NCBI RefSeq assembly: GCF_021390595.1 | Contig: NZ_JAJEJR010000001.1 | Location: 1,798,001 to 1,862,000 of the forward strand | Origin: Paraburkholderia sp. HP33-1 | GTDB taxonomy: Bacteria > Pseudomonadota > Gammaproteobacteria > Burkholderiales > Burkholderiaceae | Length of the DNA: 64,000 nt | Direction of reading: 5' to 3' | Shown: positions 1 to 64,000 of the stretch, in pieces | Layout of the letters: each line of letters opens with the position of its first letter | Position numbering within the stretch: the first letter of the stretch is position 1 | Program-made: the position numbers and the translations under genes | The notes under the pieces: generated by a model | Told to the model about the DNA's origin: nothing | The model's database searches: none | Seen by the model: only the letters and a program-made list of their open reading frames with translations

Positions 1-1140
1 GGTCGGACGCACGAAATAGCCGGCGCCGTCGTGCGCCGAGCCGCCCGCGACGATTTCTCCGCCCTGCGCGCGGCCTTCGGCGATCATGCCGACGACCTTG
101 TCGCGATGACGCGACGAGACGAGCGGACCCATCTGCGTCTTCTCGTCGAAGCCGGACCCGAGCACGAGACTGTTGGCGACCTGCGCGACGCCCTCGACGA
201 TCTGCCCGTACATCGAGCGCGGCACGTAGAGCCGCGAGCCCGCCGTACACACCTGGCCGTGATTGAAGAAGATCGCGCCCGCCGCGCCTTCGATCGCCTT
301 GCGCGGATCGCAGTCGTCGAGCACGATCACCGGGCTCTTGCCGCCCAGCTCGAGCGACACGCGGCGGATATCGCGGCCGCATTGCGCGCCGATCAGCCGG
401 CCCACTTCGGTCGAGCCCGTGAACGTGACCTTGTCGACGTCGGGATGGCGCACCAGCGCCGCGCCCGCCGTTTCGCCGCGACCGGTGATGACGTTGAGAA
501 CGCCCGCCGGAAAACCCGCTTCGAGCGCAAGCTCGGCGAGGCGGATCGCGGTCAGCGGCGTTTCCTCGGCGGGCTTGAGCACCACCGTGCAGCCGCAGGC
601 GAGCGCCGGCGCGATCTTCCAGACCGCCATCAGCAACGGGAAATTCCACGGCACGATCGCGGCGACCACGCCGGCCGGCACGCGCTGCGTCGACGCGCGA
701 TACTGCACGCCCGGCGGAAAGCTCAGCGACAGATCGACCGTGCTGCCCTCGATCTTGGTCGCCCAGCCGGCCATATAGCGCAGCCACTGCGCGCTGCCGC
801 CCACTTCGAGCATGCGCGAGAAGCCGAGCAGCTTGCCCTGGTTGAGGGTTTCGAGCGCGGCCAGTTCGTCGCCATGTTGCTCCACCAGATCGGCGAGCTT
901 GAGCAGCAGGTGTTCGCGCGCGGCCGGCGGCATGCGGCGCCATTCGTTCGATTCGAACGCGCCCTTCGCGACGGCCACGGCGGCCGCGACGTCCTCAGCG
1001 TCGCCGTCGGGCACCTGCGCGATTTCACGCCCGCTGGCCGGGTCGTAGACGGCGAAGGTTTTGCCGCTACGCGCGGCGGTGGCACGGCCACCCACGATCA
1101 TCTGGGTGTGGAGGTTCGCAAGCAATGCTTCGATATTCAT
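1..1140 (-). CDS. Aldehyde dehydrogenase, phenylacetaldehyde dehydrogenase-like (3' end outside window)
   Basis: NAD(P)-dependent oxidation of an aldehyde to the carboxylate in the cytoplasm. The frame opens with ATG at 1140 (MNIEALLANL) and runs off the left edge after 380 codons, so roughly the last 100-120 residues of a normal ~495-aa enzyme are missing. Visible family signatures are PWNFPLLM, the nucleotide-binding FTGSTEVGR, the general-base segment LELGGKSP and the active-site segment NHGQVCTAGSR with the nucleophile at Cys298. It is the last visible gene of the leftward amine dehydrogenase operon, 22 bp downstream of the YCF48-like gene. That position suggests it removes the aldehyde made by the amine dehydrogenase. 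The family is certain; phenylacetaldehyde as the substrate is inferred from context. Confidence 0.93.
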   Translation of the reverse strand, partial: MNIEALLANLHTQMIVGGRATAARSGKTFAVYDPASGREIAQVPDGDAEDVAAAVAVAKGAFESNEWRRMPPAAREHLLLKLADLVEQHGDELAALETLNQGKLLGFSRMLEVGGSAQWLRYMAGWATKIEGSTVDLSLSFPPGVQYRASTQRVPAGVVAAIVPWNFPLLMAVWKIAPALACGCTVVLKPAEETPLTAIRLAELALEAGFPAGVLNVITGRGETAGAALVRHPDVDKVTFTGSTEVGRLIGAQCGRDIRRVSLELGGKSPVIVLDDCDPRKAIEGAAGAIFFNHGQVCTAGSRLYVPRSMYGQIVEGVAQVANSLVLGSGFDEKTQMGPLVSSRHRDKVVGMIAEGRAQGGEIVAGGSAHDGAGYFVRPT

Positions 1141-1162
1141 GTCTGCTCCTGATTGATCTGGT

Positions 1163-2164
1163 TTATCGGGCGATTACGCCTTGTTTGGAAAACAGGACGG
1201 GCGAACCGCCCTTGTTCAATACCAGCGCGGTCAGCGCGTCGCGGCCCGGCAACTGCTTCGCCACGAAATCGCGCGCACCCGGCTGTTTCACCGTCACGTA
1301 GCCGTCGAGTGCCACAGCGGCCACGCCGTGTGCGTTCGCGACGAGATCGGTGATCGAATCGTTGACACCGGACTGCACCGGTTGCCACGTCGCCCCGCCG
1401 TCGCCGCTCGCGAACAGATTGCCGCGCAACCCGCCCACGTAAATCGTGCGATCCGGCGCGACCACGCCGCTCCACAACGTGCCCTTGTAGCCCGTGTGCA
1501 GCGCTTGCCAGCTCGCGCCGTCGTCGCTCGACCTGAACACGGTGCCCTGCTCGGCCGCGATATAGACGTCCTTGTCCGGGCCCGCGAAGACCGAGAAGAA
1601 GTTCAGTCCGCTCTTGCCGGCGCCCGCGCCCGCACCCGCGCCCTTGTCGACCTGCTGCGTTTTCCAGGTGGCGCCGCCGTCGTCGGTCGTGACGAGCAGC
1701 GACCACAGGCCCACGGCCCAGCCGTGGCGCTCGTCACGAAACGCGATCGAGAACAGCGGCTGGTCGACGCCGGTATCGGAGCGTTGCACGCGCCAGTTCT
1801 CACCGCCGTCGTCGGTGCGTAGCACGACGCCCCAGTGGCCCGCCGCCCAGCCGTGCCGCGCATCGGCGAACGCGACCGAGGTCAGCGTGGCATTGGCCGG
1901 CACGTCGTGCGCCTGGCGGAAATGCGCTCCGTTGTCGTCGGACAGCAGGATCACGCCGTGTTCGCCGACCGCGACGATGCGCTGGCCCGCGAGGGTCGCG
2001 CCGAGCATCATCGAGCGCTCGGCGCCATCGCGATGCTTCGCGGCGGTGAGCTCGACCTTGTTGTCGGGCGCGCCGTCGGCGAGCGCGTCGTGCGCGCAGC
2101 TGAGCGCTGCCAGCAGGGCGAACGCTGCCGCGCAGGCGATCTTCAGGCTCTTTGTCTTTTGCAT
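1163..2164 (-). CDS. YCF48/BNR-repeat periplasmic propeller protein
   Basis: A 333-aa exported protein. An N-terminal signal peptide (basic start, hydrophobic FALLAALS, cleavage near AHDALADG) is followed by recurring BNR/YCF48-type units: LLSDDNGAHF, VVLRTDDGGENW, LLVTTDDGGATW, VFRSSDDGASW and LFASGDGGATW. These aspartate-box repeats build a six- or seven-bladed beta-propeller. The start has a GAGGA Shine-Dalgarno seven bases upstream. Proteins of this kind commonly accompany an MMPL/RND transporter and DUF1302/DUF1329 proteins, as here, and are thought to act as periplasmic partners of the transporter. No catalytic activity can be claimed. Confidence 0.85.
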   Translation of the reverse strand: MQKTKSLKIACAAAFALLAALSCAHDALADGAPDNKVELTAAKHRDGAERSMMLGATLAGQRIVAVGEHGVILLSDDNGAHFRQAHDVPANATLTSVAFADARHGWAAGHWGVVLRTDDGGENWRVQRSDTGVDQPLFSIAFRDERHGWAVGLWSLLVTTDDGGATWKTQQVDKGAGAGAGAGKSGLNFFSVFAGPDKDVYIAAEQGTVFRSSDDGASWQALHTGYKGTLWSGVVAPDRTIYVGGLRGNLFASGDGGATWQPVQSGVNDSITDLVANAHGVAAVALDGYVTVKQPGARDFVAKQLPGRDALTALVLNKGGSPVLFSKQGVIAR

Positions 2165-2186
2165 GATGGGTTGTCCTCGTGGCGCA

Positions 2187-4550
2187 CTAGTGGGTGAAGA
2201 AGCTCGAACTCCTGACCGCCGAGCGGCGCGGAAAGAGCCGGGTGAGCCAGACCGCGAGCGCGGGCAGTGCCGTCATCGCCATCACGAGATTCACGATGAA
2301 CATGAACGCGAGCAGCTTGCCCATGTCCGCCTGGAACTTGAGCGCCGAGAAGCTCCATGTCGCGACGCCGACCGCGAGCGTGATCGCCGTGAAGATCGTC
2401 GCCACGCCCACTTCGAGAATCGCCTGCTCGACCGCCTTCACGATCGTCACGTCATGCGACAGATGCAGTTGCAGGCGGTTGTAGATGTAGAACGCGTAAT
2501 CGACGCCGATACCGACCGCGAGCACCATGACCGGCAGCGTCGCGACCGTCAGGCCGATCTGCAACTGCTTCATGAACCAGTAGCCGATGAAAGTCGCCAC
2601 GGTCAGCGGCAGACAGCAAGCGATCACCGCGCGCAAGTCGCGATACGCGAGCAGCACGAGCACGACGATCGCCGCGTACACGTAGAGCATCATCGGCAAT
2701 TCGCTGCGCGCCACTTCGTCGTTGGTCGCGGCCAGCACGCCCGCGTTGCCGGCGGCAAGGCGGATCGTCACGCCGTCCAGATGGTTGTCGGCGCGGTAGG
2801 TCTTGACCGCATCGATCACACCGTTGATCGTCGAGGCCTTGTGATCGGACAGGAACAGATGCACCGCGGTCATCTGGCAGTCTTTCGTCATATAGCCGCG
2901 CACGCGGTTGATCTCCGCGCTCAGTGCCGCATAGTTGGTCGGATCGATCGGCACGACGAACATCTTCGGATTGCCTTCGTTGTAGCCCTCGTTGTAGGTG
3001 CGCAGCATCTGCGGATACGAGCTGACCGACACGACACCCGGCACGCGATTCATCGACGCGACGAAGTCGTCTTCGAAGATGCCGAGCCGCGGATCGGTGC
3101 AGTCGCCCGACTTCGGCGTTTCGAACACGACCGTGAGCCAGTCGAGGCCGACGTCGTAGCTGCTGGCGATCGCGACCGCGTCCTGATTGAAGCGCGAATC
3201 GGCGCGCAGCTCGGGCGCGCCCGGCTGCAACGTGCCGACCACGCGATCACGGCTCTCCCATACGGCGACACCGAAGATCACCGCGGTCACCGCGAGCGTG
3301 ATCGCCGCATTACGCGGCTCGGCCATGCGAGCGATCAGCCTCAACCAGTGCGCGCGCCGCTCGCGCGCGGCCAGTGCGCGGTCCGCGTATTCCTTCGTGA
3401 AATGCAGGCACGAGGCGACGACCGGCAGCATCACGAGGTTCGTGACGATCTTGTAGCCGACGCCGAGCGATGCCGTGATCGCAAGCTCGCGCACCATCGG
3501 AATCGGAATCAGCAGCAGCGTGATGAACGACACCAGTGCAGTGACGAGCGCGAGCGTGCCCGGAATCAGCAGGCCGCTGAAGCTGTGGCGCGCGGCCTCC
3601 ATCGGCGTGCGTCCGTGCGACAGCTCGCGCACGATGAAGTTGATCTGCTGGATGCCGTGCGACACGCCGATCGCGAACACCAGAAACGGCACCAGCACGG
3701 CGAGCGGATCGAGCCCGAAGCCGAGGATGCGCAGCGTGCCGAACTGCCAGACCAGCGAGGTCAACGAACATGCGATCGGCAGAATCGTGAAGCGCAGCGA
3801 GCGGCTGTACCAGTAGACGGCGACCGCCGTCAGCACCAGTGCGAGCGCGCAGAACACGAGCACGCCGGACGCGCCATCGGCGATGTCGCCGATCTGCTTC
3901 GCGAAGCCGATGATCTGCACCTGATAGCCGCCGTTTTCATAGGGCTTGCGCAGCTTCTCTTCGAGCAGGTGGTTGAACTCGACGTAGTCGAGCGCGTTGC
4001 CGTTCGCATCGCGCTCGTTCAGCTCGGCCGTCACCATCGCGCTCGTCTGGTCGCGCGATACGAGCACGCCGACGTAGCCGCCCGCCGAGGTCGACTGGCG
4101 AATCGCCGCGATCTTCTCCGTCGTGAGACTGTCCGGCGTGATCGTGCCGTCGATCAGCGGGTCCGCGCGAAAGCCGTCTTCGGTGATTTCGTTGACGAAA
4201 GAATTGGGCGTCCATAGCGACTGCACACCGCCGCGATCGACGTCCGGCAGATAGCCGACCGCCTGCGTGATCTGGTAGAGGCGCGTCAGGCCCTCGCGCG
4301 TCCAGATCGTTCCGTTGCGCGCCTTCAGCACGACCGTGATCCGGTTCGCGCCGAGCAGATCGTTCCGGTATTGCCGGTACGTCTTCACATATTCGTGCTG
4401 GGTTGGAATCTGTTTGTCGAATCCCGCGTCCATGCGCAACTGCAACGCGAACACGGCCATCACTACCGTAAAGACGGCGATCACGGCCAGCGTGATCGCA
4501 CGATGCCCGAACAGGAATGCCTCGAGCTTGCTTACCAGACGATTCAACAC
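2187..4550 (-). CDS. MMPL-type RND transporter
   Basis: Inner-membrane RND superfamily permease of the MMPL/lipid-export type, about 787 aa. It has one N-terminal transmembrane helix after LFGHRAITLAVIAVF, a large periplasmic domain, a five-helix block (around LPIACSLTSLVWQFG to ITLLLIPIPMVRELAI), a seventh helix (ITLAVTAVIFGVAVW), a second periplasmic domain and a final five-helix block (MMLYVYAAIVVLVLLAY to MALPALAVWLTRLFP). I chose the GTG at 4550 because GAGGGG lies six bases upstream; the open frame extends upstream to 4598 without a good ribosome site. The product is much shorter than tripartite drug pumps, has no adjacent adaptor gene, and instead neighbours DUF1302, DUF1329 and YCF48 genes. 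The cargo is unknown; a hydrophobic substrate is an inference. Confidence 0.9.
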   Translation of the reverse strand: MLNRLVSKLEAFLFGHRAITLAVIAVFTVVMAVFALQLRMDAGFDKQIPTQHEYVKTYRQYRNDLLGANRITVVLKARNGTIWTREGLTRLYQITQAVGYLPDVDRGGVQSLWTPNSFVNEITEDGFRADPLIDGTITPDSLTTEKIAAIRQSTSAGGYVGVLVSRDQTSAMVTAELNERDANGNALDYVEFNHLLEEKLRKPYENGGYQVQIIGFAKQIGDIADGASGVLVFCALALVLTAVAVYWYSRSLRFTILPIACSLTSLVWQFGTLRILGFGLDPLAVLVPFLVFAIGVSHGIQQINFIVRELSHGRTPMEAARHSFSGLLIPGTLALVTALVSFITLLLIPIPMVRELAITASLGVGYKIVTNLVMLPVVASCLHFTKEYADRALAARERRAHWLRLIARMAEPRNAAITLAVTAVIFGVAVWESRDRVVGTLQPGAPELRADSRFNQDAVAIASSYDVGLDWLTVVFETPKSGDCTDPRLGIFEDDFVASMNRVPGVVSVSSYPQMLRTYNEGYNEGNPKMFVVPIDPTNYAALSAEINRVRGYMTKDCQMTAVHLFLSDHKASTINGVIDAVKTYRADNHLDGVTIRLAAGNAGVLAATNDEVARSELPMMLYVYAAIVVLVLLAYRDLRAVIACCLPLTVATFIGYWFMKQLQIGLTVATLPVMVLAVGIGVDYAFYIYNRLQLHLSHDVTIVKAVEQAILEVGVATIFTAITLAVGVATWSFSALKFQADMGKLLAFMFIVNLVMAMTALPALAVWLTRLFPRRSAVRSSSFFTH

Positions 4551-4630
4551 ATTGCGCCCCTCAAAGTCTGCTGCTGATCCACGGTGCGCGCCCGCCACGG
4601 GCGCGCACCTGCCTGCCTGAAACCTGCTGC

Positions 4631-6454
4631 TTAGAAATTACGCGTTGCGAACATGCCGACGAAATTGCGGTCGGCGTACGGCTGACCCACGGTGTTGTGA
4701 CCACCGAAGAACGCCGTGAAGTTGATGCCGGCCTGCCAGACCGCCGGGTTCTGGTTGAACAGCAGATACACGTTGACCGACTTCGCGCCCTGCATGTAGT
4801 TGGCGGTGAAGGTCGGCGTGTAGCCGTACAGCGCGTCGGAGAACGTCACACCCGGCGTCACCTGCCAGCCCGGAATCAGCGAGCCGTCATAGGTCCAGTT
4901 GAAGTCGATCGTCGCGCCGACCGAGCTCGCCGTACCCTTTGCGGCCGTGATCGGATAGCCGAAGCCCGAGTTGTTGTTCAGCCACGTGAAATAGCCGGCA
5001 GCCGGCGCCTGCGTAACCTGCTGGCCATCGACCGTGCGCGTGAGGCCGTTCGAATTGAGGCCCGGGTAGTAGATCCACGCGAGTTCCATCGTCAGCACCG
5101 CCATGTCGGCGTGAATCAGCTTCAGGAACGGATAGTCGCTCTGCGTGAGATTCAGCTGGCCGTTGATCAGGTACTGCAGTTTCTTGCGGTCTTCCCACTG
5201 CTGGCAGGTGATGCCCGACACGGCGTTGGTGTTGAAGTCGAGCGGGCCGCCCGCGCCGAAGCAGCCGGACAGCGCGACCGCATCGTGCGGACGATATGAC
5301 AGCTCGGTGCCGATCGCCCAGTCGCCGATACCGAAGTTCGCGCTCGCGCCGAACAGTTGCCGGTTGTCGAGGTACTGGAACTGCATCGTGCCGTTCGGCT
5401 GCGTCGCGACGACCGGCGACTTGTCGGTGTAGTTCTCGTAGTAGAAGCCGAAGTTGACGTCGACGCTCTTCGGCTTGTAGTTGAACTTGATACCGAACTG
5501 CGGACGGTATTTGTTCGGCAGTTGCGTCGAGGTCGGGACGCCGATCGAGTTGAACGGCGGCCCCGCGAACTGGCCGTTGACGAGCCCGTTGGTGATTCCT
5601 CCCAGCACCTGCGCGTTGCCCGCGTTCGAACCCGCGATGCTCCCCGCGTCGAAGCCGCCCACGTTGCCATTGAGCGTGCTGATGCTCGCCGGACCGGAAC
5701 CGCGCCCGAAGATGTCGCCGACCGACCAGTACGAGCCGACCGGCGGATAGCGGTTGCTTTCCCAGCTGAACTGGTAATAGGCCTCGGTGGAGAGTCCCGA
5801 CGTGATGCCGCTCGCGAAGCTGATCATCGGCTCGGGCAGCAGCGCCTGCTTGAGCTGCGTGCCGGGGATCAGCAGCTTCTGGATATCGACCGCATTGGTT
5901 GCGTTGATGCCGTTGGTCGCGAAGTAGCTCTCGCCCCAGTTGATCACCTGATTACCGAGCCGCACGTGCGCCGAGCGGTCGTTGAGCGTGAAGTCCTTCT
6001 GAACCCACAGATCAAGCAGATCGACTGGATAGACGATCTGCGAGGCAGCGGTGCTAGACAGCGGCGTTCTGTTGGTGTCTTTCGCCACGAAGTCGTACAT
6101 GCCGGTGCCGCGCACCATGAACTTGACGCCTTCACTGGGCATCGTCAGCAACAGCTCGCTCGTCGCGCTGATGTACGTGCTGAACGGCTGCCCCTTCCTG
6201 TAGTTGAGGTTGCCGTCGTCACCGTTGGACCACTGCGCGGTGTTCGCGCCCGCGCCGCAGCCGTTGGCGTTCGGGTCGCCCGTCAGCGAGCAGCTCGGGT
6301 TCTTGACCCGGATGCCGCCGCCCGCGGTCAGGTTCGTCACCCACGAGCCGTTGATGGCGCCGTCGTCCAGCGTGAACTCGTATGCCGAGGCCCCCTGTGC
6401 CGCCATAAGCATGCCTAATGAAATGGCTGCGCTGATCTTTGTCTTCGTTATCAC
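4631..6454 (-). CDS. DUF1302 outer-membrane beta-barrel protein
   Basis: A 607-aa exported protein with a clear signal peptide ending at GASA-YEF and a glycine/aromatic-rich body that ends in an aromatic residue (RNF), as outer-membrane barrels do. Features such as RLGNQVINWGES, the alternating amphipathic strands and the Gly/Asn-rich loops match DUF1302 (FadL-like in behaviour). The gene lies 84 bp downstream of the DUF1329 gene; this pair occurs together widely in Proteobacteria near RND and YCF48 genes. The likely role is passage or outer-membrane trafficking of a hydrophobic compound. The substrate cannot be read from the sequence. The start ATG at 6454 immediately precedes the signal peptide. 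Confidence 0.9.
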   Translation of the reverse strand: MITKTKISAAISLGMLMAAQGASAYEFTLDDGAINGSWVTNLTAGGGIRVKNPSCSLTGDPNANGCGAGANTAQWSNGDDGNLNYRKGQPFSTYISATSELLLTMPSEGVKFMVRGTGMYDFVAKDTNRTPLSSTAASQIVYPVDLLDLWVQKDFTLNDRSAHVRLGNQVINWGESYFATNGINATNAVDIQKLLIPGTQLKQALLPEPMISFASGITSGLSTEAYYQFSWESNRYPPVGSYWSVGDIFGRGSGPASISTLNGNVGGFDAGSIAGSNAGNAQVLGGITNGLVNGQFAGPPFNSIGVPTSTQLPNKYRPQFGIKFNYKPKSVDVNFGFYYENYTDKSPVVATQPNGTMQFQYLDNRQLFGASANFGIGDWAIGTELSYRPHDAVALSGCFGAGGPLDFNTNAVSGITCQQWEDRKKLQYLINGQLNLTQSDYPFLKLIHADMAVLTMELAWIYYPGLNSNGLTRTVDGQQVTQAPAAGYFTWLNNNSGFGYPITAAKGTASSVGATIDFNWTYDGSLIPGWQVTPGVTFSDALYGYTPTFTANYMQGAKSVNVYLLFNQNPAVWQAGINFTAFFGGHNTVGQPYADRNFVGMFATRNF

Positions 6455-6538
6455 GCTCTTCCCCTGCCTGCTTTCTTCCAGGTCGAATCTGAAGAGTGGC
6501 GGCGCAATGCGTGTGCGCCGCCACTGCCTGACGCTACG

Positions 6539-7900
6539 TTATCGCTCGCTCACCGCGCGCAGATTCTCGGACGAGTAGAAATCGTCCTTGAAACGCGCGT
6601 CGCTCGAATCCTCGTACCAGCGGATGTCGGTGTTGGTCCCGATGGTCGACTGGTCGGTCACGTAGCGGCCGTTGTTGAGGTCATACTGGACGAACGGCTC
6701 GACATCGCAGGCGCCGTGCAGCTCGTACACCGGGATCGGATACGCTTCCTTGACCTTCCACAGCTTGCCCTGGGCATCGTAGTCTTCGCCCGCCACCGCG
6801 AGGCCGCTGTCCTCGTCGATGTAGAAGACCTTCTTCGAGGCCACGTGACGCACGCCCGACTTCACGGTCGCCTCGACCACGTAGACCCGGTGCATCTCGT
6901 AACGGCGCGCGTCGGGGTTCACGCCGTCCGGCTTGAAGACGTCCTCGAACCTGTCCTTGAAGTTGTACATCCCGAAGTCGTCGTACGGGATATAGATTTC
7001 CTTCTTGCCGACGAGCTTCCAGTTGAAACGGTCGAGCTGGCCGTTGAAGAGCCACGGCTCGTCGACCGTGTACTGGTTCTCGAAGCCGATCTGCGGCGCG
7101 TCGTACGAATACGACGGCATGCGGCGCACGCGGCGTTGGCCGGTGAAGTAGTAGTAGGTGTCGTTGGCCTTGTCGAAGTAATTGCGCTGCACGAGACCCT
7201 GCCCGGCAAGCGCTGCGGGTGTCTCATAGGCGAAATAGATCGCGTAGAGCATGCCGGCCTGCTGCGGCGACGCCGCGCCCTTCTTGCCCCACGGGAAGAA
7301 CAGCGTCTGCTTCGATTCAGCCTTGATCCACTCGGTGCTGCCCGGTCGCGGCGAGGCCGCCGTTACCGCCTTCTGCCATTCGGCGCCGATGCCGCGATAG
7401 CGCGCGAGGTGATCCCACATCGCCTCGGCACCGGTCTTCGGCGCGGGGAACGGCATGCCCGGCAGGCTCGCGCTCTGCAGGTTCTCGCCGCTCGAATCCA
7501 TCTTCGCCTGGCTCGCGTTCAGCGTCGTGTTGGCCTGCACGAAGTCCGGCGCGCCGCATTCGCGGTGCGTCGGATAGATGTCCATCCGATAGCCCTTCTT
7601 CTGCTTGATCAGCTCGATCTGTCCGGGCGTCAGATTGTCCGCGTACTTGTCGACGTTGCTCGCGTCGATCGAGTACAGCGGCTTTTCGCCCTTGTGCTTC
7701 CAGAACTCGCCGCGCACCTTGCCATACGACCAGTCGGCCGGCGACGCCTGCGGACCCGCGTAGGCCGGAATCCGGCCGTCGGCGCTCGCGCCCTTCTCCA
7801 TGCCGGCGGTGTCCGCTACCGCCCCGCCCGCCAGCGTTCCCAGCACGGCGGCCAGGACCGCTGCCGAACCCATTGCCTTGACCTGCGTCTTGCCTTTCAT
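6539..7900 (-). CDS. DUF1329 periplasmic/outer-membrane lipoprotein-like protein
   Basis: A 453-aa protein with a signal peptide (MKGKTQVKAMGSAAVLAAVL, cleavage near GAVA-DT). The family pattern is clear: an N-terminal GRIPAYAG, PGQIELIKQKKGYRMDIYPTHR in pieces, GQRRVRRMPSYSYD, FNWKLVGKKEIYIPYDDF and YEMHRVYVVEATV. DUF1329 folds like LolB/LppX-type half-barrels that bind lipids, so a periplasmic lipid or hydrophobic-ligand carrier working with the DUF1302 barrel and the RND permease is plausible. It lies 52 bp downstream of the cytochrome genes, in the same direction. There is no lipobox cysteine, so it is probably soluble. Confidence 0.9.
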   Translation of the reverse strand: MKGKTQVKAMGSAAVLAAVLGTLAGGAVADTAGMEKGASADGRIPAYAGPQASPADWSYGKVRGEFWKHKGEKPLYSIDASNVDKYADNLTPGQIELIKQKKGYRMDIYPTHRECGAPDFVQANTTLNASQAKMDSSGENLQSASLPGMPFPAPKTGAEAMWDHLARYRGIGAEWQKAVTAASPRPGSTEWIKAESKQTLFFPWGKKGAASPQQAGMLYAIYFAYETPAALAGQGLVQRNYFDKANDTYYYFTGQRRVRRMPSYSYDAPQIGFENQYTVDEPWLFNGQLDRFNWKLVGKKEIYIPYDDFGMYNFKDRFEDVFKPDGVNPDARRYEMHRVYVVEATVKSGVRHVASKKVFYIDEDSGLAVAGEDYDAQGKLWKVKEAYPIPVYELHGACDVEPFVQYDLNNGRYVTDQSTIGTNTDIRWYEDSSDARFKDDFYSSENLRAVSER

Positions 7901-7952
7901 CGTCTCGATCTCCGATACCTGTTGAATCGCCCAGCCGTCGTTGCGGCCATAC

Positions 7953-8429
7953 CTAGTACTGGTCTTGCACTGCTGTATTGCCGCTTTTGCGCAGACTCTC
8001 GATCAGAGCAGCGCGATGCTTCGCGACGTCGGTGAGCGCGGGACGCCGCTTCGCGGCGACTTCCTGCGCGGTATAAGGCTTGAAATCCGCGGGCTTCGTG
8101 TCTGCATTGCGCGTATAGATCAGCCAGTTCAGAACGTTTGCGAGCTCCGCGTCGCTCAGCGAGGAGTTCGACGCGCCCGGCACCCGCATCACGAACTCGC
8201 GTCCCTCGGGGAGGCGCACGAAGTGCCCGAGCTCGTCCGTGAGCGGCGGCACCTTGCCCGTAATGCCGTGCGCGTCGCCGGTGTGACAGCCCATGCAGTT
8301 GAGGATCCACGCCTCGCGCGCGGTCGCGGCGCTGTAGCCGCGCTCCTCTGCATGCACTGCCCCACCCGGCGCCCCCGCGCAAACGGCAAGTACCGCTGCC
8401 AACAGCGCGCGCGCACGCATCTTCTTCAT
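7953..8429 (-). CDS. Mono-haem cytochrome c
   Basis: A 158-aa exported class I-type cytochrome c. The signal peptide (MKKMRARALLAAVLAVCAG) is followed by a single haem-binding CMGCH in the segment WILNCMGCHTGDAHG, and a methionine in the later FVMRVPGAS segment is a candidate axial ligand. Its ATG overlaps the stop of the upstream cytochrome gene by four bases (ATGA), so the two are translationally coupled. It lies between the amine dehydrogenase light chain and the DUF1329 gene. The likely task is moving electrons from the tryptophylquinone enzyme toward the terminal oxidase; this is inferred from position. Confidence 0.9.
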   Translation of the reverse strand: MKKMRARALLAAVLAVCAGAPGGAVHAEERGYSAATAREAWILNCMGCHTGDAHGITGKVPPLTDELGHFVRLPEGREFVMRVPGASNSSLSDAELANVLNWLIYTRNADTKPADFKPYTAQEVAAKRRPALTDVAKHRAALIESLRKSGNTAVQDQY

Positions 8430-8932
8430 AGCCCGAGACTCTTCAGCGCGACGTCGCGGTGCGCGCGCACCTGGGCGCCGTCCATCTCCGTCGCGCGCAG
8501 CGCCTTCACCTCGGCCGCGGTGAACGGCTTCGCGCCCGCATGCTTCGCGTTCAAGTCGAAGACGAGGTAATTGAGCACGTTCGCAAGGTCCTCATCGGAC
8601 TCGCCACGGAAGCTCGGCATCTTGAAGTTGTAGCTCTTGTCCTTGATCGCGATCGTGCCGAACATGCCGTTGAGCACGGTCAGACCGAGCTGCGTGCGAC
8701 CCTGCGCGTTCGCCGCATAGCGGCCCGGCAGCTCGGTGAGCGGCGGTGCGAGACCGTCCTGCCCCTTGCCGCCCGCCTGATGGCAGACCGCGCACTTGGT
8801 GTCGAAGAACGCCTTGCCCGGCGCGTACTGAACGTTTTGTGCGAACGCCGCGCTCGCGCTCAACGCGGCGCTCGTCACGCACAAGGTCACGGCCCACTTC
8901 GCGAGGCGCCGGCTGGAAATCGTCGTTGTCAT
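8426..8932 (-). CDS. Mono-haem cytochrome c
   Basis: A 168-aa periplasmic cytochrome c with a signal peptide (hydrophobic VTLCVTSAALSASAAFA) and one haem motif CAVCH in FDTKCAVCHQAGGKGQDG. FKMPSFRGESDEDLANVLNYL supplies the probable axial methionine and C-terminal helix. The pattern resembles the small cytochromes c of alcohol and amine dehydrogenase clusters. The start overlaps the light-chain stop by four bases (ATGA) and the stop overlaps the next cytochrome the same way, giving a tightly coupled aauA-cytochrome-cytochrome block. It is a strong candidate for the direct electron acceptor of the dehydrogenase. Confidence 0.9.
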   Translation of the reverse strand: MTTTISSRRLAKWAVTLCVTSAALSASAAFAQNVQYAPGKAFFDTKCAVCHQAGGKGQDGLAPPLTELPGRYAANAQGRTQLGLTVLNGMFGTIAIKDKSYNFKMPSFRGESDEDLANVLNYLVFDLNAKHAGAKPFTAAEVKALRATEMDGAQVRAHRDVALKSLGL

Positions 8933-9468
8933 TGCTGCGCTACTCCAAGCAAGGCGGATACAGAGCAGTGATAGTTCGCGTTACCGCTCGCCATGCACCA
9001 GTTGATGTCGTTGTCCAGCGAGAGCTTGTAGAGCGGCTTCTCGCGTTCGTTGCGGTTGCAGAAGCAGCGGCCGCACGAGGTTTTGCCGCAGCAGTCGTTG
9101 TACGAAACGATGTAATCGGTGCCGTCGTGCGGATTGCGGCAGGTGCCGATCCACGTGATCGGCGACGGTGTCGTGCCCGGCGGGCAGCTGCTCGACGTGC
9201 CGCCGCAGCAGCTGCACAGCCAGCCGTCGATCGCGCAGTAGCGCCAGTAATCGCAGCTATACGGGTCGTCGGTTTTGCCCGCGGCCGGCGCGCTCGCGGC
9301 GCTTGCCGCCGACGCGTTGTCCGCCGCGAACGTGCGGTCCACCGGCAGCAGCGGCACGAGCGCCGAGCCGACCAGCGCGCGGCCGAGCGTGGCCATCGCA
9401 CTGCGCCGCGAGCTGCGCTGCGCGACGCTGCGCGCCTTCAACTCGAAGAAAGAGTCGAACCATTTCAT
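8929..9468 (-). CDS. aauA: Aromatic amine dehydrogenase light chain (tryptophylquinone subunit)
   Basis: The catalytic small subunit (179 aa) of a TTQ-dependent periplasmic amine dehydrogenase. It has a long N-terminal leader with a twin-arginine element (SSRRSAMATLG, Arg21-Arg22), as is usual for this family. A cysteine-rich mature domain begins near CDYWRYCAIDG. The two tryptophans that form the tryptophylquinone are Trp106 (PITWIGTC) and Trp157 (NDINWCMA), and HDGTDY supplies the catalytic-aspartate region. The CSCCGG and DCCGKTSCGRCFC stretches match aromatic amine dehydrogenase better than methylamine dehydrogenase (from memory of the Alcaligenes enzyme). I chose ATG 9468 for its AGGA site; the frame extends upstream without support. 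The substrate class (phenethylamine/tyramine type) is an inference. Confidence 0.93.
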   Translation of the reverse strand: MKWFDSFFELKARSVAQRSSRRSAMATLGRALVGSALVPLLPVDRTFAADNASAASAASAPAAGKTDDPYSCDYWRYCAIDGWLCSCCGGTSSSCPPGTTPSPITWIGTCRNPHDGTDYIVSYNDCCGKTSCGRCFCNRNEREKPLYKLSLDNDINWCMASGNANYHCSVSALLGVAQQ

Positions 9469-9505
9469 GCTTGTCGTCCTGTCGTTCTGATGTGTGATGA
9501 CGTGC

Positions 9506-10129
9506 TCAGGCGTGCTGCGCGTGGTCCGTATGGTCGGTGTGCTCGCCGTGGACAAACTCCTGCAGCGAGGCCACTCCGCGTTCCTTCGCCTCGAACAGGC
9601 TTTCGAGGTGCTCACGCGAATTTACGAGACCCTTCGCGCGAACCTTGCCCGTTTCATCGATCAGTAGTGCATAGGGCAGCTTGCCGATCTGATACGCGAG
9701 ACCCAACTCCTGCGAGAGCACGTACGGGTACTGGCTCAGACCGAGCTTCTTGTAGAAGGCCGCGTGCTCGGTGGTGTCGCCGTCGCTTGCCAGCACGATG
9801 TCGGTGGCCGTCTCGCGCGCCTGGATCGAGGGAAGCAGCGGCAGCAGTTTCTTGCACACCGGGCAGCTCGGCGACAGGAAGAACACCAGCGTGCTGCGTC
9901 CCAGGGCCGAGATGCCGCCCACCTTGACCTGACGCCCGTCGAGCGCATTGAGCTCGAACGACGGACCCACGGTGCCGACCGCCGGCCCCTTGTCGATCAT
10001 CAGCGCGCCGACGGGCATCAGCCGTTCGTACAGGACGCCGATCTGGCGCACGAGCGCGAGTGAAATGGCGCCGAGCGCAAGCACGCCGAGCCACAGCAAA
10101 ACATTGGAGATCAACAGTGCGTTTTCCAT
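9506..10129 (-). CDS. aauD: MauD/AauD thioredoxin-like maturation protein
   Basis: A 207-aa membrane-anchored, periplasm-facing thioredoxin-fold protein. One N-terminal helix (ALLISNVLLWLGVLALG) is followed by the fold with a CPVC redox motif (Cys89/Cys92 in LSPSCPVCKKL) and the cis-proline strand KLPYALLID. The C-terminus is His/Asp-rich (HGEHTDHTDHAQHA). MauD is needed to form the six disulfides of the light chain. The ATG at 10129 shares one base with the mauE stop (TAATG), so translation is coupled. The His-rich tail could bind metal, but that is speculative. Confidence 0.92.
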   Translation of the reverse strand: MENALLISNVLLWLGVLALGAISLALVRQIGVLYERLMPVGALMIDKGPAVGTVGPSFELNALDGRQVKVGGISALGRSTLVFFLSPSCPVCKKLLPLLPSIQARETATDIVLASDGDTTEHAAFYKKLGLSQYPYVLSQELGLAYQIGKLPYALLIDETGKVRAKGLVNSREHLESLFEAKERGVASLQEFVHGEHTDHTDHAQHA

Positions 10130-10695
10130 TACGAGTTCCTCAGGTGATTCAGCTTCGGACGGTTGGCGAGCAGCACGTCCAGGGTAAAGAAAGCGGCCAC
10201 GGCGACGAGCGTCGCGCCGAGCACGCTCAGATAGTCGAACCAGATGACCGCGCGCGTGCTTTGCGGCACACACACGAGCGCGGCGAGCGCGGCCAGCAGC
10301 AGCGTGCGCGCAACGTGCGCCCAGCCGATCGAGCGCGGCACGGCAGCGCCCTGCTGGCGAAAGCCATTGCAGCCGCAATCGATGTCGGTCCGCCCGCGCG
10401 CCACGTTGATACCGAGCGCGAGCGCGAACAGCACGAACAGCGTGGCGAGCGCGGCGGCGCCGACGCTGCGCGTCGCCGGCACGAGGCTCGAGAGCGCCGC
10501 GCCGATTTCGACGAGCGGCAGCGCGAGTGCGAACGGCGTCACCAGTGCGTGCGGCAGCAGCTCGAAGCCCGCGACGACCTGCCTGAGGTCGGACTGGCGC
10601 GCCAGTTTCGGCAGCGCGAACGTCAACGTGATGATCGAGGTCGTGGCGAGCGCGACGCTCGAGACGACCGGATCGATAACGAGGCCTGGATTCAT
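10129..10695 (-). CDS. aauE: MauE/AauE membrane maturation protein
   Basis: A 188-aa inner-membrane protein of the MauE/DoxX-like family, with about four to five hydrophobic helices (SVALATTSIITLTFALP, ALATLFVLFALALGIN, TLLLAALAALVCV, VLGATLVAVAAFFTL) and the conserved DIDCGCNG motif facing the thioredoxin partner. MauE and MauD together are required for folding and disulfide formation of the light chain. I chose ATG 10695 over the one at 10704 because GAGGTG sits six bases before it and only one base before the other. The gap to aauB is only 13 bp. Confidence 0.92.
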   Translation of the reverse strand: MNPGLVIDPVVSSVALATTSIITLTFALPKLARQSDLRQVVAGFELLPHALVTPFALALPLVEIGAALSSLVPATRSVGAAALATLFVLFALALGINVARGRTDIDCGCNGFRQQGAAVPRSIGWAHVARTLLLAALAALVCVPQSTRAVIWFDYLSVLGATLVAVAAFFTLDVLLANRPKLNHLRNS

Positions 10696-10708
10696 CGCAT
10701 GCACCTCG

Positions 10709-11857
10709 TTACGGATTGACCAGCAGCGACGAAGTCGCGCCGATCTGCTTGTGAACGTATTTGAGCTTGCCCGTCGCCGCGTCGGCGACGACCACGTCCG
10801 AGTTCGCCGTGATGCCGTAGAAAAGCGGGTGCGCGTCGTCGCTCACCTGAATCGACAGCAGCGGATCGATCTTCTGGTCGGCGAGCTTCCAGCGCGCGAT
10901 GCGCTTGTGCGTCTTCATATCGAACACCCAGACCTCGCTCGCGGGGTCCTTGTGCGTATCCTGGTTGCCCTGATGCATCGCCACGAACAGACGCTGCGTG
11001 GGCACGTGCAACGCGGTTTGCTGCAGCCCGCCGGGACGCCAGCCGGCCTTCGCCTCGTCCGGCGTGACGAGCGGCCACGGCGCGCCGAACACCGGCGCGG
11101 CGCCGCTGAAGTCGGCGCTGCGCACGTTGCCGTTGAACGTCGCGAACCAGTACGTATTGCCGCTGCGCGATGCGTTGACGAACGCGGGATCTTTGGCGAC
11201 ATCGATGAACGCTTCGGAGAGCTTGCGGCTTTTCTCCTTGCCGTTCGCGCCGAGCACGACGGTCAGCGCCTTGCCGCTTTCGCACAGTGACGTGAACCGG
11301 TCGTTACCCGATGGATAAGCGAGCACGCAGCCGTCCGTATCGATTTCAGCCGTGACCTGATGCGTGGCCGTGTTGACCACGGTGACCGAGGTCGCCGGCG
11401 TGATGTTCGAGACATAGAGCCACTTGCCGTCTTTGGACATCGAGGTGTTGTACGGCGACGGCACGCTTTGCGCATGCTTCGGCGGAATCGCAACTTCGCC
11501 GGTGATCTGCAGCGTCGTGTTGTCGGTCATTTCGACGACGTCGGTACGCGCGCCGTGCGAGCCGCGCGCGAAGTAAGTCGTCGCGACGTAGCTGGTCTTG
11601 TGATCGGGGCTGATCGCCATGCCCGGCGCGAAGCCGGTATCGATCTGACCGAGCAGGCGGTTGTTGTCGGCGTCGATCACGTACGTGCGCGCGTCCGTCA
11701 TCGAGCTGAAGTTCACATCCATGACGTACAGCTGATGCGGGCTGTACGCCGGCATTTTCGCGATCGTCAGGTCTTCGGCTTTCTCGACTGCGAGGACCTG
11801 GGTCGATATCGCGACGCTGCTCACCACCAGCAGCGCCCATCTCCGTTTTCTTTGCAT
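10709..11857 (-). CDS. aauB: Aromatic amine dehydrogenase heavy chain
   Basis: The large subunit (382 aa) of the heterotetrameric TTQ amine dehydrogenase, a periplasmic seven-bladed propeller that holds the light chain and lines the substrate channel. The signal peptide is MQRKRRWALLVVSSVAISTQ with cleavage near VLAVEKAE. Repeated propeller strands include LYVMDVNFSSMTDARTYVID in part, GFAPGMAISPDHK, SMSKDGKWLYVSN and RLFVAMHQGNQDTHKDPASE. I chose ATG 11857 because GGAGAAGAG precedes it; the frame extends upstream without support. It is the first gene of the operon, and the order B-E-D-A is the order known from aau/mau clusters. Confidence 0.93.
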   Translation of the reverse strand: MQRKRRWALLVVSSVAISTQVLAVEKAEDLTIAKMPAYSPHQLYVMDVNFSSMTDARTYVIDADNNRLLGQIDTGFAPGMAISPDHKTSYVATTYFARGSHGARTDVVEMTDNTTLQITGEVAIPPKHAQSVPSPYNTSMSKDGKWLYVSNITPATSVTVVNTATHQVTAEIDTDGCVLAYPSGNDRFTSLCESGKALTVVLGANGKEKSRKLSEAFIDVAKDPAFVNASRSGNTYWFATFNGNVRSADFSGAAPVFGAPWPLVTPDEAKAGWRPGGLQQTALHVPTQRLFVAMHQGNQDTHKDPASEVWVFDMKTHKRIARWKLADQKIDPLLSIQVSDDAHPLFYGITANSDVVVADAATGKLKYVHKQIGATSSLLVNP

Positions 11858-12071
11858 CTCTTCTCCGCAAGAACATTCGTTGTGGCCTGGCGGAAAATTA
11901 ACTGGTGAGAATTTTTGAGACAGCTCCCAAATCGGCAAACGATCAGTAGATTTATTACGCTTCTATTACGAACCAGATAATGGGCTTACAACGGCGCACG
12001 AGGCATTTTTCGGCGGCAATGAATAGCGGGGATGACCCGTATGCGCGAGCCGTGTTTGAACGAACGGCGGT
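11858..12071 (-). promoter_or_regulatory. Upstream region of the amine dehydrogenase operon, with tandem TATTAC repeats
   Basis: This is 214 bp without a gene, clearly more AT-rich than its surroundings. Two TATTAC hexamers at 11953-11958 and 11964-11969 lie exactly 11 bp apart, one helical turn, about 100 bp before the aauB start. Such helically phased direct repeats are typical of activator sites (AraC or LuxR type). I could not identify a convincing -35/-10 or a sigma-54 -24/-12 element. No matching activator gene is adjacent; the nearest regulator is the XRE gene at 12569. Confidence 0.45.
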
Positions 12072-12494
12072 TCAGGTGTTCGGCGCGATCTGTTCGCAGT
12101 CCATCGGTTCGAGGCCAGGGACGCAGAGTTCGAAATGATGGCGCGAGCCGAACAGTCGTGTGGGCAGCAACACGGCTTCGGCGGCGTTGATCAATAGCAG
12201 CGCGACGTTGATGCGGCGATCCGTATGGCGGATCACCGCGAAGTGGTGACGTGGCAGTTCGCCGTTAAAGCGCGGGTCGGCGCTCGTGATGTCCTCGTCG
12301 TCGTGCAAGCCTTCGAGCTGCGCGCCGGGGACGACGCACCAGGTTTGCGGCAGACGCGTGAGCACGTCGGTCACGTCGCCGAAATCGGAAATGATGGCCG
12401 CATGCGAATTGGGCGCGCGCCGGAACCAGAGTGGCTCGTCGGCTGCCTCGACGTGAAGTGCCGCGACCGGAAACAGTAGAAGCCCGTTATCCAT
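12072..12494 (-). CDS. Hypothetical protein
   Basis: A 140-aa soluble protein that I do not recognise. It starts MDNGLLLFPVAAL at ATG 12494, has PRHHFAVIRHTDRRINVALLLIN in its middle in a strand-turn-strand style, and ends CVPGLEPMDCEQIAPNT. No signal peptide, membrane helix or known motif is visible. The Shine-Dalgarno is weak; a TTG at 12548 would add 18 residues. It lies between the divergence from the aau operon region and the XRE regulator, 74 bp downstream of that gene and in the same direction, so the two may be co-transcribed. The coding pattern is consistent with a real gene. Confidence 0.6.
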   Translation of the reverse strand: MDNGLLLFPVAALHVEAADEPLWFRRAPNSHAAIISDFGDVTDVLTRLPQTWCVVPGAQLEGLHDDEDITSADPRFNGELPRHHFAVIRHTDRRINVALLLINAAEAVLLPTRLFGSRHHFELCVPGLEPMDCEQIAPNT

Positions 12495-12568
12495 GGAAAA
12501 TGAGTAGCGTCGGATCCCGTAACCTGACCGGTTCGGATGATCGCCCAAAAACCGCGGGCACGCCTATC

Positions 12569-13444
12569 TCACGGCATACGGTTTGCCGATATTGGAGGTT
12601 GGCGGGACGCATGTGCGGCAAGCAACTGCTGATGACGTGCTTCGGTGGCATCGTCGGCGGGGAACATGCATTCGACGCGCAGTTCCTGCGCGGCCACGTT
12701 TTGCGGTGTGCCCACGGTCGTGACCATCGAGAAATAGCGCAGCACCACGCCATCGCTGACGAAGCCTAGTGGAATCATCGGCATCGAGGCGTGCGTAGTG
12801 GAGGACCCAGGGTGCGTCTTCCAGTCGCGCGGCACGTCGGGATACGCAAGCAGCTCATCGAGCAGACGCCTGGTGTTGTCGCTGACCACATGACCCACCG
12901 ACTCGCGATACACCCGTTGCAGCAGGCTGCGCGCGACCTCCTCCCAGTCGGCGACGAACGGCCGCATGCCGCGCGGATCGAAGATCAGATGCAGCATGTT
13001 GCGCGGGCCTTCACGCGCGGCCATGTCGATGAAACAGTTGAAGAAGCGCGGTGCCGCGTCGTTGCTCATCAGCACGTTCCAGTCGCGGTCCATCACAAGC
13101 GCCGGAAACGGTTCGTGCTGACGCACGACCCGTTCGAGCGCGCGCACCACGCTGTGCATTTCCTGCGCATTCCACGGCGCTTCCGAATAGATCGGCGCAT
13201 AACCGGCGGCAAGCAGCAGCGCATTGCGCTCGCGCAGCGGGACCTCGAGGGTCTGCGCGAGCGTCAGCAGCGTATCGCGGCCCGGCACGCTGCGCCCGCT
13301 TTCGATGAAGCTGATCTGCCGCTGCGAGATGCCGGCCTCGAGCGACAGATCGAGCTGACTCATGCCACGCACGTCACGCCAATAGCGCAACAGACTGCCG
13401 AGATCACCGGCCTGCACTTTCGGATCGTGGCTCGTTACGTTCAT
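12569..13444 (-). CDS. XRE-family regulator with MmyB-like ligand-binding domain
   Basis: A 291-aa DNA-binding regulator. An N-terminal Cro/C1-type helix-turn-helix (about residues 15-70: LGSLLRYWRDVRGMSQLDLS, then AGISQRQISFIESGRSVPGR) is followed by the MmyB-like PAS-related domain (residues ~105-270, with PALVMDRDWNVLMSN and RYFSMVTTVGTPQNVAAQEL). This architecture is common in actinobacteria and Burkholderiales, usually beside an oxidoreductase or carboxymuconolactone decarboxylase-like gene that it controls. Here that neighbour is the gene at 13482-14039, upstream and in the same direction. Confidence 0.9.
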   Translation of the reverse strand: MNVTSHDPKVQAGDLGSLLRYWRDVRGMSQLDLSLEAGISQRQISFIESGRSVPGRDTLLTLAQTLEVPLRERNALLLAAGYAPIYSEAPWNAQEMHSVVRALERVVRQHEPFPALVMDRDWNVLMSNDAAPRFFNCFIDMAAREGPRNMLHLIFDPRGMRPFVADWEEVARSLLQRVYRESVGHVVSDNTRRLLDELLAYPDVPRDWKTHPGSSTTHASMPMIPLGFVSDGVVLRYFSMVTTVGTPQNVAAQELRVECMFPADDATEARHQQLLAAHASRQPPISANRMP

Positions 13445-13481
13445 CGCCTTGCCCTCATCTGGTTGCCTGAACAGGACTGCT

Positions 13482-14039
13482 TCAGCGCGCGGGCGCCTGC
13501 CACGCGAATTCTCCGAACTGCGTTTCGAGCGGCGGCTGTGTCACGCTGCCGGTGTAGTTCGTGATCGTCGATGCGGCGACCACCGCAATCACCTCGAGAA
13601 TCTGCTCCGCGCTGAAACCTGCCGCGACGAAGCGTTGCCGGTCCTCGTCGGTCAAACGCCCGCGCTTTTCAATCAGCGTGCGCGCGAGCGTCGACAACGC
13701 AGCGAGCCTCGCGTCGTCGGGCAAGCCACCGTGGCGGATCGCCTCGACATCGACGCGACGCAGGCCGGCCTGCAACCCGAGCGCGGTATGAAACGCGACC
13801 GCCCATTCGCTCGCGTTCGTGACGGCATTGGTGAGCAGCAGCGTCTGGATCTGCGGCTCCGTCAGACTGCTCGCATGCACGCGCTCGAACAGGCCGATAA
13901 AGCCGTTGATCAGCACCGGTGAAGCCGCCATCGTGGCCGCGATGTTCGGGATCAGGCCAAACGCCTGTTGCAGTTTCTGCAGCACGGGCTTCGATTGCTC
14001 GGGAGCCGACTCGATCGTGTAGACGGGATAGCTGGACAT
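13482..14039 (-). CDS. Carboxymuconolactone decarboxylase-family (AhpD-like) protein
   Basis: A 185-aa all-helical protein. The family core spans LPNI-like NIAATMAASPVLINGFIGLF, SLTEPQIQTLLLTNAVTNAS, and EWAVAFHTALGLQAG. The usual CxxC redox pair of AhpD is not present: the equivalent turn reads ASEWAVAFH, with His but no cysteines, so peroxidase activity is doubtful. The start ATG 14039 has AGGAGA. The 5' end and upstream 93 bp are duplicated at 15752-15875. It is followed by the XRE regulator 37 bp downstream. Confidence 0.85.
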   Translation of the reverse strand: MSSYPVYTIESAPEQSKPVLQKLQQAFGLIPNIAATMAASPVLINGFIGLFERVHASSLTEPQIQTLLLTNAVTNASEWAVAFHTALGLQAGLRRVDVEAIRHGGLPDDARLAALSTLARTLIEKRGRLTDEDRQRFVAAGFSAEQILEVIAVVAASTITNYTGSVTQPPLETQFGEFAWQAPAR

Positions 14040-14132
14040 GGTATCTCCTTGATGTGTGCGCCGTCGGATCGACGACGCGGTAGTCAGAGAGTAGATGCGG
14101 CCGCGCGGCGCGCCAATTACATCGGATGTCAT
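14009..14132. repeat. 124-bp direct repeat, copy A (5' end and promoter of the CMD-family gene)
   Basis: Positions 14009-14132 match 15752-15875 in the same orientation over 124 bp without gaps; I count about ten mismatches by eye. The repeat covers codons 1-10 of the carboxymuconolactone-decarboxylase-family gene, its Shine-Dalgarno and ~93 bp upstream. In this copy it is joined to the complete gene. The two copies bracket the RNase A-like toxin and its immunity gene. The remaining 217 bp up to 14349 hold nothing I recognise. Confidence 0.85.
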
Positions 14133-14349
14133 ACGCGCAGCACTGACGCAGACGGCGGCGCGTGAAGGCACTGCTGCGCGAGTGCCGCCAGCGGCTGAAA
14201 AAGCCGCAGATTGGCGGCGCGGGGCTATCCCGCGAAAATATTGCGAAGCGGACGCGACGACTCGCGAAGATCGAGCAGCCAAATGCGAACATCGCCGCGC
14301 GTGCATGCGCCGGACGGCACGGGACCGACCACGCGCGGCGACAGGTGAA

Positions 14350-14640
14350 CTACTCGCTAAGGAGACGCTGTATCTCGTCAAGTAAAGAGGCGGTTGTGTA
14401 GCCCCAAGGCTCGGGAGAAAATCCGCGCCCATACATCTGATCGAACGCGGCGTCCAGATCATGCGGATGTTCGTTCCGGAACGAGTCAATTTCGCGAACC
14501 AGATTCTTGTAATGGTAACGGCTGTCTTTCTTGTAACACGCGACAATTTCCGGGACGGTCTCCCCAAACAGGTCAAAATCCTGGCCGAAGTAAATACTAA
14601 AAATGCGATCCATTTCTGTATGACGCTCTAGCGAAGTCAT
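14350..14640 (-). CDS. CdiI_2-like immunity protein for RNase A-like toxin
   Basis: A 96-aa acidic cytoplasmic protein starting MTSLERHTEMDRIFS at ATG 14640. The order YFGQDFDLFGETV, LVREIDSFRNEHP, DLDAAFDQMYG and PWGYTTASLLDEIQRLL matches the CdiI_2-type contact-dependent-inhibition immunity family as I know it. It begins seven bases after the toxin stop, the usual toxin-immunity order, and has a purine-rich GAGAAAGAA directly upstream. The function is presumably to bind and block the adjacent ribonuclease. Base composition here looks lower in GC than the flanking core genes. Confidence 0.82.
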   Translation of the reverse strand: MTSLERHTEMDRIFSIYFGQDFDLFGETVPEIVACYKKDSRYHYKNLVREIDSFRNEHPHDLDAAFDQMYGRGFSPEPWGYTTASLLDEIQRLLSE

Positions 14641-14647
14641 TTCTTTC

Positions 14648-15484
14648 TCATTCAAGGTAGGCGGTCAGAACGTAATATGGCATGCCGTTATAGGTTTCGT
14701 ACTTCAGAACGACGAAAACCTTGTTCATCCGCGTAAGTTTTCCAGTCTCTCGTGTGACTCCGTAGCCGATATCGCCGGCAACGACTTTGGTTATTTTCTC
14801 CGTAGCGTACCGGTTTGGGGACCGCGCCCATGCCCTGATTTTTGCCGTATTGGCCCGCATCGTCTCCGAAATGGCACGTTCGGCCTTCTCCAGGCTTGTG
14901 AATGACGATACGACTTTCCGCTTCGGTTCGCGTTTCAGCCGGTCCCTTAGCCACGCTTCGTCCTTGCCTACGTGCTTCAGGATGGTGTGTCCTCCAAGCT
15001 CTGGATTAAGGGCCTTTGCCTCGTGCATGTGCAGATTGATCCGGCCCATCGTGATACGGGCAGCCCGCGCGGCCTTGATTGAGCCTGCAAAGCCGAACGG
15101 CACGACCATATCGAGCGACAGGCCGATATTGTTCGCCATGTCGGGACTGGCCTTCATCGCCTCAGCCAGCTTCGTCGTGCCCTGCTGGGTGAGGGTGGCA
15201 GTATCGCGCCCTGTCCACACCTGACGCAGGCCCGCCGCCGCCGTGTCAGAACCATGTGCGCCGAACACAATGCACCCGGCCTTGCTTGCCATCGTCGGTT
15301 CCGGCAGCACGCATAGCGCCCCGGCTCCGACCATTTCCAGCAGGCCGCCGACGAGTTGCAACCCACCCCATAGCCGGTTGGAAAGCATTTCCGTGTGGCT
15401 GATCGACTGGCGGGTGAGCACTGCCGCGAGTTGCGGCGCACTGAGCACAACGCGCACGCCGTCCGAATCCTGTGGATACGACAT
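14648..15484 (-). CDS. Polymorphic toxin with C-terminal RNase A-like (CdiA-CT type) domain
   Basis: A 278-aa protein. Residues ~160-278 show the bacterial RNase A-like toxin pattern: LGGHTILKHVGKDEAWL with candidate catalytic His166 and His171, SSFTSLEKAERAI at ~193-205, and the terminal strand YYVLTAYLE. The N-terminal half (LSAPQLAAVLTRQSI, then Gly/Ala-rich hydrophobic helices at ~38-60 and ~118-140) looks like a pre-toxin or translocation segment rather than a full CdiA or Rhs carrier. The start ATG 15484 follows GAGGAG. No delivery gene is adjacent, so this is an orphan cassette; how it would be exported is unknown. Confidence 0.82.
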   Translation of the reverse strand: MSYPQDSDGVRVVLSAPQLAAVLTRQSISHTEMLSNRLWGGLQLVGGLLEMVGAGALCVLPEPTMASKAGCIVFGAHGSDTAAAGLRQVWTGRDTATLTQQGTTKLAEAMKASPDMANNIGLSLDMVVPFGFAGSIKAARAARITMGRINLHMHEAKALNPELGGHTILKHVGKDEAWLRDRLKREPKRKVVSSFTSLEKAERAISETMRANTAKIRAWARSPNRYATEKITKVVAGDIGYGVTRETGKLTRMNKVFVVLKYETYNGMPYYVLTAYLE

Positions 15485-16133
15485 TCCGTACTCCTCTGTA
15501 CCTGTTTTGGAATAGCCAACCTAGCAGGCGACTACAGGGACAGGGAATGGGCGATGGATGATTTCAGTGTCCCGCAGCGTCAACGAACGGCGATAATGTT
15601 CAAGTTAGGATGCACGCCGTGGTACGTAGGGACAGGCGGGATAATGCCGGTTCTGTCCGGCAGATCGATGTTTTTTGCGCAGTCAGGCCAATGTGCAGAC
15701 ATGCTGCGCCCGTGCTTCCATTCCGGTGAAGTGTGAAAGCCGCACCTTTAAACTCGATCGTGTAGACGGGATAGCTGGACATGGCATCTCCTTGACATGT
15801 GCACCATCGGATCGACGACGCGGTAGTCGGAGACTAAAGGCGGCCGCGCGGCGCGCCAATTGCATCGGATGTCATCGACTGATGTGGGAGAGGAGTCCGC
15901 GGTTGTGCAAGCCTGCCCACCGCCTCACAACACGACCTATATTCGCAGGGCATAGAAACAATATCCCGAAAACATGAGCTATCGGTGATCTGTTAGGTTA
16001 GCGCCGTCATGTATGACGCTATCTGGCAAGGTGCTGCATGCGATCACTTAGAGTAGATGTAGGGGCTGGGACACGTTGCGAGTTGTATCACCGGACGGAC
16101 TATCGGGGACTGCCCACCGGCAAGGAGGCCTTC
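15485..16133. other. Stretch without an intact gene, containing repeat copy B
   Basis: These ~650 bp separate the leftward toxin from the rightward broken toxin. They hold the toxin's upstream region, repeat copy B (15752-15875) and ~250 bp with no gene I can support. The open frame at 15600-15782 on the minus strand is only the first ten codons of the duplicated CMD-family gene running into unrelated sequence. Confidence 0.6.
15752..15875. repeat. 124-bp direct repeat, copy B, with truncated CMD-family 5' end
   Basis: Second copy of the repeat at 14009-14132. On the minus strand it carries the same Shine-Dalgarno and first ten codons (MSSYPVYTIE) of the carboxymuconolactone-decarboxylase-family gene. 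At 15752 the match ends abruptly and the frame continues into unrelated DNA. It is therefore a gene remnant. Its arrangement, with the intact gene at one end and the 5' stub at the other, resembles the outcome of insertion at this gene. Confidence 0.85.
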
Positions 16134-16805
16134 ATGCGGGCATCTCTGTCTGACCTGGCCCGTGGGAATAGTCTCGCAAGACGCGATGCGCTGCAGTTCA
16201 TCATGTACCACCGGCTAGGCACGAGCACCGATGACCCGACGACCGTCCTGAAAAATGCAGTGCGATCCGGTACGTAGATTCCGGTCGTGGAGCAACGGCG
16301 ATCTTCGGGGCCGCGCAGCCGTAGCAGCAACGAGCCCAGCCCGCGCTCGATCACGTTCACACCATCCCAGCTATTCAGGGGCGCGGCCAGGATGGCCGCC
16401 CGTACCGGAGCGTCTGCCCCTGCACGGATACTGCTTCCCGCCGACGATGGCCTTGCGATATGGTTTGCCAAACCCGGCGACGTGCTCCCCGATGGCACTA
16501 TCGCCACGCCCGTTGCCACACCCCTCGCCGATGCGCAGCCGTTCGAGTATGGCGACGATGCTCTGTCGGCTGACTCGATGGACCTTGCCGGCAACCTAAC
16601 GCCCAACATGGGGCCCGCTGGAAGCTGGTACACGAATCCGGGTAGTGGTCAGATGCGTATGTATGGTCAGAATGGCTTTCCAGTTGTCGACTTTGATTTC
16701 GATCACGACCACGGCCAGGGCATCCCGCACGCGCATAACTGGGAGGACAACGGCGGCCCCTTTCCCATCCGCGGACCTTGGATGCGGTTTTCGCCACTAC
16801 CATGA
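16134..16805 (+). pseudogene. Toxin-like gene interrupted by an in-frame amber codon
   Basis: Reading from ATG 16134, which has a strong AAGGAGG five bases upstream, the frame stops at TAG 16275-16277 after 47 codons (ending LKNAVRSGT). It continues in the same frame to 16805 with IPVVEQRRSSGPRSRSS and, at the end, GQNGFPVVDFDFDHDHGQG followed by IPHAHNWEDNG. The HDHGxGxPHAHNW ending is what I associate with polymorphic-toxin C-termini. Related proteins, from memory, have a tyrosine where the stop falls, so a single Tyr-to-amber change is the simplest reading. A restart at GTG 16287 is possible but has no ribosome site. No signal peptide is visible. Confidence 0.6.
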
Positions 16806-16862
16806 TGCACCCGCCCGGCCACCGGCCAGCCAGCAATGGCACCTTTACTGATCCTTGTCTTC

Positions 16863-17258
16863 ATGAAAACCAGACATAGTTATCACGATGCAGAACTGAT
16901 TGGCTGCGCGTACTCGCGTATCAATTCCTCCCTTCTGCTGAGTTTCGAATGCGTTGACGGCACGACGCCGAAACTGCAGTTCTCCGGCGTCACAGCCGTG
17001 CGCGTCAATGATTTCGGCCAACAGAACGTGGTATCGCGCCTGCTGATCTCACCGTCGCACGTGTTCACTCCTGACGAGATTCGCACCTATGTGGATTGGG
17101 CGAGCAGCCAGCACGACTATCGAGCAGCGATGACACACGAGAGGTCAAAAATAATCGCCGCGGCCGTTGCCGAACAACAGTCGATCCTGTTCGTTCTGGA
17201 GCCGTCCGTCGGCGCCGAAGTCGTCGCGCTATGCCAGACGGTGCAGGAATTTGACTGA
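16863..17258 (+). CDS. Hypothetical protein, possible immunity protein
   Basis: A 131-aa soluble protein (MKTRHSYHDAELIGCAYS) placed 57 bp downstream of the broken toxin-like gene. It alternates short strands (SLLLSFECVDG, KLQFSGVTAVRVND) with a C-terminal helix (MTHERSKIIAAAVAEQQS). Size, position and lack of motifs fit an immunity gene, but I do not recognise a family. An in-frame ATG at 16836 would add nine residues; neither start has a convincing Shine-Dalgarno. Confidence 0.6.
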   Translation: MKTRHSYHDAELIGCAYSRINSSLLLSFECVDGTTPKLQFSGVTAVRVNDFGQQNVVSRLLISPSHVFTPDEIRTYVDWASSQHDYRAAMTHERSKIIAAAVAEQQSILFVLEPSVGAEVVALCQTVQEFD

Positions 17259-17461
17259 AGCCGGCACGATTATTTTTGGTGGGTCGCTTGGCGGGTAGCA
17301 TCGCGATTCAACCCGGAAACCATTTTCATAGCTGGATAATTGGCGGACATCGCCACACGTTATCCGGCTGCGGCTTCTTTCTGGCGAGCCGATTCGGCGC
17401 GGACTATCATGATTGAGCTTGTTTCCTCTTGTCCCGTTCATCACTGGAAAGGAAGAACATC

Positions 17462-18478
17462 ATGCCCAGAATGAAAGCAGTCGAAGTGAAGCAGGCCGGC
17501 GGCCCGCTCGAACTGGTGGAGCGCGACGTGCCCGAGCCGGGCGCGGGTCACGTGCGCATCAGGATTCACGCTTGCGGCATCTGTCATAGCGATGTGATGA
17601 CCAAGGAAGGCCTGTGGCCAGGCCTCGCCTATCCGCGCGTACCCGGGCACGAAATCGCGGGCGTGATCGACGCGCTCGGCGCGGGTGTCGACGGCTGGCA
17701 GGCGGGGCAGCGTGTCGGGGTCGGCTGGCACGGCGGGCATTGCGGCAAATGCGAACACTGCCGCCAGGGCGACTTCGTGCTGTGCAAGTTCGCCCTCATC
17801 CCCGGCATCAGCTATGACGGCGGTTACGCCGAATACATGGTGGCCCCGGTCGAAGCGTTGGCGCGCATTCCCGACGATCTGTCCGATGTCGATGCCGCGC
17901 CGCTGCTCTGCGCGGGTATTACGACCTTCAACGCGATCCGCAATAGCGGCGCGCGCGCCGGTGACGTGGTCGCGATTCTCGGGATCGGCGGCCTCGGGCA
18001 TCTCGGCGTGCAATTCGCGCGCAAGATGGGCTTTCGCACGGTGGCAATCGCGCGCGGACAGGACAAGGCCCCGCTCGCGAAGCAACTGGGCGCGCATCAC
18101 TACATCGACAGCAAAACGGAAAACGTCGCCGAGGCACTGCAGGCACTGGGCGGCGCGAAGCTGGTACTCGCCACGGTGACGAGCGGCAAGGCGATGAGCG
18201 CCACGCTCGGCGGTCTCGGCCTGAACGGCAAGCTCGTGATGGTCGGCGTCTCCGAAGAGCCGGTCGAAGTGCCGATCACGCAATTCATCATGGGACGCAA
18301 CTCGGTGCAAGGCTGGCCCTCCGGCACCTCGGCCGATTCGCAGGACACGCTCGCGTTCAGCGCGATGAGCGGCGTCAAGCCGATGATCGAGGAGTATCCG
18401 CTCGCGGAAGCGGCGCAGGCCTTCGACCGGATGATGAGCGGCCACGCGCGTTTCAGGGTGGTGCTAAAGACGGCCTGA
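17462..18478 (+). CDS. Zinc-dependent alcohol dehydrogenase
   Basis: A 338-aa cytoplasmic medium-chain dehydrogenase. The catalytic-zinc ligands lie in CGICHSD and GHEIAG, the structural-zinc cysteines in CGKCEHCRQGDFVLC, and the dinucleotide loop in GIGGLGHLGVQFARKMG. The presence of all four structural cysteines and the short length match the AdhA/AdhP-like NAD(P) enzymes that act on primary alcohols and aldehydes. ATG 17462 is preceded by GGAAAGGAAG. It is convergent with katG and separated from it by a perfect hairpin. The substrate is not predictable. Confidence 0.93.
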   Translation: MPRMKAVEVKQAGGPLELVERDVPEPGAGHVRIRIHACGICHSDVMTKEGLWPGLAYPRVPGHEIAGVIDALGAGVDGWQAGQRVGVGWHGGHCGKCEHCRQGDFVLCKFALIPGISYDGGYAEYMVAPVEALARIPDDLSDVDAAPLLCAGITTFNAIRNSGARAGDVVAILGIGGLGHLGVQFARKMGFRTVAIARGQDKAPLAKQLGAHHYIDSKTENVAEALQALGGAKLVLATVTSGKAMSATLGGLGLNGKLVMVGVSEEPVEVPITQFIMGRNSVQGWPSGTSADSQDTLAFSAMSGVKPMIEEYPLAEAAQAFDRMMSGHARFRVVLKTA

Positions 18479-18542
18479 GTCGGACAGGTAGACGCACTCC
18501 GTCCGGGACCAGACATTCGCGTGCATGAAAAACGAGGCGATA

Positions 18543-18566
18543 TGCGGCGAGCAAAAGCTCGCCGCA
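18543..18566. terminator. Hairpin between convergent adh and katG
   Basis: A perfect 10-bp inverted repeat (TGCGGCGAGC / GCTCGCCGCA) with an AAAA loop sits between the stop codons of the two convergent genes. No long T-run follows on either strand, so it is a candidate bidirectional terminator by position and stem strength. Confidence 0.55.
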
Positions 18567-18576
18567 CCGGCTTCAC

Positions 18577-21269
<2,693 letters not shown>

Positions 21270-22514
21270 GTGTCCAAAGCTGTGCCGAAAGCTGCCCCGA
21301 ACGCTGAGCTCGTCACCGTCCAGCCCGTCGAATCGCTCGTCGTGCCTGAACTGCTCGATGGCCGCGACGGCACCAATCGCGGCGCGGCCGACAGCTCGCA
21401 GCTGTCGGCGCGCAACGATCTCGATGCGGTGCGCGCATGGCTCTCCAATTACGCCGACACCAAAACCACTTTCGACAACTACCGCAAGGAAGCCGAGCGC
21501 CTCCTGCTGTGGGCGGTCGTGCAGCTCGGCAAGCCGCTTTCGTCACTGACGCACGAGGATCTGCTGCTGTTCAAGGCGTTCATCGCCGATCCGCAGCCGG
21601 CCGCGCGTTGGGTGTCGGCGAACGGCGGCAAGTACGCGCGCAGCGACGCACGCTGGCGGCCGTTCAATGGGCCGCTGTCGCCAGCTAGCCAGCGCCAGGC
21701 GCTGATCATCCTGAACGCGATGTTCACGTGGCTCGTCAATGCCGGCTATCTGCGCGGAAATCCCATGGCGCTGCTGCGGCAGCGCGCGAAGCGCTCCGCA
21801 CCGCGCGTCACGCGCTACCTGTCGACGTCGCTATGGGACGAAGTGAAGCTGTTCGTCGGGCAACTGCCCCAGGATACCGACGCGCAACGCGCGTATTACG
21901 CGCGTTGCCGCTGGCTAACCACCTTGTTCTATCTGCAAGGTATGCGCATTTCCGAAGTCGCCGGCGGGCAGATGGGCCAGTTCTTCAGACGGCTCGGCGC
22001 CGATGGTCAGGACCAGTGGTGGCTCGAAACGCTCGGCAAGGGCGACAAGGAGCGCATCGTGCCGGTGTCGGCCGAGCTGGTTCAGGAGCTGCGCAGCTAC
22101 CGCACGTTGAACGGCCTCGCCGCGCTGCCGACCCGCGCCGAGGACACCCCGCTCGTGCTGCCGTTCAAGGGACGCAACCGCTGCTTGTCGCGCTCGGCGA
22201 TTCACGACGCGATCAAGGGCATCTTCGCGGGCGCGGCTACATGGCTGCGCGCGCGCGGTCCCGAATTCGCCGATCGCGCCGACGAACTCGAGCGCGCATC
22301 GGCTCACTGGCTGCGGCATACGGCCGGTTCGCATCAGGCGGACGGCGGCGTCGATCTGCGCACGATCCGCGACAATCTCGGCCACGTCTCGCTGAACACG
22401 ACCAGCCTTTACCTGCACACCGAGGACGACGCGCGGCATACCGAGACCGTTAATCGGCATCGGATGAACTGGGGCGATGCGAAGTCGAAAGTAGACAAGG
22501 CCGGTGGCAATTAA
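21270..22514 (+). CDS. Tyrosine recombinase / site-specific integrase
   Basis: A 414-aa phage-integrase-fold recombinase. The N-terminal SAM-like domain (LDAVRAWLSNYADTKTTFDN, etc.) is followed by the catalytic domain with all active residues: Arg in LQGMRISEVAG, Lys in LGKGDKERIVPV, His-x-x-Arg in HWLRHTAGSH, and His plus nucleophile Tyr in LGHVSLNTTSLYLH. It is longer than XerC/D, and no att repeats, excisionase or phage genes are visible, so it is a solitary chromosomal recombinase. I chose GTG 21270 because GAGGAG lies 11 bases upstream; GTG 21258 is the alternative but overlaps that site. Confidence 0.85.
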   Translation: MSKAVPKAAPNAELVTVQPVESLVVPELLDGRDGTNRGAADSSQLSARNDLDAVRAWLSNYADTKTTFDNYRKEAERLLLWAVVQLGKPLSSLTHEDLLLFKAFIADPQPAARWVSANGGKYARSDARWRPFNGPLSPASQRQALIILNAMFTWLVNAGYLRGNPMALLRQRAKRSAPRVTRYLSTSLWDEVKLFVGQLPQDTDAQRAYYARCRWLTTLFYLQGMRISEVAGGQMGQFFRRLGADGQDQWWLETLGKGDKERIVPVSAELVQELRSYRTLNGLAALPTRAEDTPLVLPFKGRNRCLSRSAIHDAIKGIFAGAATWLRARGPEFADRADELERASAHWLRHTAGSHQADGGVDLRTIRDNLGHVSLNTTSLYLHTEDDARHTETVNRHRMNWGDAKSKVDKAGGN

Positions 22515-22754
22515 GCGCAAATCGGACGTCTGAGACGCGCCGGGATCCCGGCCGCCCCCCACACACCGCTCTCCCCCAACTCCCCGCCAATCCCACCCCC
22601 TTGCCCGCTAGAATTGCCGGCTTTGCCCGCGTCGGGCGCGCCGCAAGGCAAAATACGGGTTTTGCGCGCGCCGCACGCGCGGCCGAACCGGGGCACGAAG
22701 CGCCCGGGCCCGGCGAGGACCGCTCGTCCCTAACAGAGCAGATCAGGAGCCTTT

Positions 22755-23351
22755 ATGAGCGATTCGAACCCATCCTTTCTCGGCCGGATTTCCCTGGCCG
22801 TCAGTACGTTTTTCAGCATTCTCGGCAATGGCGACTTCGCCGCCGACGTGCTGCGCCTGCGCAATGGCGAAAAGATCGGCGCGGCCCCGGCGGCCGCCCC
22901 CGCCGCCACAACGCCCGCGCCGGCCCCCGCACCACAACCGAAGCCGCAACCCGCGCCGGTGCTGAAAGAGGCAACCCCCGACGCCGCGCTGCAACTGCTC
23001 GGCCTGCTGCAACGCGACGCGCGCTTCATCGATTTCGTCGAGGAAGACATCAAGGGCTATAGCGACGCCGACATCGGCGCAGCCGCGCGTCTCGTGCACG
23101 AAGGCTGCCGCGCGACGCTGCGCGAGCACTTCACGATCCGCCCGGTGCGCGACGAAGCCGAAGGCAGCCGCGTGACGCTGCCCCAGGGCTTCGACGCGAG
23201 TTCGGTGCGCCTGACCGGCAACGTCGTCGGCAGCGCGCCGTTTAGCGGCAGCATCAGCCATCGCGGCTGGCGCGTCGACGACGTGCGTCTGCCCAAGCTC
23301 GCAGACGGCCATAACGCGAAGGTCATCGCACCGGCGGAGGTGGAGCTATGA
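22755..23351 (+). CDS. DUF2760 domain protein
   Basis: A 198-aa protein. A short amphipathic/hydrophobic N-terminus (FLGRISLAVSTFFSILG) is followed by an Ala/Pro-rich linker at ~43-70 and the conserved DUF2760 domain (ALQLLGLLQRDARFIDFVEED, AARLVHEGCRATLREHF, SGSISHRGWRVDDVRLP). It starts at ATG after CAGGAG. Its stop overlaps the start of the first Hsp70 by four bases (ATGA). The repeated association with Hsp70-like genes suggests a partner or co-chaperone; no activity is known to me. Confidence 0.88.
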   Translation: MSDSNPSFLGRISLAVSTFFSILGNGDFAADVLRLRNGEKIGAAPAAAPAATTPAPAPAPQPKPQPAPVLKEATPDAALQLLGLLQRDARFIDFVEEDIKGYSDADIGAAARLVHEGCRATLREHFTIRPVRDEAEGSRVTLPQGFDASSVRLTGNVVGSAPFSGSISHRGWRVDDVRLPKLADGHNAKVIAPAEVEL

Positions 23352-25191
23352 GCGACGCACGCTATTCGATCGGCATCGACCTCGGCACTACGCACTGCGC
23401 GCTGTCCTACGTGGACACGCACGCGAGCGACGGCGAGAAAACCACCCAGGACGTGCTGCCGATCGCGCAGCTCACGGGCCCCGGCGCAATCAACAATCTG
23501 CCGTTGTTGCCGTCGTTCCTGTACCTGCCCCATCCCGACGAACTGGCCTCCGGCGATCTCTACCTGCCGTGGACCGGCCAACGCGAATTCGCGGTCGGCG
23601 AATTCGCGCGCAGCCGTGGCGCCGGCACGCCGATCCGGCTCGTGTCGAGCGCGAAGAGCTGGCTCTGTCATCCGGGCGTCGACCGTCGCGCGGGCATTCT
23701 GCCGAACGACGCGCCGCCCGAAGTCGCGCGCGTGTCGCCGCTCGAAAGCTCGGTGCGCTATCTGACGCACCTGCGCGAGGCGTGGGACCACGCGCATCCG
23801 GACGCGCCGTTCGGCGAGCAGGACGTCACGGTAACGATCCCGGCATCGTTCGACCCCGCCGCGCGCGAACTGACCGCGGAAGCCGCCGAGGCCGCCGGCT
23901 TCACGCGCATGACGCTGCTCGAAGAACCGCAGGCGGCGCTCTATAGCTGGATCCAGAAGAGCGGCGGCCAGTGGCGCAAGCAGGTCAAGGTCGGCGACAT
24001 CATCCTCGTCGTCGACGTCGGCGGCGGCACGACCGACCTGTCGCTGATCGCGGTGATCGAGCGCGACGGCAATCTCGAACTGCATCGCGTCGCGGTCGGC
24101 GAGCACATCCTGCTCGGCGGCGACAACATGGATCTCGCGCTCGCGCACGTCGTCGCGCGCAAGCTCGCGGCACAGGGCACCCAGGCCGACGCGTGGCAAC
24201 TGCGTGCGCTCACCTATGCGTGCCGCGCGGCAAAGGAGACGCTGCTTTCCGACCCCGCCACCGACACCGTGCCGCTCGTCGTGCCGAGCCGCGGCTCGAA
24301 GCTGATCGGCGGCTCGATCCGCACCGAGCTGACCCGCGCCGAACTCACGCAGACGATCCTCGACGGCTTCTTCCCGCCGGTCGACAGCGCCGCGCGTCCG
24401 GTGAGCCGCGCGCGGGCAGGTCTGACGCAGCTCGGTCTGCCGTATGCGCAGGATGCCGGTATCACGCGGCATCTGGCGGCGTTCCTCGGCCGTCAGGTCG
24501 GCGCGCTGGCCGAACTCGAAGGGCTGCGCGAGCACGTCGCGCCAAACGCAAGCTTCCTGCACCCGACCGCGGTGCTGTTCAACGGCGGCGTGTTCAAGTC
24601 GACGCTGCTGGTCGAGCGCATCATGGGCACGCTGAACGGCTGGCTCGCGGCCGAAGGTGTGGCACCCGCCCGTCTGCTCGAAGGCGCGGACCTCGATCTG
24701 GCGGTCGCACGCGGTGCGGCCTACTACGGCTACGTGCGACGCGGCCGCGGCGTGCGGATTCGCGGCGGCACCGCGCGTGCGTACTACATCGCGATCGAAT
24801 CCGCGATGCCGGCGGTGCCGGGGCTCGAGCCTCCGGTGCAGGCGCTGTGCATCGCGCCGTTCGGCATGGAAGAAGGCACCGACGCCGAGTTGCCCGCGCA
24901 GGAGTTCGGGCTGGTCGTCGGTGAGCCGGTGCATTTCCGCTTCTTCGGCTCGTCCGTGCGTCGTCAGGATCAGGTCGGCACGCTGCTCGATTTCTGGGGC
25001 CCCGAGGAGCTGCAGGAGCTCGAGGAAATTCAGGCGACGCTGCCGGCGGCCGGCCGCATCGCCGGTGAAATCGTGCCGGTGAAGCTGCATGCGCGTGTGA
25101 CCGAAACCGGCACGCTCGAACTGGAAGCCATCCCGCGCGGCTCCGACGAGCGCTGGAAAGTCGAATTCGACGTGCGCGGCAACGCGAATGC

Positions 25192-25195
<4 letters not shown>
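23348..25195 (+). CDS. Hsp70-family ATPase, divergent DnaK paralogue
   Basis: A 615-aa actin-fold chaperone-like ATPase. Phosphate-1 is IGIDLGTTHCALSYVD, phosphate-2 is DVGGGTTDLSLI, and the connect/adenosine region is VLFNGGVFKS. The nucleotide-binding domain is complete (to ~residue 480), but the C-terminal part is a short beta-rich segment (EIVPVKLHARVTETGTLELE). There is no helical lid, unlike 640-aa DnaK, so it is truncated relative to DnaK and lacks the EEVD-like tail. It is coupled by ATGA overlaps to DUF2760 before and to the second Hsp70 after. No dnaJ or grpE is adjacent. Confidence 0.92.
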
Positions 25196-28068
<2,873 letters not shown>

Positions 28069-28113
28069 GGCGTTTTGCGAATGACGTCGCTGTGAAGGTG
28101 AAAATGAAAAAAA

Positions 28114-28512
28114 CTACGGCGTCACGGGACCGTGGCAACAAACGCAAATCTTGTTTCCCTCCGGATCCCGGAAATACGCCCCGTAATAGTTCGGGTGATA
28201 GTGTGGCCGCAAGCCGGGAGGGCCTTCGCAAGAGCCGGAGTTTGCCAGCGCGCTAGCGTAGGCGTTATCGACTGAACGACGATCAGGCGCGAGCAACGCC
28301 ACCATTTGACCGTTTCCGTGTTCTGCCGGGTTGCCATCATAGGGCCTGCCGATCAGGAAGAGCGGACGCGGCATACGCTCAGCCATCCAACCCGCCCACG
28401 CTTGATCGGGCTCACAAAACTTCAGTTTGTGTCCCAGCTCGCCCATGACGACCGAATAGAATTTGAAGGCACGGTCAAAGTCATTCACCCCCACGAATAC
28501 GTGCGAAATCAT
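28114..28512 (-). CDS. VOC/glyoxalase-family protein
   Basis: A 132-aa single vicinal-oxygen-chelate domain (MISHVFVGVNDFDRAFKFYS, GRPYDGNPAEHGNGQMVALL, GAYFRDPEGNKICVCCHGP). The paired beta-alpha-beta modules and the terminal DPEGN turn are typical. The reaction is unknown; lyases, dioxygenases and resistance proteins share the fold. I chose ATG 28512 because AGGA precedes it, and the upstream extension of the frame has no family similarity. The gene is divergent from nnrS. Confidence 0.85.
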   Translation of the reverse strand: MISHVFVGVNDFDRAFKFYSVVMGELGHKLKFCEPDQAWAGWMAERMPRPLFLIGRPYDGNPAEHGNGQMVALLAPDRRSVDNAYASALANSGSCEGPPGLRPHYHPNYYGAYFRDPEGNKICVCCHGPVTP

Positions 28513-28687
28513 CTTGAACTGTTCCTGTTCAGCCGCGATGTCTTTGCACGTTAGCACGGCAGAGTGACGTTCGGGATCGGCTATCACATCGAGGATCAAC
28601 GGGTGCTATCGCGAACATTCGTCGCATGCGGCGAAAAAGGCCCTGCGTATAAGATGAATCAACACCTCGTTGCCGTTCGGAGCATTC

Positions 28688-29887
28688 ATGAAGCCCGCCA
28701 TCAAGATCGAATCACATCAAGTCGACACACCACCGCGCATCGCTCTGTGGGCGCTCGGATTCAGGCCTTTCTATCTGGCCGGCGCCCTGTTCGGCAGCAT
28801 TGCCATGCTGCTCTGGCTCGGCGCGCTGGCAGGGTGGCCTCTGTTGGACTCCGCGTCGTACATGTCGGGAACGCTGTGGCACGTCCACGAAATGATCTTT
28901 GGATTTGGCGCCGCAATCGTCGTGGGATTTCTGCTGACGGCGGTTCGTGCGTGGACCAGCACGAATCCCGCCCGTGGCGCCGGTCTCGCAGCGCTATGGC
29001 TCCTTTGGCTGGCGGGCCGGATCATGATGTGGCGCGGTTCGAGTCCGCTCGGCGCCCTCGTGGACGTGGCGTTTCTACCCATCGTTGCGCTGGTTCTGCT
29101 GCGCGTGCTCCTAACGGCGAAGAACCGTCACAACATCTTTCTGCCGGTCGCGGTCGGCTTGCTCGCGCTTCTCAACGTCCTCTTCCATGCCTGGGCAAGC
29201 CATGCTCACGGCGACTGGGCGCTGCGCAGCGCGTGGCTCGCGGTCGGTATGCTCGTGCTGTTCGTGACGATCATCGGCGGGCGCATCATTCCTTCGTTCA
29301 CCGCCAATGCCGTTCCGGGTTTTAGCGCGAAGCGCTGGCGTTTCGTCGAAGCGACCGTCATGCCGGCGACGCTGCTCGCGTTTGTGCTGGACTCGCTCGA
29401 TGCGCCGTCGGCGGCAATCGTTGCCGCCTGCGTTGCAGCGGCGGCCATTCACGGGCTTCGCCTCGGCGGATGGCGATCGTGGCGCGTCGGCAATCGCCCC
29501 ATCCTCCTGATCCTGCATATCGCCTATGCGGGGATTCCGGCGGGCTTCGTCATGCTGGCACTCGCCGCGCTCGGTGTCGCTCCGCATTCGGTCGCGATTC
29601 ATACGTTCACCGTTGGCGTCATCGGATGCGCGATCATCGCCATGATCACGCGCACCGCGCGCGGCCATACCGGGCGCGAGCTCGTGGCCGGTCGGATCGA
29701 ACTCGCCTGCTACGGCCTCTTCATTCTGGCGACGTTGATCCGCGTACTCGGCCCATGGCTCTCGCCGCAGTTCACGATGGCCTGGATCTACGCATCCGGC
29801 CTATGCTGGGCGGCCGCGCTGCTTCTCTATTGCGTTCGATACGCGGCGTGGCTTGTTCTTGCCCGAGCCGATGGCAAGCCAGGCTGA
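28688..29887 (+). CDS. nnrS: NnrS family haem/copper membrane protein
   Basis: A 399-aa inner-membrane protein with about twelve hydrophobic helices. NnrS landmarks are LGFRPFYLAGALFG, GTLWHVHEMIFGFGAAIVVGF, GGRIIPSFTAN and AIHTFTVGVIGCAIIAMITR. The conserved histidines (HVHE, HAW, HTF) are candidate haem/copper ligands. Family members relieve nitrosative stress in nitrate- or nitrite-respiring bacteria. ATG 28688 has GGAG six bases upstream. I see no clear FNR or NsrR site in the 175-bp divergent region. Confidence 0.92.
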   Translation: MKPAIKIESHQVDTPPRIALWALGFRPFYLAGALFGSIAMLLWLGALAGWPLLDSASYMSGTLWHVHEMIFGFGAAIVVGFLLTAVRAWTSTNPARGAGLAALWLLWLAGRIMMWRGSSPLGALVDVAFLPIVALVLLRVLLTAKNRHNIFLPVAVGLLALLNVLFHAWASHAHGDWALRSAWLAVGMLVLFVTIIGGRIIPSFTANAVPGFSAKRWRFVEATVMPATLLAFVLDSLDAPSAAIVAACVAAAAIHGLRLGGWRSWRVGNRPILLILHIAYAGIPAGFVMLALAALGVAPHSVAIHTFTVGVIGCAIIAMITRTARGHTGRELVAGRIELACYGLFILATLIRVLGPWLSPQFTMAWIYASGLCWAAALLLYCVRYAAWLVLARADGKPG

Positions 29888-29904
29888 AGTCCGCAGCTTC
29901 CTTG

Positions 29905-29943
29905 AAGCGTTCAGAAGTGCACCATGATTTTCAACGCTTTTTA
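29905..29943 (+). terminator. Weak stem-loop after nnrS
   Basis: AAGCGTT (29905-29911) and AACGCTT (29933-29939) can pair across a 21-base loop and are followed by a short T-run (29938-29942). The position just after the nnrS stop fits a factor-independent terminator, but the stem is short. Confidence 0.4.
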
Positions 29944-29951
29944 CCCTCAAC

Positions 29952-30002
29952 TCTTATATAAGACATAAGACATTTGACCTGACACTGGTATTGCAATTAA
30001 AA
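29952..30002 (+). promoter_or_regulatory. acnB promoter region with TCTTATATAAGA palindrome
   Basis: A perfect 12-bp palindrome TCTTATATAAGA (29952-29963) is followed by an extra half-site ATAAGA (29965-29970). Just downstream lies a plausible sigma-70 promoter: TTGACC at 29974-29979 and TTAAAA at 29997-30002 with a 17-bp spacer. The palindrome looks like an operator for a dimeric regulator. A GntR-type TCA-cycle regulator is my guess. Confidence 0.5.
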
Positions 30003-30083
30003 TCGCGACCAAAGCAGTGCCCGGCACAGCCTTGGAGTGCCTTGGAAGCCTTCCCCTGAAACGCAAATACCAGCAGGTCCCCC

Positions 30084-32669
30084 ATGCTTGAAAACTTTCG
30101 CGCACACGTGGCCGCCCGCGCCGCGCTCGGCATTCCTCCCCTCCCGCTGACGGCTCAGCAGACCGCCGAGCTGGTGGAACTCCTGACGAATCCGCCCGCC
30201 GGCGAAGAGCAGACCCTGCTCGAGCTGATCACGCACCGCGTGCCTGCCGGCGTGGACGAAGCCGCCCGCGTGAAGGCCGGCTTCCTCGCCGCCGTGGCCA
30301 AAGGCGAGACCGCCTGCGCGCTGATCCCGCGCGCTCGCGCCACCGAACTGCTCGGCACGATGCTGGGCGGCTACAACATCCAGCCGCTGATCGAGCTGCT
30401 GTCGGACGCCGAAGTGGGCACGGTGGCCGCCGACGCGCTGAAGAAAACCCTGCTGATGTTCGACCAGTTCCACGACGTCAAGGAACTGGCTGACAAGGGC
30501 AACGCCAACGCCCAGGCCGTGATGCAAAGCTGGGCCGACGCCGAATGGTTCACCAGCCGTCCGGAAGTGCCGCAAAGCCTGACCATCACCGTCTTCAAGG
30601 TGACGGGCGAAACCAACACCGACGACCTGTCGCCGGCCCCGGATGCCACCACCCGTCCGGACATTCCGATGCACGCGCTGGCGATGCTGAAGAACGCCCG
30701 TCCCGGCATCACCCCGGAAGAAGACGGCAAGCGTGGCCCGGTCAAGTTCATCGAGTCGTTGAAGGAAAAAGGCCACCTGGTCGCGTACGTGGGCGACGTG
30801 GTCGGCACCGGCTCCTCGCGCAAGTCGGCCACCAACTCGGTGCTGTGGTTCACCGGTGAAGACATCCCCTTCATCCCGAACAAGCGCTTCGGCGGCGTGT
30901 GCCTCGGCGGCAAGATCGCCCCGATCTTCTACAACACGATGGAAGACGCCGGCGCCCTGCCGATCGAACTCGACGTGTCGCAGATGGAAATGGGCGACGT
31001 GGTCGAACTGCGCCCGTACGAAGGCAAGGCGCTCAAGAACGGCGAAGTGATCGCCGAGTTCCAGGTCAAGTCCGACGTGCTGTTCGATGAAGTGCGCGCC
31101 GGCGGCCGCATTCCGCTGATCATTGGCCGCGGCTTGACCGCCAAGGCGCGTGAAGCGCTGGGTCTCGCCCCGTCGACCCTGTTCCGCCTGCCGCAGCAGC
31201 CGGCCAACAGCGGTAAGGGCTTCTCGCTGGCCCAGAAGATGGTCGGCCGCGCCTGCGGTCTGCCGGAAGGCCAGGGCGTCCGTCCGGGCACGTACTGCGA
31301 ACCGAAGATGACCTCGGTCGGCTCGCAGGACACGACGGGCCCGATGACCCGCGACGAACTCAAGGACCTGGCATGCCTCGGCTTCTCGGCCGACCTCGTG
31401 ATGCAATCGTTCTGCCACACCGCCGCTTATCCGAAGCCGGTGGACGTGAAGACCCACCAGACCCTGCCGAACTTCATCAGCAACCGTGGCGGCATCGCGC
31501 TGCGCCCGGGCGACGGCGTGATCCACTCGTGGCTGAACCGCATGCTGCTGCCCGACACCGTGGGCACCGGCGGCGACTCGCACACGCGCTTCCCGATCGG
31601 CATCAGCTTCCCGGCCGGTTCGGGCCTGGTCGCCTTTGCCGCTGCTACCGGCACGATGCCGCTGGACATGCCGGAATCGGTGCTCGTGCGCTTCAAGGGC
31701 AAGATGCAGCCGGGCGTGACCCTGCGTGACCTCGTCAACGCAATCCCGCTGTATGCGATCAAGCAAGGCACGCTGACGGTTGCCAAGCAAGGCAAGAAGA
31801 ACATTTTCTCGGGCCGTATTCTCGAAATCGAAGGCCTGCCCGACCTGAAGGTCGAGCAAGCGTTCGAACTGTCGGATGCTTCCGCCGAGCGTTCGGCCGC
31901 TGGTTGCACGGTGCACCTGAACAAGGAACCGATCATCGAATACCTCAACAGCAACGTCACGCTGCTGAAGTGGATGATCGCCCAGGGCTATCAGGACCCG
32001 CGCAGCCTGCAGCGCCGCATCAAGGCGATGGAGCAGTGGCTGGCCGACCCGCAACTGCTGTCGCCGGATGCGGACGCCGAGTACGCAGCCGTCATCGAGA
32101 TCGATCTGGCCGATATCCACGAGCCGATCGTGGCCTGCCCGAACGATCCGGACGACGTGAAGACGCTGTCTGATGTCGCCGGCGCCAAGATCGACGAAGT
32201 GTTCATCGGTTCGTGCATGACCAACATCGGTCACTTCCGCGCCGCGTCGAAGCTGCTGGAAGGCAAGCGCGACATTCCGGTCAAGCTGTGGGTGGCCCCG
32301 CCGACCAAGATGGATCAGAAGCAGCTGACCGAGGAAGGCCACTACGGCGTCTTCGGCACGGCCGGTGCCCGTACCGAAATGCCGGGCTGCTCGCTGTGCA
32401 TGGGCAACCAGGCGCAGGTGCGCGAAGGCGCGACGGTCATGTCGACCTCGACCCGTAACTTCCCGAACCGCCTGGGCAAGAACACGAACGTGTACCTCGG
32501 CTCGGCGGAACTGGCCGCGATCTGCTCGCGTCTGGGCAAGATCCCGACCCGCGAAGAGTACATGGCCGATATGGGCGTGCTCAGCGCCAACGGCGACAAG
32601 ATCTACCAATACATGAACTTCGACCAGATCGAGGACTTCAAGGAAGTGGCTGACACCGTCGCGATGTAA
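30084..32669 (+). CDS. acnB: Aconitate hydratase B
   Basis: An 861-aa bifunctional citrate/isocitrate and 2-methylisocitrate hydratase of the TCA and methylcitrate cycles. The N-terminal HEAT-like domain ([16 protein letters not shown] to ~residue 160) defines the AcnB type. The swivel domain contains [16 protein letters not shown]. The [4Fe-4S] cysteines lie in [11 protein letters not shown] and [11 protein letters not shown]. The length equals that of the E. coli enzyme. Codon use is more uniform (highly expressed type) than in neighbouring genes. It is monocistronic, with its own promoter and a strong terminator. Confidence 0.98.
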
Positions 32670-32719
32670 GCGTGCTGATGGGCTACGGCGTGTTGTTCTC
32701 GCCGTAGCGCCACGAAATG

Positions 32720-32754
32720 GCGCCGCAGGCTGAACGTCTGCGGCGCTTTTTTTT
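32720..32754 (+). terminator. Rho-independent terminator of acnB
   Basis: A 9-bp perfect stem GCGCCGCAG (32720-32728) / CTGCGGCGC (32738-32746) with a 9-base loop is followed by eight T residues. It lies 50 bp after the acnB stop. Confidence 0.93.
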
Positions 32755-32848
32755 GGGGTGCGGCACCAGAGTGGGCCAAAAGACCGTTCGCGCCCGCCCC
32801 TCAGGATGACTGAAGATCGAGCGCTATCGACGTCATCGCCAGCGCCAA

Positions 32849-33880
32849 CTACGCCATCGTCACGCGATTGCGTCCATTGTGTTTCGAGCGATACAACGCC
32901 CGATCCGCGCTCGCGAAACCGTCGCGATGCGCGGGCCGCGACAGATCGCTGATACGCGTGAGCGATGCGCCGACGCTGACCGTCACCACGCCAAGCGGCG
33001 ACGCGCGATGCTCGATCGCGAGGTCCGCCACGCCCTGGCGCAGCGTTTCGAGCGTGTCTTCGAGCACCGCCGGCTGCGCTTCGAGCACGAGCAGCCCGAA
33101 CTCCTCGCCGCCCATGCGCCCGACCACGATGCGCTCGCTGTCGACGGCGGCCTGCATCACCGATGCGACCATGCGCAGACAATGATCGCCGGCCTGATGA
33201 CCGTAGGTATCGTTGTACTGCTTGAACCAGTCGACGTCGACGACCGCGGAGCCCATCACATCGCCGTCGCGCGCCTCCTTCCAGCGGCGCGCGATGCTTT
33301 CGAGCAGAAAACGCCGGTTGTACAGTTGCGTGAGCGGATCGATCGCGGTGGCCGTGCGCATCTTCAGATCGTTTTCGATCATCGCCCGCAGGTGATGGAA
33401 CACGCCGCGCTGGCCCGCATCGAGCCGGCCCGGCGCCGGGTCCATCGCACACAGCGCACCGACGATCTCGCCGTTCGGCGCGCGCAACGCGATCGCCGCG
33501 TAAAAGCGCACGAACGGATGACGCTTGACCAGCATGCATTCGCCAAAGCGGCTGTCATTGCGCGTATCCTCGATCACGAACAGATCGGCATCGCGCACCG
33601 CGTAGTCGGCGAGCGAACGAGCCCGAGTAACGAGCGGCATCGTCATGCCGACCTCGGCGCGATAGTGCTGGTGCTCCTCGTCGAGCAACACGATCGCGGT
33701 AATCGCCGCGCCGGTCACGCTCTTCAGAATCTCCGCCGCGTGCGTGAAGCACTCGCGCATCACCTGATCGTCGTGCAATAGCCACTCGATGACCGAAGAT
33801 TCCACTTCGGGTTCGCCGCTGGCGGGCGAGTCGACTGGCATCCGGCTAGCGAGCCGATCGTTACGGTGAGCGAGTTGCAC
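32849..33880 (-). CDS. GAF-GGDEF diguanylate cyclase
   Basis: A 343-aa cytoplasmic sensor/cyclase predicted to make c-di-GMP from GTP. An N-terminal GAF domain spans ~residues 30-170 (VTGAAITAIVLLDEEHQHYR, FVIEDTRNDSRFGE, GALCAMDPAPG). The GGDEF domain spans ~180-340, with DPLTQLYNRRFLLES, VVDVDWFKQYNDTYGHQAGD and the intact active site GRMGGEEFG. The RxxD inhibitory site is not present at the usual place before GGEEF, so product inhibition is probably lost. The start is GTG 33880 (GGAA upstream); ATG 33841 is an alternative 13 codons in. The signal sensed by the GAF domain is unknown. Confidence 0.9.
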   Translation of the reverse strand: MQLAHRNDRLASRMPVDSPASGEPEVESSVIEWLLHDDQVMRECFTHAAEILKSVTGAAITAIVLLDEEHQHYRAEVGMTMPLVTRARSLADYAVRDADLFVIEDTRNDSRFGECMLVKRHPFVRFYAAIALRAPNGEIVGALCAMDPAPGRLDAGQRGVFHHLRAMIENDLKMRTATAIDPLTQLYNRRFLLESIARRWKEARDGDVMGSAVVDVDWFKQYNDTYGHQAGDHCLRMVASVMQAAVDSERIVVGRMGGEEFGLLVLEAQPAVLEDTLETLRQGVADLAIEHRASPLGVVTVSVGASLTRISDLSRPAHRDGFASADRALYRSKHNGRNRVTMA

Positions 33881-33985
33881 GGCGGTGTTCCAGAATGGGC
33901 TTAGCTTATGTCAACGGCTTAGGCGCGCAAAACTTGAGCACGGAAAATGGGGTCGTGTGACAGCGCCGCAGCCCAGCCGTCCGCC

Positions 33986-34021
33986 CAAAAGAAATGGGCC
34001 GGCTCTTGCGAGCCGGCCCAT
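33986..34021 (-). terminator. Rho-independent terminator of argG
   Basis: On the minus strand an 11-bp perfect stem (TGGGCCGGCTC / GAGCCGGCCCA at 33995-34005 and 34010-34020) with a 4-base loop is followed by TTTCTTTT (33986-33993). It lies 38 bp after the argG stop. Confidence 0.93.
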
Positions 34022-34058
34022 CGATTGATGCGACGTTCAGGTGAACGAACGTGCAGTC

Positions 34059-35612
<1,554 letters not shown>

Positions 35613-35678
35613 CTACGCGTACCATCGCGCATTGCGCCACCGCCTGGCCGCCACAACAAAAACGTTTTTCGCATTCAG

Positions 35679-36578
35679 ATGATCAATCTTTTTCAGGCCA
35701 TGCAGGCCTTCGTCAAGGTCGCCGATGTCGGCAGCTTCGCGCAGGCCGCCGCGCAATTGAACGTGTCGACGTCGGTCGTCACGCGCCATGTGTCGAGCCT
35801 CGAGCAGCATCTCGGCATTCGCCTGTTTCAGCGCACCACGCGCAAGGTCGTGCTGACCGAGGCGGGCGCGCAATACGCGGACGGCTGCCGCGTGCTGTTC
35901 GCCGAGCTGGAGGAAGTGGAGTCGCGCGCGACCACGGCGTCGCGCGAAGTGGCCGGCGATCTGCGCATCGTCGCGCTCGGCAGTTTTTCGCTGTTTCGGC
36001 TGACGCCGCTGTTCGCCGAATATCAGGCGCGCTTTCCGCAGGTGAACCTGCGCGTCACGCTGACCGAAAAACGAGTCGATCTCCTCGAAGGCGGCTTCGA
36101 TGTCGGCATCGTGACCGAGCATATGATCCGCTCGGAGTCGCTGGTGGTGCGGCGTCTGATCAACTCGCACGTGGTGCCGGTGGCGGCGGCTGCGTATCTT
36201 GCGCAGGCCGGTCATCCGCAAACGCCCGCCGAGCTGGCGGGGCATCGATTGATCGGCGCGCCGTTCGACACGACCGGCCCGATGTGGATCTTCCGCAAGG
36301 GCGATGGCGACGACGGCGAGAGCATCGCGATCGATGCTTCGTTCACGGTCAACAGCATGATCATGCAGAAGCAGGCCGCGCTCGGCGCAATGGGCATCGC
36401 GCTGCTGCCGCTCGAAATGGTCGAGGACGAGCTGCGTGCCGGCACGCTGGTGCGCGTGCTCGACGCCTATACGGTGCTCAATGGCGACGTGGCGGTGTCG
36501 CTGGTGTATCCGAGCCGCGAGTTCGTGCCGCGCAAGGTGCGCGAGTTTATCGATCTCGCGGTCGGCTTCTTCAAGTGA
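35679..36578 (+). CDS. LysR-family transcriptional regulator
   Basis: A 299-aa regulator. The winged helix spans residues 1-60 (AMQAFVKVADVGSFAQAAAQ, SLEQHLGIRLFQRTTR), and the substrate-binding domain follows from ~90 (LRIVALGSFSLFRLTPLFAE). It resembles the CrgA/AaeR-type subgroup. It is divergent from argG and convergent with phnX, 28 bp away, so no obvious target is indicated by context. ATG 35679 has no strong Shine-Dalgarno. Confidence 0.92.
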   Translation: MINLFQAMQAFVKVADVGSFAQAAAQLNVSTSVVTRHVSSLEQHLGIRLFQRTTRKVVLTEAGAQYADGCRVLFAELEEVESRATTASREVAGDLRIVALGSFSLFRLTPLFAEYQARFPQVNLRVTLTEKRVDLLEGGFDVGIVTEHMIRSESLVVRRLINSHVVPVAAAAYLAQAGHPQTPAELAGHRLIGAPFDTTGPMWIFRKGDGDDGESIAIDASFTVNSMIMQKQAALGAMGIALLPLEMVEDELRAGTLVRVLDAYTVLNGDVAVSLVYPSREFVPRKVREFIDLAVGFFK

Positions 36579-36606
36579 CGCCGGGCGACGCTATCGGCTT
36601 GACGCG

Positions 36607-37410
36607 TCAGGGCCGCTCGCCGCGCGCAAGCCGCGCGTCGATCTCGTACACCACCGGCATCAGATCCGCGACGCTGTCGATCACGTAATGCGCGCCCGCC
36701 GCCTTCAGCCTGGCCGTAGCGGCGTTGCGGCGCGCGGCGAATTCGTCGGCCGGTAGCGCCTTCACCTCGGCCTCGCTCATGCCGAACGCGTTGCCGCTCA
36801 CCGCGACGCCAACCGCCCACGTGCCGCCGTTGATGCCCTCTTCGATGCCGACCTCGGTGTCGTCGACCTTGATCGCCTCTCTCGCGCGCCACACGCCGAG
36901 CAGCGGCAGCGTCCGGTAGATCATGTACGGCGACGGCCGCCCTTCCGGCGTATCGCCGGTACACACGATGCTGTCCGGCGAAAAGCCCTGCGCGGCCGCG
37001 CCCGGCACGATTTCGTCGATGATCTCGCGGGTATAGCCGGTCGTCGTGCCGATGCGGACGTGGTCCTGACGCAACGCGCTCGCGACCTCGGCGACGCCCG
37101 GAATCACCGCGCTATAGCTCGCAGCGACCGCGATGTTCTTCGGCACGAACACGTCGTACACGGCGTCGATATCGGCGTCGGTCGGCGCGTGGCCGTGGCG
37201 CTCGGCCCACGCTTGGGCGACGCGCGGCAGCGCCATCAGCGCCGCGATATGCGGCCGCTTGGCCATGCCCATCGGACCGCGCGCTTCGTCGATCGTGATC
37301 GGCACGCCGAACTGCTCGAAGGTCTCGACGAACGCGGCCATCGGCGCGCGTGAACCGTAATCGACCACCGTACCGGCCCAATCGAAAATCACTGCCTTCA
37401 CGTGTTTCAT
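36607..37410 (-). CDS. phnX: Phosphonoacetaldehyde hydrolase
   Basis: A 267-aa HAD-superfamily enzyme that cleaves the C-P bond of phosphonoacetaldehyde to acetaldehyde and phosphate. Asp10 is the nucleophile-position residue in FDWAGTVVDYG; Lys51 in PMGMAKRPHI forms the Schiff base. The TGDTPEGRPSPYMIY and KVDDTEVGIEEG segments complete the HAD core. It follows phnW by 57 bp in the same direction, the standard two-gene 2-aminoethylphosphonate pathway. The GAGG site is nine bases before ATG. Confidence 0.97.
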   Translation of the reverse strand: MKHVKAVIFDWAGTVVDYGSRAPMAAFVETFEQFGVPITIDEARGPMGMAKRPHIAALMALPRVAQAWAERHGHAPTDADIDAVYDVFVPKNIAVAASYSAVIPGVAEVASALRQDHVRIGTTTGYTREIIDEIVPGAAAQGFSPDSIVCTGDTPEGRPSPYMIYRTLPLLGVWRAREAIKVDDTEVGIEEGINGGTWAVGVAVSGNAFGMSEAEVKALPADEFAARRNAATARLKAAGAHYVIDSVADLMPVVYEIDARLARGERP

Positions 37411-37467
37411 CTGCTTCGATCCTCTGGAATCTGAATGTATTGGCGCTGCTGCGACGGGTCAGGCTGC

Positions 37468-38712
37468 CTACGCGAGCGCCTTGCGTTCGTCGAGCGCGGC
37501 GGGGGGCGGCGCCGCGTGCGTGACGCCCATGGTCCGCAGCGCTTGCGCGCAGGCATCGACCACGCGACGCATCACGTGCTCGTCGACCTGGCCGATGCAG
37601 CCGATGCGGAAACTGTCGACCACCGTCAGCTTGCCCGGATAGATGATGAAACCCTGCGCCTTCATCAGTTCATAGAACCGCTCGAACTCGAACGATGGAT
37701 GCGCCGGCGAGAAAAACGTCACGATGATCGGCGAGCGCCAGCGCGCGTTGAGCAACGGCTCGAAGCCGAGTTCCTGCATGCCCGCGACCAGTACATCGCG
37801 ATTGTTCGCATAGCGCTCGAGCCTCGCCGGCTGCCCGCCTTCGAGCCTGAAAAGACGCAGAGCCTCGATGAACGCGGCCACCGTATGGGTGGGCGGCGTG
37901 AAGCGCCACTGGCCAGTGCGATTCATGACGTCCCATTGATCGTACAGATCGAGCGCGAGCGAATGGCTGCGGCCCTTCGCTTCGCAGAGCGCGCTCTTGC
38001 GGGCGATCACGAAGCCGAAGCCCGGCACGCCCTCGATGCACTTGTTCGCCGACGAGACGAACGCCTCGCACGCAATCTCTCGCACGTCGAGCGGCACCGC
38101 GCCGAAGGCGCTCATCGAATCGATCAGCAGCTTGCGACCGTGCCTCGCGACCGCGGCGGCGATTTCGTCGAGCGGATTGAGGATGCCCGAGCTCGTTTCA
38201 CAATGGATCGCGACCACGTGCGTGATCGACGGATCGGCGGCGAGCATGCGCTCCACTTCGGCGCCGCGCGGCGGCAGGTAATCACCCTTGTCGAGCAGCG
38301 TGCAGGCGCGGCCGAGGTAGGCGAGCGTCGTTGCCGCGCGCTTGCCGTACGCACCGTTCGCGAGCACGAGCGCGTGGCCGTCGCGCGGAATCAGGCTGCC
38401 GAGCATCGCTTCGACGCAATAGCTGCCGCTGCCCTGCAGCGGCACGCAGTCGTAGTCGCCGGCGGTGTCGCCTGCGATCTCGAGCAGGCTCGCGCGCAAC
38501 TGCGCGGTCATCGCGCGGAAGTCGCCGTCCCACGAGCCCCAGTCGCGCAGCATCGCTTCCTTGGTCGACAGCGCCGTGGTCAACGGACCCGGCGTCAGCA
38601 GATAAGGCTCGCCGCCCGCCGGCGCGGCGCAGGGTGTCGTGCAACGGGTGACCGATGTTGCCGCGGCTGCAACGGCCGATGCCGCCGCCGAACCGCCGAT
38701 CGCGCTTTCCAT
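37468..38712 (-). CDS. phnW: 2-aminoethylphosphonate-pyruvate transaminase
   Basis: A 414-aa PLP enzyme converting 2-aminoethylphosphonate and pyruvate to phosphonoacetaldehyde and alanine. It has the class-V fold with LTPGPLTTALSTKEAM, QGSGSYCVEAMLGSLIP, IHCETSSGILNPLDEI and the PLP lysine in SSANKCIEGVPGFGF. An Ala-rich N-terminal extension of ~35 residues precedes the conserved start of the domain, longer than usual. ATG 38712 has GGAG eight bases upstream. It is the first gene of the leftward phnWX pair, divergent from a LysR gene. Confidence 0.96.
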   Translation of the reverse strand: MESAIGGSAAASAVAAAATSVTRCTTPCAAPAGGEPYLLTPGPLTTALSTKEAMLRDWGSWDGDFRAMTAQLRASLLEIAGDTAGDYDCVPLQGSGSYCVEAMLGSLIPRDGHALVLANGAYGKRAATTLAYLGRACTLLDKGDYLPPRGAEVERMLAADPSITHVVAIHCETSSGILNPLDEIAAAVARHGRKLLIDSMSAFGAVPLDVREIACEAFVSSANKCIEGVPGFGFVIARKSALCEAKGRSHSLALDLYDQWDVMNRTGQWRFTPPTHTVAAFIEALRLFRLEGGQPARLERYANNRDVLVAGMQELGFEPLLNARWRSPIIVTFFSPAHPSFEFERFYELMKAQGFIIYPGKLTVVDSFRIGCIGQVDEHVMRRVVDACAQALRTMGVTHAAPPPAALDERKALA

Positions 38713-38831
38713 GTGCGGAACTCCGATATCGCTAATGTCGATACCTCACACGGTACAGAAAATCTGTCCATCGGTAAAATCGATATAATCGATGACAGTA
38801 TCGCAAAAACTTATTCAACGGCGGAGCACAC
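38713..38831. promoter_or_regulatory. Divergent phnW / lysR control region
   Basis: This 119-bp region holds two dyads: TATCG-N7-CGATA at 38727-38743, a LysR-type T-N11-A arrangement near phnW, and ATCGAT-N3-ATCGAT at 38779-38793. The second overlaps a perfect TATAAT on the plus strand (38784-38789), a likely -10 for the lysR gene. Autorepression plus activation of phnWX by the LysR protein is the classical reading and is an inference. Confidence 0.55.
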
Positions 38832-39731
38832 GTGCAATACGCGCAATTGCGGGCGTTTCATGCGGTCGCTGAACACGGCGGCTTTTCGAAAGCGGCGCAG
38901 GCGTTGTCGCTGACGCAGCCGGCGGTGTCGGATCACGTGCGGCGGCTCGAGCAGGATTACGGCGTCAAACTGTTCGAGCGCGGGCCGCGCGGCGTCGAGA
39001 CGACCGAGCTCGGCCTGCGCCTCTTCAGTGTGACGCGGCATATGCTCAGTTGCGAGCGCGACGCGCGCCAGTTGCTCGAATCGGCAGGCGGGCTAGAGTC
39101 GGGTTCGCTATCGCTTGCGGCCGATGCGCCCGATCTCGCCGTCGCGCTGATCGGCGCGTTTCGCCAGCGGCATCCGGGCATCGTCGTCACGCTGTCGATC
39201 GCCAATGCGGCCGAGTGCATGCAGCGGGTGCTGTCGAGCGCGGTCGACGCGGCGATCACCGCCGCGCCGCAGGTGCATAGCCGGTTGCAGTCGCGTGTGC
39301 TGCGGCGCGACCCGCTCGTCGCGATGGTGCCGCTCAGCTACCCGGCCGCGAAGAAGCGCCGGCTCAGCTACGCGGAGCTCGTGAAGCAGCCGATGATTTT
39401 TCGCGAGCCGCAATCGGTCACCCAGCAGCTGCTCGAAACCGAGCTCGTGCGCGAGTCGTTGCAGGTGGAGCCGGTGCTTTACGTGGATGGCCGCGAGGCG
39501 CTGGAGGAAGCGGTCGCGCAAGGGATGGGCGTCGGTGTGATCGCGCGCGCGGAGTTCAAGGAGTCGCGGCGTATCCGGATGGTGCCGCTGCTGGATTGCC
39601 GGGTGCAGATGATCGAATCGCTGACCCGCCTCACCGAGCGGCCGGGGTCGAATCTGCTCGACGCGTTGTTTGCGGTGGAGTTGCCGGGAGCGGAACTGGG
39701 GGGCGCGAGCGGTGAAGTCCAAGGCACCTAG
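38832..39731 (+). CDS. LysR-family regulator, probable regulator of phnWX
   Basis: A 299-aa regulator. The HTH lies at residues ~1-60 (QLRAFHAVAEHGGFSKAAQA, SDHVRRLEQDYGVKLFERG), with the effector domain following. It starts at GTG 38832, with GGAG five bases upstream. It is divergent from phnW across 119 bp containing two dyads, so it most likely controls 2-aminoethylphosphonate use in response to the phosphonate. LysR-type regulators are known partners of such phn clusters. The function is inferred from position. Confidence 0.92.
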   Translation: MQYAQLRAFHAVAEHGGFSKAAQALSLTQPAVSDHVRRLEQDYGVKLFERGPRGVETTELGLRLFSVTRHMLSCERDARQLLESAGGLESGSLSLAADAPDLAVALIGAFRQRHPGIVVTLSIANAAECMQRVLSSAVDAAITAAPQVHSRLQSRVLRRDPLVAMVPLSYPAAKKRRLSYAELVKQPMIFREPQSVTQQLLETELVRESLQVEPVLYVDGREALEEAVAQGMGVGVIARAEFKESRRIRMVPLLDCRVQMIESLTRLTERPGSNLLDALFAVELPGAELGGASGEVQGT

Positions 39732-39750
39732 CTCGCGCGCCGTCGCAACG

Positions 39751-39781
39751 CGGCGCGGCCTTCGTGTTACCGGCCGCGCCG
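39751..39781. terminator. GC-rich hairpin between convergent lysR and SDR genes
   Basis: A 10-bp stem (CGGCGCGGCC / GGCCGCGCCG) with an 11-base loop lies 20 bp after the lysR stop. No T-run follows, so termination activity is uncertain. Confidence 0.4.
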
Positions 39782-39841
39782 CCTGCTATCGCACTCGAAC
39801 TTTTGCACGGGTTGCCAGAGGCGTCGGCAACCCCGTCAGAC

Positions 39842-40588
39842 TCAGCGCGACCCGCCGCTCGCGATCAGGCTCTCGCCCGTCAGCCAGCGTGCATCGTCCG
39901 AGGCGAGGAACGCGACGACATCCGCGATATCGTCGGGTTGGCCGATCCGGCCGAGCGGCGTCGTGCTGATGGCGTACTGTTCGAAGTCCGAACCGATCAC
40001 GCCGGCGCTGTGAACACCCTCGGTCTCGACCATGCCCGGGTTCACCGAATTCACGCGGATCTTGCGCGGACCGAGTTCCTTCGCAAGCACGCCGGTGATC
40101 GCATCGACCGCGCCCTTGGTCGCGGAGTAGACCGCGGTGGTCGGCGGCGTAATGCGGGTCACGACCGAGCTCACGTTGACAATGCTGGCGCCTTCGCCCA
40201 GATGCTTGACCGCCGCCTGCGTCACGAGCAGCAGCCCGAGCACGTTGATATCGAAGTGCTTATGGAAATGCGCTTCGGTGATCTCTTCGATCGCCGCGAA
40301 TTCATAGACACCCGAGTTGTTGACGAGAACATCGAGCCGGCCATAGGTTTCGATCGCCGCATCGATGATGCCCTTCGCTTCCGCGGCCTTCGACACGTCG
40401 CCGCCGACCGCGACCGCCTTGCCGCCCGCCGCGGTGATATCGGCCACCACCTTTTCAGCGCCCGCCCGGCTCGACGCATAGTTCACCACGACCGACGCGC
40501 CCTGCGCGGCCAATGCTTTCGCAATCGCCGCACCGATGCCCTTGGATGCACCCGTTACAACCGCTACCTTGCCTGTGAGCTTGCTCAT
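39842..40588 (-). CDS. Short-chain dehydrogenase/reductase (glucose-1-dehydrogenase/FabG-like)
   Basis: A 248-aa classical SDR. The cofactor loop is TGASKGIG, the structural motif VLVNNSGV, and the catalytic Ser-Tyr-Lys reads VNVSS and YSATK; RVNSVNPG follows. ASVVVNYASSRAGAE after strand 2 suggests NADP preference. ATG 40588 has AAGGA upstream. It is divergent from the LysR gene at 40902, a common regulator-target arrangement. The substrate is unknown. Confidence 0.92.
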   Translation of the reverse strand: MSKLTGKVAVVTGASKGIGAAIAKALAAQGASVVVNYASSRAGAEKVVADITAAGGKAVAVGGDVSKAAEAKGIIDAAIETYGRLDVLVNNSGVYEFAAIEEITEAHFHKHFDINVLGLLLVTQAAVKHLGEGASIVNVSSVVTRITPPTTAVYSATKGAVDAITGVLAKELGPRKIRVNSVNPGMVETEGVHSAGVIGSDFEQYAISTTPLGRIGQPDDIADVVAFLASDDARWLTGESLIASGGSR

Positions 40589-40901
40589 GATCGTGTCCTT
40601 GAAAGGGTTCGCGCCGGCGTGCCTCGCGAGGAGCCGCGAGGTCCACGCTGCGATCGCTGGAACCGCAGTGGCGCTGTCACTGGACATGAATGTAGGCATC
40701 TGGCCGCGCGGGATAAAGCGGCTTGCGACGAATTAATACGCCGGTTCCGACGAACAATCGATAAAAGGCATTCGTACGGCATCCGGCGGCCATTGAATGG
40801 CTCTATTGCTATCATTCGTTGCCCTCGCGCAGCGCCACAGCGGGCACCGTACCGGACCAACGCAATACCGATCACCGACGCATCACACCTCAGGGGCACG
40901 C
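40589..40901. promoter_or_regulatory. Divergent SDR / lysR intergenic region
   Basis: About 310 bp without a gene, with an AT-rich core around 40725-40830 that should carry both promoters. I could not pick out a convincing LysR T-N11-A dyad or -10/-35 pair. Confidence 0.35.
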
Positions 40902-41789
40902 ATGGAATTTCGCCAACTTCGCTACTTCATCGCGGTCGCCGAGGAGATGAACATCACGCGGGCGGCCAATCGTCTGCACATGACGCAGCCGCCGCTGTCG
41001 CGACAGATACAGCAGATCGAGGAAAGCGTCGGCCTGCCGCTGTTCGAGCGCGGCTCGCGGCCGCTGCGGCTCACCGAAGCCGGCCGTATTTTCTACACCC
41101 AGGCGAAACGGCTGATCGACGAAGCCGAGGAGCTTGCGCCGCTCACGCGCCGGCTCGCCCAACTCGCGGAGCGCATCGTGATCGGCTTCGTGCCATCGAC
41201 GCTGTATGGTGCGCTGCCCGCGGTGATCCGTTCGTTTCGCGAGGCCGCTCCCCATATCGAGCTGTCGCTGATCGAGATGTTCACGATCGAGCAGCTGGCC
41301 GCGTTGAAGGGCGGCCGCATCGACGTCGGCTTTGGCCGGCTGCGCTTCGACGATGCACAGCTCGCGCGCGAAGTGCTGGTCGAGGAACGGATGATCGCCG
41401 CGTTGCCGCAGGACCATCCGCTTGCGCGGCAGAAGAAGCCGCTCACGCTCGCGGCGCTCGCCGAGGAAACGCTGATCGTCTATCCGAGCACGCCGCGGCC
41501 GAGCTATGCGGACCAACAGATCTCGGCGATGCACGATCAGGCGCTGGAGCCGAAGGCGATCCATGAAGTGAGGGAATTGCAGACCGCGTTGGGTCTGGTC
41601 GCCGCGCAAGTCGGCGTGTGTCTCGTGCCGGAGAGCGTCGAAGGCTTGCGCGCGCATGGCGTGGCCTACCGGCCGATTCCGTCGGCCAACGCGGCCTCGC
41701 CGATCATCATGAGCCGGCGCCTGCAGGACGAATCGCCCGCGACGACTCTGATGTGCTCGCTCGCGCGGCAGTTGTTCAGGCGGGTTTGA
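40902..41789 (+). CDS. LysR-family transcriptional regulator (CatR/BenM-like)
   Basis: A 295-aa regulator beginning MEFRQLRYFIAVAEEMNITR, with LHMTQPPLSRQIQQIEE in the recognition helix. The MEFRQLRYF opening and VGLPLFERGSRPLRLT wing are characteristic of the CatR/BenM/CbnR-type subgroup that responds to aromatic catabolites. ATG 40902 follows CAGGGG; the frame extends upstream without similarity. It is divergent from the SDR gene, which is its likely target. Confidence 0.92.
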   Translation: MEFRQLRYFIAVAEEMNITRAANRLHMTQPPLSRQIQQIEESVGLPLFERGSRPLRLTEAGRIFYTQAKRLIDEAEELAPLTRRLAQLAERIVIGFVPSTLYGALPAVIRSFREAAPHIELSLIEMFTIEQLAALKGGRIDVGFGRLRFDDAQLAREVLVEERMIAALPQDHPLARQKKPLTLAALAEETLIVYPSTPRPSYADQQISAMHDQALEPKAIHEVRELQTALGLVAAQVGVCLVPESVEGLRAHGVAYRPIPSANAASPIIMSRRLQDESPATTLMCSLARQLFRRV

Positions 41790-41822
41790 GCGGCGCCCGC
41801 GCGAGCACGGCGGCACCCCGCC

Positions 41823-42200
41823 CTACTTCACATCAAACCCGTAATCCCCGTGCGTCCGATGCCCATCCGACGCCACCGCGACCCAGTGCACGGTGTAGTG
41901 GCCGGCCGTGAGGGTCGGCAGTGGCACCGTCATCACCGCGGGCCGCTGCGCATCGACTGAGGACTTCTGCGCGCTGACCTGCTTGCCGCTCGCATCGCTG
42001 ACGGTGAGCGAGCTGAACGCCGGCTCAAGCGGCCCGTCGAAGGTCAGCTTGACCTGCGCGGGCGCGGCCACCGATGCGCCCGCGCCCGGCTCCTGCTTCT
42101 GTGGAAATACATGCGCGAACGCCGCGCTCGCGAGCGTGAGACCGGCGAAGAGTGCCGCCGCGCGCATCGCGTGATTTCTGAAGATCGTGTTCATCATCAT
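41823..42200 (-). CDS. copC: CopC-like periplasmic copper-binding protein
   Basis: A 125-aa exported protein. The signal peptide (AAALFAGLTLASAAFA) precedes the mature N-terminal HVFPQKQEPGAGASV, whose first residue, His, is the CopC-type copper ligand. The cupredoxin-like beta sandwich ends with HWVAVASDGHRTHGDYGF, supplying further His/Asp ligands. Three consecutive ATGs (42200, 42197, 42194) follow AAGGA; spacing favours the second or third. It lies five bases downstream of the outer-membrane gene, so the two form an operon. CopD is not adjacent. Confidence 0.9.
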   Translation of the reverse strand: MMMNTIFRNHAMRAAALFAGLTLASAAFAHVFPQKQEPGAGASVAAPAQVKLTFDGPLEPAFSSLTVSDASGKQVSAQKSSVDAQRPAVMTVPLPTLTAGHYTVHWVAVASDGHRTHGDYGFDVK

Positions 42201-42205
42201 GTTCC

Positions 42206-43138
42206 TTACTGGAAGAGCGGCTTGCCGAGCGTGGTAGGCGCGATATCGTCGAAGAACAGATGCACCTGCATCAGAATGCCGACATGCGAGCCGCTCGCGC
42301 GGTTGATCGGAATCTGCGCCTCGACGCCGAACTGTCCGTAGCGATTGATCCAGATGAAACCCGGATTGACCGTGCCGGTCGTCTGCCCCTGGCTGCGCGA
42401 CAGCGGAATCTCGACGAGCGGAATCAGGTTCGCGAACGGCTGCGGCAGACCCGCGTCGTGCACGTGCTGCTGCAGATACGGCAGGCTGTACTGCACGGTG
42501 AAGCCGTAGTTGAACGCGTTCGGCTGACCCGCGCCGGTGGTCAGCGCGGTGGCCGCCTCGGCTGTGATCGCGAGCGGGCGCAGATACGCGAGCGAATCGG
42601 GCAGATCGCCCATGCCCTTGCCGAGGTAGACGGTCGGCGAGATCGTCGAGAAGTTGTCGGCGATCGCGCGGCTGCCGGTACCGCCAAGCTCCGCATTGAC
42701 GCCGATCGACGTCATCAGCTCATGCGGCTCGTTCACGTACAGCAGGTACTTGAGGCCGACGCCGAAATTGTTGAAGCCGGCCGCGCGCGGGTTGTTCTGC
42801 ATCTGATAGGCGCCGTCGATCGACACCGCGAGGCGCGGCGTGATCAGCTTGTCGTACTCGAAGCTGAAGGTGTTGATGCTCTGGTCGCCGTTGTCGCCAG
42901 GCACGCGCTGATGGCCGTACTCGAAGTTGGCTTCGTCGCCGACGCCGGGGTCGTCGACCGCGAGCGTCGAGGGGAACACGCGGTCGCCCGCGATCGCGTG
43001 CGCCTGTGCGATGGACGGTGCTGCGAACAGGCCGGCCAGGCCGCACGCGGCGTAAGCGGTGTAGGCGACATAGGTGGCGGCCGCGACGAGCGGCGCCGCG
43101 CGCGGCGGACGGCCTTTGCGCGTTGAGGGTGTGTGCAT
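42206..43138 (-). CDS. Outer-membrane beta-barrel protein of the copper cluster
   Basis: A 310-aa exported protein with a long hydrophobic leader (VAAATYVAYTAYAACGLAGLFAAPSIAQA) and a barrel-type body with aromatic/Gly alternation (NFGVGLKYLLYVNEP, NAFNYGFTVQYSLPYL, PGFIWINRYGQFGVEAQIPI). It ends in an aromatic-containing strand (GKPLFQ). Together with CopC and DUF2946 it fits a copper handling or uptake set, but I know of no assigned function for this family. ATG 43138 follows AGGATG; the frame extends upstream without a signal-like sequence. Confidence 0.78.
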   Translation of the reverse strand: MHTPSTRKGRPPRAAPLVAAATYVAYTAYAACGLAGLFAAPSIAQAHAIAGDRVFPSTLAVDDPGVGDEANFEYGHQRVPGDNGDQSINTFSFEYDKLITPRLAVSIDGAYQMQNNPRAAGFNNFGVGLKYLLYVNEPHELMTSIGVNAELGGTGSRAIADNFSTISPTVYLGKGMGDLPDSLAYLRPLAITAEAATALTTGAGQPNAFNYGFTVQYSLPYLQQHVHDAGLPQPFANLIPLVEIPLSRSQGQTTGTVNPGFIWINRYGQFGVEAQIPINRASGSHVGILMQVHLFFDDIAPTTLGKPLFQ

Positions 43139-43246
43139 GAGTGCATCCTGTCTGATCGGTTGTGACATCGCCGGCGCACGCCGTCGAATGGACGCGCGCA
43201 AGCATGTGCGATACGGGTTAGCGCATCGCGTCATACGTGATTCGAA

Positions 43247-43705
43247 TCAGGAAGCGGAAGGCGGAGCGCGCGGCTGCGCAAAGGTCAGAGGTTCGACGCG
43301 GCGCACGCTATCAAAGCGCGTCGCGGCAGTATGTTGTAGCGCACGGACCGCGGCGACGAACAGCATGCCGACGCTCGGCATCACCGGCAGATGCGCGAGC
43401 AGGCTGCAATAGCCGCAGGCGTCGCTGGACATCTGCGCGTGCTTGCTAGCGGGATGGTCGGCGGCGTCGGACTCGTCGGAGGGGTTGGCGGCGGCCTGGG
43501 TGGCGTCGGGCGTGTCGTCCGGCATTTGCATGCCCGGCATCGACGCGATGTCGTCCATCGATGCCATCTGGCAATGCTCGCCCGGCAGCGCGTCGGCGTG
43601 ATAATGGGCGGCAAGCGTCTGCGAGATCGTCGGCGCGAGCGTCGTCATCAGGATCGCAAGCAATCCGAGCCAGCTGCCGACTTTCCTGTGCCAACGTTTA
43701 GACAT
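43247..43705 (-). CDS. DUF2946 family protein
   Basis: A 152-aa protein starting MSKRWHRKVGSWLGLLAIL, with a signal/anchor helix. The middle is Met/His/Asp-rich (HYHADALPGEHCQMASMDD, MPGMQMPDD) and a CGYCSLLAHLP motif near the C-terminus is typical of DUF2946. The Met/His-rich stretches are suited to copper binding. It is the first gene of the leftward group DUF2946, barrel, CopC, with 108 bp before the barrel gene. The Shine-Dalgarno is weak (CAGGGC). Confidence 0.85.
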   Translation of the reverse strand: MSKRWHRKVGSWLGLLAILMTTLAPTISQTLAAHYHADALPGEHCQMASMDDIASMPGMQMPDDTPDATQAAANPSDESDAADHPASKHAQMSSDACGYCSLLAHLPVMPSVGMLFVAAVRALQHTAATRFDSVRRVEPLTFAQPRAPPSAS

Positions 43706-43864
43706 GCGCCCTGCGCCACGCCGCGAGTTTTTTAGTCCGCTACTGGCAGACTGGGATTTGCGGCAAATTATGCCACTCGCGTCATTTTTCCGGTAAACCG
43801 CCAACGGCAAAACCGCCCCGCGCAGGCGACAATGCGTGATCCCGGCTTATGGCACGGAGACTTC

Positions 43865-45214
43865 ATGAAAGCGCAGCGTCCGCATCCTCCGCACTTTCCT
43901 GGCGAACCTACGCGCGCCGAATGGCGCGACCATCTGCTGCCCTACTTCATCACGGCGCTGCTGATCGCGTTCGCGGTCGTGCTGATCGTCTGGATCGCCA
44001 ATCCGGCGCCGCCGCACACGATCACGATCAGCGCCGGCCCACGCGACAGCTCGTTCATCGTCACCGCGAATCAGTACCGCAAGATCCTCGCGCGCAACGG
44101 CATCCGCCTGAACGTGCTCGAATCCGATGGCTCGGTGCAGAACCTGCAGCGGCTACTGGACCCGAAGCAGCACGTCGATATCGCGCTCGTGCAAGGCGGG
44201 GCGGCCGAAGGGATCGACACCTCGTCGCTGGTGTCGCTTGGCAGCGTGTTCTATGTGCCGATCGTCGTGTTCTATCGCGGCTCGGGACTCACGGAACTCG
44301 GCCAGCTCGAAGGCAAGCGCGTCGCGATCGGCCGCGAAGGCAGCGGCACGCGACTGCTCGCGCTGCAACTGCTTGCGGCGAACGGCATCGAGCCTGGTGG
44401 CAATACGACGCTGGTGCCGAGCGACGGCCTGCAAGCCGCCACGCAACTGGTCGCTGGCGAAGTTGACGTGGCGTTCCTGAGCGGCGACTCGGCGACGCGT
44501 GGCCTGATGCTACGGCTCCTGCGCGTTCCCGGCATTTCGGTGATGAATTTCGACGAAGCGAGCGCCTATACGCGCGACTTTCCGTTTCTCGACCAGATCG
44601 ACCTGCCGCCTGGTGTACTCGATCTGAAGCGGCGCGTTCCGCGCGAGACCGTGCATCTGATCAGCCCGACGGTGGAGCTCGTCGCGCGCAGCACGCTGCA
44701 TCCCGCCATTTCGGATCTATTGATCGAGGCGGCACAGGAAGTGCACGGTACCGCGGGACTGTTGCAGCACGCTGGGCAGTTCCCGAACCCGGCCGCCCAC
44801 GAGTACCCGATCAGCGAGGACGCACAGCGCTATTACCGGACCGGCAAAGGCTTTCTATATCGGGCGTTGCCGTTCTGGCTCGCGAGCATCGGCGATCGCA
44901 CGCTCGTCTTGCTGTTGCCGATCGCCGTGCTGCTGGTGCCCGCGATGCGGATCATTCCGGCGCTATACCAATGGCGGGCGCGCTCGCGTATCTATCGCTA
45001 CTACGGTTCGCTGATTGCGATCGAGCGGCACGCGCTCGCCGGCGCAACCGACGAAGAGCGCACGCAGCTGCTAGGTCAACTCGACGAGATCGAGACACAG
45101 CTGAACCACCTGCGCATGCCACTCGCGTATGCGGATGCGTTTTATGTGCTGCGTGAGCATGTGGGGTTCGTGCGCAGCCGTCTGACGGCTGCGCGGCCCG
45201 TCATGGCCTCATGA
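43865..45214 (+). CDS. TAXI-type TRAP solute-binding protein, membrane anchored
   Basis: A 449-aa protein. One N-terminal helix (LLPYFITALLIAFAVVLIVW) is followed by a periplasmic TAXI solute-binding domain (ITISAGPRDSSFIVTANQYR, DIALVQGGAAEGIDTSS, VAIGREGSGTRLLALQLL, EVDVAFLSGD). A second helix (TLVLLLPIAVLLVPAMRII) and a cytoplasmic coiled tail (ERTQLLGQLDEIETQLNHL) complete it. The second membrane helix and tail are unlike a free binding protein, and no TRAP permease genes are nearby, so a sensing or partner role is possible. ATG 43865 has GGAG five bases upstream. Confidence 0.87.
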   Translation: MKAQRPHPPHFPGEPTRAEWRDHLLPYFITALLIAFAVVLIVWIANPAPPHTITISAGPRDSSFIVTANQYRKILARNGIRLNVLESDGSVQNLQRLLDPKQHVDIALVQGGAAEGIDTSSLVSLGSVFYVPIVVFYRGSGLTELGQLEGKRVAIGREGSGTRLLALQLLAANGIEPGGNTTLVPSDGLQAATQLVAGEVDVAFLSGDSATRGLMLRLLRVPGISVMNFDEASAYTRDFPFLDQIDLPPGVLDLKRRVPRETVHLISPTVELVARSTLHPAISDLLIEAAQEVHGTAGLLQHAGQFPNPAAHEYPISEDAQRYYRTGKGFLYRALPFWLASIGDRTLVLLLPIAVLLVPAMRIIPALYQWRARSRIYRYYGSLIAIERHALAGATDEERTQLLGQLDEIETQLNHLRMPLAYADAFYVLREHVGFVRSRLTAARPVMAS

Positions 45215-45241
45215 CCGAGGCCGTGACGGGTTAGGCCGAGG

Positions 45242-46081
45242 TTAAGCCTGGGAGGGGGTGGAGGCGGGAGCGGTGCTTTCAGCGGCATCCGCTTGCGGAA
45301 TCGCCGGTTCCGCGACCGCCGATGCCGCGGCTTCGGCCTGCGGCTTGCCAGCCGCCGCATCATCACCTGCCGCGCCTGCAGCGGCCGGCGCATTCGCGTT
45401 TGCCGGAGTTTCGGCGGCCTTCTGCGCGCCCTTCGCCGCGCGATGCGCGAGCAGGCGCTGCGCGCCCGCGGCTTCCTGCGCGGTGACCTTGCCGGCTTCG
45501 ACACCCGCCAGATCGACGCGCGCCGCGCCTTCGACGAGGCTCTTCCAGTAGCGGCCGCCGCGGCACCACGTCTTGATCGCGTCGCGCAGCTCGGCTTCGG
45601 TGAGCGACAGCTCCTTCGCATGCACGACGAGGTCTTCAAAAATGCCGATCTTGAGCGGCAGTTTCGGTGCAGGATTCTTCGGGAAAGCGACCGGGAAACG
45701 CTTTTGCAGACGACCGATCGAGCGCACCACCGGGTCCACCGGCTTCGCGTCCACCGGCGGCTTCGCGGGCGCAGGGCTTCCGGGCGCCGCGCCTGCGGAT
45801 GCAGCGTGGCGCGCCGGATGCGGGCGGCGAGGCCCCGTGCCCGGCTTGCCGTCCGGGCGACCTCCGGCCTGCGCCGCCGGCTTCGCGGCGGGCCGGCCAC
45901 CAGGCTTCGTGCCGGGATTGGCGCCACGCTCGGGATGTGAGCCAGGATGTGAAGCGGGCTTGCCAGCGGACTTCGAAGCGGGCCGCGCGCCCGATTTGCG
46001 ATCGGGCTTGCCGGCGGACTCGGCGGCGGCGCGCGCCGCGGCCAGTTGCTTCTTCAGTTCAGCGAGTTGTTCGAAACCCAT
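45242..46081 (-). CDS. proQ: ProQ/FinO-domain RNA-binding protein
   Basis: A 279-aa predicted RNA chaperone. The FinO domain spans ~residues 117-215 (VVRSIGRLQKRFPVAFPKNP, LKIGIFEDLVVHAKELSLTE, LRDAIKTWCRGGRYWKSLVE). It is flanked by a Lys/Pro/Gly/Ala-rich basic N-terminal tail (~20-115, repeated GKP/ARP units) and an Ala-rich acidic C-terminal tail. The architecture is longer than E. coli ProQ, but such tails are usual in beta-proteobacteria. ATG 46081 begins MGFEQLAELKKQL. It probably binds sRNAs and mRNA 3' ends. Confidence 0.9.
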   Translation of the reverse strand: MGFEQLAELKKQLAAARAAAESAGKPDRKSGARPASKSAGKPASHPGSHPERGANPGTKPGGRPAAKPAAQAGGRPDGKPGTGPRRPHPARHAASAGAAPGSPAPAKPPVDAKPVDPVVRSIGRLQKRFPVAFPKNPAPKLPLKIGIFEDLVVHAKELSLTEAELRDAIKTWCRGGRYWKSLVEGAARVDLAGVEAGKVTAQEAAGAQRLLAHRAAKGAQKAAETPANANAPAAAGAAGDDAAAGKPQAEAAASAVAEPAIPQADAAESTAPASTPSQA

Positions 46082-46172
46082 AGTGCACAACCAATCTGTC
46101 GATTCGTAAAGTTGGAATTGTATCAGCGTGCGCCCTCACGCTCCCGCCAACCCCAAGCCCGGGCGACGATCG

Positions 46173-47537
46173 TCAATTCGCGGCCGCGACGGACGCCTCG
46201 GCATCGTGCGCGCGCAGCCCCGTGACCGACACCCGCAATCCCGGCGCGCCAACATTATTGCGCAACGACAGCCCGAGCTGATGCCGCTCGGCGATCCGCG
46301 CGACGATCGCGAGGCCGAGCCCGCTGCCCTCGCCCTTCGACTCCTCGCCGCGATAGAAACGGTCGAACACGCGTTCGAGTTCCGCCTCTGGAATTCCCGA
46401 GCCGCTATCGACGACATCAAAGCCGACCCGCTCGCCCTCGCGCCGCAGCACGACATCGACGCGACCGCCCGGCGGCGTATGACGGATTGCGTTATTGATC
46501 AGGTTTCCTAATAGCACGCTGATGCTGTGCGGCTCGGCGAGCACCGTATAGGCGTCGTTCGGTGTGCGCGCGTGTTCGCATTCGAGGCCGAGATCGATCT
46601 CGCGCAGCTCCGCGAGCACGGAACAATCGCTGACCGCCTGCTCGCCGATGCGGCGCAGGCTGACCGGCACCGTCGACGTAACCGGCTGCGCGTCTTCGCG
46701 CGCGAGCGTCAGCAGTTGTTGCACGAGGTGGATGATCCGGTTCACGCGCTGCTCGACGCGCTCGAGCGTCTGCCCCTCGCCCTTTAGCGAGCCATCACGC
46801 GACGCCGACTGCAGTTGCAGCTTCAGCGCCGCGAGCGGCGAACGCAATTCGTGCGCGGCATCGGCAATAAACGTGCGCTGCGCCTGCGACGCGGTATGCA
46901 GCCGTTGCAGCAGATCGTTCAGCGCTTCGACGAGCGGCCGGATTTCGACCGGCACGGTGCCGTCGAGCTGCAGCGGTTCGAGCGAATCGATCGAACGCGT
47001 CGCGAGCGCGCGCGACAACCCGCCGATCGGCGCGAGCCCGCGCGCGACCACCAGCAGCACGAGCGCCATCGTCACCGCCAGCAGCACGCCGAGCGGCCAC
47101 AGCGTGTGCAGCGCAAGGTTCAACGCGAGGTCCTCGCGCACCGAGACCGGCTGCGCGACCTGCACGAAGCGGTCTTTCTGCTCGACGCCGAAGGTGCGCC
47201 AGTGATAGTCGCCGCGCGGTACCGTGTTGAAGCCCGGCGGCAGACGCTCGAACACCGGCGCCTGCGCGGAGTGATAAACGAGTGCGCCGCTGCTGTTCCA
47301 GATCTCGATCACGATGCGGTCGTCGGCGAGATCGCCGAGGTCGGGGCCTCGCCGCTCGCCGGTGCCAGCGCCGCTCAGCGTCGCCGGCAACGACAGCGCG
47401 ACGGTGCGCAACTCGTAGTCGAACAGCTCGCTTGCCTCGCGCCGCGCGGTGTTAAAGATCGCATAGGCCGCGACCACCGAGGTCGCCGCCATGCCGAAAA
47501 TCAGCCAGCCGAGCAGCCAGCGGCGAATCGACCTCAT
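46173..47537 (-). CDS. Sensor histidine kinase (HAMP-HisKA-HATPase)
   Basis: A 454-aa inner-membrane kinase. TM1 (WLIFGMAATSVVAAYAIF) and TM2 (~148-166, GVLLAVTMALVLLVVA) enclose a ~115-residue periplasmic sensor. HAMP follows, then HisKA with phosphoacceptor His229 in FIADAAHELRSPLAALK, and HATPase_c with NLINNAIRH, VVDSGSGIP and GSGLGLAIVARIA. It is the QseC/TctE-type. Its ATG overlaps the response-regulator stop by four bases. The pair is divergent from an RND efflux operon, its probable target. Confidence 0.93.
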   Translation of the reverse strand: MRSIRRWLLGWLIFGMAATSVVAAYAIFNTARREASELFDYELRTVALSLPATLSGAGTGERRGPDLGDLADDRIVIEIWNSSGALVYHSAQAPVFERLPPGFNTVPRGDYHWRTFGVEQKDRFVQVAQPVSVREDLALNLALHTLWPLGVLLAVTMALVLLVVARGLAPIGGLSRALATRSIDSLEPLQLDGTVPVEIRPLVEALNDLLQRLHTASQAQRTFIADAAHELRSPLAALKLQLQSASRDGSLKGEGQTLERVEQRVNRIIHLVQQLLTLAREDAQPVTSTVPVSLRRIGEQAVSDCSVLAELREIDLGLECEHARTPNDAYTVLAEPHSISVLLGNLINNAIRHTPPGGRVDVVLRREGERVGFDVVDSGSGIPEAELERVFDRFYRGEESKGEGSGLGLAIVARIAERHQLGLSLRNNVGAPGLRVSVTGLRAHDAEASVAAAN

Positions 47538-48196
47538 CCGTACCTCTTCAGGCGGTAGCCAACGCCGCGCACGGTCACGATCTGGTCCGCGCCGATCTTG
47601 CGCCGCAAACTGTGCACATGCACTTCGATCGTGTTGCTGCCGACTTCCTCGCCCCAGCCGTACAGCTTCTCTTCGAGCTCGGCTTTCGTGAACACGCGTG
47701 TCGGCTCCTCGATCAGTGCCTGCAGCAGCGCGAATTCGCGCGGCACGAGCGGCAGCGGCACGCCGTCCTTGGTGACTTCGTGAGCGGCGGGGTCGAGCGT
47801 CAGTTCGCCGTGGCTGTAGATCGGCTGCTTCTGGCCGGTGCGCCGGCGCAGCAGCGCGCGGATGCGAGCGGCCAGCTCGTCGAGGTCGAACGGCTTGACC
47901 AGGTAGTCGTCGGCACCGGCGTCGAGACCGCGGATGCGTTCGTCGACCGCGTCGCGCGCGGTCAGGATGATGACCGGTGCCGCGCCGCCGTTGCGGCGAT
48001 ACGCGTTCAGCACATCGATGCCGTCTTTTTTCGGCAGACCGAGGTCGAGCAGCACGAGGTCGTACACGCCGTTATCGAGCGACAGTTCCGCCGCGCGGCC
48101 GTCCTCGGCCCAGTCGATCGCATAGCCGGCGCGGCGCATCGCGCCCAGCACCGATTCCGCGATCATGTCGTCGTCTTCGACCAGTAGCAGCCGCAT
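47534..48196 (-). CDS. OmpR-family response regulator
   Basis: A 220-aa regulator. The receiver domain has phospho-acceptor Asp51 (LVLLDLGLPKKDG) and acidic pocket EDDD at 7-10. The winged-helix DNA-binding domain spans ~125-220 (LPLVPREFALLQALIE, SNTIEVHVHSLRRKIG). It is first in a two-gene operon with the histidine kinase. It is divergent from the outer-membrane factor / adaptor / RND genes; the 221-bp spacer contains tandem CTTA-type half-sites. Confidence 0.94.
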   Translation of the reverse strand: MRLLLVEDDDMIAESVLGAMRRAGYAIDWAEDGRAAELSLDNGVYDLVLLDLGLPKKDGIDVLNAYRRNGGAAPVIILTARDAVDERIRGLDAGADDYLVKPFDLDELAARIRALLRRRTGQKQPIYSHGELTLDPAAHEVTKDGVPLPLVPREFALLQALIEEPTRVFTKAELEEKLYGWGEEVGSNTIEVHVHSLRRKIGADQIVTVRGVGYRLKRYG

Positions 48197-48249
48197 GGCC
48201 TCTCCCCTCCTTCGTGCGATTCTGGCCGCCGCATTATCGGTTGCGGCAG

Positions 48250-48333
48250 CTTAAAGATTCCTTACGGGCCGCCGAGCGCGCCTCGATTTCGCGCTGCTCG
48301 CGGCCCGCGATTCGGCGTTAAGCCTGTCTTAAG
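48250..48333. promoter_or_regulatory. Candidate response-regulator boxes between TCS and RND operon
   Basis: Two tandem half-site pairs lie in the 221-bp divergent region: CTTAAA-N5-CTTACG at 48250-48266, nearer the regulator gene, and GTTAAG-N5-CTTAAG at 48317-48333, nearer the efflux genes. An 11-bp period of CTTAA-like half-sites is typical of PmrA/QseB/CzcR-type OmpR regulators. Binding by the adjacent regulator is an inference. Confidence 0.5.
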
Positions 48334-48417
48334 CACCCGCTTCGCAAAATCGGCTCCCGTTGCGAGGCCTCGTTCGCGAGTCGCCCGTCCCTTCATACGA
48401 ATCGCAGGAGCCGGATT

Positions 48418-49830
48418 TTGCCTGTTTTCCATGCCGTTGCCGCGCTGCGCCGGCGCGCGCTCATGCCGTTGTGCGCGCTGCTGGTGAGCGGCTGTGCGAC
48501 GTATCACCGCGAACCGCTCGCGCCGCAGGACACCTCGACGTCCGCGCGTTCGCTCGAACGCATCCGCATCGATCCCGCGAGCATGCCGCTGCCCGAGCTG
48601 GCCGCGCATCGTTTCGATCCCACCGATGGGCTCGACATCGATGAAGTCGCGATGCTCGCGGTGGCCAACAACCCCGACCTCAAGCTCGCCCGCGACGATC
48701 TCGGCATTGCCCGCGCGCAGGCTTATTCGGCGGGTCTGCTGCCCGATCCGCAACTGAGCGTATCGAGCGACTATCCGGGCGCGACCGGCACCACGCGCGC
48801 GTTCAATTATGGCCTCAGCATCGACGTGATGGCGATCGTGCTGCGCAGCGCGAACAAACAGTCCGCCGACGCGACGGTCGCGAAGACCGATCTCGGCCTG
48901 CTGTGGCAGGAATGGCAGATCGTCGCGCAAGCGCGGCAAATGTTCGTGAAGACCTGCTTCCAGCAGCGCACGCTGCCGCTGTTGCAACAGCAACGCGACC
49001 TCGCGCGCACGCGTTACGAGCGCATGGCCGCGGCGCGCGCTGACGGCAACCTGACCGACGATACGCTCGCGGCCGCCCTCCTCGCCTATAGCGACGCCCG
49101 CAAGCAATACGCCGACGCCGAACGCGCGGCCGCGCAAACGCATCACGATCTGAATGCGTTGCTGGGCCTGGCGCCGGACGTGCAATTGCAATTGCAAGCA
49201 GACAGCGACACTGACGTCGCGCCGCTCTCCGACACCACGCTCGACGCGGCCCTCGCCGAGCTCGCCCGCCGCCGCCCCGACCTGATCGCGCTGCAGGCCG
49301 GCTACGAAGCGCAGGAGCAGAAATACCGCGCGGCGATTCTGAGCCAGTTCCCCAGTCTGTCGGTCGGTTTCGTGCGTGCGCGCGACACGTCGAACATCTA
49401 CACGAGCGGCTTTCAGATCAACCTGAGCCTGCCGATCTTCAACCGCAACCAGGGCAACGTCGCGATCGAAAAAGCGACCCGCCAGCGCCTGCGCGACGAG
49501 TACCAGACCCGCCTGAACGAGGCGTACGCGGACGTCGCTCGCCTGCGCGAGGACAGCGCGATTCTCACGCGCCAATTGCAGCAGACCGAAGCCGCGCTGC
49601 CGGAGGTCGAGCGAGCCGCGCGTGAAGCCGCGGCGGCTTACGCGGAACACAACCTCGTGCTCGGCGCCTACACCGACGCGCAAAGCGCCGCGCTCACCAA
49701 ACGCATCGACGTCGCGACCCTGCGAGAAACGCTCGCCGAACAACGCGTCGGCTTGCAGGCCCTGCTCGGCAGCGCGATTCCCGACGCCTTTCTACCCGAC
49801 CAGACTTTCATCGACACTCATGCGAAATAG
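48418..49830 (+). CDS. Outer-membrane efflux lipoprotein (TolC/OprM-like)
   Basis: A 470-aa outer-membrane factor. A short leader with a lipobox (LVSGC, Cys26) is followed by two repeated outer-membrane efflux domains rich in long heptad helices (LLQQQRDLARTRYERMAAAR, RQLQQTEAALPEVERAAREA). I chose the TTG at 48418 because AGGAG lies eight bases upstream and it gives a complete lipoprotein signal; the first in-frame ATG (48463) would cut the signal peptide. It forms the outer channel of the tripartite pump and overlaps the adaptor gene by 11 bp. Confidence 0.9.
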   Translation: MPVFHAVAALRRRALMPLCALLVSGCATYHREPLAPQDTSTSARSLERIRIDPASMPLPELAAHRFDPTDGLDIDEVAMLAVANNPDLKLARDDLGIARAQAYSAGLLPDPQLSVSSDYPGATGTTRAFNYGLSIDVMAIVLRSANKQSADATVAKTDLGLLWQEWQIVAQARQMFVKTCFQQRTLPLLQQQRDLARTRYERMAAARADGNLTDDTLAAALLAYSDARKQYADAERAAAQTHHDLNALLGLAPDVQLQLQADSDTDVAPLSDTTLDAALAELARRRPDLIALQAGYEAQEQKYRAAILSQFPSLSVGFVRARDTSNIYTSGFQINLSLPIFNRNQGNVAIEKATRQRLRDEYQTRLNEAYADVARLREDSAILTRQLQQTEAALPEVERAAREAAAAYAEHNLVLGAYTDAQSAALTKRIDVATLRETLAEQRVGLQALLGSAIPDAFLPDQTFIDTHAK

Positions 49831-50944
49831 CCTGTTTTCCTCGCGCCATCCGTGGCCGCGCGTTGCCGCCATCGCCGCGCCGCTCGTTGGCGCGATCCTG
49901 TTGTATGCATCGGTCCATCCGGTTCACGCGGACGACAGCGCGGCCAGCGAAGCGCAACCGTCGGTCGCGGTGCAGACCGTGCGCGTGCAGCGCGCCGCCA
50001 TCGCTCAACCGGTGCGCGGCTACGGGATCGTCGCGGCCACCGCGTCGAACGTGACGACGATCAATCTTCCCTATGTCGCGCGTATCGTGCAGATGCGCGT
50101 GCAGGCGGGCGAGACCGTCAAACGCGGCACCCCGCTTTTCGTCGTGCAGGCCGATCCCGCCGCGGTGCTTGCCGCGACGCAAGCCAGAAGCGCGCTGACG
50201 CTCGCGCAAGGTGAACTCGCGCGAACCCAGTCGCTATACGACAAGGGCCTCGCGACGCAATCGCAACTGGCCAGCGCGAGCAAGGCCGTCGACGATGCCC
50301 GTGAAGCGCTCGCCGCGCAGAATCAGACCGGCATCGCAAGCGGCAACAAGGTCGTGACCGCGCCGTTCGACGGCGTGGTCCTGCAGTTGTCGGCGGCGCA
50401 AGGCGACCAGTTGCAGGCGGGCGCGGCGATCCTGCAGCTCGCAAGCGGCAGCGGCCGCGACGCGCGCGCCAACGTGACGCTCGGCGTCGAGCCCAGTGAC
50501 GCCGCGGCGATCCATCCCGGCGATGCGCTCACGCTGCACGGCCTCTCCACGGCGCTCGCGAAGACATCGATCGAAGGCCGCGTGGTGCTCGTCGGCGCCG
50601 CAATCGATCAGCAATCCCAACTGGTCAACATCGGCGCGACGGTCCCGCTCGCGCAAACGCCGTTCATCCCCGGCACGCGCGTCGCCGCCGACATCGCCAC
50701 GCGCACCGGCACTCACTGGATCGTGCCGCGCGCGGCCGTGCTCCAGGACGGCCAGCACGCCTACGTGTTCCAGATCACGCCGCAAAACAAGGCGCACCGC
50801 GTCGCCGTCACGATCGCGATCGAAAACGGCGAGCGCTACGGCGTCGACGGTCCGCTCGACCCCGCGCTCGGCGTCGTGACCAGCGGCAACTACGAGCTCC
50901 AGGACGGCATGGCGGTACGCACCGGCGGAGATAGCGCACGATGA
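49820..50944 (+). CDS. RND periplasmic adaptor (membrane fusion protein)
   Basis: A 374-aa adaptor. N-terminal membrane/signal segment (VAAIAAPLVGAILLYASV), then a lipoyl half-motif (VQMRVQAGETVKRGTPLFVV), an alpha-hairpin (AARSALTLAQ-like LTLAQGELARTQSLYDKG), a second lipoyl half (GNKVVTAPFDGVVLQLSAAQ) and beta-barrel/membrane-proximal domains. The start lies inside the end of the outer-membrane factor gene, and its stop overlaps the RND permease start (ATGA), so translation of all three is coupled. Confidence 0.9.
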   Translation: MRNSLFSSRHPWPRVAAIAAPLVGAILLYASVHPVHADDSAASEAQPSVAVQTVRVQRAAIAQPVRGYGIVAATASNVTTINLPYVARIVQMRVQAGETVKRGTPLFVVQADPAAVLAATQARSALTLAQGELARTQSLYDKGLATQSQLASASKAVDDAREALAAQNQTGIASGNKVVTAPFDGVVLQLSAAQGDQLQAGAAILQLASGSGRDARANVTLGVEPSDAAAIHPGDALTLHGLSTALAKTSIEGRVVLVGAAIDQQSQLVNIGATVPLAQTPFIPGTRVAADIATRTGTHWIVPRAAVLQDGQHAYVFQITPQNKAHRVAVTIAIENGERYGVDGPLDPALGVVTSGNYELQDGMAVRTGGDSAR

Positions 50945-53900
50945 ACTTCGGCCAATGGATGCAGACGCATCGCCGCTCGCTGCTATTCGTGATCGCCTTG
51001 CTCGCGATCGCCGGCGCGCTGAGCGCGTTCCGTCTGCCGATCTCGCTGTTTCCGAACGTCGCGTTTCCGCGCGCGGTCGTCTCGCTCGATGCGGGCGACC
51101 GGCCCGCCGAGCAGATGACGACGCTCGTCACGATGCCGGTCGAGGAAGCGCTGCGGCGCGTGCCGAACGTGCGTGAGGTCGAATCGACGACGAGCCGTGG
51201 CGCCGCGGAGATATCGCTGAACTTCGACTGGGGCACCGACATGGCGCAGGCGACCTTGCAGGCGCAATCGGCGATCAGCGAAATTCTCGCGACGCTACCG
51301 CCCGGCACGACGATGCAGGTCAAGCGCATGGACCCGACCGTGTTCCCGGTGCTCGCCTACAGCCTCACGTCGACGCAGCAGTCGCTCTCCGCGCTGCGCG
51401 ATCTCGCGCAGTTCCAGATGCGGCCGCTGCTGTCGTCGGTGGAAGGCGTCGCGCGCGTCGAGGTGACCGGCGGCGCCCAGGACGAGTTCGAAGTCGCGGT
51501 CGACCCGGCCCGCCTCGCCGCGTTCAAGCTGTCGCTCTCGGACGTGTCGAAGGCGATCGGCGCAAGCAACGTGCTGATGGCGAACGGCCGCATCGAGGAT
51601 CACGACAAGCTGTACCTCGTCGTCACCAACTCGACGATCACGCAGCTCGACGAACTGCGCAACGTCGTCGTGTCCGCCAACGGCAATGCAAACGGCGCGC
51701 AGATCCGTCTCGGCGACGTCGCAACGGTGAGCCAGGGCGTGGTGCCGCAATGGATGCGCGTCACCGCCGACGGTCAGGACGCCGTACTACTCAACGTGTA
51801 TCAGCAGCCCGGCGCGAACAGCGTCGCGATGGCGCGCGCGATCCGCGCGAAGCTCGCCGCGTTCAAGCCGCAGATGCCTGCGGGCGTGCATCTGTCGAAC
51901 TGGTACGACCAGAGCGAACTCGTGATCGCGTCGGCCACCAGCGTGCGCGACGCGATCATGATCGGCGTCGTGCTCGCGGCGTTGACTTTGTACGTATTCC
52001 TGCGCAACTGGAAGATCACCGCGATCGCGGTTGCACTGGTGCCGGTCGTGATGGCCGCGACGATCCTGCTGCTCGACGTCTTCGGCATGGGCTTCAACAT
52101 CATGACGCTGGGCGGCATGGCAGCGGCGGTCGGCCTCGTGATCGACGACGCGATCGTGATGATCGAGCACATCGTGCGGCGCATGCGCGAGGCTGGCGCA
52201 CGCGCGTTCCATGGCCGCGTGATGGCTGCGGCGCTCGAATTCACGCGACCGCTGGCGGGTTCATCGGCGGCGACGCTGATCATCTTCGTGCCGCTCGCGT
52301 TTCTGTCTGGCGTGACGGGCGCCTTTTTCAAGGCGCTGTCGCTGACGATGGCGAGCGCGCTGTTCATTTCGTTCCTGGTGACGTGGCTCGCGGTGCCGAT
52401 CCTGTGCGACCGCTGGCTGAAGCCCAAAGACGCCGACGAGCACGAGGAAACGCGCTTCGCCGCGTGGCTGAACCGGCGCTATGCCGTCACGGTTGGGCGC
52501 GTGATCGCGCGGCCGCCGCTCGTGCTGCTGGGCGTCGTGCCGTTGATCATCATCGCGGCGTTCGCGTTCACGCGTGTCGGCAGCGGCTTCATGCCGAGCA
52601 TGGACGAAGGCGGCTTCGTGCTCGACTATCACACGCAGCCGGGCACGTCGATCACCGAAACGGACCGGCTGATGAAGCAGATTGAGCGCATCGTGCGCGC
52701 GAATCCGAATGTCGCGACCTATTCGCGCCGCACCGGCGCGGGTCTCGGCGGCGATCTGAACGAGCCCAACCGGGGCGACTTCTTCGTGCGGCTGAAGTCC
52801 GGCAAGCGCGAGCCGATCGACACCGTGATGGAAGAAATCCGCTCGCAGATCGAAACGCAGGTGCCGGGCGTGAGCATCGAGCTCGCGCAGCTGATGGAAG
52901 ACCTGATCGGCGACCTGACCGCGGTGCCGCAACCGGTGCAGATCAAGATCTTCTCCGACGACCCGCACACGCTCGACACCACCGCGCGCAAGGTCGCGGC
53001 GCGCATCGGCCAGATTCAGGGCATCGTCGACGTGAACGACGGCATCAACCCGGCCGGCGACGCCATCGAACTGCATATCCAGCCCGCCGCGGCCGCAGCC
53101 GAGGGCATGGACCCGCAAGCGATCTCCCAGGCCGTCACCGATATGCTCGAAGGCAATGTCGCGACGCAGTTCCAGAGCGGCCCGAAGACGGTCGGCGTGC
53201 GCGTGCGCGTGAACGGCGCGCGCCAGTTGACCGATACGCAACTGGGTCAGTTACAGATTCGCGCGCCGGACGGACATCTGTTCGCGCTGAAGCGCGTCGC
53301 CGATCGCGTGACCGTCACCGGTCAACCCGAGATCAGCCGCTCGAACCTGAAGCGGATGGTCGCGGTTACCGCGCGCATCGACGGGCGCGATCTCGGCTCG
53401 ACGATCGCCGACGTGCAGAAGGCGCTCGGCGACGCGAACCTGCTGCCCTCGGGCGTCTATTACGAACTGGGCGGCCTGTACCAGCAACAGCAGATCGCCT
53501 TCAAGGGTCTGCTGACCGTGTTCGGCGCCGCGATCGCGCTCGTGTTCGGCCTGCTGCTGTTCCTGTACGAACGCCTGCGCGTCGCGCTCGCCGTGCTGGT
53601 GATGCCGCTGCTCGCGGCGGGCGCGGTGTTCATCGGTCTGTGGATCACCGGCATCGAGCTGAACATCTCCGCGATGATGGGCATGACGATGATCATCGGC
53701 ATCGTGACCGAGGTCGCGATCTTCTACGTGTCGGAATTGCAGGCGCTGGTGCGCGACGACGAGATGCCATTCGACGACGCTTTGCAGGCCGCCGGGCGCA
53801 ACCGCCTGCGGCCGATCGCGATGACCACGATCGCCGCGATCCTCGCGCTATTGCCGCTCGCGTTCGCGCTGGGGCAAGGCTCGGCGATGCAGCAACCGCT

Positions 53901-54000
53901 CGCGATCGCGATCATTTCGGGGCTGATCGTGCAGCTGCCGCTCGTGCTGTTGCTGCTGCCGGCGCTCTTGAAGCTGTTGATGAAAAAGCAGCCGGTGTGA
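50941..54000 (+). CDS. RND efflux permease
   Basis: A 1019-aa proton-driven inner-membrane pump with twelve helices and two large periplasmic loops. TM4 carries the paired proton-relay aspartates (GLVIDDAIVMIEH). TM1 is preceded by MNFGQWMQTHRRSLLFVIAL, and the porter domain includes MPVEEALRRVPNVREVEST. TM10 lacks the metal-pump signature, and the DD pair resembles HAE1/MexF drug pumps rather than CzcA/CusA, though the overall length is near the short metal-type group. The substrate is uncertain. It is part of a three-gene coupled operon beside a divergent two-component system. Confidence 0.93.
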   Translation: MNFGQWMQTHRRSLLFVIALLAIAGALSAFRLPISLFPNVAFPRAVVSLDAGDRPAEQMTTLVTMPVEEALRRVPNVREVESTTSRGAAEISLNFDWGTDMAQATLQAQSAISEILATLPPGTTMQVKRMDPTVFPVLAYSLTSTQQSLSALRDLAQFQMRPLLSSVEGVARVEVTGGAQDEFEVAVDPARLAAFKLSLSDVSKAIGASNVLMANGRIEDHDKLYLVVTNSTITQLDELRNVVVSANGNANGAQIRLGDVATVSQGVVPQWMRVTADGQDAVLLNVYQQPGANSVAMARAIRAKLAAFKPQMPAGVHLSNWYDQSELVIASATSVRDAIMIGVVLAALTLYVFLRNWKITAIAVALVPVVMAATILLLDVFGMGFNIMTLGGMAAAVGLVIDDAIVMIEHIVRRMREAGARAFHGRVMAAALEFTRPLAGSSAATLIIFVPLAFLSGVTGAFFKALSLTMASALFISFLVTWLAVPILCDRWLKPKDADEHEETRFAAWLNRRYAVTVGRVIARPPLVLLGVVPLIIIAAFAFTRVGSGFMPSMDEGGFVLDYHTQPGTSITETDRLMKQIERIVRANPNVATYSRRTGAGLGGDLNEPNRGDFFVRLKSGKREPIDTVMEEIRSQIETQVPGVSIELAQLMEDLIGDLTAVPQPVQIKIFSDDPHTLDTTARKVAARIGQIQGIVDVNDGINPAGDAIELHIQPAAAAAEGMDPQAISQAVTDMLEGNVATQFQSGPKTVGVRVRVNGARQLTDTQLGQLQIRAPDGHLFALKRVADRVTVTGQPEISRSNLKRMVAVTARIDGRDLGSTIADVQKALGDANLLPSGVYYELGGLYQQQQIAFKGLLTVFGAAIALVFGLLLFLYERLRVALAVLVMPLLAAGAVFIGLWITGIELNISAMMGMTMIIGIVTEVAIFYVSELQALVRDDEMPFDDALQAAGRNRLRPIAMTTIAAILALLPLAFALGQGSAMQQPLAIAIISGLIVQLPLVLLLLPALLKLLMKKQPV

Positions 54001-54011
54001 GCGCCGCCCAG

Positions 54012-54032
54012 GCTTTGCGGGTTTCGCAAAGC
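54012..54032. terminator. Hairpin between convergent RND and hpnK genes
   Basis: A perfect 8-bp stem GCTTTGCG / CGCAAAGC with a 5-base loop lies 11 bp after the RND stop and 7 bp before the hpnK stop. There is no T-run; termination is inferred from position. Confidence 0.45.
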
Positions 54033-54038
54033 ACTGCG

Positions 54039-54869
54039 CTATGCCAGCACATCCGCAAACCCGCCGACCCGCGCGCCAAGCGCGCGGATCGCGGCGGCCA
54101 CTCTCGGCGAGAGCAGCGCCTGCAACTCGTCGGCGTGCCGGTAGTCGTGCATGCCCTCGCTCAAGGCCTCGCCCGCCAGCGCCGGATGACAGTAGATTTC
54201 GCCGACGCCGCGCGGCAGATTCGCGAGCGCGGCGAGCCACGTCGCCTCGTCCATGCGCCCGCTCGCCGCGATGCCGACCACGTAGTCGTTATGCGCGACG
54301 CCCGCGCGCTCGAGCCGCGTCTTCACCTGCGCGATCCACGGCCGCAGCCACAGCGGCGCGTTCGCTTCGAACGGCAGACGCACCGCCTTCATGCCGTAGT
54401 CGCGGCCGATGTCGAGAATCAGGCCGAGCACGGTCGGATGCAGATGAAAATGCTTGTGCGTGTTCACGTGGTCGAGCGTGAGGCCGGTCGCGGCGAAGGC
54501 TTCGAACTGCGCGCGAATCTCGTGCGCGAGTTGCCGGCGTACGTGCGGGAGAAAGAAGAAGCGCACGCCGTCGCGCACCATGTTGCTGCCAAAGCGGCCA
54601 TTTTCATCGAGCAGCGCGGCGATCTGCTCGCGCGGCGCCAGCGCGGCGCCGTCGGCCAGCACCAGGTGCAGGCCTACGCGTAGTTCCGGCAGCGCACGCG
54701 CGCGTGCGACCGCGTCTCCGGCGGCCGGTGCGCCGACCATCAGACTCGCGGCGCGCAGCACACCGTTGCGATACGCGCGCTCGACCGCAAAATTGACGCG
54801 CTGATGCAGGCCGAAATCGTCGGCGGTGATGATCAGTCCGCGCGGCTGCGCCGGCTTCGCGTTCTCCAT
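54039..54869 (-). CDS. hpnK: Hopanoid deacetylase HpnK (YdjC/ChbG family)
   Basis: A 276-aa metal-dependent carbohydrate deacetylase. Metal ligands lie in IITADDFGLHQ (Asp17/Asp18) and the His cluster NTHKHFHLHPTV. The hopanoid-associated type is indicated by the adjoining HpnI-like glycosyltransferase. In the pathway HpnK removes the acetyl group from GlcNAc-bacteriohopanetetrol to give the glucosamine form. Its ATG shares one base with the glycosyltransferase stop (TAATG), so translation is coupled. It is last in the leftward operon 56510-54039. Confidence 0.9.
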   Translation of the reverse strand: MENAKPAQPRGLIITADDFGLHQRVNFAVERAYRNGVLRAASLMVGAPAAGDAVARARALPELRVGLHLVLADGAALAPREQIAALLDENGRFGSNMVRDGVRFFFLPHVRRQLAHEIRAQFEAFAATGLTLDHVNTHKHFHLHPTVLGLILDIGRDYGMKAVRLPFEANAPLWLRPWIAQVKTRLERAGVAHNDYVVGIAASGRMDEATWLAALANLPRGVGEIYCHPALAGEALSEGMHDYRHADELQALLSPRVAAAIRALGARVGGFADVLA

Positions 54870-56140
54870 TACGTGAGGCTGTCCAGCTGGCCGCTGCGCT
54901 CGGCGGTCGGCCTGCCGACCTGCATGCGCGCGCCGCGCCACACGACGTGCGAACCGAACGCGCTGACGAGCCACTGGAGCGCCAGAAGCGTATCGCGCAA
55001 CGGCACGAGGGGAAGATCGCGCCAGAACGTGCGAGCGCGGCGTGCCGCGCGCAGATGCAGCAGCAGGCGCGCGCCAACGCACACCGATGTCGCCGACGCG
55101 CTCGCGATCACCGCCGCGACCGACGCATGCGTACAGGTGCACGTCGCGAGCGACACGGTCAGCCACGCGCTCGTCATCAGCCACGGCGTGGGGAAAGTGA
55201 TCAGCAAGGACACGAAACCGGGCGGATTGACGGAACGGATCGTGCGCAGCCAGCGCGTTTCGCGCTGCCACAGCGCGGCGAAGGTCGGCTCGATCACGTC
55301 GGTGGCGACCATCACGCGCGACAGCACCGTTTGCAGACCGAGCGCGCGCACGTGTTCGGCGAGCCAGTAGTCGTCGGCGAGGCGGTTTTTCAGCGCTTCG
55401 AAGCCGCCGATGCGCTCGAGCGTCGCGCGCCGCAATGCGAGCGTCGCGCCGAAACCGAAGCGGCGCGAGCCCATCGCGTGCGCGACCCGCACCGACGGCG
55501 CGAACCATTCGTTGATGAACAGCGCACCGACTCGCGGCCAGAAGCCACCCACGCCGCGCGCGACGTACAGGCACGTGACCACGCCGACGTTCGGGTCCGC
55601 AAGCGGCGCGGCGACGCTGTCGAGATAGTCCGAATCAACGGCGATGTCGCTGTCGGCGATCACAATCACGTCGTGGCGCGCGCGCGCCGCCATGTTGATC
55701 AGGTTGCTGACTTTCAGATTGCTGCCGTGCACACGCGTGTCGATCGCGAGTTCGATGTCGCACTTCGGATAGGCCGCCTGCAAACGGCGCACCACTGCGA
55801 TGGCGGGATCGTGCGGCGACGAGACACCCAGCACCAGCTGAAAATGCTGATGCCGCTGCTCGCAGAAGGTCCGCAGATTTTCGTAGAGACGCGGCTCGGC
55901 GCCGCATAACGGTTTGAGAACGCTGACACCGACCTGCGCGAACGGATCGGCCGGGCAGTCAAGTGACTCCATTGGCGAACGACCGTGCGGGCGATTGATT
56001 GCTCTGCCGCCATGATGGTGCGATTTATGCCGCGAGGTGAAAAACGGCATGGCGAGCGCGGCGGTCACCGTGTAGATCGAAGCGCTAATGCAACCGGCTA
56101 ACAGAAGCCATTGGAATGCAATCAACGCGTGGGGCACCAT
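54869..56140 (-). CDS. HpnI-like hopanoid glycosyltransferase (paralogue 2)
   Basis: A 423-aa membrane GT2/GT21-type transferase. The N-terminal helix (ALIAFQWLLLAGCISASIYT) is followed by the catalytic domain with VSVLKPLCGAEPRLYENLRT, the DSD metal motif (VIVIADSDIAVDSDYL), GGFEALKNRLADDYWLAEHV and the RxxRW signature in WQRETRWLRTIR. C-terminal membrane helices complete it. It is directly coupled to hpnK, while a second HpnI-type gene lies with hpnJ at 60213. Which one transfers GlcNAc to bacteriohopanetetrol cannot be settled from sequence. The first ~65 residues include a His-rich loop (SRHKSHHHGGR). Confidence 0.87.
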   Translation of the reverse strand: MVPHALIAFQWLLLAGCISASIYTVTAALAMPFFTSRHKSHHHGGRAINRPHGRSPMESLDCPADPFAQVGVSVLKPLCGAEPRLYENLRTFCEQRHQHFQLVLGVSSPHDPAIAVVRRLQAAYPKCDIELAIDTRVHGSNLKVSNLINMAARARHDVIVIADSDIAVDSDYLDSVAAPLADPNVGVVTCLYVARGVGGFWPRVGALFINEWFAPSVRVAHAMGSRRFGFGATLALRRATLERIGGFEALKNRLADDYWLAEHVRALGLQTVLSRVMVATDVIEPTFAALWQRETRWLRTIRSVNPPGFVSLLITFPTPWLMTSAWLTVSLATCTCTHASVAAVIASASATSVCVGARLLLHLRAARRARTFWRDLPLVPLRDTLLALQWLVSAFGSHVVWRGARMQVGRPTAERSGQLDSLT

Positions 56141-56159
56141 TGTGTGTCGTCCGTATCCG

Positions 56160-56510
56160 TTAGTGCTCGGCCAGCACGAACGGTTGCCCCGTGAGGCGTA
56201 AATGGAGCACGACGAGCCACCGGCGCGGACAGTTCGCCGCGATCACGGCTGGCCATGCGTCGCGCACGGCGCGAATCGCGTAGTCGCGCCGCACCGCGAA
56301 CTCGAAGGCGACCTGCGCGAACTCGCGCGCGACCACCACGCTGCCGACGATCAGCACGAGCGCAAACATCCGGAATGAGGTGGAACCGAAAAAAGACTCA
56401 GACACCGGCAGCACCGGCAGCGCGACGCACAGCAACGCTTCGGCGCCTACGGCCGTCAGGGAGGCTACCAGCAAATGGGCTCGCAGCATGTCAATGGTGA
56501 CTCGCTTCAT
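56160..56510 (-). CDS. Small membrane protein heading the hpnI2-hpnK operon
   Basis: A 116-aa protein with two hydrophobic helices (HLLVASLTAVGAEALLCVAL and MFALVLIVGSVVVAREFAQV), then a basic/aromatic soluble end (RRDYAIRAVRDAWPAVI). I do not recognise the family. ATG 56510 has GAGG six bases upstream. It lies 19 bp before the glycosyltransferase, in the same direction, so it is the first gene of that operon. A role in hopanoid synthesis or trafficking is suggested only by position. Confidence 0.68.
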   Translation of the reverse strand: MKRVTIDMLRAHLLVASLTAVGAEALLCVALPVLPVSESFFGSTSFRMFALVLIVGSVVVAREFAQVAFEFAVRRDYAIRAVRDAWPAVIAANCPRRWLVVLHLRLTGQPFVLAEH

Positions 56511-56894
56511 AACGTGCCTCGTGCATGGCCTTGCGGCCTGACCGGGTGCGTGGCAATGGGCGGGACTCATCGATGCCGTCCACTGACGCCATTGACTAGC
56601 ATAAAGAATGCCTCGCGCGTCATTCCATCGAAGTCCTTACGATGAGGTTGCGATCATCTGACGGCGGTATGGTCTCGCGTATGCATCACGATCTGCGACG
56701 ACCATTTTATAGCGCGTCGATGGTATCGATTCAAGCTGAAGGAAACCTTAAGCAGACGCATGGCATAAACCGGCTAACGAACGGCGTGGTTACACTTCGG
56801 AACACGGCAGATTATGCGCCCACGTGCATCAATGGCGCTTGCACAAAAACCCTGGCCGTTATGCAATAAAACCCCTCAACGGAAGATTTGCCTC
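56511..56894. promoter_or_regulatory. Divergent control region between hopanoid operon and TCS
   Basis: This 384-bp region has no gene. Leftward, it contains the module CTTAAG-N5-CTTCAG (minus strand of 56736-56752) followed after exactly 10 bp by TACCAT (minus strand of 56720-56725), a box plus -10 directed at the gene starting at 56510. The same module lies before hpnJ at 62939-62971. Rightward, the region must also carry the promoter of the response-regulator gene at 56895, for which I see no clear -35/-10. Confidence 0.65.
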
Positions 56895-57554
56895 ATGCGC
56901 TTACTCCTCGTAGAAGACGACGAGCTCATCGGCTGCGGTGTCGAAGCGGGCCTTCGCCAGGCCGGCTTCACCGTCGACTGGGCACGCGACGGCCACAAGG
57001 CCGGGCTCGCGCTCGACACGACTCAATATGCATTGGTGGTGCTGGACCTCGGCCTGCCGCGCGTGAGCGGCACGGAACTGCTCAAACGCGTGCGCGACGC
57101 CGGCAACGACGTGCCGGTGCTGGTGCTGACCGCGAGGGGCACGGTCGTCGATCGTGTCGGCGGTCTCGAAGCCGGCGCCGACGACTATCTCGGCAAGCCG
57201 TTCGATCTCACCGAACTCGTCGCGCGTTGCCGCGCGCTGTTGCGCCGCGCACAAGGTCGCAGTATCGATCTGATTCGTTACCAGAATCTGACAGTGAATC
57301 CCGCCGCGCAAACGGTGCAGGTCGGTGCGGCGCGCGTAGCGCTCACGTCGCGCGAATGGGCGATCCTGCTGCAACTGCTGACCAATCTCGGCATTCCGCA
57401 GTCGCGCTCCCGGCTCGAAGAAAGCCTCTACGGCTGGCAGGAAGAAATCGAAAGCAATGCGATCGAGGTGCACGTGTCGAACCTGCGCAAGAAGCTCGGC
57501 GCCAGCCTGATCAAGACCGTGCGCAACATCGGCTATGTGATGGAGAAAGAATGA
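56895..57554 (+). CDS. OmpR-family response regulator (PmrA/QseB-like)
   Basis: A 219-aa regulator. The receiver has acidic residues EDDE at 7-10 and phospho-acceptor Asp51 (LVVLDLGLPRVSG), with the Lys switch in DYLGKPFDL. The winged helix follows at ~125-219 (VALTSREWAILLQLLTN, SNAIEVHVSNLRKKLG). ATG 56895 has GGAAG ~10 bases upstream. It overlaps the kinase gene by four bases. Placed between two hopanoid operons that share a PmrA-type box, it is the likely regulator of both; this is inference. Confidence 0.93.
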   Translation: MRLLLVEDDELIGCGVEAGLRQAGFTVDWARDGHKAGLALDTTQYALVVLDLGLPRVSGTELLKRVRDAGNDVPVLVLTARGTVVDRVGGLEAGADDYLGKPFDLTELVARCRALLRRAQGRSIDLIRYQNLTVNPAAQTVQVGAARVALTSREWAILLQLLTNLGIPQSRSRLEESLYGWQEEIESNAIEVHVSNLRKKLGASLIKTVRNIGYVMEKE

Positions 57555-58954
57555 TCGGCCCGTCGATTCGCCGGCGCCTCGTGCTGCTCGTGCTCGCGAG
57601 CATCGCGATCGTATGGGGCGGTGCGCTCGTGTCGAGCTACCGGCAGGCGGCGCGCGAAGTCGCCCAATGGGAAGAAGCGCGCCTCGCCGAGCTCGCGCAG
57701 ATTCTCGCGTTGCTCGACCCTGCCAATCTGATGACGCTCGCCACTGCGCGCATCGACGTGCGCGAAGAAGAGAGAGGCGGCGAGCCCGGCGCAAGCGATT
57801 CCGACGACGACGACACGCTACCGCGCGACGCCCTTTTCCAGGTGCGCGCCGCCGACGGCGCCATCCTGGCGGGCAGTCCGCAACTGCGTGCGGTCGATGC
57901 GTGGGATTTGCCGCTGCCGGCCAGCAGCGGCGCGCAGGACGTCACGCTCGGCGGGCAGCTCTATCACTCGTTCACGTTGCGCGACACGTTGCTCGGTCAC
58001 AGCGTGCGTGTATTCGAGCCAGCCAATACGCGCAGCGACCTGGTGAGCGGTGTCGCGAGCCGCATTGCGCGGCCCACGCTGATCGCGGTGCCGGTGCTCG
58101 CACTACTCGTGTGGTTCAGCATCGGCTGGAGTCTCGCGCCGCTGAAAGTGCTGTCGGCCGCGCTCGGTTCGCGCGACGTCAACCGCATGGAACCGGTCGG
58201 CATCGGCCGCACGCCGCTCGAAGTGCGCCCGCTCGTCGATGCGATCAACCAGATGCTCGCGCGTCTGCATCATGCGCTCGAACTCGAGCGAGCCTTCACC
58301 GCCGACGCCGCGCACGAACTGAAGACGCCGCTCGCCGCGATCAAGGTGCAGGCGCAGGTCGCGCTCGCGGAGCCGGATATTGCGTTGCAGCGGCTCGCGA
58401 TGGAGCGTGTCGTGCAAGGCGTGGATCGCAGCGCGCGGCTCGCCGAGCAGTTGCTGCTGCTCGCGCGGCTCGACGTGCAGGAAAAGCTGCCGACCGAGCC
58501 GTTGAAGCCGGCGGCTATCGCGAAGCACGCGCTGCTCGCGAACAGACGCAATGCGCAGCAGAAGCACATCAACGTGATGCTGGTCGGCGACATGCTCGCC
58601 GAGATCGATGCCGAGCCGGTGCTGATCGGTATCCTGCTCGACAATCTGCTCGATAACGCGATCAAGTACGGACGCACGGGCGGTAATGTCGAAGTGGCGG
58701 TGCACCATACCGACGAGCGCGTGCAGGTGACCGTGCGCGACGACGGCCCCGGCGTCGCGCCCGACGATCTCGCGCGGCTCACGAACCGCTTTTTCCGCGC
58801 GACCGGCAATCAGGCGACCGGTAGCGGGCTGGGTTTGTCGATCGTTGCGCGGATCGCCGAGCATTTCGGGGCGAGTCTGCAGTTGGGCGCCGGGATCGGC
58901 GAGCGCGGGCTTGCGGTCGGGGTATCGTTTCCGGCTTATCGTGCGCCGCGCTGA
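57551..58954 (+). CDS. Sensor histidine kinase (PmrB/QseC-like)
   Basis: A 467-aa membrane kinase. TM1 is at ~10-27 (VLLVLASIAIVWGGALV). A ~145-residue periplasmic sensor contains a conspicuous acidic stretch at 72-88 (EEERGGE then DSDDDD). TM2 is at ~175-193 (TLIAVPVLALLVWFSIGW), and HAMP follows. HisKA has phosphoacceptor His255 in FTADAAHELKTPLAAIK. HATPase_c has NLLDNAIKYG, VRDDGPGV and GSGLGLSIVARIA. ATG 57551 overlaps the regulator stop (ATGA). The acidic loop recalls cation or cationic-peptide sensors such as PmrB or PhoQ, but no specific ligand motif can be proven. Confidence 0.92.
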   Translation: MIGPSIRRRLVLLVLASIAIVWGGALVSSYRQAAREVAQWEEARLAELAQILALLDPANLMTLATARIDVREEERGGEPGASDSDDDDTLPRDALFQVRAADGAILAGSPQLRAVDAWDLPLPASSGAQDVTLGGQLYHSFTLRDTLLGHSVRVFEPANTRSDLVSGVASRIARPTLIAVPVLALLVWFSIGWSLAPLKVLSAALGSRDVNRMEPVGIGRTPLEVRPLVDAINQMLARLHHALELERAFTADAAHELKTPLAAIKVQAQVALAEPDIALQRLAMERVVQGVDRSARLAEQLLLLARLDVQEKLPTEPLKPAAIAKHALLANRRNAQQKHINVMLVGDMLAEIDAEPVLIGILLDNLLDNAIKYGRTGGNVEVAVHHTDERVQVTVRDDGPGVAPDDLARLTNRFFRATGNQATGSGLGLSIVARIAEHFGASLQLGAGIGERGLAVGVSFPAYRAPR

Positions 58955-58981
58955 AGCCGGTTTAGCTCGCGTGTCGAATAC

Positions 58982-60031
58982 TCAGCGCCGCTCCGTTTCG
59001 GCGACGCTCGAACGCTGCTCGGCCAGTTCGGCGCGCACGCCGTGCGGCGCGACATGTGCCGGCGTGCTGCCCGACGCCTCGGTGAACTGCCACGCGATCA
59101 GACCCGGCACGAACATCAGCAGATCGCGAATTCGCCTTGCGGCCGCGAGCGCGAGACTGGTGGCGGGGTCGAGCCCAAGTGCGCCGCCGATCAGCACGAA
59201 AGCGCCCTCCTGCACACCAAGGCCGCCCGGTACGAAGAACGCGGCACTGCTGATCGCCTGGATCAGCGATTCGATCACGACCGCCTCGACGAGCGTCACG
59301 CGCACGCCGAGAAAATACAGCGCGAGCCAGATTTCGAGTGACGTCAGCACGCATTGCAGCGGCTGCCAGAAGAACAGATAGCGCAGCACGACCGCGCGGC
59401 GGCGCCAGATCAGCTTGATCGACTGATCGATCTGCGCGGACTGGCCGACCAGCGAAGCGAGCTTGCCGCTCGTCATATGATTGAGCGCGCGCGTGATGCG
59501 CTCGAACGGGTTCGCATGCTGCACGAGCCCGAACAGCAACAGCACCGGCGTCAACGCGACCACGCCCCAGGCGAGCTGCCCTGCGAGCCGCAATGCGCCC
59601 GATTGGGCATTGGCGAAGAGAAAACCGATCCCGACCATCGTGAACATCAGCTGACTGATCACGGTCAGCTGCATGTCGACGATGGTGCTGCCGACCGCTG
59701 TCGATGGCTTGACGCCCCAGCGCTTGAGCATGCGGAACGACACGAGCTCGCCGCCGATCCGTGCGACCGGCAGCATGCAGTTGACCGATTCGCGCACCCA
59801 CACGAGATGCAGCATCTTGCCGAGGCTGGGGCGGTTGGCGCCGCGAATCAGCGACCGCCAGTCGCAGGCGTTGGCGATCATTGGCAGCACGTGCGCCAAC
59901 GCCGCCAGCACGAGGCCTCCTCCAGCCGCGCGCAACGCGCTGAGCACCGCACGCGGATCTTCGCGCCACACCAGCCACAGAGAGACGAGCAAACCGGCGA
60001 GCGCGGCCGCGCGACCCAGATGCTTCATCAT
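58982..60031 (-). CDS. hpnL: HpnL-like membrane protein (UPF0104 / LPG-synthase TM family)
   Basis: A 349-aa inner-membrane protein with about eight helices (AAALAGLLVSLWLVW, GLVLAALAHVLPMIANA, LAWGVVALTPVLLLFGLV, AVVIESLIQAISSAAFFV). The family signatures VARIGGELVSFRML and PGGLGVQEGAFVLIGGALGL are clear. In hopanoid clusters this protein is HpnL; it may act in transport or flipping of the product. I chose ATG 60031 because GAGGTG lies five bases upstream and it overlaps the stop of the 62-aa ORF (ATGA). The ATG at 60070 has no ribosome site. Confidence 0.9.
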   Translation of the reverse strand: MMKHLGRAAALAGLLVSLWLVWREDPRAVLSALRAAGGGLVLAALAHVLPMIANACDWRSLIRGANRPSLGKMLHLVWVRESVNCMLPVARIGGELVSFRMLKRWGVKPSTAVGSTIVDMQLTVISQLMFTMVGIGFLFANAQSGALRLAGQLAWGVVALTPVLLLFGLVQHANPFERITRALNHMTSGKLASLVGQSAQIDQSIKLIWRRRAVVLRYLFFWQPLQCVLTSLEIWLALYFLGVRVTLVEAVVIESLIQAISSAAFFVPGGLGVQEGAFVLIGGALGLDPATSLALAAARRIRDLLMFVPGLIAWQFTEASGSTPAHVAPHGVRAELAEQRSSVAETERR

Positions 60032-60216
60032 GCGGGCACCTCGCACGCGACCCCAATCAGCATCGTGCATCGCACGGTGCGCGAGACCGTCTGCCGCGCC
60101 CCGCTCGCCGTTGCCCGCACCGCCGGAGCGCTCACGCTCGCCTTCGAGGCGCTCTCGTGGCGCCCGCTCAAAACCTCTTCGATCATTGCCTGCCCAATCT
60201 GCCGTTCGTTCGTCAT
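60028..60216 (-). CDS. 62-aa ORF coupled between hpnI and hpnL
   Basis: The hpnI stop overlaps an ATG at 60216 (ATGA). The frame from that ATG runs 62 codons, with no internal stop, and ends in a TGA (60028-60030) that again overlaps the hpnL start (ATGA). The product starts MTNERQIGQAMIEEVLSGRH, continues with a Ser/Ala/Thr-rich middle and ends TMLIGVACEVPA. It has no signal peptide or known motif. The double four-base overlap is the main argument that it is translated. A fortuitous open frame is possible. Confidence 0.5.
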   Translation of the reverse strand: MTNERQIGQAMIEEVLSGRHESASKASVSAPAVRATASGARQTVSRTVRCTMLIGVACEVPA

Positions 60217-61373
60217 TCGTCCTGCGCCGCCGACAGCAGCCCGTCGCCGTCGACCTTGAAGCTGAAGCCCCGCCAGATCACACGCGACGAGCGGAAGCTC
60301 GCGACGAAAATCGCAAACGATACGATATCCCATAACGGCAGCAGCCACAGATCGCGACACCGTTGGCCCAGCGCCCGATCCGTGCGCCACTTCAACGCGA
60401 GACGCGCGAGCACCGTCACCGCCGCGAGCAGCCACGCCCACAGTGCCCCGCCCGACGACGCGAGCGCGAGCAGCGCGAACGCCCCCGGATGCACGAGCGC
60501 CGTGCCGAAGTGCCCGAGCGGATCGATACGGCGAATCGTGCGGCTCCAACGCAGCTCGTGCCTCATGAGCTGCGTCACGTTCGCTTCGACACACGCATGC
60601 GCGATCGCGAACGGTGGAATCGATACCTGCTCGCCCGCCGCGCGCACCGCCGCGCCGATTTCGTAGTCCTCGGCCAGATGCCGCACGAACGGCTTGAAGC
60701 CACCGATCCGCTCGTACGTGTCGCGCCGCATCGCGATGGTCTGGCCGAAGCAAGGCTGCGCGAGCCCAAGCGCCAGTCCGGTGACGACGCCCGGCAGGAA
60801 CTGGTAGTTGGTCGCGATCGCCGACAGCCGGGGCCAGAACCCCGGATCGGGCTGACCTCGATACGCGCAGGTGACGAGCCCGACGCCCGGCTTCTGCAAC
60901 TCCCCGACCACATTGCGCAGATAGTCCGGGCCGACGCACACGTCGCTGTCGGCGAATACGAGCACGTCATGGCGCGCCTGCGGCAGCATGTTGAGAATGT
61001 TGCTGATCTTGCGGTTCGGGCCGTACAGACGCGCATCGGTGACGACGGTGATGTCCGCGTTCGGATGGACGCACCGCAACTCGTCGACCGCTTGCAACGC
61101 GGGGTCGGCGGAGTCGTGCACGCCGAACAGGAATTGCACGGGCCCCGGATAATCCTGGGCGCAGAAGCTCGACAGATTGTCGAGCAACGCCCACTCGTTG
61201 CCGTGCAATGGTTTGATAACCGTAATGGGTGGAAAGCTGGTGGGTTCGGCCACCGTCCTCGCGAAGAAGCGCCCGATCAGCGCGCTCGCGAGCACGGTGT
61301 AGCCGATGCCGACAACGGTCGCCGCCGCGCACGCATACGCGAGCGTAACGGCGGCGAGGTGTGCGGCGCTCAC
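60213..61373 (-). CDS. hpnI: Hopanoid glycosyltransferase HpnI
   Basis: A 386-aa membrane glycosyltransferase (ceramide-glucosyltransferase-like, GT21). The N-terminal helix (TLAYACAAATVVGIGYTVLA) is followed by ITVIKPLHGNEWALLDNLSS, the DSD motif in VLVFADSDVCVGPDYL, GGFKPFVRHLAEDYEIGAAV and the (Q/R)xxRW signature in MRHELRWSRTIRR, then C-terminal helices. HpnI adds N-acetylglucosamine to bacteriohopanetetrol. The GTG at 61373 overlaps the hpnJ stop (GTGA), and the length then equals that of known HpnI; the frame extends upstream inside hpnJ without support. Confidence 0.9.
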   Translation of the reverse strand: MSAAHLAAVTLAYACAAATVVGIGYTVLASALIGRFFARTVAEPTSFPPITVIKPLHGNEWALLDNLSSFCAQDYPGPVQFLFGVHDSADPALQAVDELRCVHPNADITVVTDARLYGPNRKISNILNMLPQARHDVLVFADSDVCVGPDYLRNVVGELQKPGVGLVTCAYRGQPDPGFWPRLSAIATNYQFLPGVVTGLALGLAQPCFGQTIAMRRDTYERIGGFKPFVRHLAEDYEIGAAVRAAGEQVSIPPFAIAHACVEANVTQLMRHELRWSRTIRRIDPLGHFGTALVHPGAFALLALASSGGALWAWLLAAVTVLARLALKWRTDRALGQRCRDLWLLPLWDIVSFAIFVASFRSSRVIWRGFSFKVDGDGLLSAAQDE

Positions 61374-62791
61374 GCCTCGTGCGCGCGCAGGAAGCGGAAA
61401 AACTCGACGCCTTCGCGCAGGCGCCGTTTCATCATGTCCCAACTCGTCAGCATTTCGCGCAAGATCTCCCAGATCTTCGACGGCCGGAAATAGAAACGTT
61501 TATAGAAGTTTTCGAGCTGGTGATACATCTCGTCGCGCGACAGATGCGGGTAGCCGATCGCCGCCAGCTGCACGCCCTCCTTGCTGACGAGATTGATGAC
61601 CTTGTTCTCCGCGAGCCAGCCGTTTTCGACCGCCTGGTTATAGAGCGTGGTGCCCGGGTACGGCGCGGCGAGCGACACCTGGATGGTCAGCGGATTGATC
61701 TCCTTCGCGTACTCGATGGTCTTCTGGATCGTTTCCTGCGTCTCGCCCGGCAAGCCGAGAATGAAGGTGCCATGCACCTTGATGCCCAGCGTGCGGCAAT
61801 CCTGCGCGAAGCGCCGCGCGATGTCCGTACGCAAGCCCTTCTTGACGTTCAGCAGGATCTGGTCGTCGCCGGATTCGTAGCCGACCAGCAGCAGGCGCAG
61901 GCCGTTTTCCCTCATGATCTTCAGCGTCGAGAAAGGGACGTTCGCCTTCGCGTTGCACGACCATGTGACGCCCAGCTTGCCCATGCCCCGCGCAATTTCT
62001 TCCGCGCGCGGCTTGAAGTCGGTGAACGTGTCGTCGTCGAACATGATCTCCTTGACTTCGGGCATGTTGTCGCGAATCCACTTGACTTCCTCGAGCACGT
62101 TCTCGACCGAACGCACCCGATAACGATGGCCGCCGACCGTTTGCGGCCACAGGCAGAACGTGCACTTCGAGCGGCAGCCGCGACCGGTGTAGAGCGACAC
62201 GTACGGATGTTTCAGGTAGCCGTTGAAGTAGTTCTTGATCGTCAGATCGCGCTTGTAGATCGGCGCGACGAACGGCAGTTCGTCCATGTTCTCGAGGATC
62301 GGGCGCGCTTCGTTATGCTCGATCGAGCCGTCGGGTGCGCGATAGCTCAAGCCCAGGATCTGCGCGAACGGCTTGCCCTCGGCGATTTCCTTGCAGGTGA
62401 AATCGAATTCCTCGCGACACACGAAGTCGATGGCTTCGGTCGCGATCAGTGAATTATGCGGATCCACCGCGACCTTCGCGCCGACCATGCCGATCAGCAG
62501 CGACGGCTTGCGCTTCTTGAGATCCTGGGCAAACAGGGCGTCGGTCGGGAAGGACGGCGTGCTGGTGTGAATTACTACCAGCTCGTATTGCGTGGCGATG
62601 TCGAGCGCAGCTTCGACGGACAAACCATCTGCCGTGGCGTCGAGCACGCGGCTATCCGGAACGAGTGAGGCGGGTTGTGCGAGCCACGTCGGATACCAGA
62701 ACGAGCGGACTTCACGCTTGGCCTGATAGCGCGAACCCGCACCACCATCGAAGCCGTCGTACGACGGCGCCTGCAAGAACAGGGTTTTCAT
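61370..62791 (-). CDS. hpnJ: Hopanoid radical SAM protein HpnJ
   Basis: A 473-aa B12-binding-type radical SAM enzyme. The N-terminal cobalamin-like Rossmann domain (~1-190) starts MKTLFLQAPSYDGFDGG. The radical SAM core has the [4Fe-4S] motif CxxxCxxC in GRGCRSKCTFCLWP, then EIMFDDDTFTDFK and GTFILGLPGETQE. HpnJ converts the hexosamine side chain of bacteriohopanetetrol to the cyclitol ether (ring contraction). ATG 62791 has GGAG six bases upstream. It is first in the leftward hpnJ-hpnI-small ORF-hpnL operon. Confidence 0.96.
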   Translation of the reverse strand: MKTLFLQAPSYDGFDGGAGSRYQAKREVRSFWYPTWLAQPASLVPDSRVLDATADGLSVEAALDIATQYELVVIHTSTPSFPTDALFAQDLKKRKPSLLIGMVGAKVAVDPHNSLIATEAIDFVCREEFDFTCKEIAEGKPFAQILGLSYRAPDGSIEHNEARPILENMDELPFVAPIYKRDLTIKNYFNGYLKHPYVSLYTGRGCRSKCTFCLWPQTVGGHRYRVRSVENVLEEVKWIRDNMPEVKEIMFDDDTFTDFKPRAEEIARGMGKLGVTWSCNAKANVPFSTLKIMRENGLRLLLVGYESGDDQILLNVKKGLRTDIARRFAQDCRTLGIKVHGTFILGLPGETQETIQKTIEYAKEINPLTIQVSLAAPYPGTTLYNQAVENGWLAENKVINLVSKEGVQLAAIGYPHLSRDEMYHQLENFYKRFYFRPSKIWEILREMLTSWDMMKRRLREGVEFFRFLRAHEA

Positions 62792-63115
62792 GGATGCTCC
62801 AGCAAGCCGTAATCGGCGCTTTCGGTTTTCAGTCGGGAATCTATTTGTTCCATTGCCCAAACGCAAGCCGGGAAAGCCTGGGCACGACACGCACGTAGCA
62901 ACGGCCGCGGTCCAGAAAGGCCACGGGCAGTGGCGCAAATAGTACGGAGCAAAGCTGAAGGAAACCTGAAGAATAATACTGCGTTCAGACCGCGCGCGGC
63001 AGGCTCTGATGCGCCGATTTGTTGCGATTGACCGGTTGGCGTCGCCGCGTCGCATCGATGTCGTATCAATGTGGTATCGGTGTGATGCGCGCAAACGCGC
63101 AGTCTTACGGGAGGC
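62792..63115 (-). promoter_or_regulatory. hpnJ upstream region with PmrA-type box and -10
   Basis: These 324 bp without a gene lead into hpnJ. On the minus strand CTTCAG-N5-CTTCAG (62955-62971) is followed after exactly 10 bp by TACTAT (62939-62944). A 17-bp spacer would place the -35 hexamer inside the box, the arrangement of promoters activated by PmrA-like regulators. Box spacer sequence, box-to-10 distance and several flanking bases match the module at 56720-56752. The predicted transcript leader is about 140 bases. Confidence 0.65.
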
Positions 63116-63526
63116 TTATCGTGCGATATGCCTCGCCCACTCCAGCCAGCCGAGATTAAGGGCCGCGTTTACCACTACGCCGAGCGCCGATGCGAGCGCG
63201 GCGATCATCGTCCAGAAGGCGGAGCGCCGCGCCGCGCGCGCCGACGTGTCGGCGGCGGTTGCCGCATCGCGCGACGCGCTCGCTGCCGCCTGCGCGATAT
63301 GCGACGACGCCTCCATGCGCGCAAGCGACCTCAGCGCGAAACCACGCTCGTCGTCGTGCGTGGCCGCTGCCGCCTCATGCTCCGCTTCGTCGCGCTGCGC
63401 CTGTTCGAACAGGTAGCGATGGCAGAACGGTGTCAGCGGATCGTCAGGATGGCGCGCGGCGAAATCTTTCGCATAGGCGCCGCCGCCGTTGCGCTCGATC
63501 TCCGCGTAGGCGGCTTCCTTTTCCAT
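63116..63526 (-). CDS. Hypothetical small membrane protein
   Basis: A 136-aa protein with a long charged, Ala-rich helical N-terminal part (FEQAQRDEAEHEAAAATHDD, AASASRDAATAADTSARAAR) likely to form a coiled coil. A single C-terminal helix (AFWTMIAALASALGVVVNAAL) follows, giving a tail-anchored layout. I do not recognise a family. The start ATG 63526 has GAGG five bases upstream. The cold-shock gene lies 36 bp upstream in the same direction, so they may be co-transcribed. Confidence 0.7.
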   Translation of the reverse strand: MEKEAAYAEIERNGGGAYAKDFAARHPDDPLTPFCHRYLFEQAQRDEAEHEAAAATHDDERGFALRSLARMEASSHIAQAAASASRDAATAADTSARAARRSAFWTMIAALASALGVVVNAALNLGWLEWARHIAR

Positions 63527-63562
63527 TGAAACCTCGCAAGCGGGTGAGCCCCCGCGCCGGCG

Positions 63563-63766
63563 TCACACCGGCTTGATGTCGGCCGCCTGCTTGCCTTTGG
63601 GCCCCTGCTTGATTTCGAAGCTGACTCTCTGATTTTCCTGCAACGACTTGAATCCTTCGGAGCGAATCTCCGAAAAATGGGCGAACAGGTCTTCGCCGCC
63701 GTCATCGGGGGTGATGAAGCCGAAGCCCTTTGCGTCATTGAACCATTTCACTGTTCCGGTTGGCAT
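63563..63766 (-). CDS. Cold-shock domain protein (CspA family)
   Basis: A 67-aa single cold-shock domain that binds single-stranded RNA/DNA. It starts [18 protein letters not shown], with RNP1 (KGFGFI) and RNP2 (DLFAHF). ATG 63766 has GAGGA nine bases upstream; the frame extends upstream without similarity. The length and sequence match the CspA-type proteins that occur as several paralogues in Burkholderia. The long upstream region could hold a cold-responsive leader. Confidence 0.95.
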
Positions 63767-64000
63767 GGCGATGTCCTCGTGATGCGCTGTACTAACAACG
63801 ATTGAATGGATGAAGCGCCACGTCGCGCAGATCATTCGTGCGGCGCTGACGCAGCGCCCCGGTTCGAGCCGCAAAGCCAGCCCGGTGCCAAGCCCTTAGC
63901 AAGCCGCGTGCCGCGACCGGGCGCTGCCGGCCACGCCCGGTGCGATTGGGCTTAATCAGATAATATAGTTCCTATCGGCAATTCATTCATGGCCGCGCAG
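63767..64000. other. Right-end stretch without a supported gene
   Basis: This is the region upstream of the cold-shock gene. It holds an AT-rich patch at ~63955-63990 (minus strand TATATTAT) that could be a promoter for the leftward cold-shock transcript. An ATG at 63989 on the plus strand opens a frame that leaves the window after four codons and cannot be judged. Confidence 0.4.

Follow-up and report, generated by a model that had tools for sequence, protein, structure and literature searches.

A shared promoter module at two Paraburkholderia hopanoid operons flanking a PmrA/QseB-type two-component system suggests a common regulon

Introduction

How the head-group chemistry of hopanoids is turned on and off is, to our knowledge, largely open. 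HpnI and HpnK together lead to glucosamine-BHT, and HpnJ leads to the cyclitol ether. In the Burkholderia cepacia complex, hpnJ has been named as a contributor to polymyxin resistance (PMC4244539), and the regulon of the two-component system BesRS of Burkholderia thailandensis, which is polymyxin B-induced, includes a putative hopanoid operon (PMC9426598). For PmrA, the box consensus consists of the half-sites CTTAAG and NTTAAT with 5 bp between them (PMC3973317). At the pbgP promoter the first PmrA half-site occupies the -35 position, bases are contacted by N188, N196 and R210 of the protein, H195 makes a hydrophobic contact, and alanine at N188, N196 or R210 of Klebsiella pneumoniae PmrA lowers affinity and abolishes activity (PMC4660055). 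In Salmonella, PreA (a QseB homologue) and PreB activate the cytochrome b561 gene STM1253, with a value of 372 in the qRT-PCR column, and PreB has a DxxE putative iron-binding site (PMC2653508).

Here we follow up an earlier note on a 64,000-nucleotide stretch of Paraburkholderia sp. HP33-1 (contig NZ_JAJEJR010000001.1, positions 1,798,001 to 1,862,000), hereafter the window, which had proposed that an OmpR-type response regulator (RR) activates two hopanoid operons as one regulon. Our comparisons indicate that the QseBC/PmrAB-like system encoded at 56895-58954 probably activates both flanking hopanoid-tailoring operons.

Results

Two hpn operons share a promoter module and flank a two-component system

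The locus consists of two hpn operons on the minus strand, smORF2-hpnI2-hpnK and hpnJ-hpnI-(62-aa ORF)-hpnL, between which genes for the RR and a histidine kinase run in the opposite direction. HpnK, HpnI (twice), HpnL and HpnJ passed the NCBIfam cut-offs. The features, in window coordinates, are as follows.

54039..54869, minus strand: hpnK, YdjC-type deacetylase (TIGR03473, PF04794)
54869..56140, minus strand: second hpnI, encoding HpnI2 (TIGR03472)
56160..56510, minus strand: smORF2, 116 aa, without a Pfam or NCBIfam family
56720..56725, minus strand: -10-like hexamer TACCAT on the smORF2 side, 10 bp (CTTGAATCGA) after the box
56736..56752, minus strand: box of the smORF2-hpnI2-hpnK operon, reading CTTAAGGTTTCCTTCAG; half-1 CTTAAG (56752-56747), spacer GTTTC, half-2 CTTCAG (56741-56736)
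56895..57554, plus strand: RR, OmpR-family, PmrA/QseB-like, below both equivalog cut-offs
57551..58954, plus strand: QseC-like sensor histidine kinase; an acidic segment is conserved in its periplasmic portion
58982..60031, minus strand: hpnL, membrane protein (TIGR03476)
60028..60216, minus strand: putative small ORF within the hpnJ operon, 62 aa, matching no family
60213..61373, minus strand: hpnI, glycosyltransferase (TIGR03472)
61370..62791, minus strand: hpnJ, radical SAM (TIGR03471)
62939..62944, minus strand: -10-like hexamer TACTAT on the hpnJ side, 10 bp (CTTTGCTCCG) after the box
62955..62971, minus strand: box of the hpnJ operon, reading CTTCAGGTTTCCTTCAG; half-1 CTTCAG (62971-62966), spacer GTTTC, half-2 CTTCAG (62960-62955)

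As can be seen from this list, the same module stands at both minus-strand promoters, a 17-bp CTTMAG-GTTTC-CTTCAG box followed after 10 bp by TACYAT, and CTTnnnT is common to both 10-bp linkers; the earlier description of two operons headed by one module, with a two-component system between them, was exact in coordinates, letters and spacing. In most RR-linked relatives, smORF2 is the first gene detected after the counterpart of the box at 56736..56752. The window genome measures 7.35 Mb and lies near Paraburkholderia podalyriae (HpnJ 99% identical to that of locus L007).

The RR combines receiver and Trans_reg_C domains and the kinase HisKA and HATPase_c, which places the pair among the OmpR/PhoB-family two-component systems. 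Against the PmrA equivalog PRK10643 the RR scored 229.3 bits (cut-off 330) and against QseB PRK10336 218 bits (cut-off 345), and since it falls under both cut-offs it should carry neither name; the kinase reached 250.8 of the 475 bits set for QseC PRK10337, which is still its best-scoring family. These profile scores, together with an ungapped alignment of the RR to Klebsiella BasR/PmrA over 216 residues, uphold the proposed PmrA/QseB-type OmpR class. The kinase displays a periplasmic acidic stretch, RIDVREEE[RK]GG...DDDD, which is found in most of the hopanoid-linked set and is reduced in the cytochrome-b561-linked set. Its DVRE fits the DxxE pattern, and the kinase may sense metal or cationic peptides.

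The module is not a chance match and accompanies the regulator across the genus

Allowing up to one mismatch, CTTNAG-N5-CTTNAG occurs six times in the window against 0.81 expected, a count reached in 0 of 100 shuffles, and its only exact occurrences there are the two hpn-operon boxes. Those boxes are also the only exact sites of CTTNAGGTTTCCTTNAG in the whole 7.35-Mb genome, so that the strict motif does not stand before many unrelated genes, an outcome that the earlier note would have taken as a refutation; with up to two mismatches the genome holds six oriented matches versus four for the reversed pattern. Across 144 genus genomes, CTTMAGGTTTCCTTCAG with up to one mismatch gave 211 matches versus 2 for the reversed control (this sum, the genome-level counts of RR and module and the counts by linkage of hpnJ and RR genes given below were tallied from tables entered by hand). 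The full module, defined as a match at 11 or more of the 12 half-site positions followed by TAnnnT after 9-11 bp, was found 41 times in 80 hpnJ loci (3.07 million strand-bases) versus 0.40 expected from block shuffles. Thirty-five of the 41 point toward hpn operons that begin with hpnJ, smORF2 or hpnI2, and four toward cytochrome b561 genes, three of these next to the RR (L028, L029, L031) and one at L014:2656. Of the remaining two, one adjoins the RR in L011, a locus in which smORF2 is not detected any more and whose box the relaxed scan reads as an 11/12 copy; the other, in L033, sits in a repeat cluster beside a paralogous regulator. Together, the genome, window, genus and shuffled-locus counts lead us to reject a chance match.

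With an RR orthologue defined by a best E of at most 1e-104 and at least 74% identity, the strict module is present in 75/75 genomes that have one versus 19/69 that do not. Seventeen of these 19 genomes show one match and two show two; ten hold an RR relative of 60-72% identity and nine none above about 55%, a genome that is 95% complete (G130) having two strict modules and no RR above about 55%. For hpnJ itself, among the matches listed for genomes G000-G105 (111 hpnJ copies), a module lies 103-170 bp upstream of 50/50 RR-linked versus 1/61 unlinked copies, and the single exception sits in a genome, G033, that itself has the RR. In RR-bearing genomes, again among the matches listed, 11 of 12 unlinked hpnJ copies are without a module within 400 bp, though one of the 11 (G066:C2:663347, locus L172) comes third in an operon that begins behind a box. 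Among the matches listed, 53/57 RR genes have a divergent module at a distance of 81-194 bp. Copies of hpnJ linked to RRs of 67-69% identity, scored as unlinked in the 50/50 versus 1/61 comparison, are without the strict module and have a relaxed box at the operon head in 3/3 loci examined. Over the 67-100% identity range of the RR orthologues the box is conserved, taking its relaxed form where identity is lowest. In P. elongata, which has two nearly identical HpnJ, the box is found only at the RR-linked copy (L018, L022).

In the relatives whose upstream regions were compared, the two modules and the two-component system are conserved as a set; the lack of conservation that the earlier note had named as refuting did not occur. 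Counted over the window and the 80 loci, 19 cases combine the RR (at least 60% identity) with a full module, one combines it with a box without a -10 (L024), three show a module without the RR, and 58 show neither. Since a tree of the 81 HpnJ yields five independent contrasts, one of them on well-supported branches, shared ancestry may account for much of this association. Across the hpnJ loci and additional sites, the latter a selected sample made of listed sites away from hpnJ plus exceptions, the box is kept in rearranged orders: smORF2-HpnI2-HpnJ-HpnK (L028, L029, L031), smORF2-HpnI2-HpnJ far from the two-component system (L172), hpnJ-hpnL (L155) and HpnI2-HpnK (L159, L175). This persistence through at least five gene orders, some far from the RR, argues for more than ancestry.

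Relaxed modules precede genes outside hopanoid synthesis

The notion of a single hopanoid regulon stood in part: both hpn operons carry the module, but genes for cytochrome b561, a methyltransferase and a small ORF are preceded by a relaxed version as well. For cytochrome b561, where the sample was the 30 listed matches that came with a locus, 19 of the 30 promoters examined have at least 11/12 bases and a -10, many of them turned round (CATCAG...CTTAAG). Together with the activation of STM1253 by PreA, these boxes suggest that cytochrome b561 may have been a target before the hopanoid genes. For a SAM-dependent methyltransferase (30 of the 35 listed matches), 16/30 promoters examined reach 11/12 with a -10; by genome, such a module occurs in 14/18 with an RR of at least 60% identity versus 2/12 without, and a module at 10/12 in 18/18 versus 6/12. 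Finally, a small ORF of ~90 aa follows the module at no fewer than seven loci (L147, L149, L154, L161, L162, L170, L177).

There are 64 one-mismatch matches in the window's own genome, of which the 30 examined with a locus include the two window sites and five others with the right -10 spacing (C2:44503, C1:90388, C1:1373648, C1:1777966 and C1:2804433); the other 34 showed no -10 at that spacing. Two of the five were taken further, since the genes downstream of them encode a methyltransferase and a cytochrome b561-like protein. The methyltransferase box at C1:1373648, which is among the methyltransferase modules counted above, reads GTTAAGGAGTTCTTCAG, followed after 10 bp by TACCAT, with 32 bp to the start codon. 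The box at C1:1777966 reads CTTAAGAAATCGTTCAG, followed after 10 bp by TACGCT, and makes the cytochrome b561-like gene, whose distant product is 33% identical to that of L193 and gave no match in a separate search, a second candidate target.

Two other kinds of match were seen. Ahead of a PAS-kinase gene, at a distance of ~20 bp, four loci (L150, L151, L167, L176) carry a palindromic CTTAAGGTTTCCTTAAG that lacks the -10 spacing and that another regulator may use, and some matches internal to ORFs have identical letters in three genomes (L188, L189, L194).

Variants of the box also occur in genomes without the regulator

One could suppose that one or more paralogous QseB/PmrA-like regulators read the box class and that the adjacent system is just one reader, a reading that we consider unlikely. 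It would account for the 11/12 modules at hpn genes of L058, L070 and L071, whose genomes have no RR above 54% identity, and for the modules at methyltransferase genes of genomes lacking the RR: these reach 11/12 in G031 and G065 and 9-10/12, with a CATCAG or CGTCAG-like half-2 and the right -10 spacing, in G002, G054, G058, G061, G137 and G138; at the methyltransferase promoters of G032, G042, G046 and G060, no variant with a -10 was found. Moreover, the window genome itself encodes RR paralogues at 54%, 50% and 47% identity. The box class is thus not exclusive to the adjacent RR, and the hpn and methyltransferase variants in RR-less genomes may be read by another family member. However, the strict hpnJ module tracks linkage to the RR, as counted above, and in L058, L070 and L071 half-2 of the hpn boxes is CATCAG rather than CTTCAG.

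The recognition helix also speaks against the paralogues. At the PmrA contact positions the window RR has N188, S195, N196 and R210, so that the H195 contact of PmrA is not kept, and S195-N196 is present in all 38 distinct sequences that are at least 60% identical versus none of the 24 that are 54% identical or less. The 50% paralogues have H195-S196 instead and adjoin CTTAAG-N5-CTTAAG boxes in L011, L025, L033 and L035; that of the window genome adjoins a one-mismatch version of this box at window position 48317. In these comparisons a CTTCAG half-2 appears to correlate with S195. Half-2 spelling alone nevertheless fails to separate genomes with and without the RR, since at the methyltransferase CTTCAG occurs in 4/18 of the former (G000, G004, G012, G025) and 0/12 of the latter.

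Promoter geometry fits the proposed activation by the adjacent system

In both boxes the half-sites are arranged head to tail with an 11-bp period. Relative to the -10, half-1 spans roughly -39 to -34 and so coincides with the -35 element, and half-2 spans -28 to -23; this agrees with the earlier suggestion of half-sites overlapping the -35 region. When the promoters of 17 genomes (window included) were aligned, the -10 read TACYAT in 15/17 at smORF2 (TATTAT in L011, TGCTAT in L024) and TASYAT in 16/17 at hpnJ, L024 being without a -10 hexamer. A search of both leaders against Rfam, up to E = 1, gave no match.

Activation by the adjacent system could proceed as follows. The phosphorylated RR would occupy the region from about -39 to -23, binding head to tail to CTTMAG and CTTCAG with their 11-bp period, and would bring in RNA polymerase at a promoter whose -10 is usable and whose -35 is poor. 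Activation by PhoB and PmrA has been modeled in the same way, with RNA polymerase recruited to promoters with a poor -35. The comparisons show the boxes with their spacing and orientation, their conservation, their tie to the RR gene and the conserved recognition helix; that the RR binds, that it activates instead of repressing, and what it responds to are inferred.

Were the adjacent system to repress both operons, the active RR blocking RNA polymerase at -35, the overlap of the box with the -35 region would find an explanation; repression is nonetheless improbable, since a sigma-70-like pair of -35 and -10, looked for at both sites, was found at neither, which suits an activator-dependent promoter, and the 10-bp distance from box to -10, fixed in 16/17 hpnJ and 16/17 smORF2 promoters (the 17th smORF2 promoter being the one with TGCTAT), is the geometry of class II activation. 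A recent promoter duplication or a chance likeness without regulatory meaning, which the 6.2 kb between the promoters, their common strand and the hpnI gene in each operon might bring to mind, is very hard to credit because, in the same 17 genomes, the smORF2 and hpnJ promoters of one genome are 92% identical in the box and 28-31% in the flanks, hence unrelated outside box and -10, and because the box has been kept over the range of RR divergence given above. We also rejected a mainly autoregulatory role for the box beside the RR, as no -10 at the right spacing is read toward that gene.

Discussion

Activation of both flanking operons by the QseBC/PmrAB-like system is the reading that we favor. 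As the regulon in relatives seems to include cytochrome b561, the methyltransferase and the small ORF, the hopanoid genes look like later recruits to a QseB-type regulon. We tentatively put forward a fuller scenario, as possible rather than probable, in which a QseBC/PmrAB-type system with cytochrome b561 as its older target, a changed recognition helix (S195) and a changed box (CTTCAG as half-2) would have taken over hopanoid genes, tuning amino-sugar or cyclitol head groups on demand much as PmrAB tunes cationic lipid A changes, and in which the DVREEE...DDDD stretch of the kinase would sense cations or cationic peptides.

The likeness to PmrA/BasR of Klebsiella and Salmonella extends to the ungapped 216-residue alignment, to N188, N196 and R210, and to two head-to-tail hexamers 5 bp apart with half-1 at -35. 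In contrast to PmrA, which has H195 and lipid A genes as neighbors, the window RR has S195 and lies among hopanoid genes, and its boxes depart from the PmrA consensus, half-1 being CTTAAG or CTTCAG and half-2, CTTCAG, differing from NTTAAT at two bases. With QseBC/PreAB the system shares the best-scoring kinase family, QseC, and a link to cytochrome b561 (through STM1253 in Salmonella and through boxes here), but the RR and the kinase score under the QseB and QseC cut-offs. We know of no hopanoid genes in the hosts of QseBC/PreAB. A stress regulator, EcfG, reportedly controls the hopanoid-modifying gene hpnP in Rhodopseudomonas palustris; in contrast to the present RR, EcfG is a sigma factor from another class of bacteria, and the modification concerned is methylation rather than a head group.

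Among the papers listed by a literature search at the level of titles and abstract openings, none describes this system. BesRS has an RstA/OmpR-like regulator and another proposed box (TGCG/TGCA), is not placed beside hopanoid genes in the accessible part of its description, and is presented there with a call to verify direct control (PMC9426598). It is the nearest precedent, with a different regulator and box. What appears new here is a regulon of the PmrA/QseB family, itself a known family, with altered recognition and hopanoid targets. If true, this would tie hopanoid decoration to a family of regulators known for the cationic modification of lipid A. The defined box, the dedicated RR and the short list of candidate co-targets make for a directly testable regulon, and the RR paralogues with their different boxes offer a natural set for studying shifts in OmpR-type specificity.

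Small Proteins Associated with the Module

The smORF2 gene (window 56160-56510), which opens one of the two hopanoid operons, encodes an uncharacterised protein of 116 aa with 97 homologues, all of them from Paraburkholderia or Burkholderia where the source gives an organism. At three loci from relatives (L013, L016, and L025), smORF2 and the box are retained, and intact hpnI2 and hpnK were not found there. The same module also precedes a second, unnamed small protein of ~90 aa (ELARG..SSTL) at seven loci (L147, L149, L154, L161, L162, L170, and L177), with a TAAATT- or TACAAT-like -10 hexamer, and the genomes concerned possess the regulator too.

Boxes and Regulators in Other Settings

The reduced genome G130 (4.3 Mb, 95% complete) harbors two strict modules and no match to the regulator at E ≤ 1e-60. 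At L150, L151, L167, and L176, a PAS-domain kinase gene is preceded at ~20 bp by a palindromic CTTAAGGTTTCCTTAAG that lacks the -10 spacing, and these sites perhaps belong to another regulator. At L187 and L196, a CTTCAGGTTACCTTCAG-like box is located between a relative of the regulator (60-61% identity) and a facing Fur-family-like gene, the Pfam match of which was tested in L187 only. The window itself contains a paralogue of the regulator, preceded by a box:

47546-48196, minus strand: QseB-like regulator, 50% identical to the hopanoid-flanked regulator, with H195-S196 (PmrA numbering)
48317-48333: CTTAAG-type box GTTAAGCCTGTCTTAAG, 120 bp upstream of this paralogue

An RND transporter-like ORF, as judged by eye, starts at 50941. 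At the window end (63599-64000), a cspA thermoregulator RNA match is subthreshold (33.8 bits vs. a gathering value of 78), and a cold-shock-like protein gene underlies it.

Two HpnJ Copies in P. elongata

One strain of P. elongata encodes two HpnJ proteins in different operons (L018 and L022). These proteins are nearly identical, which suggests that hpnJ was recently exchanged or duplicated between the canonical hpn operon and its regulated counterpart.
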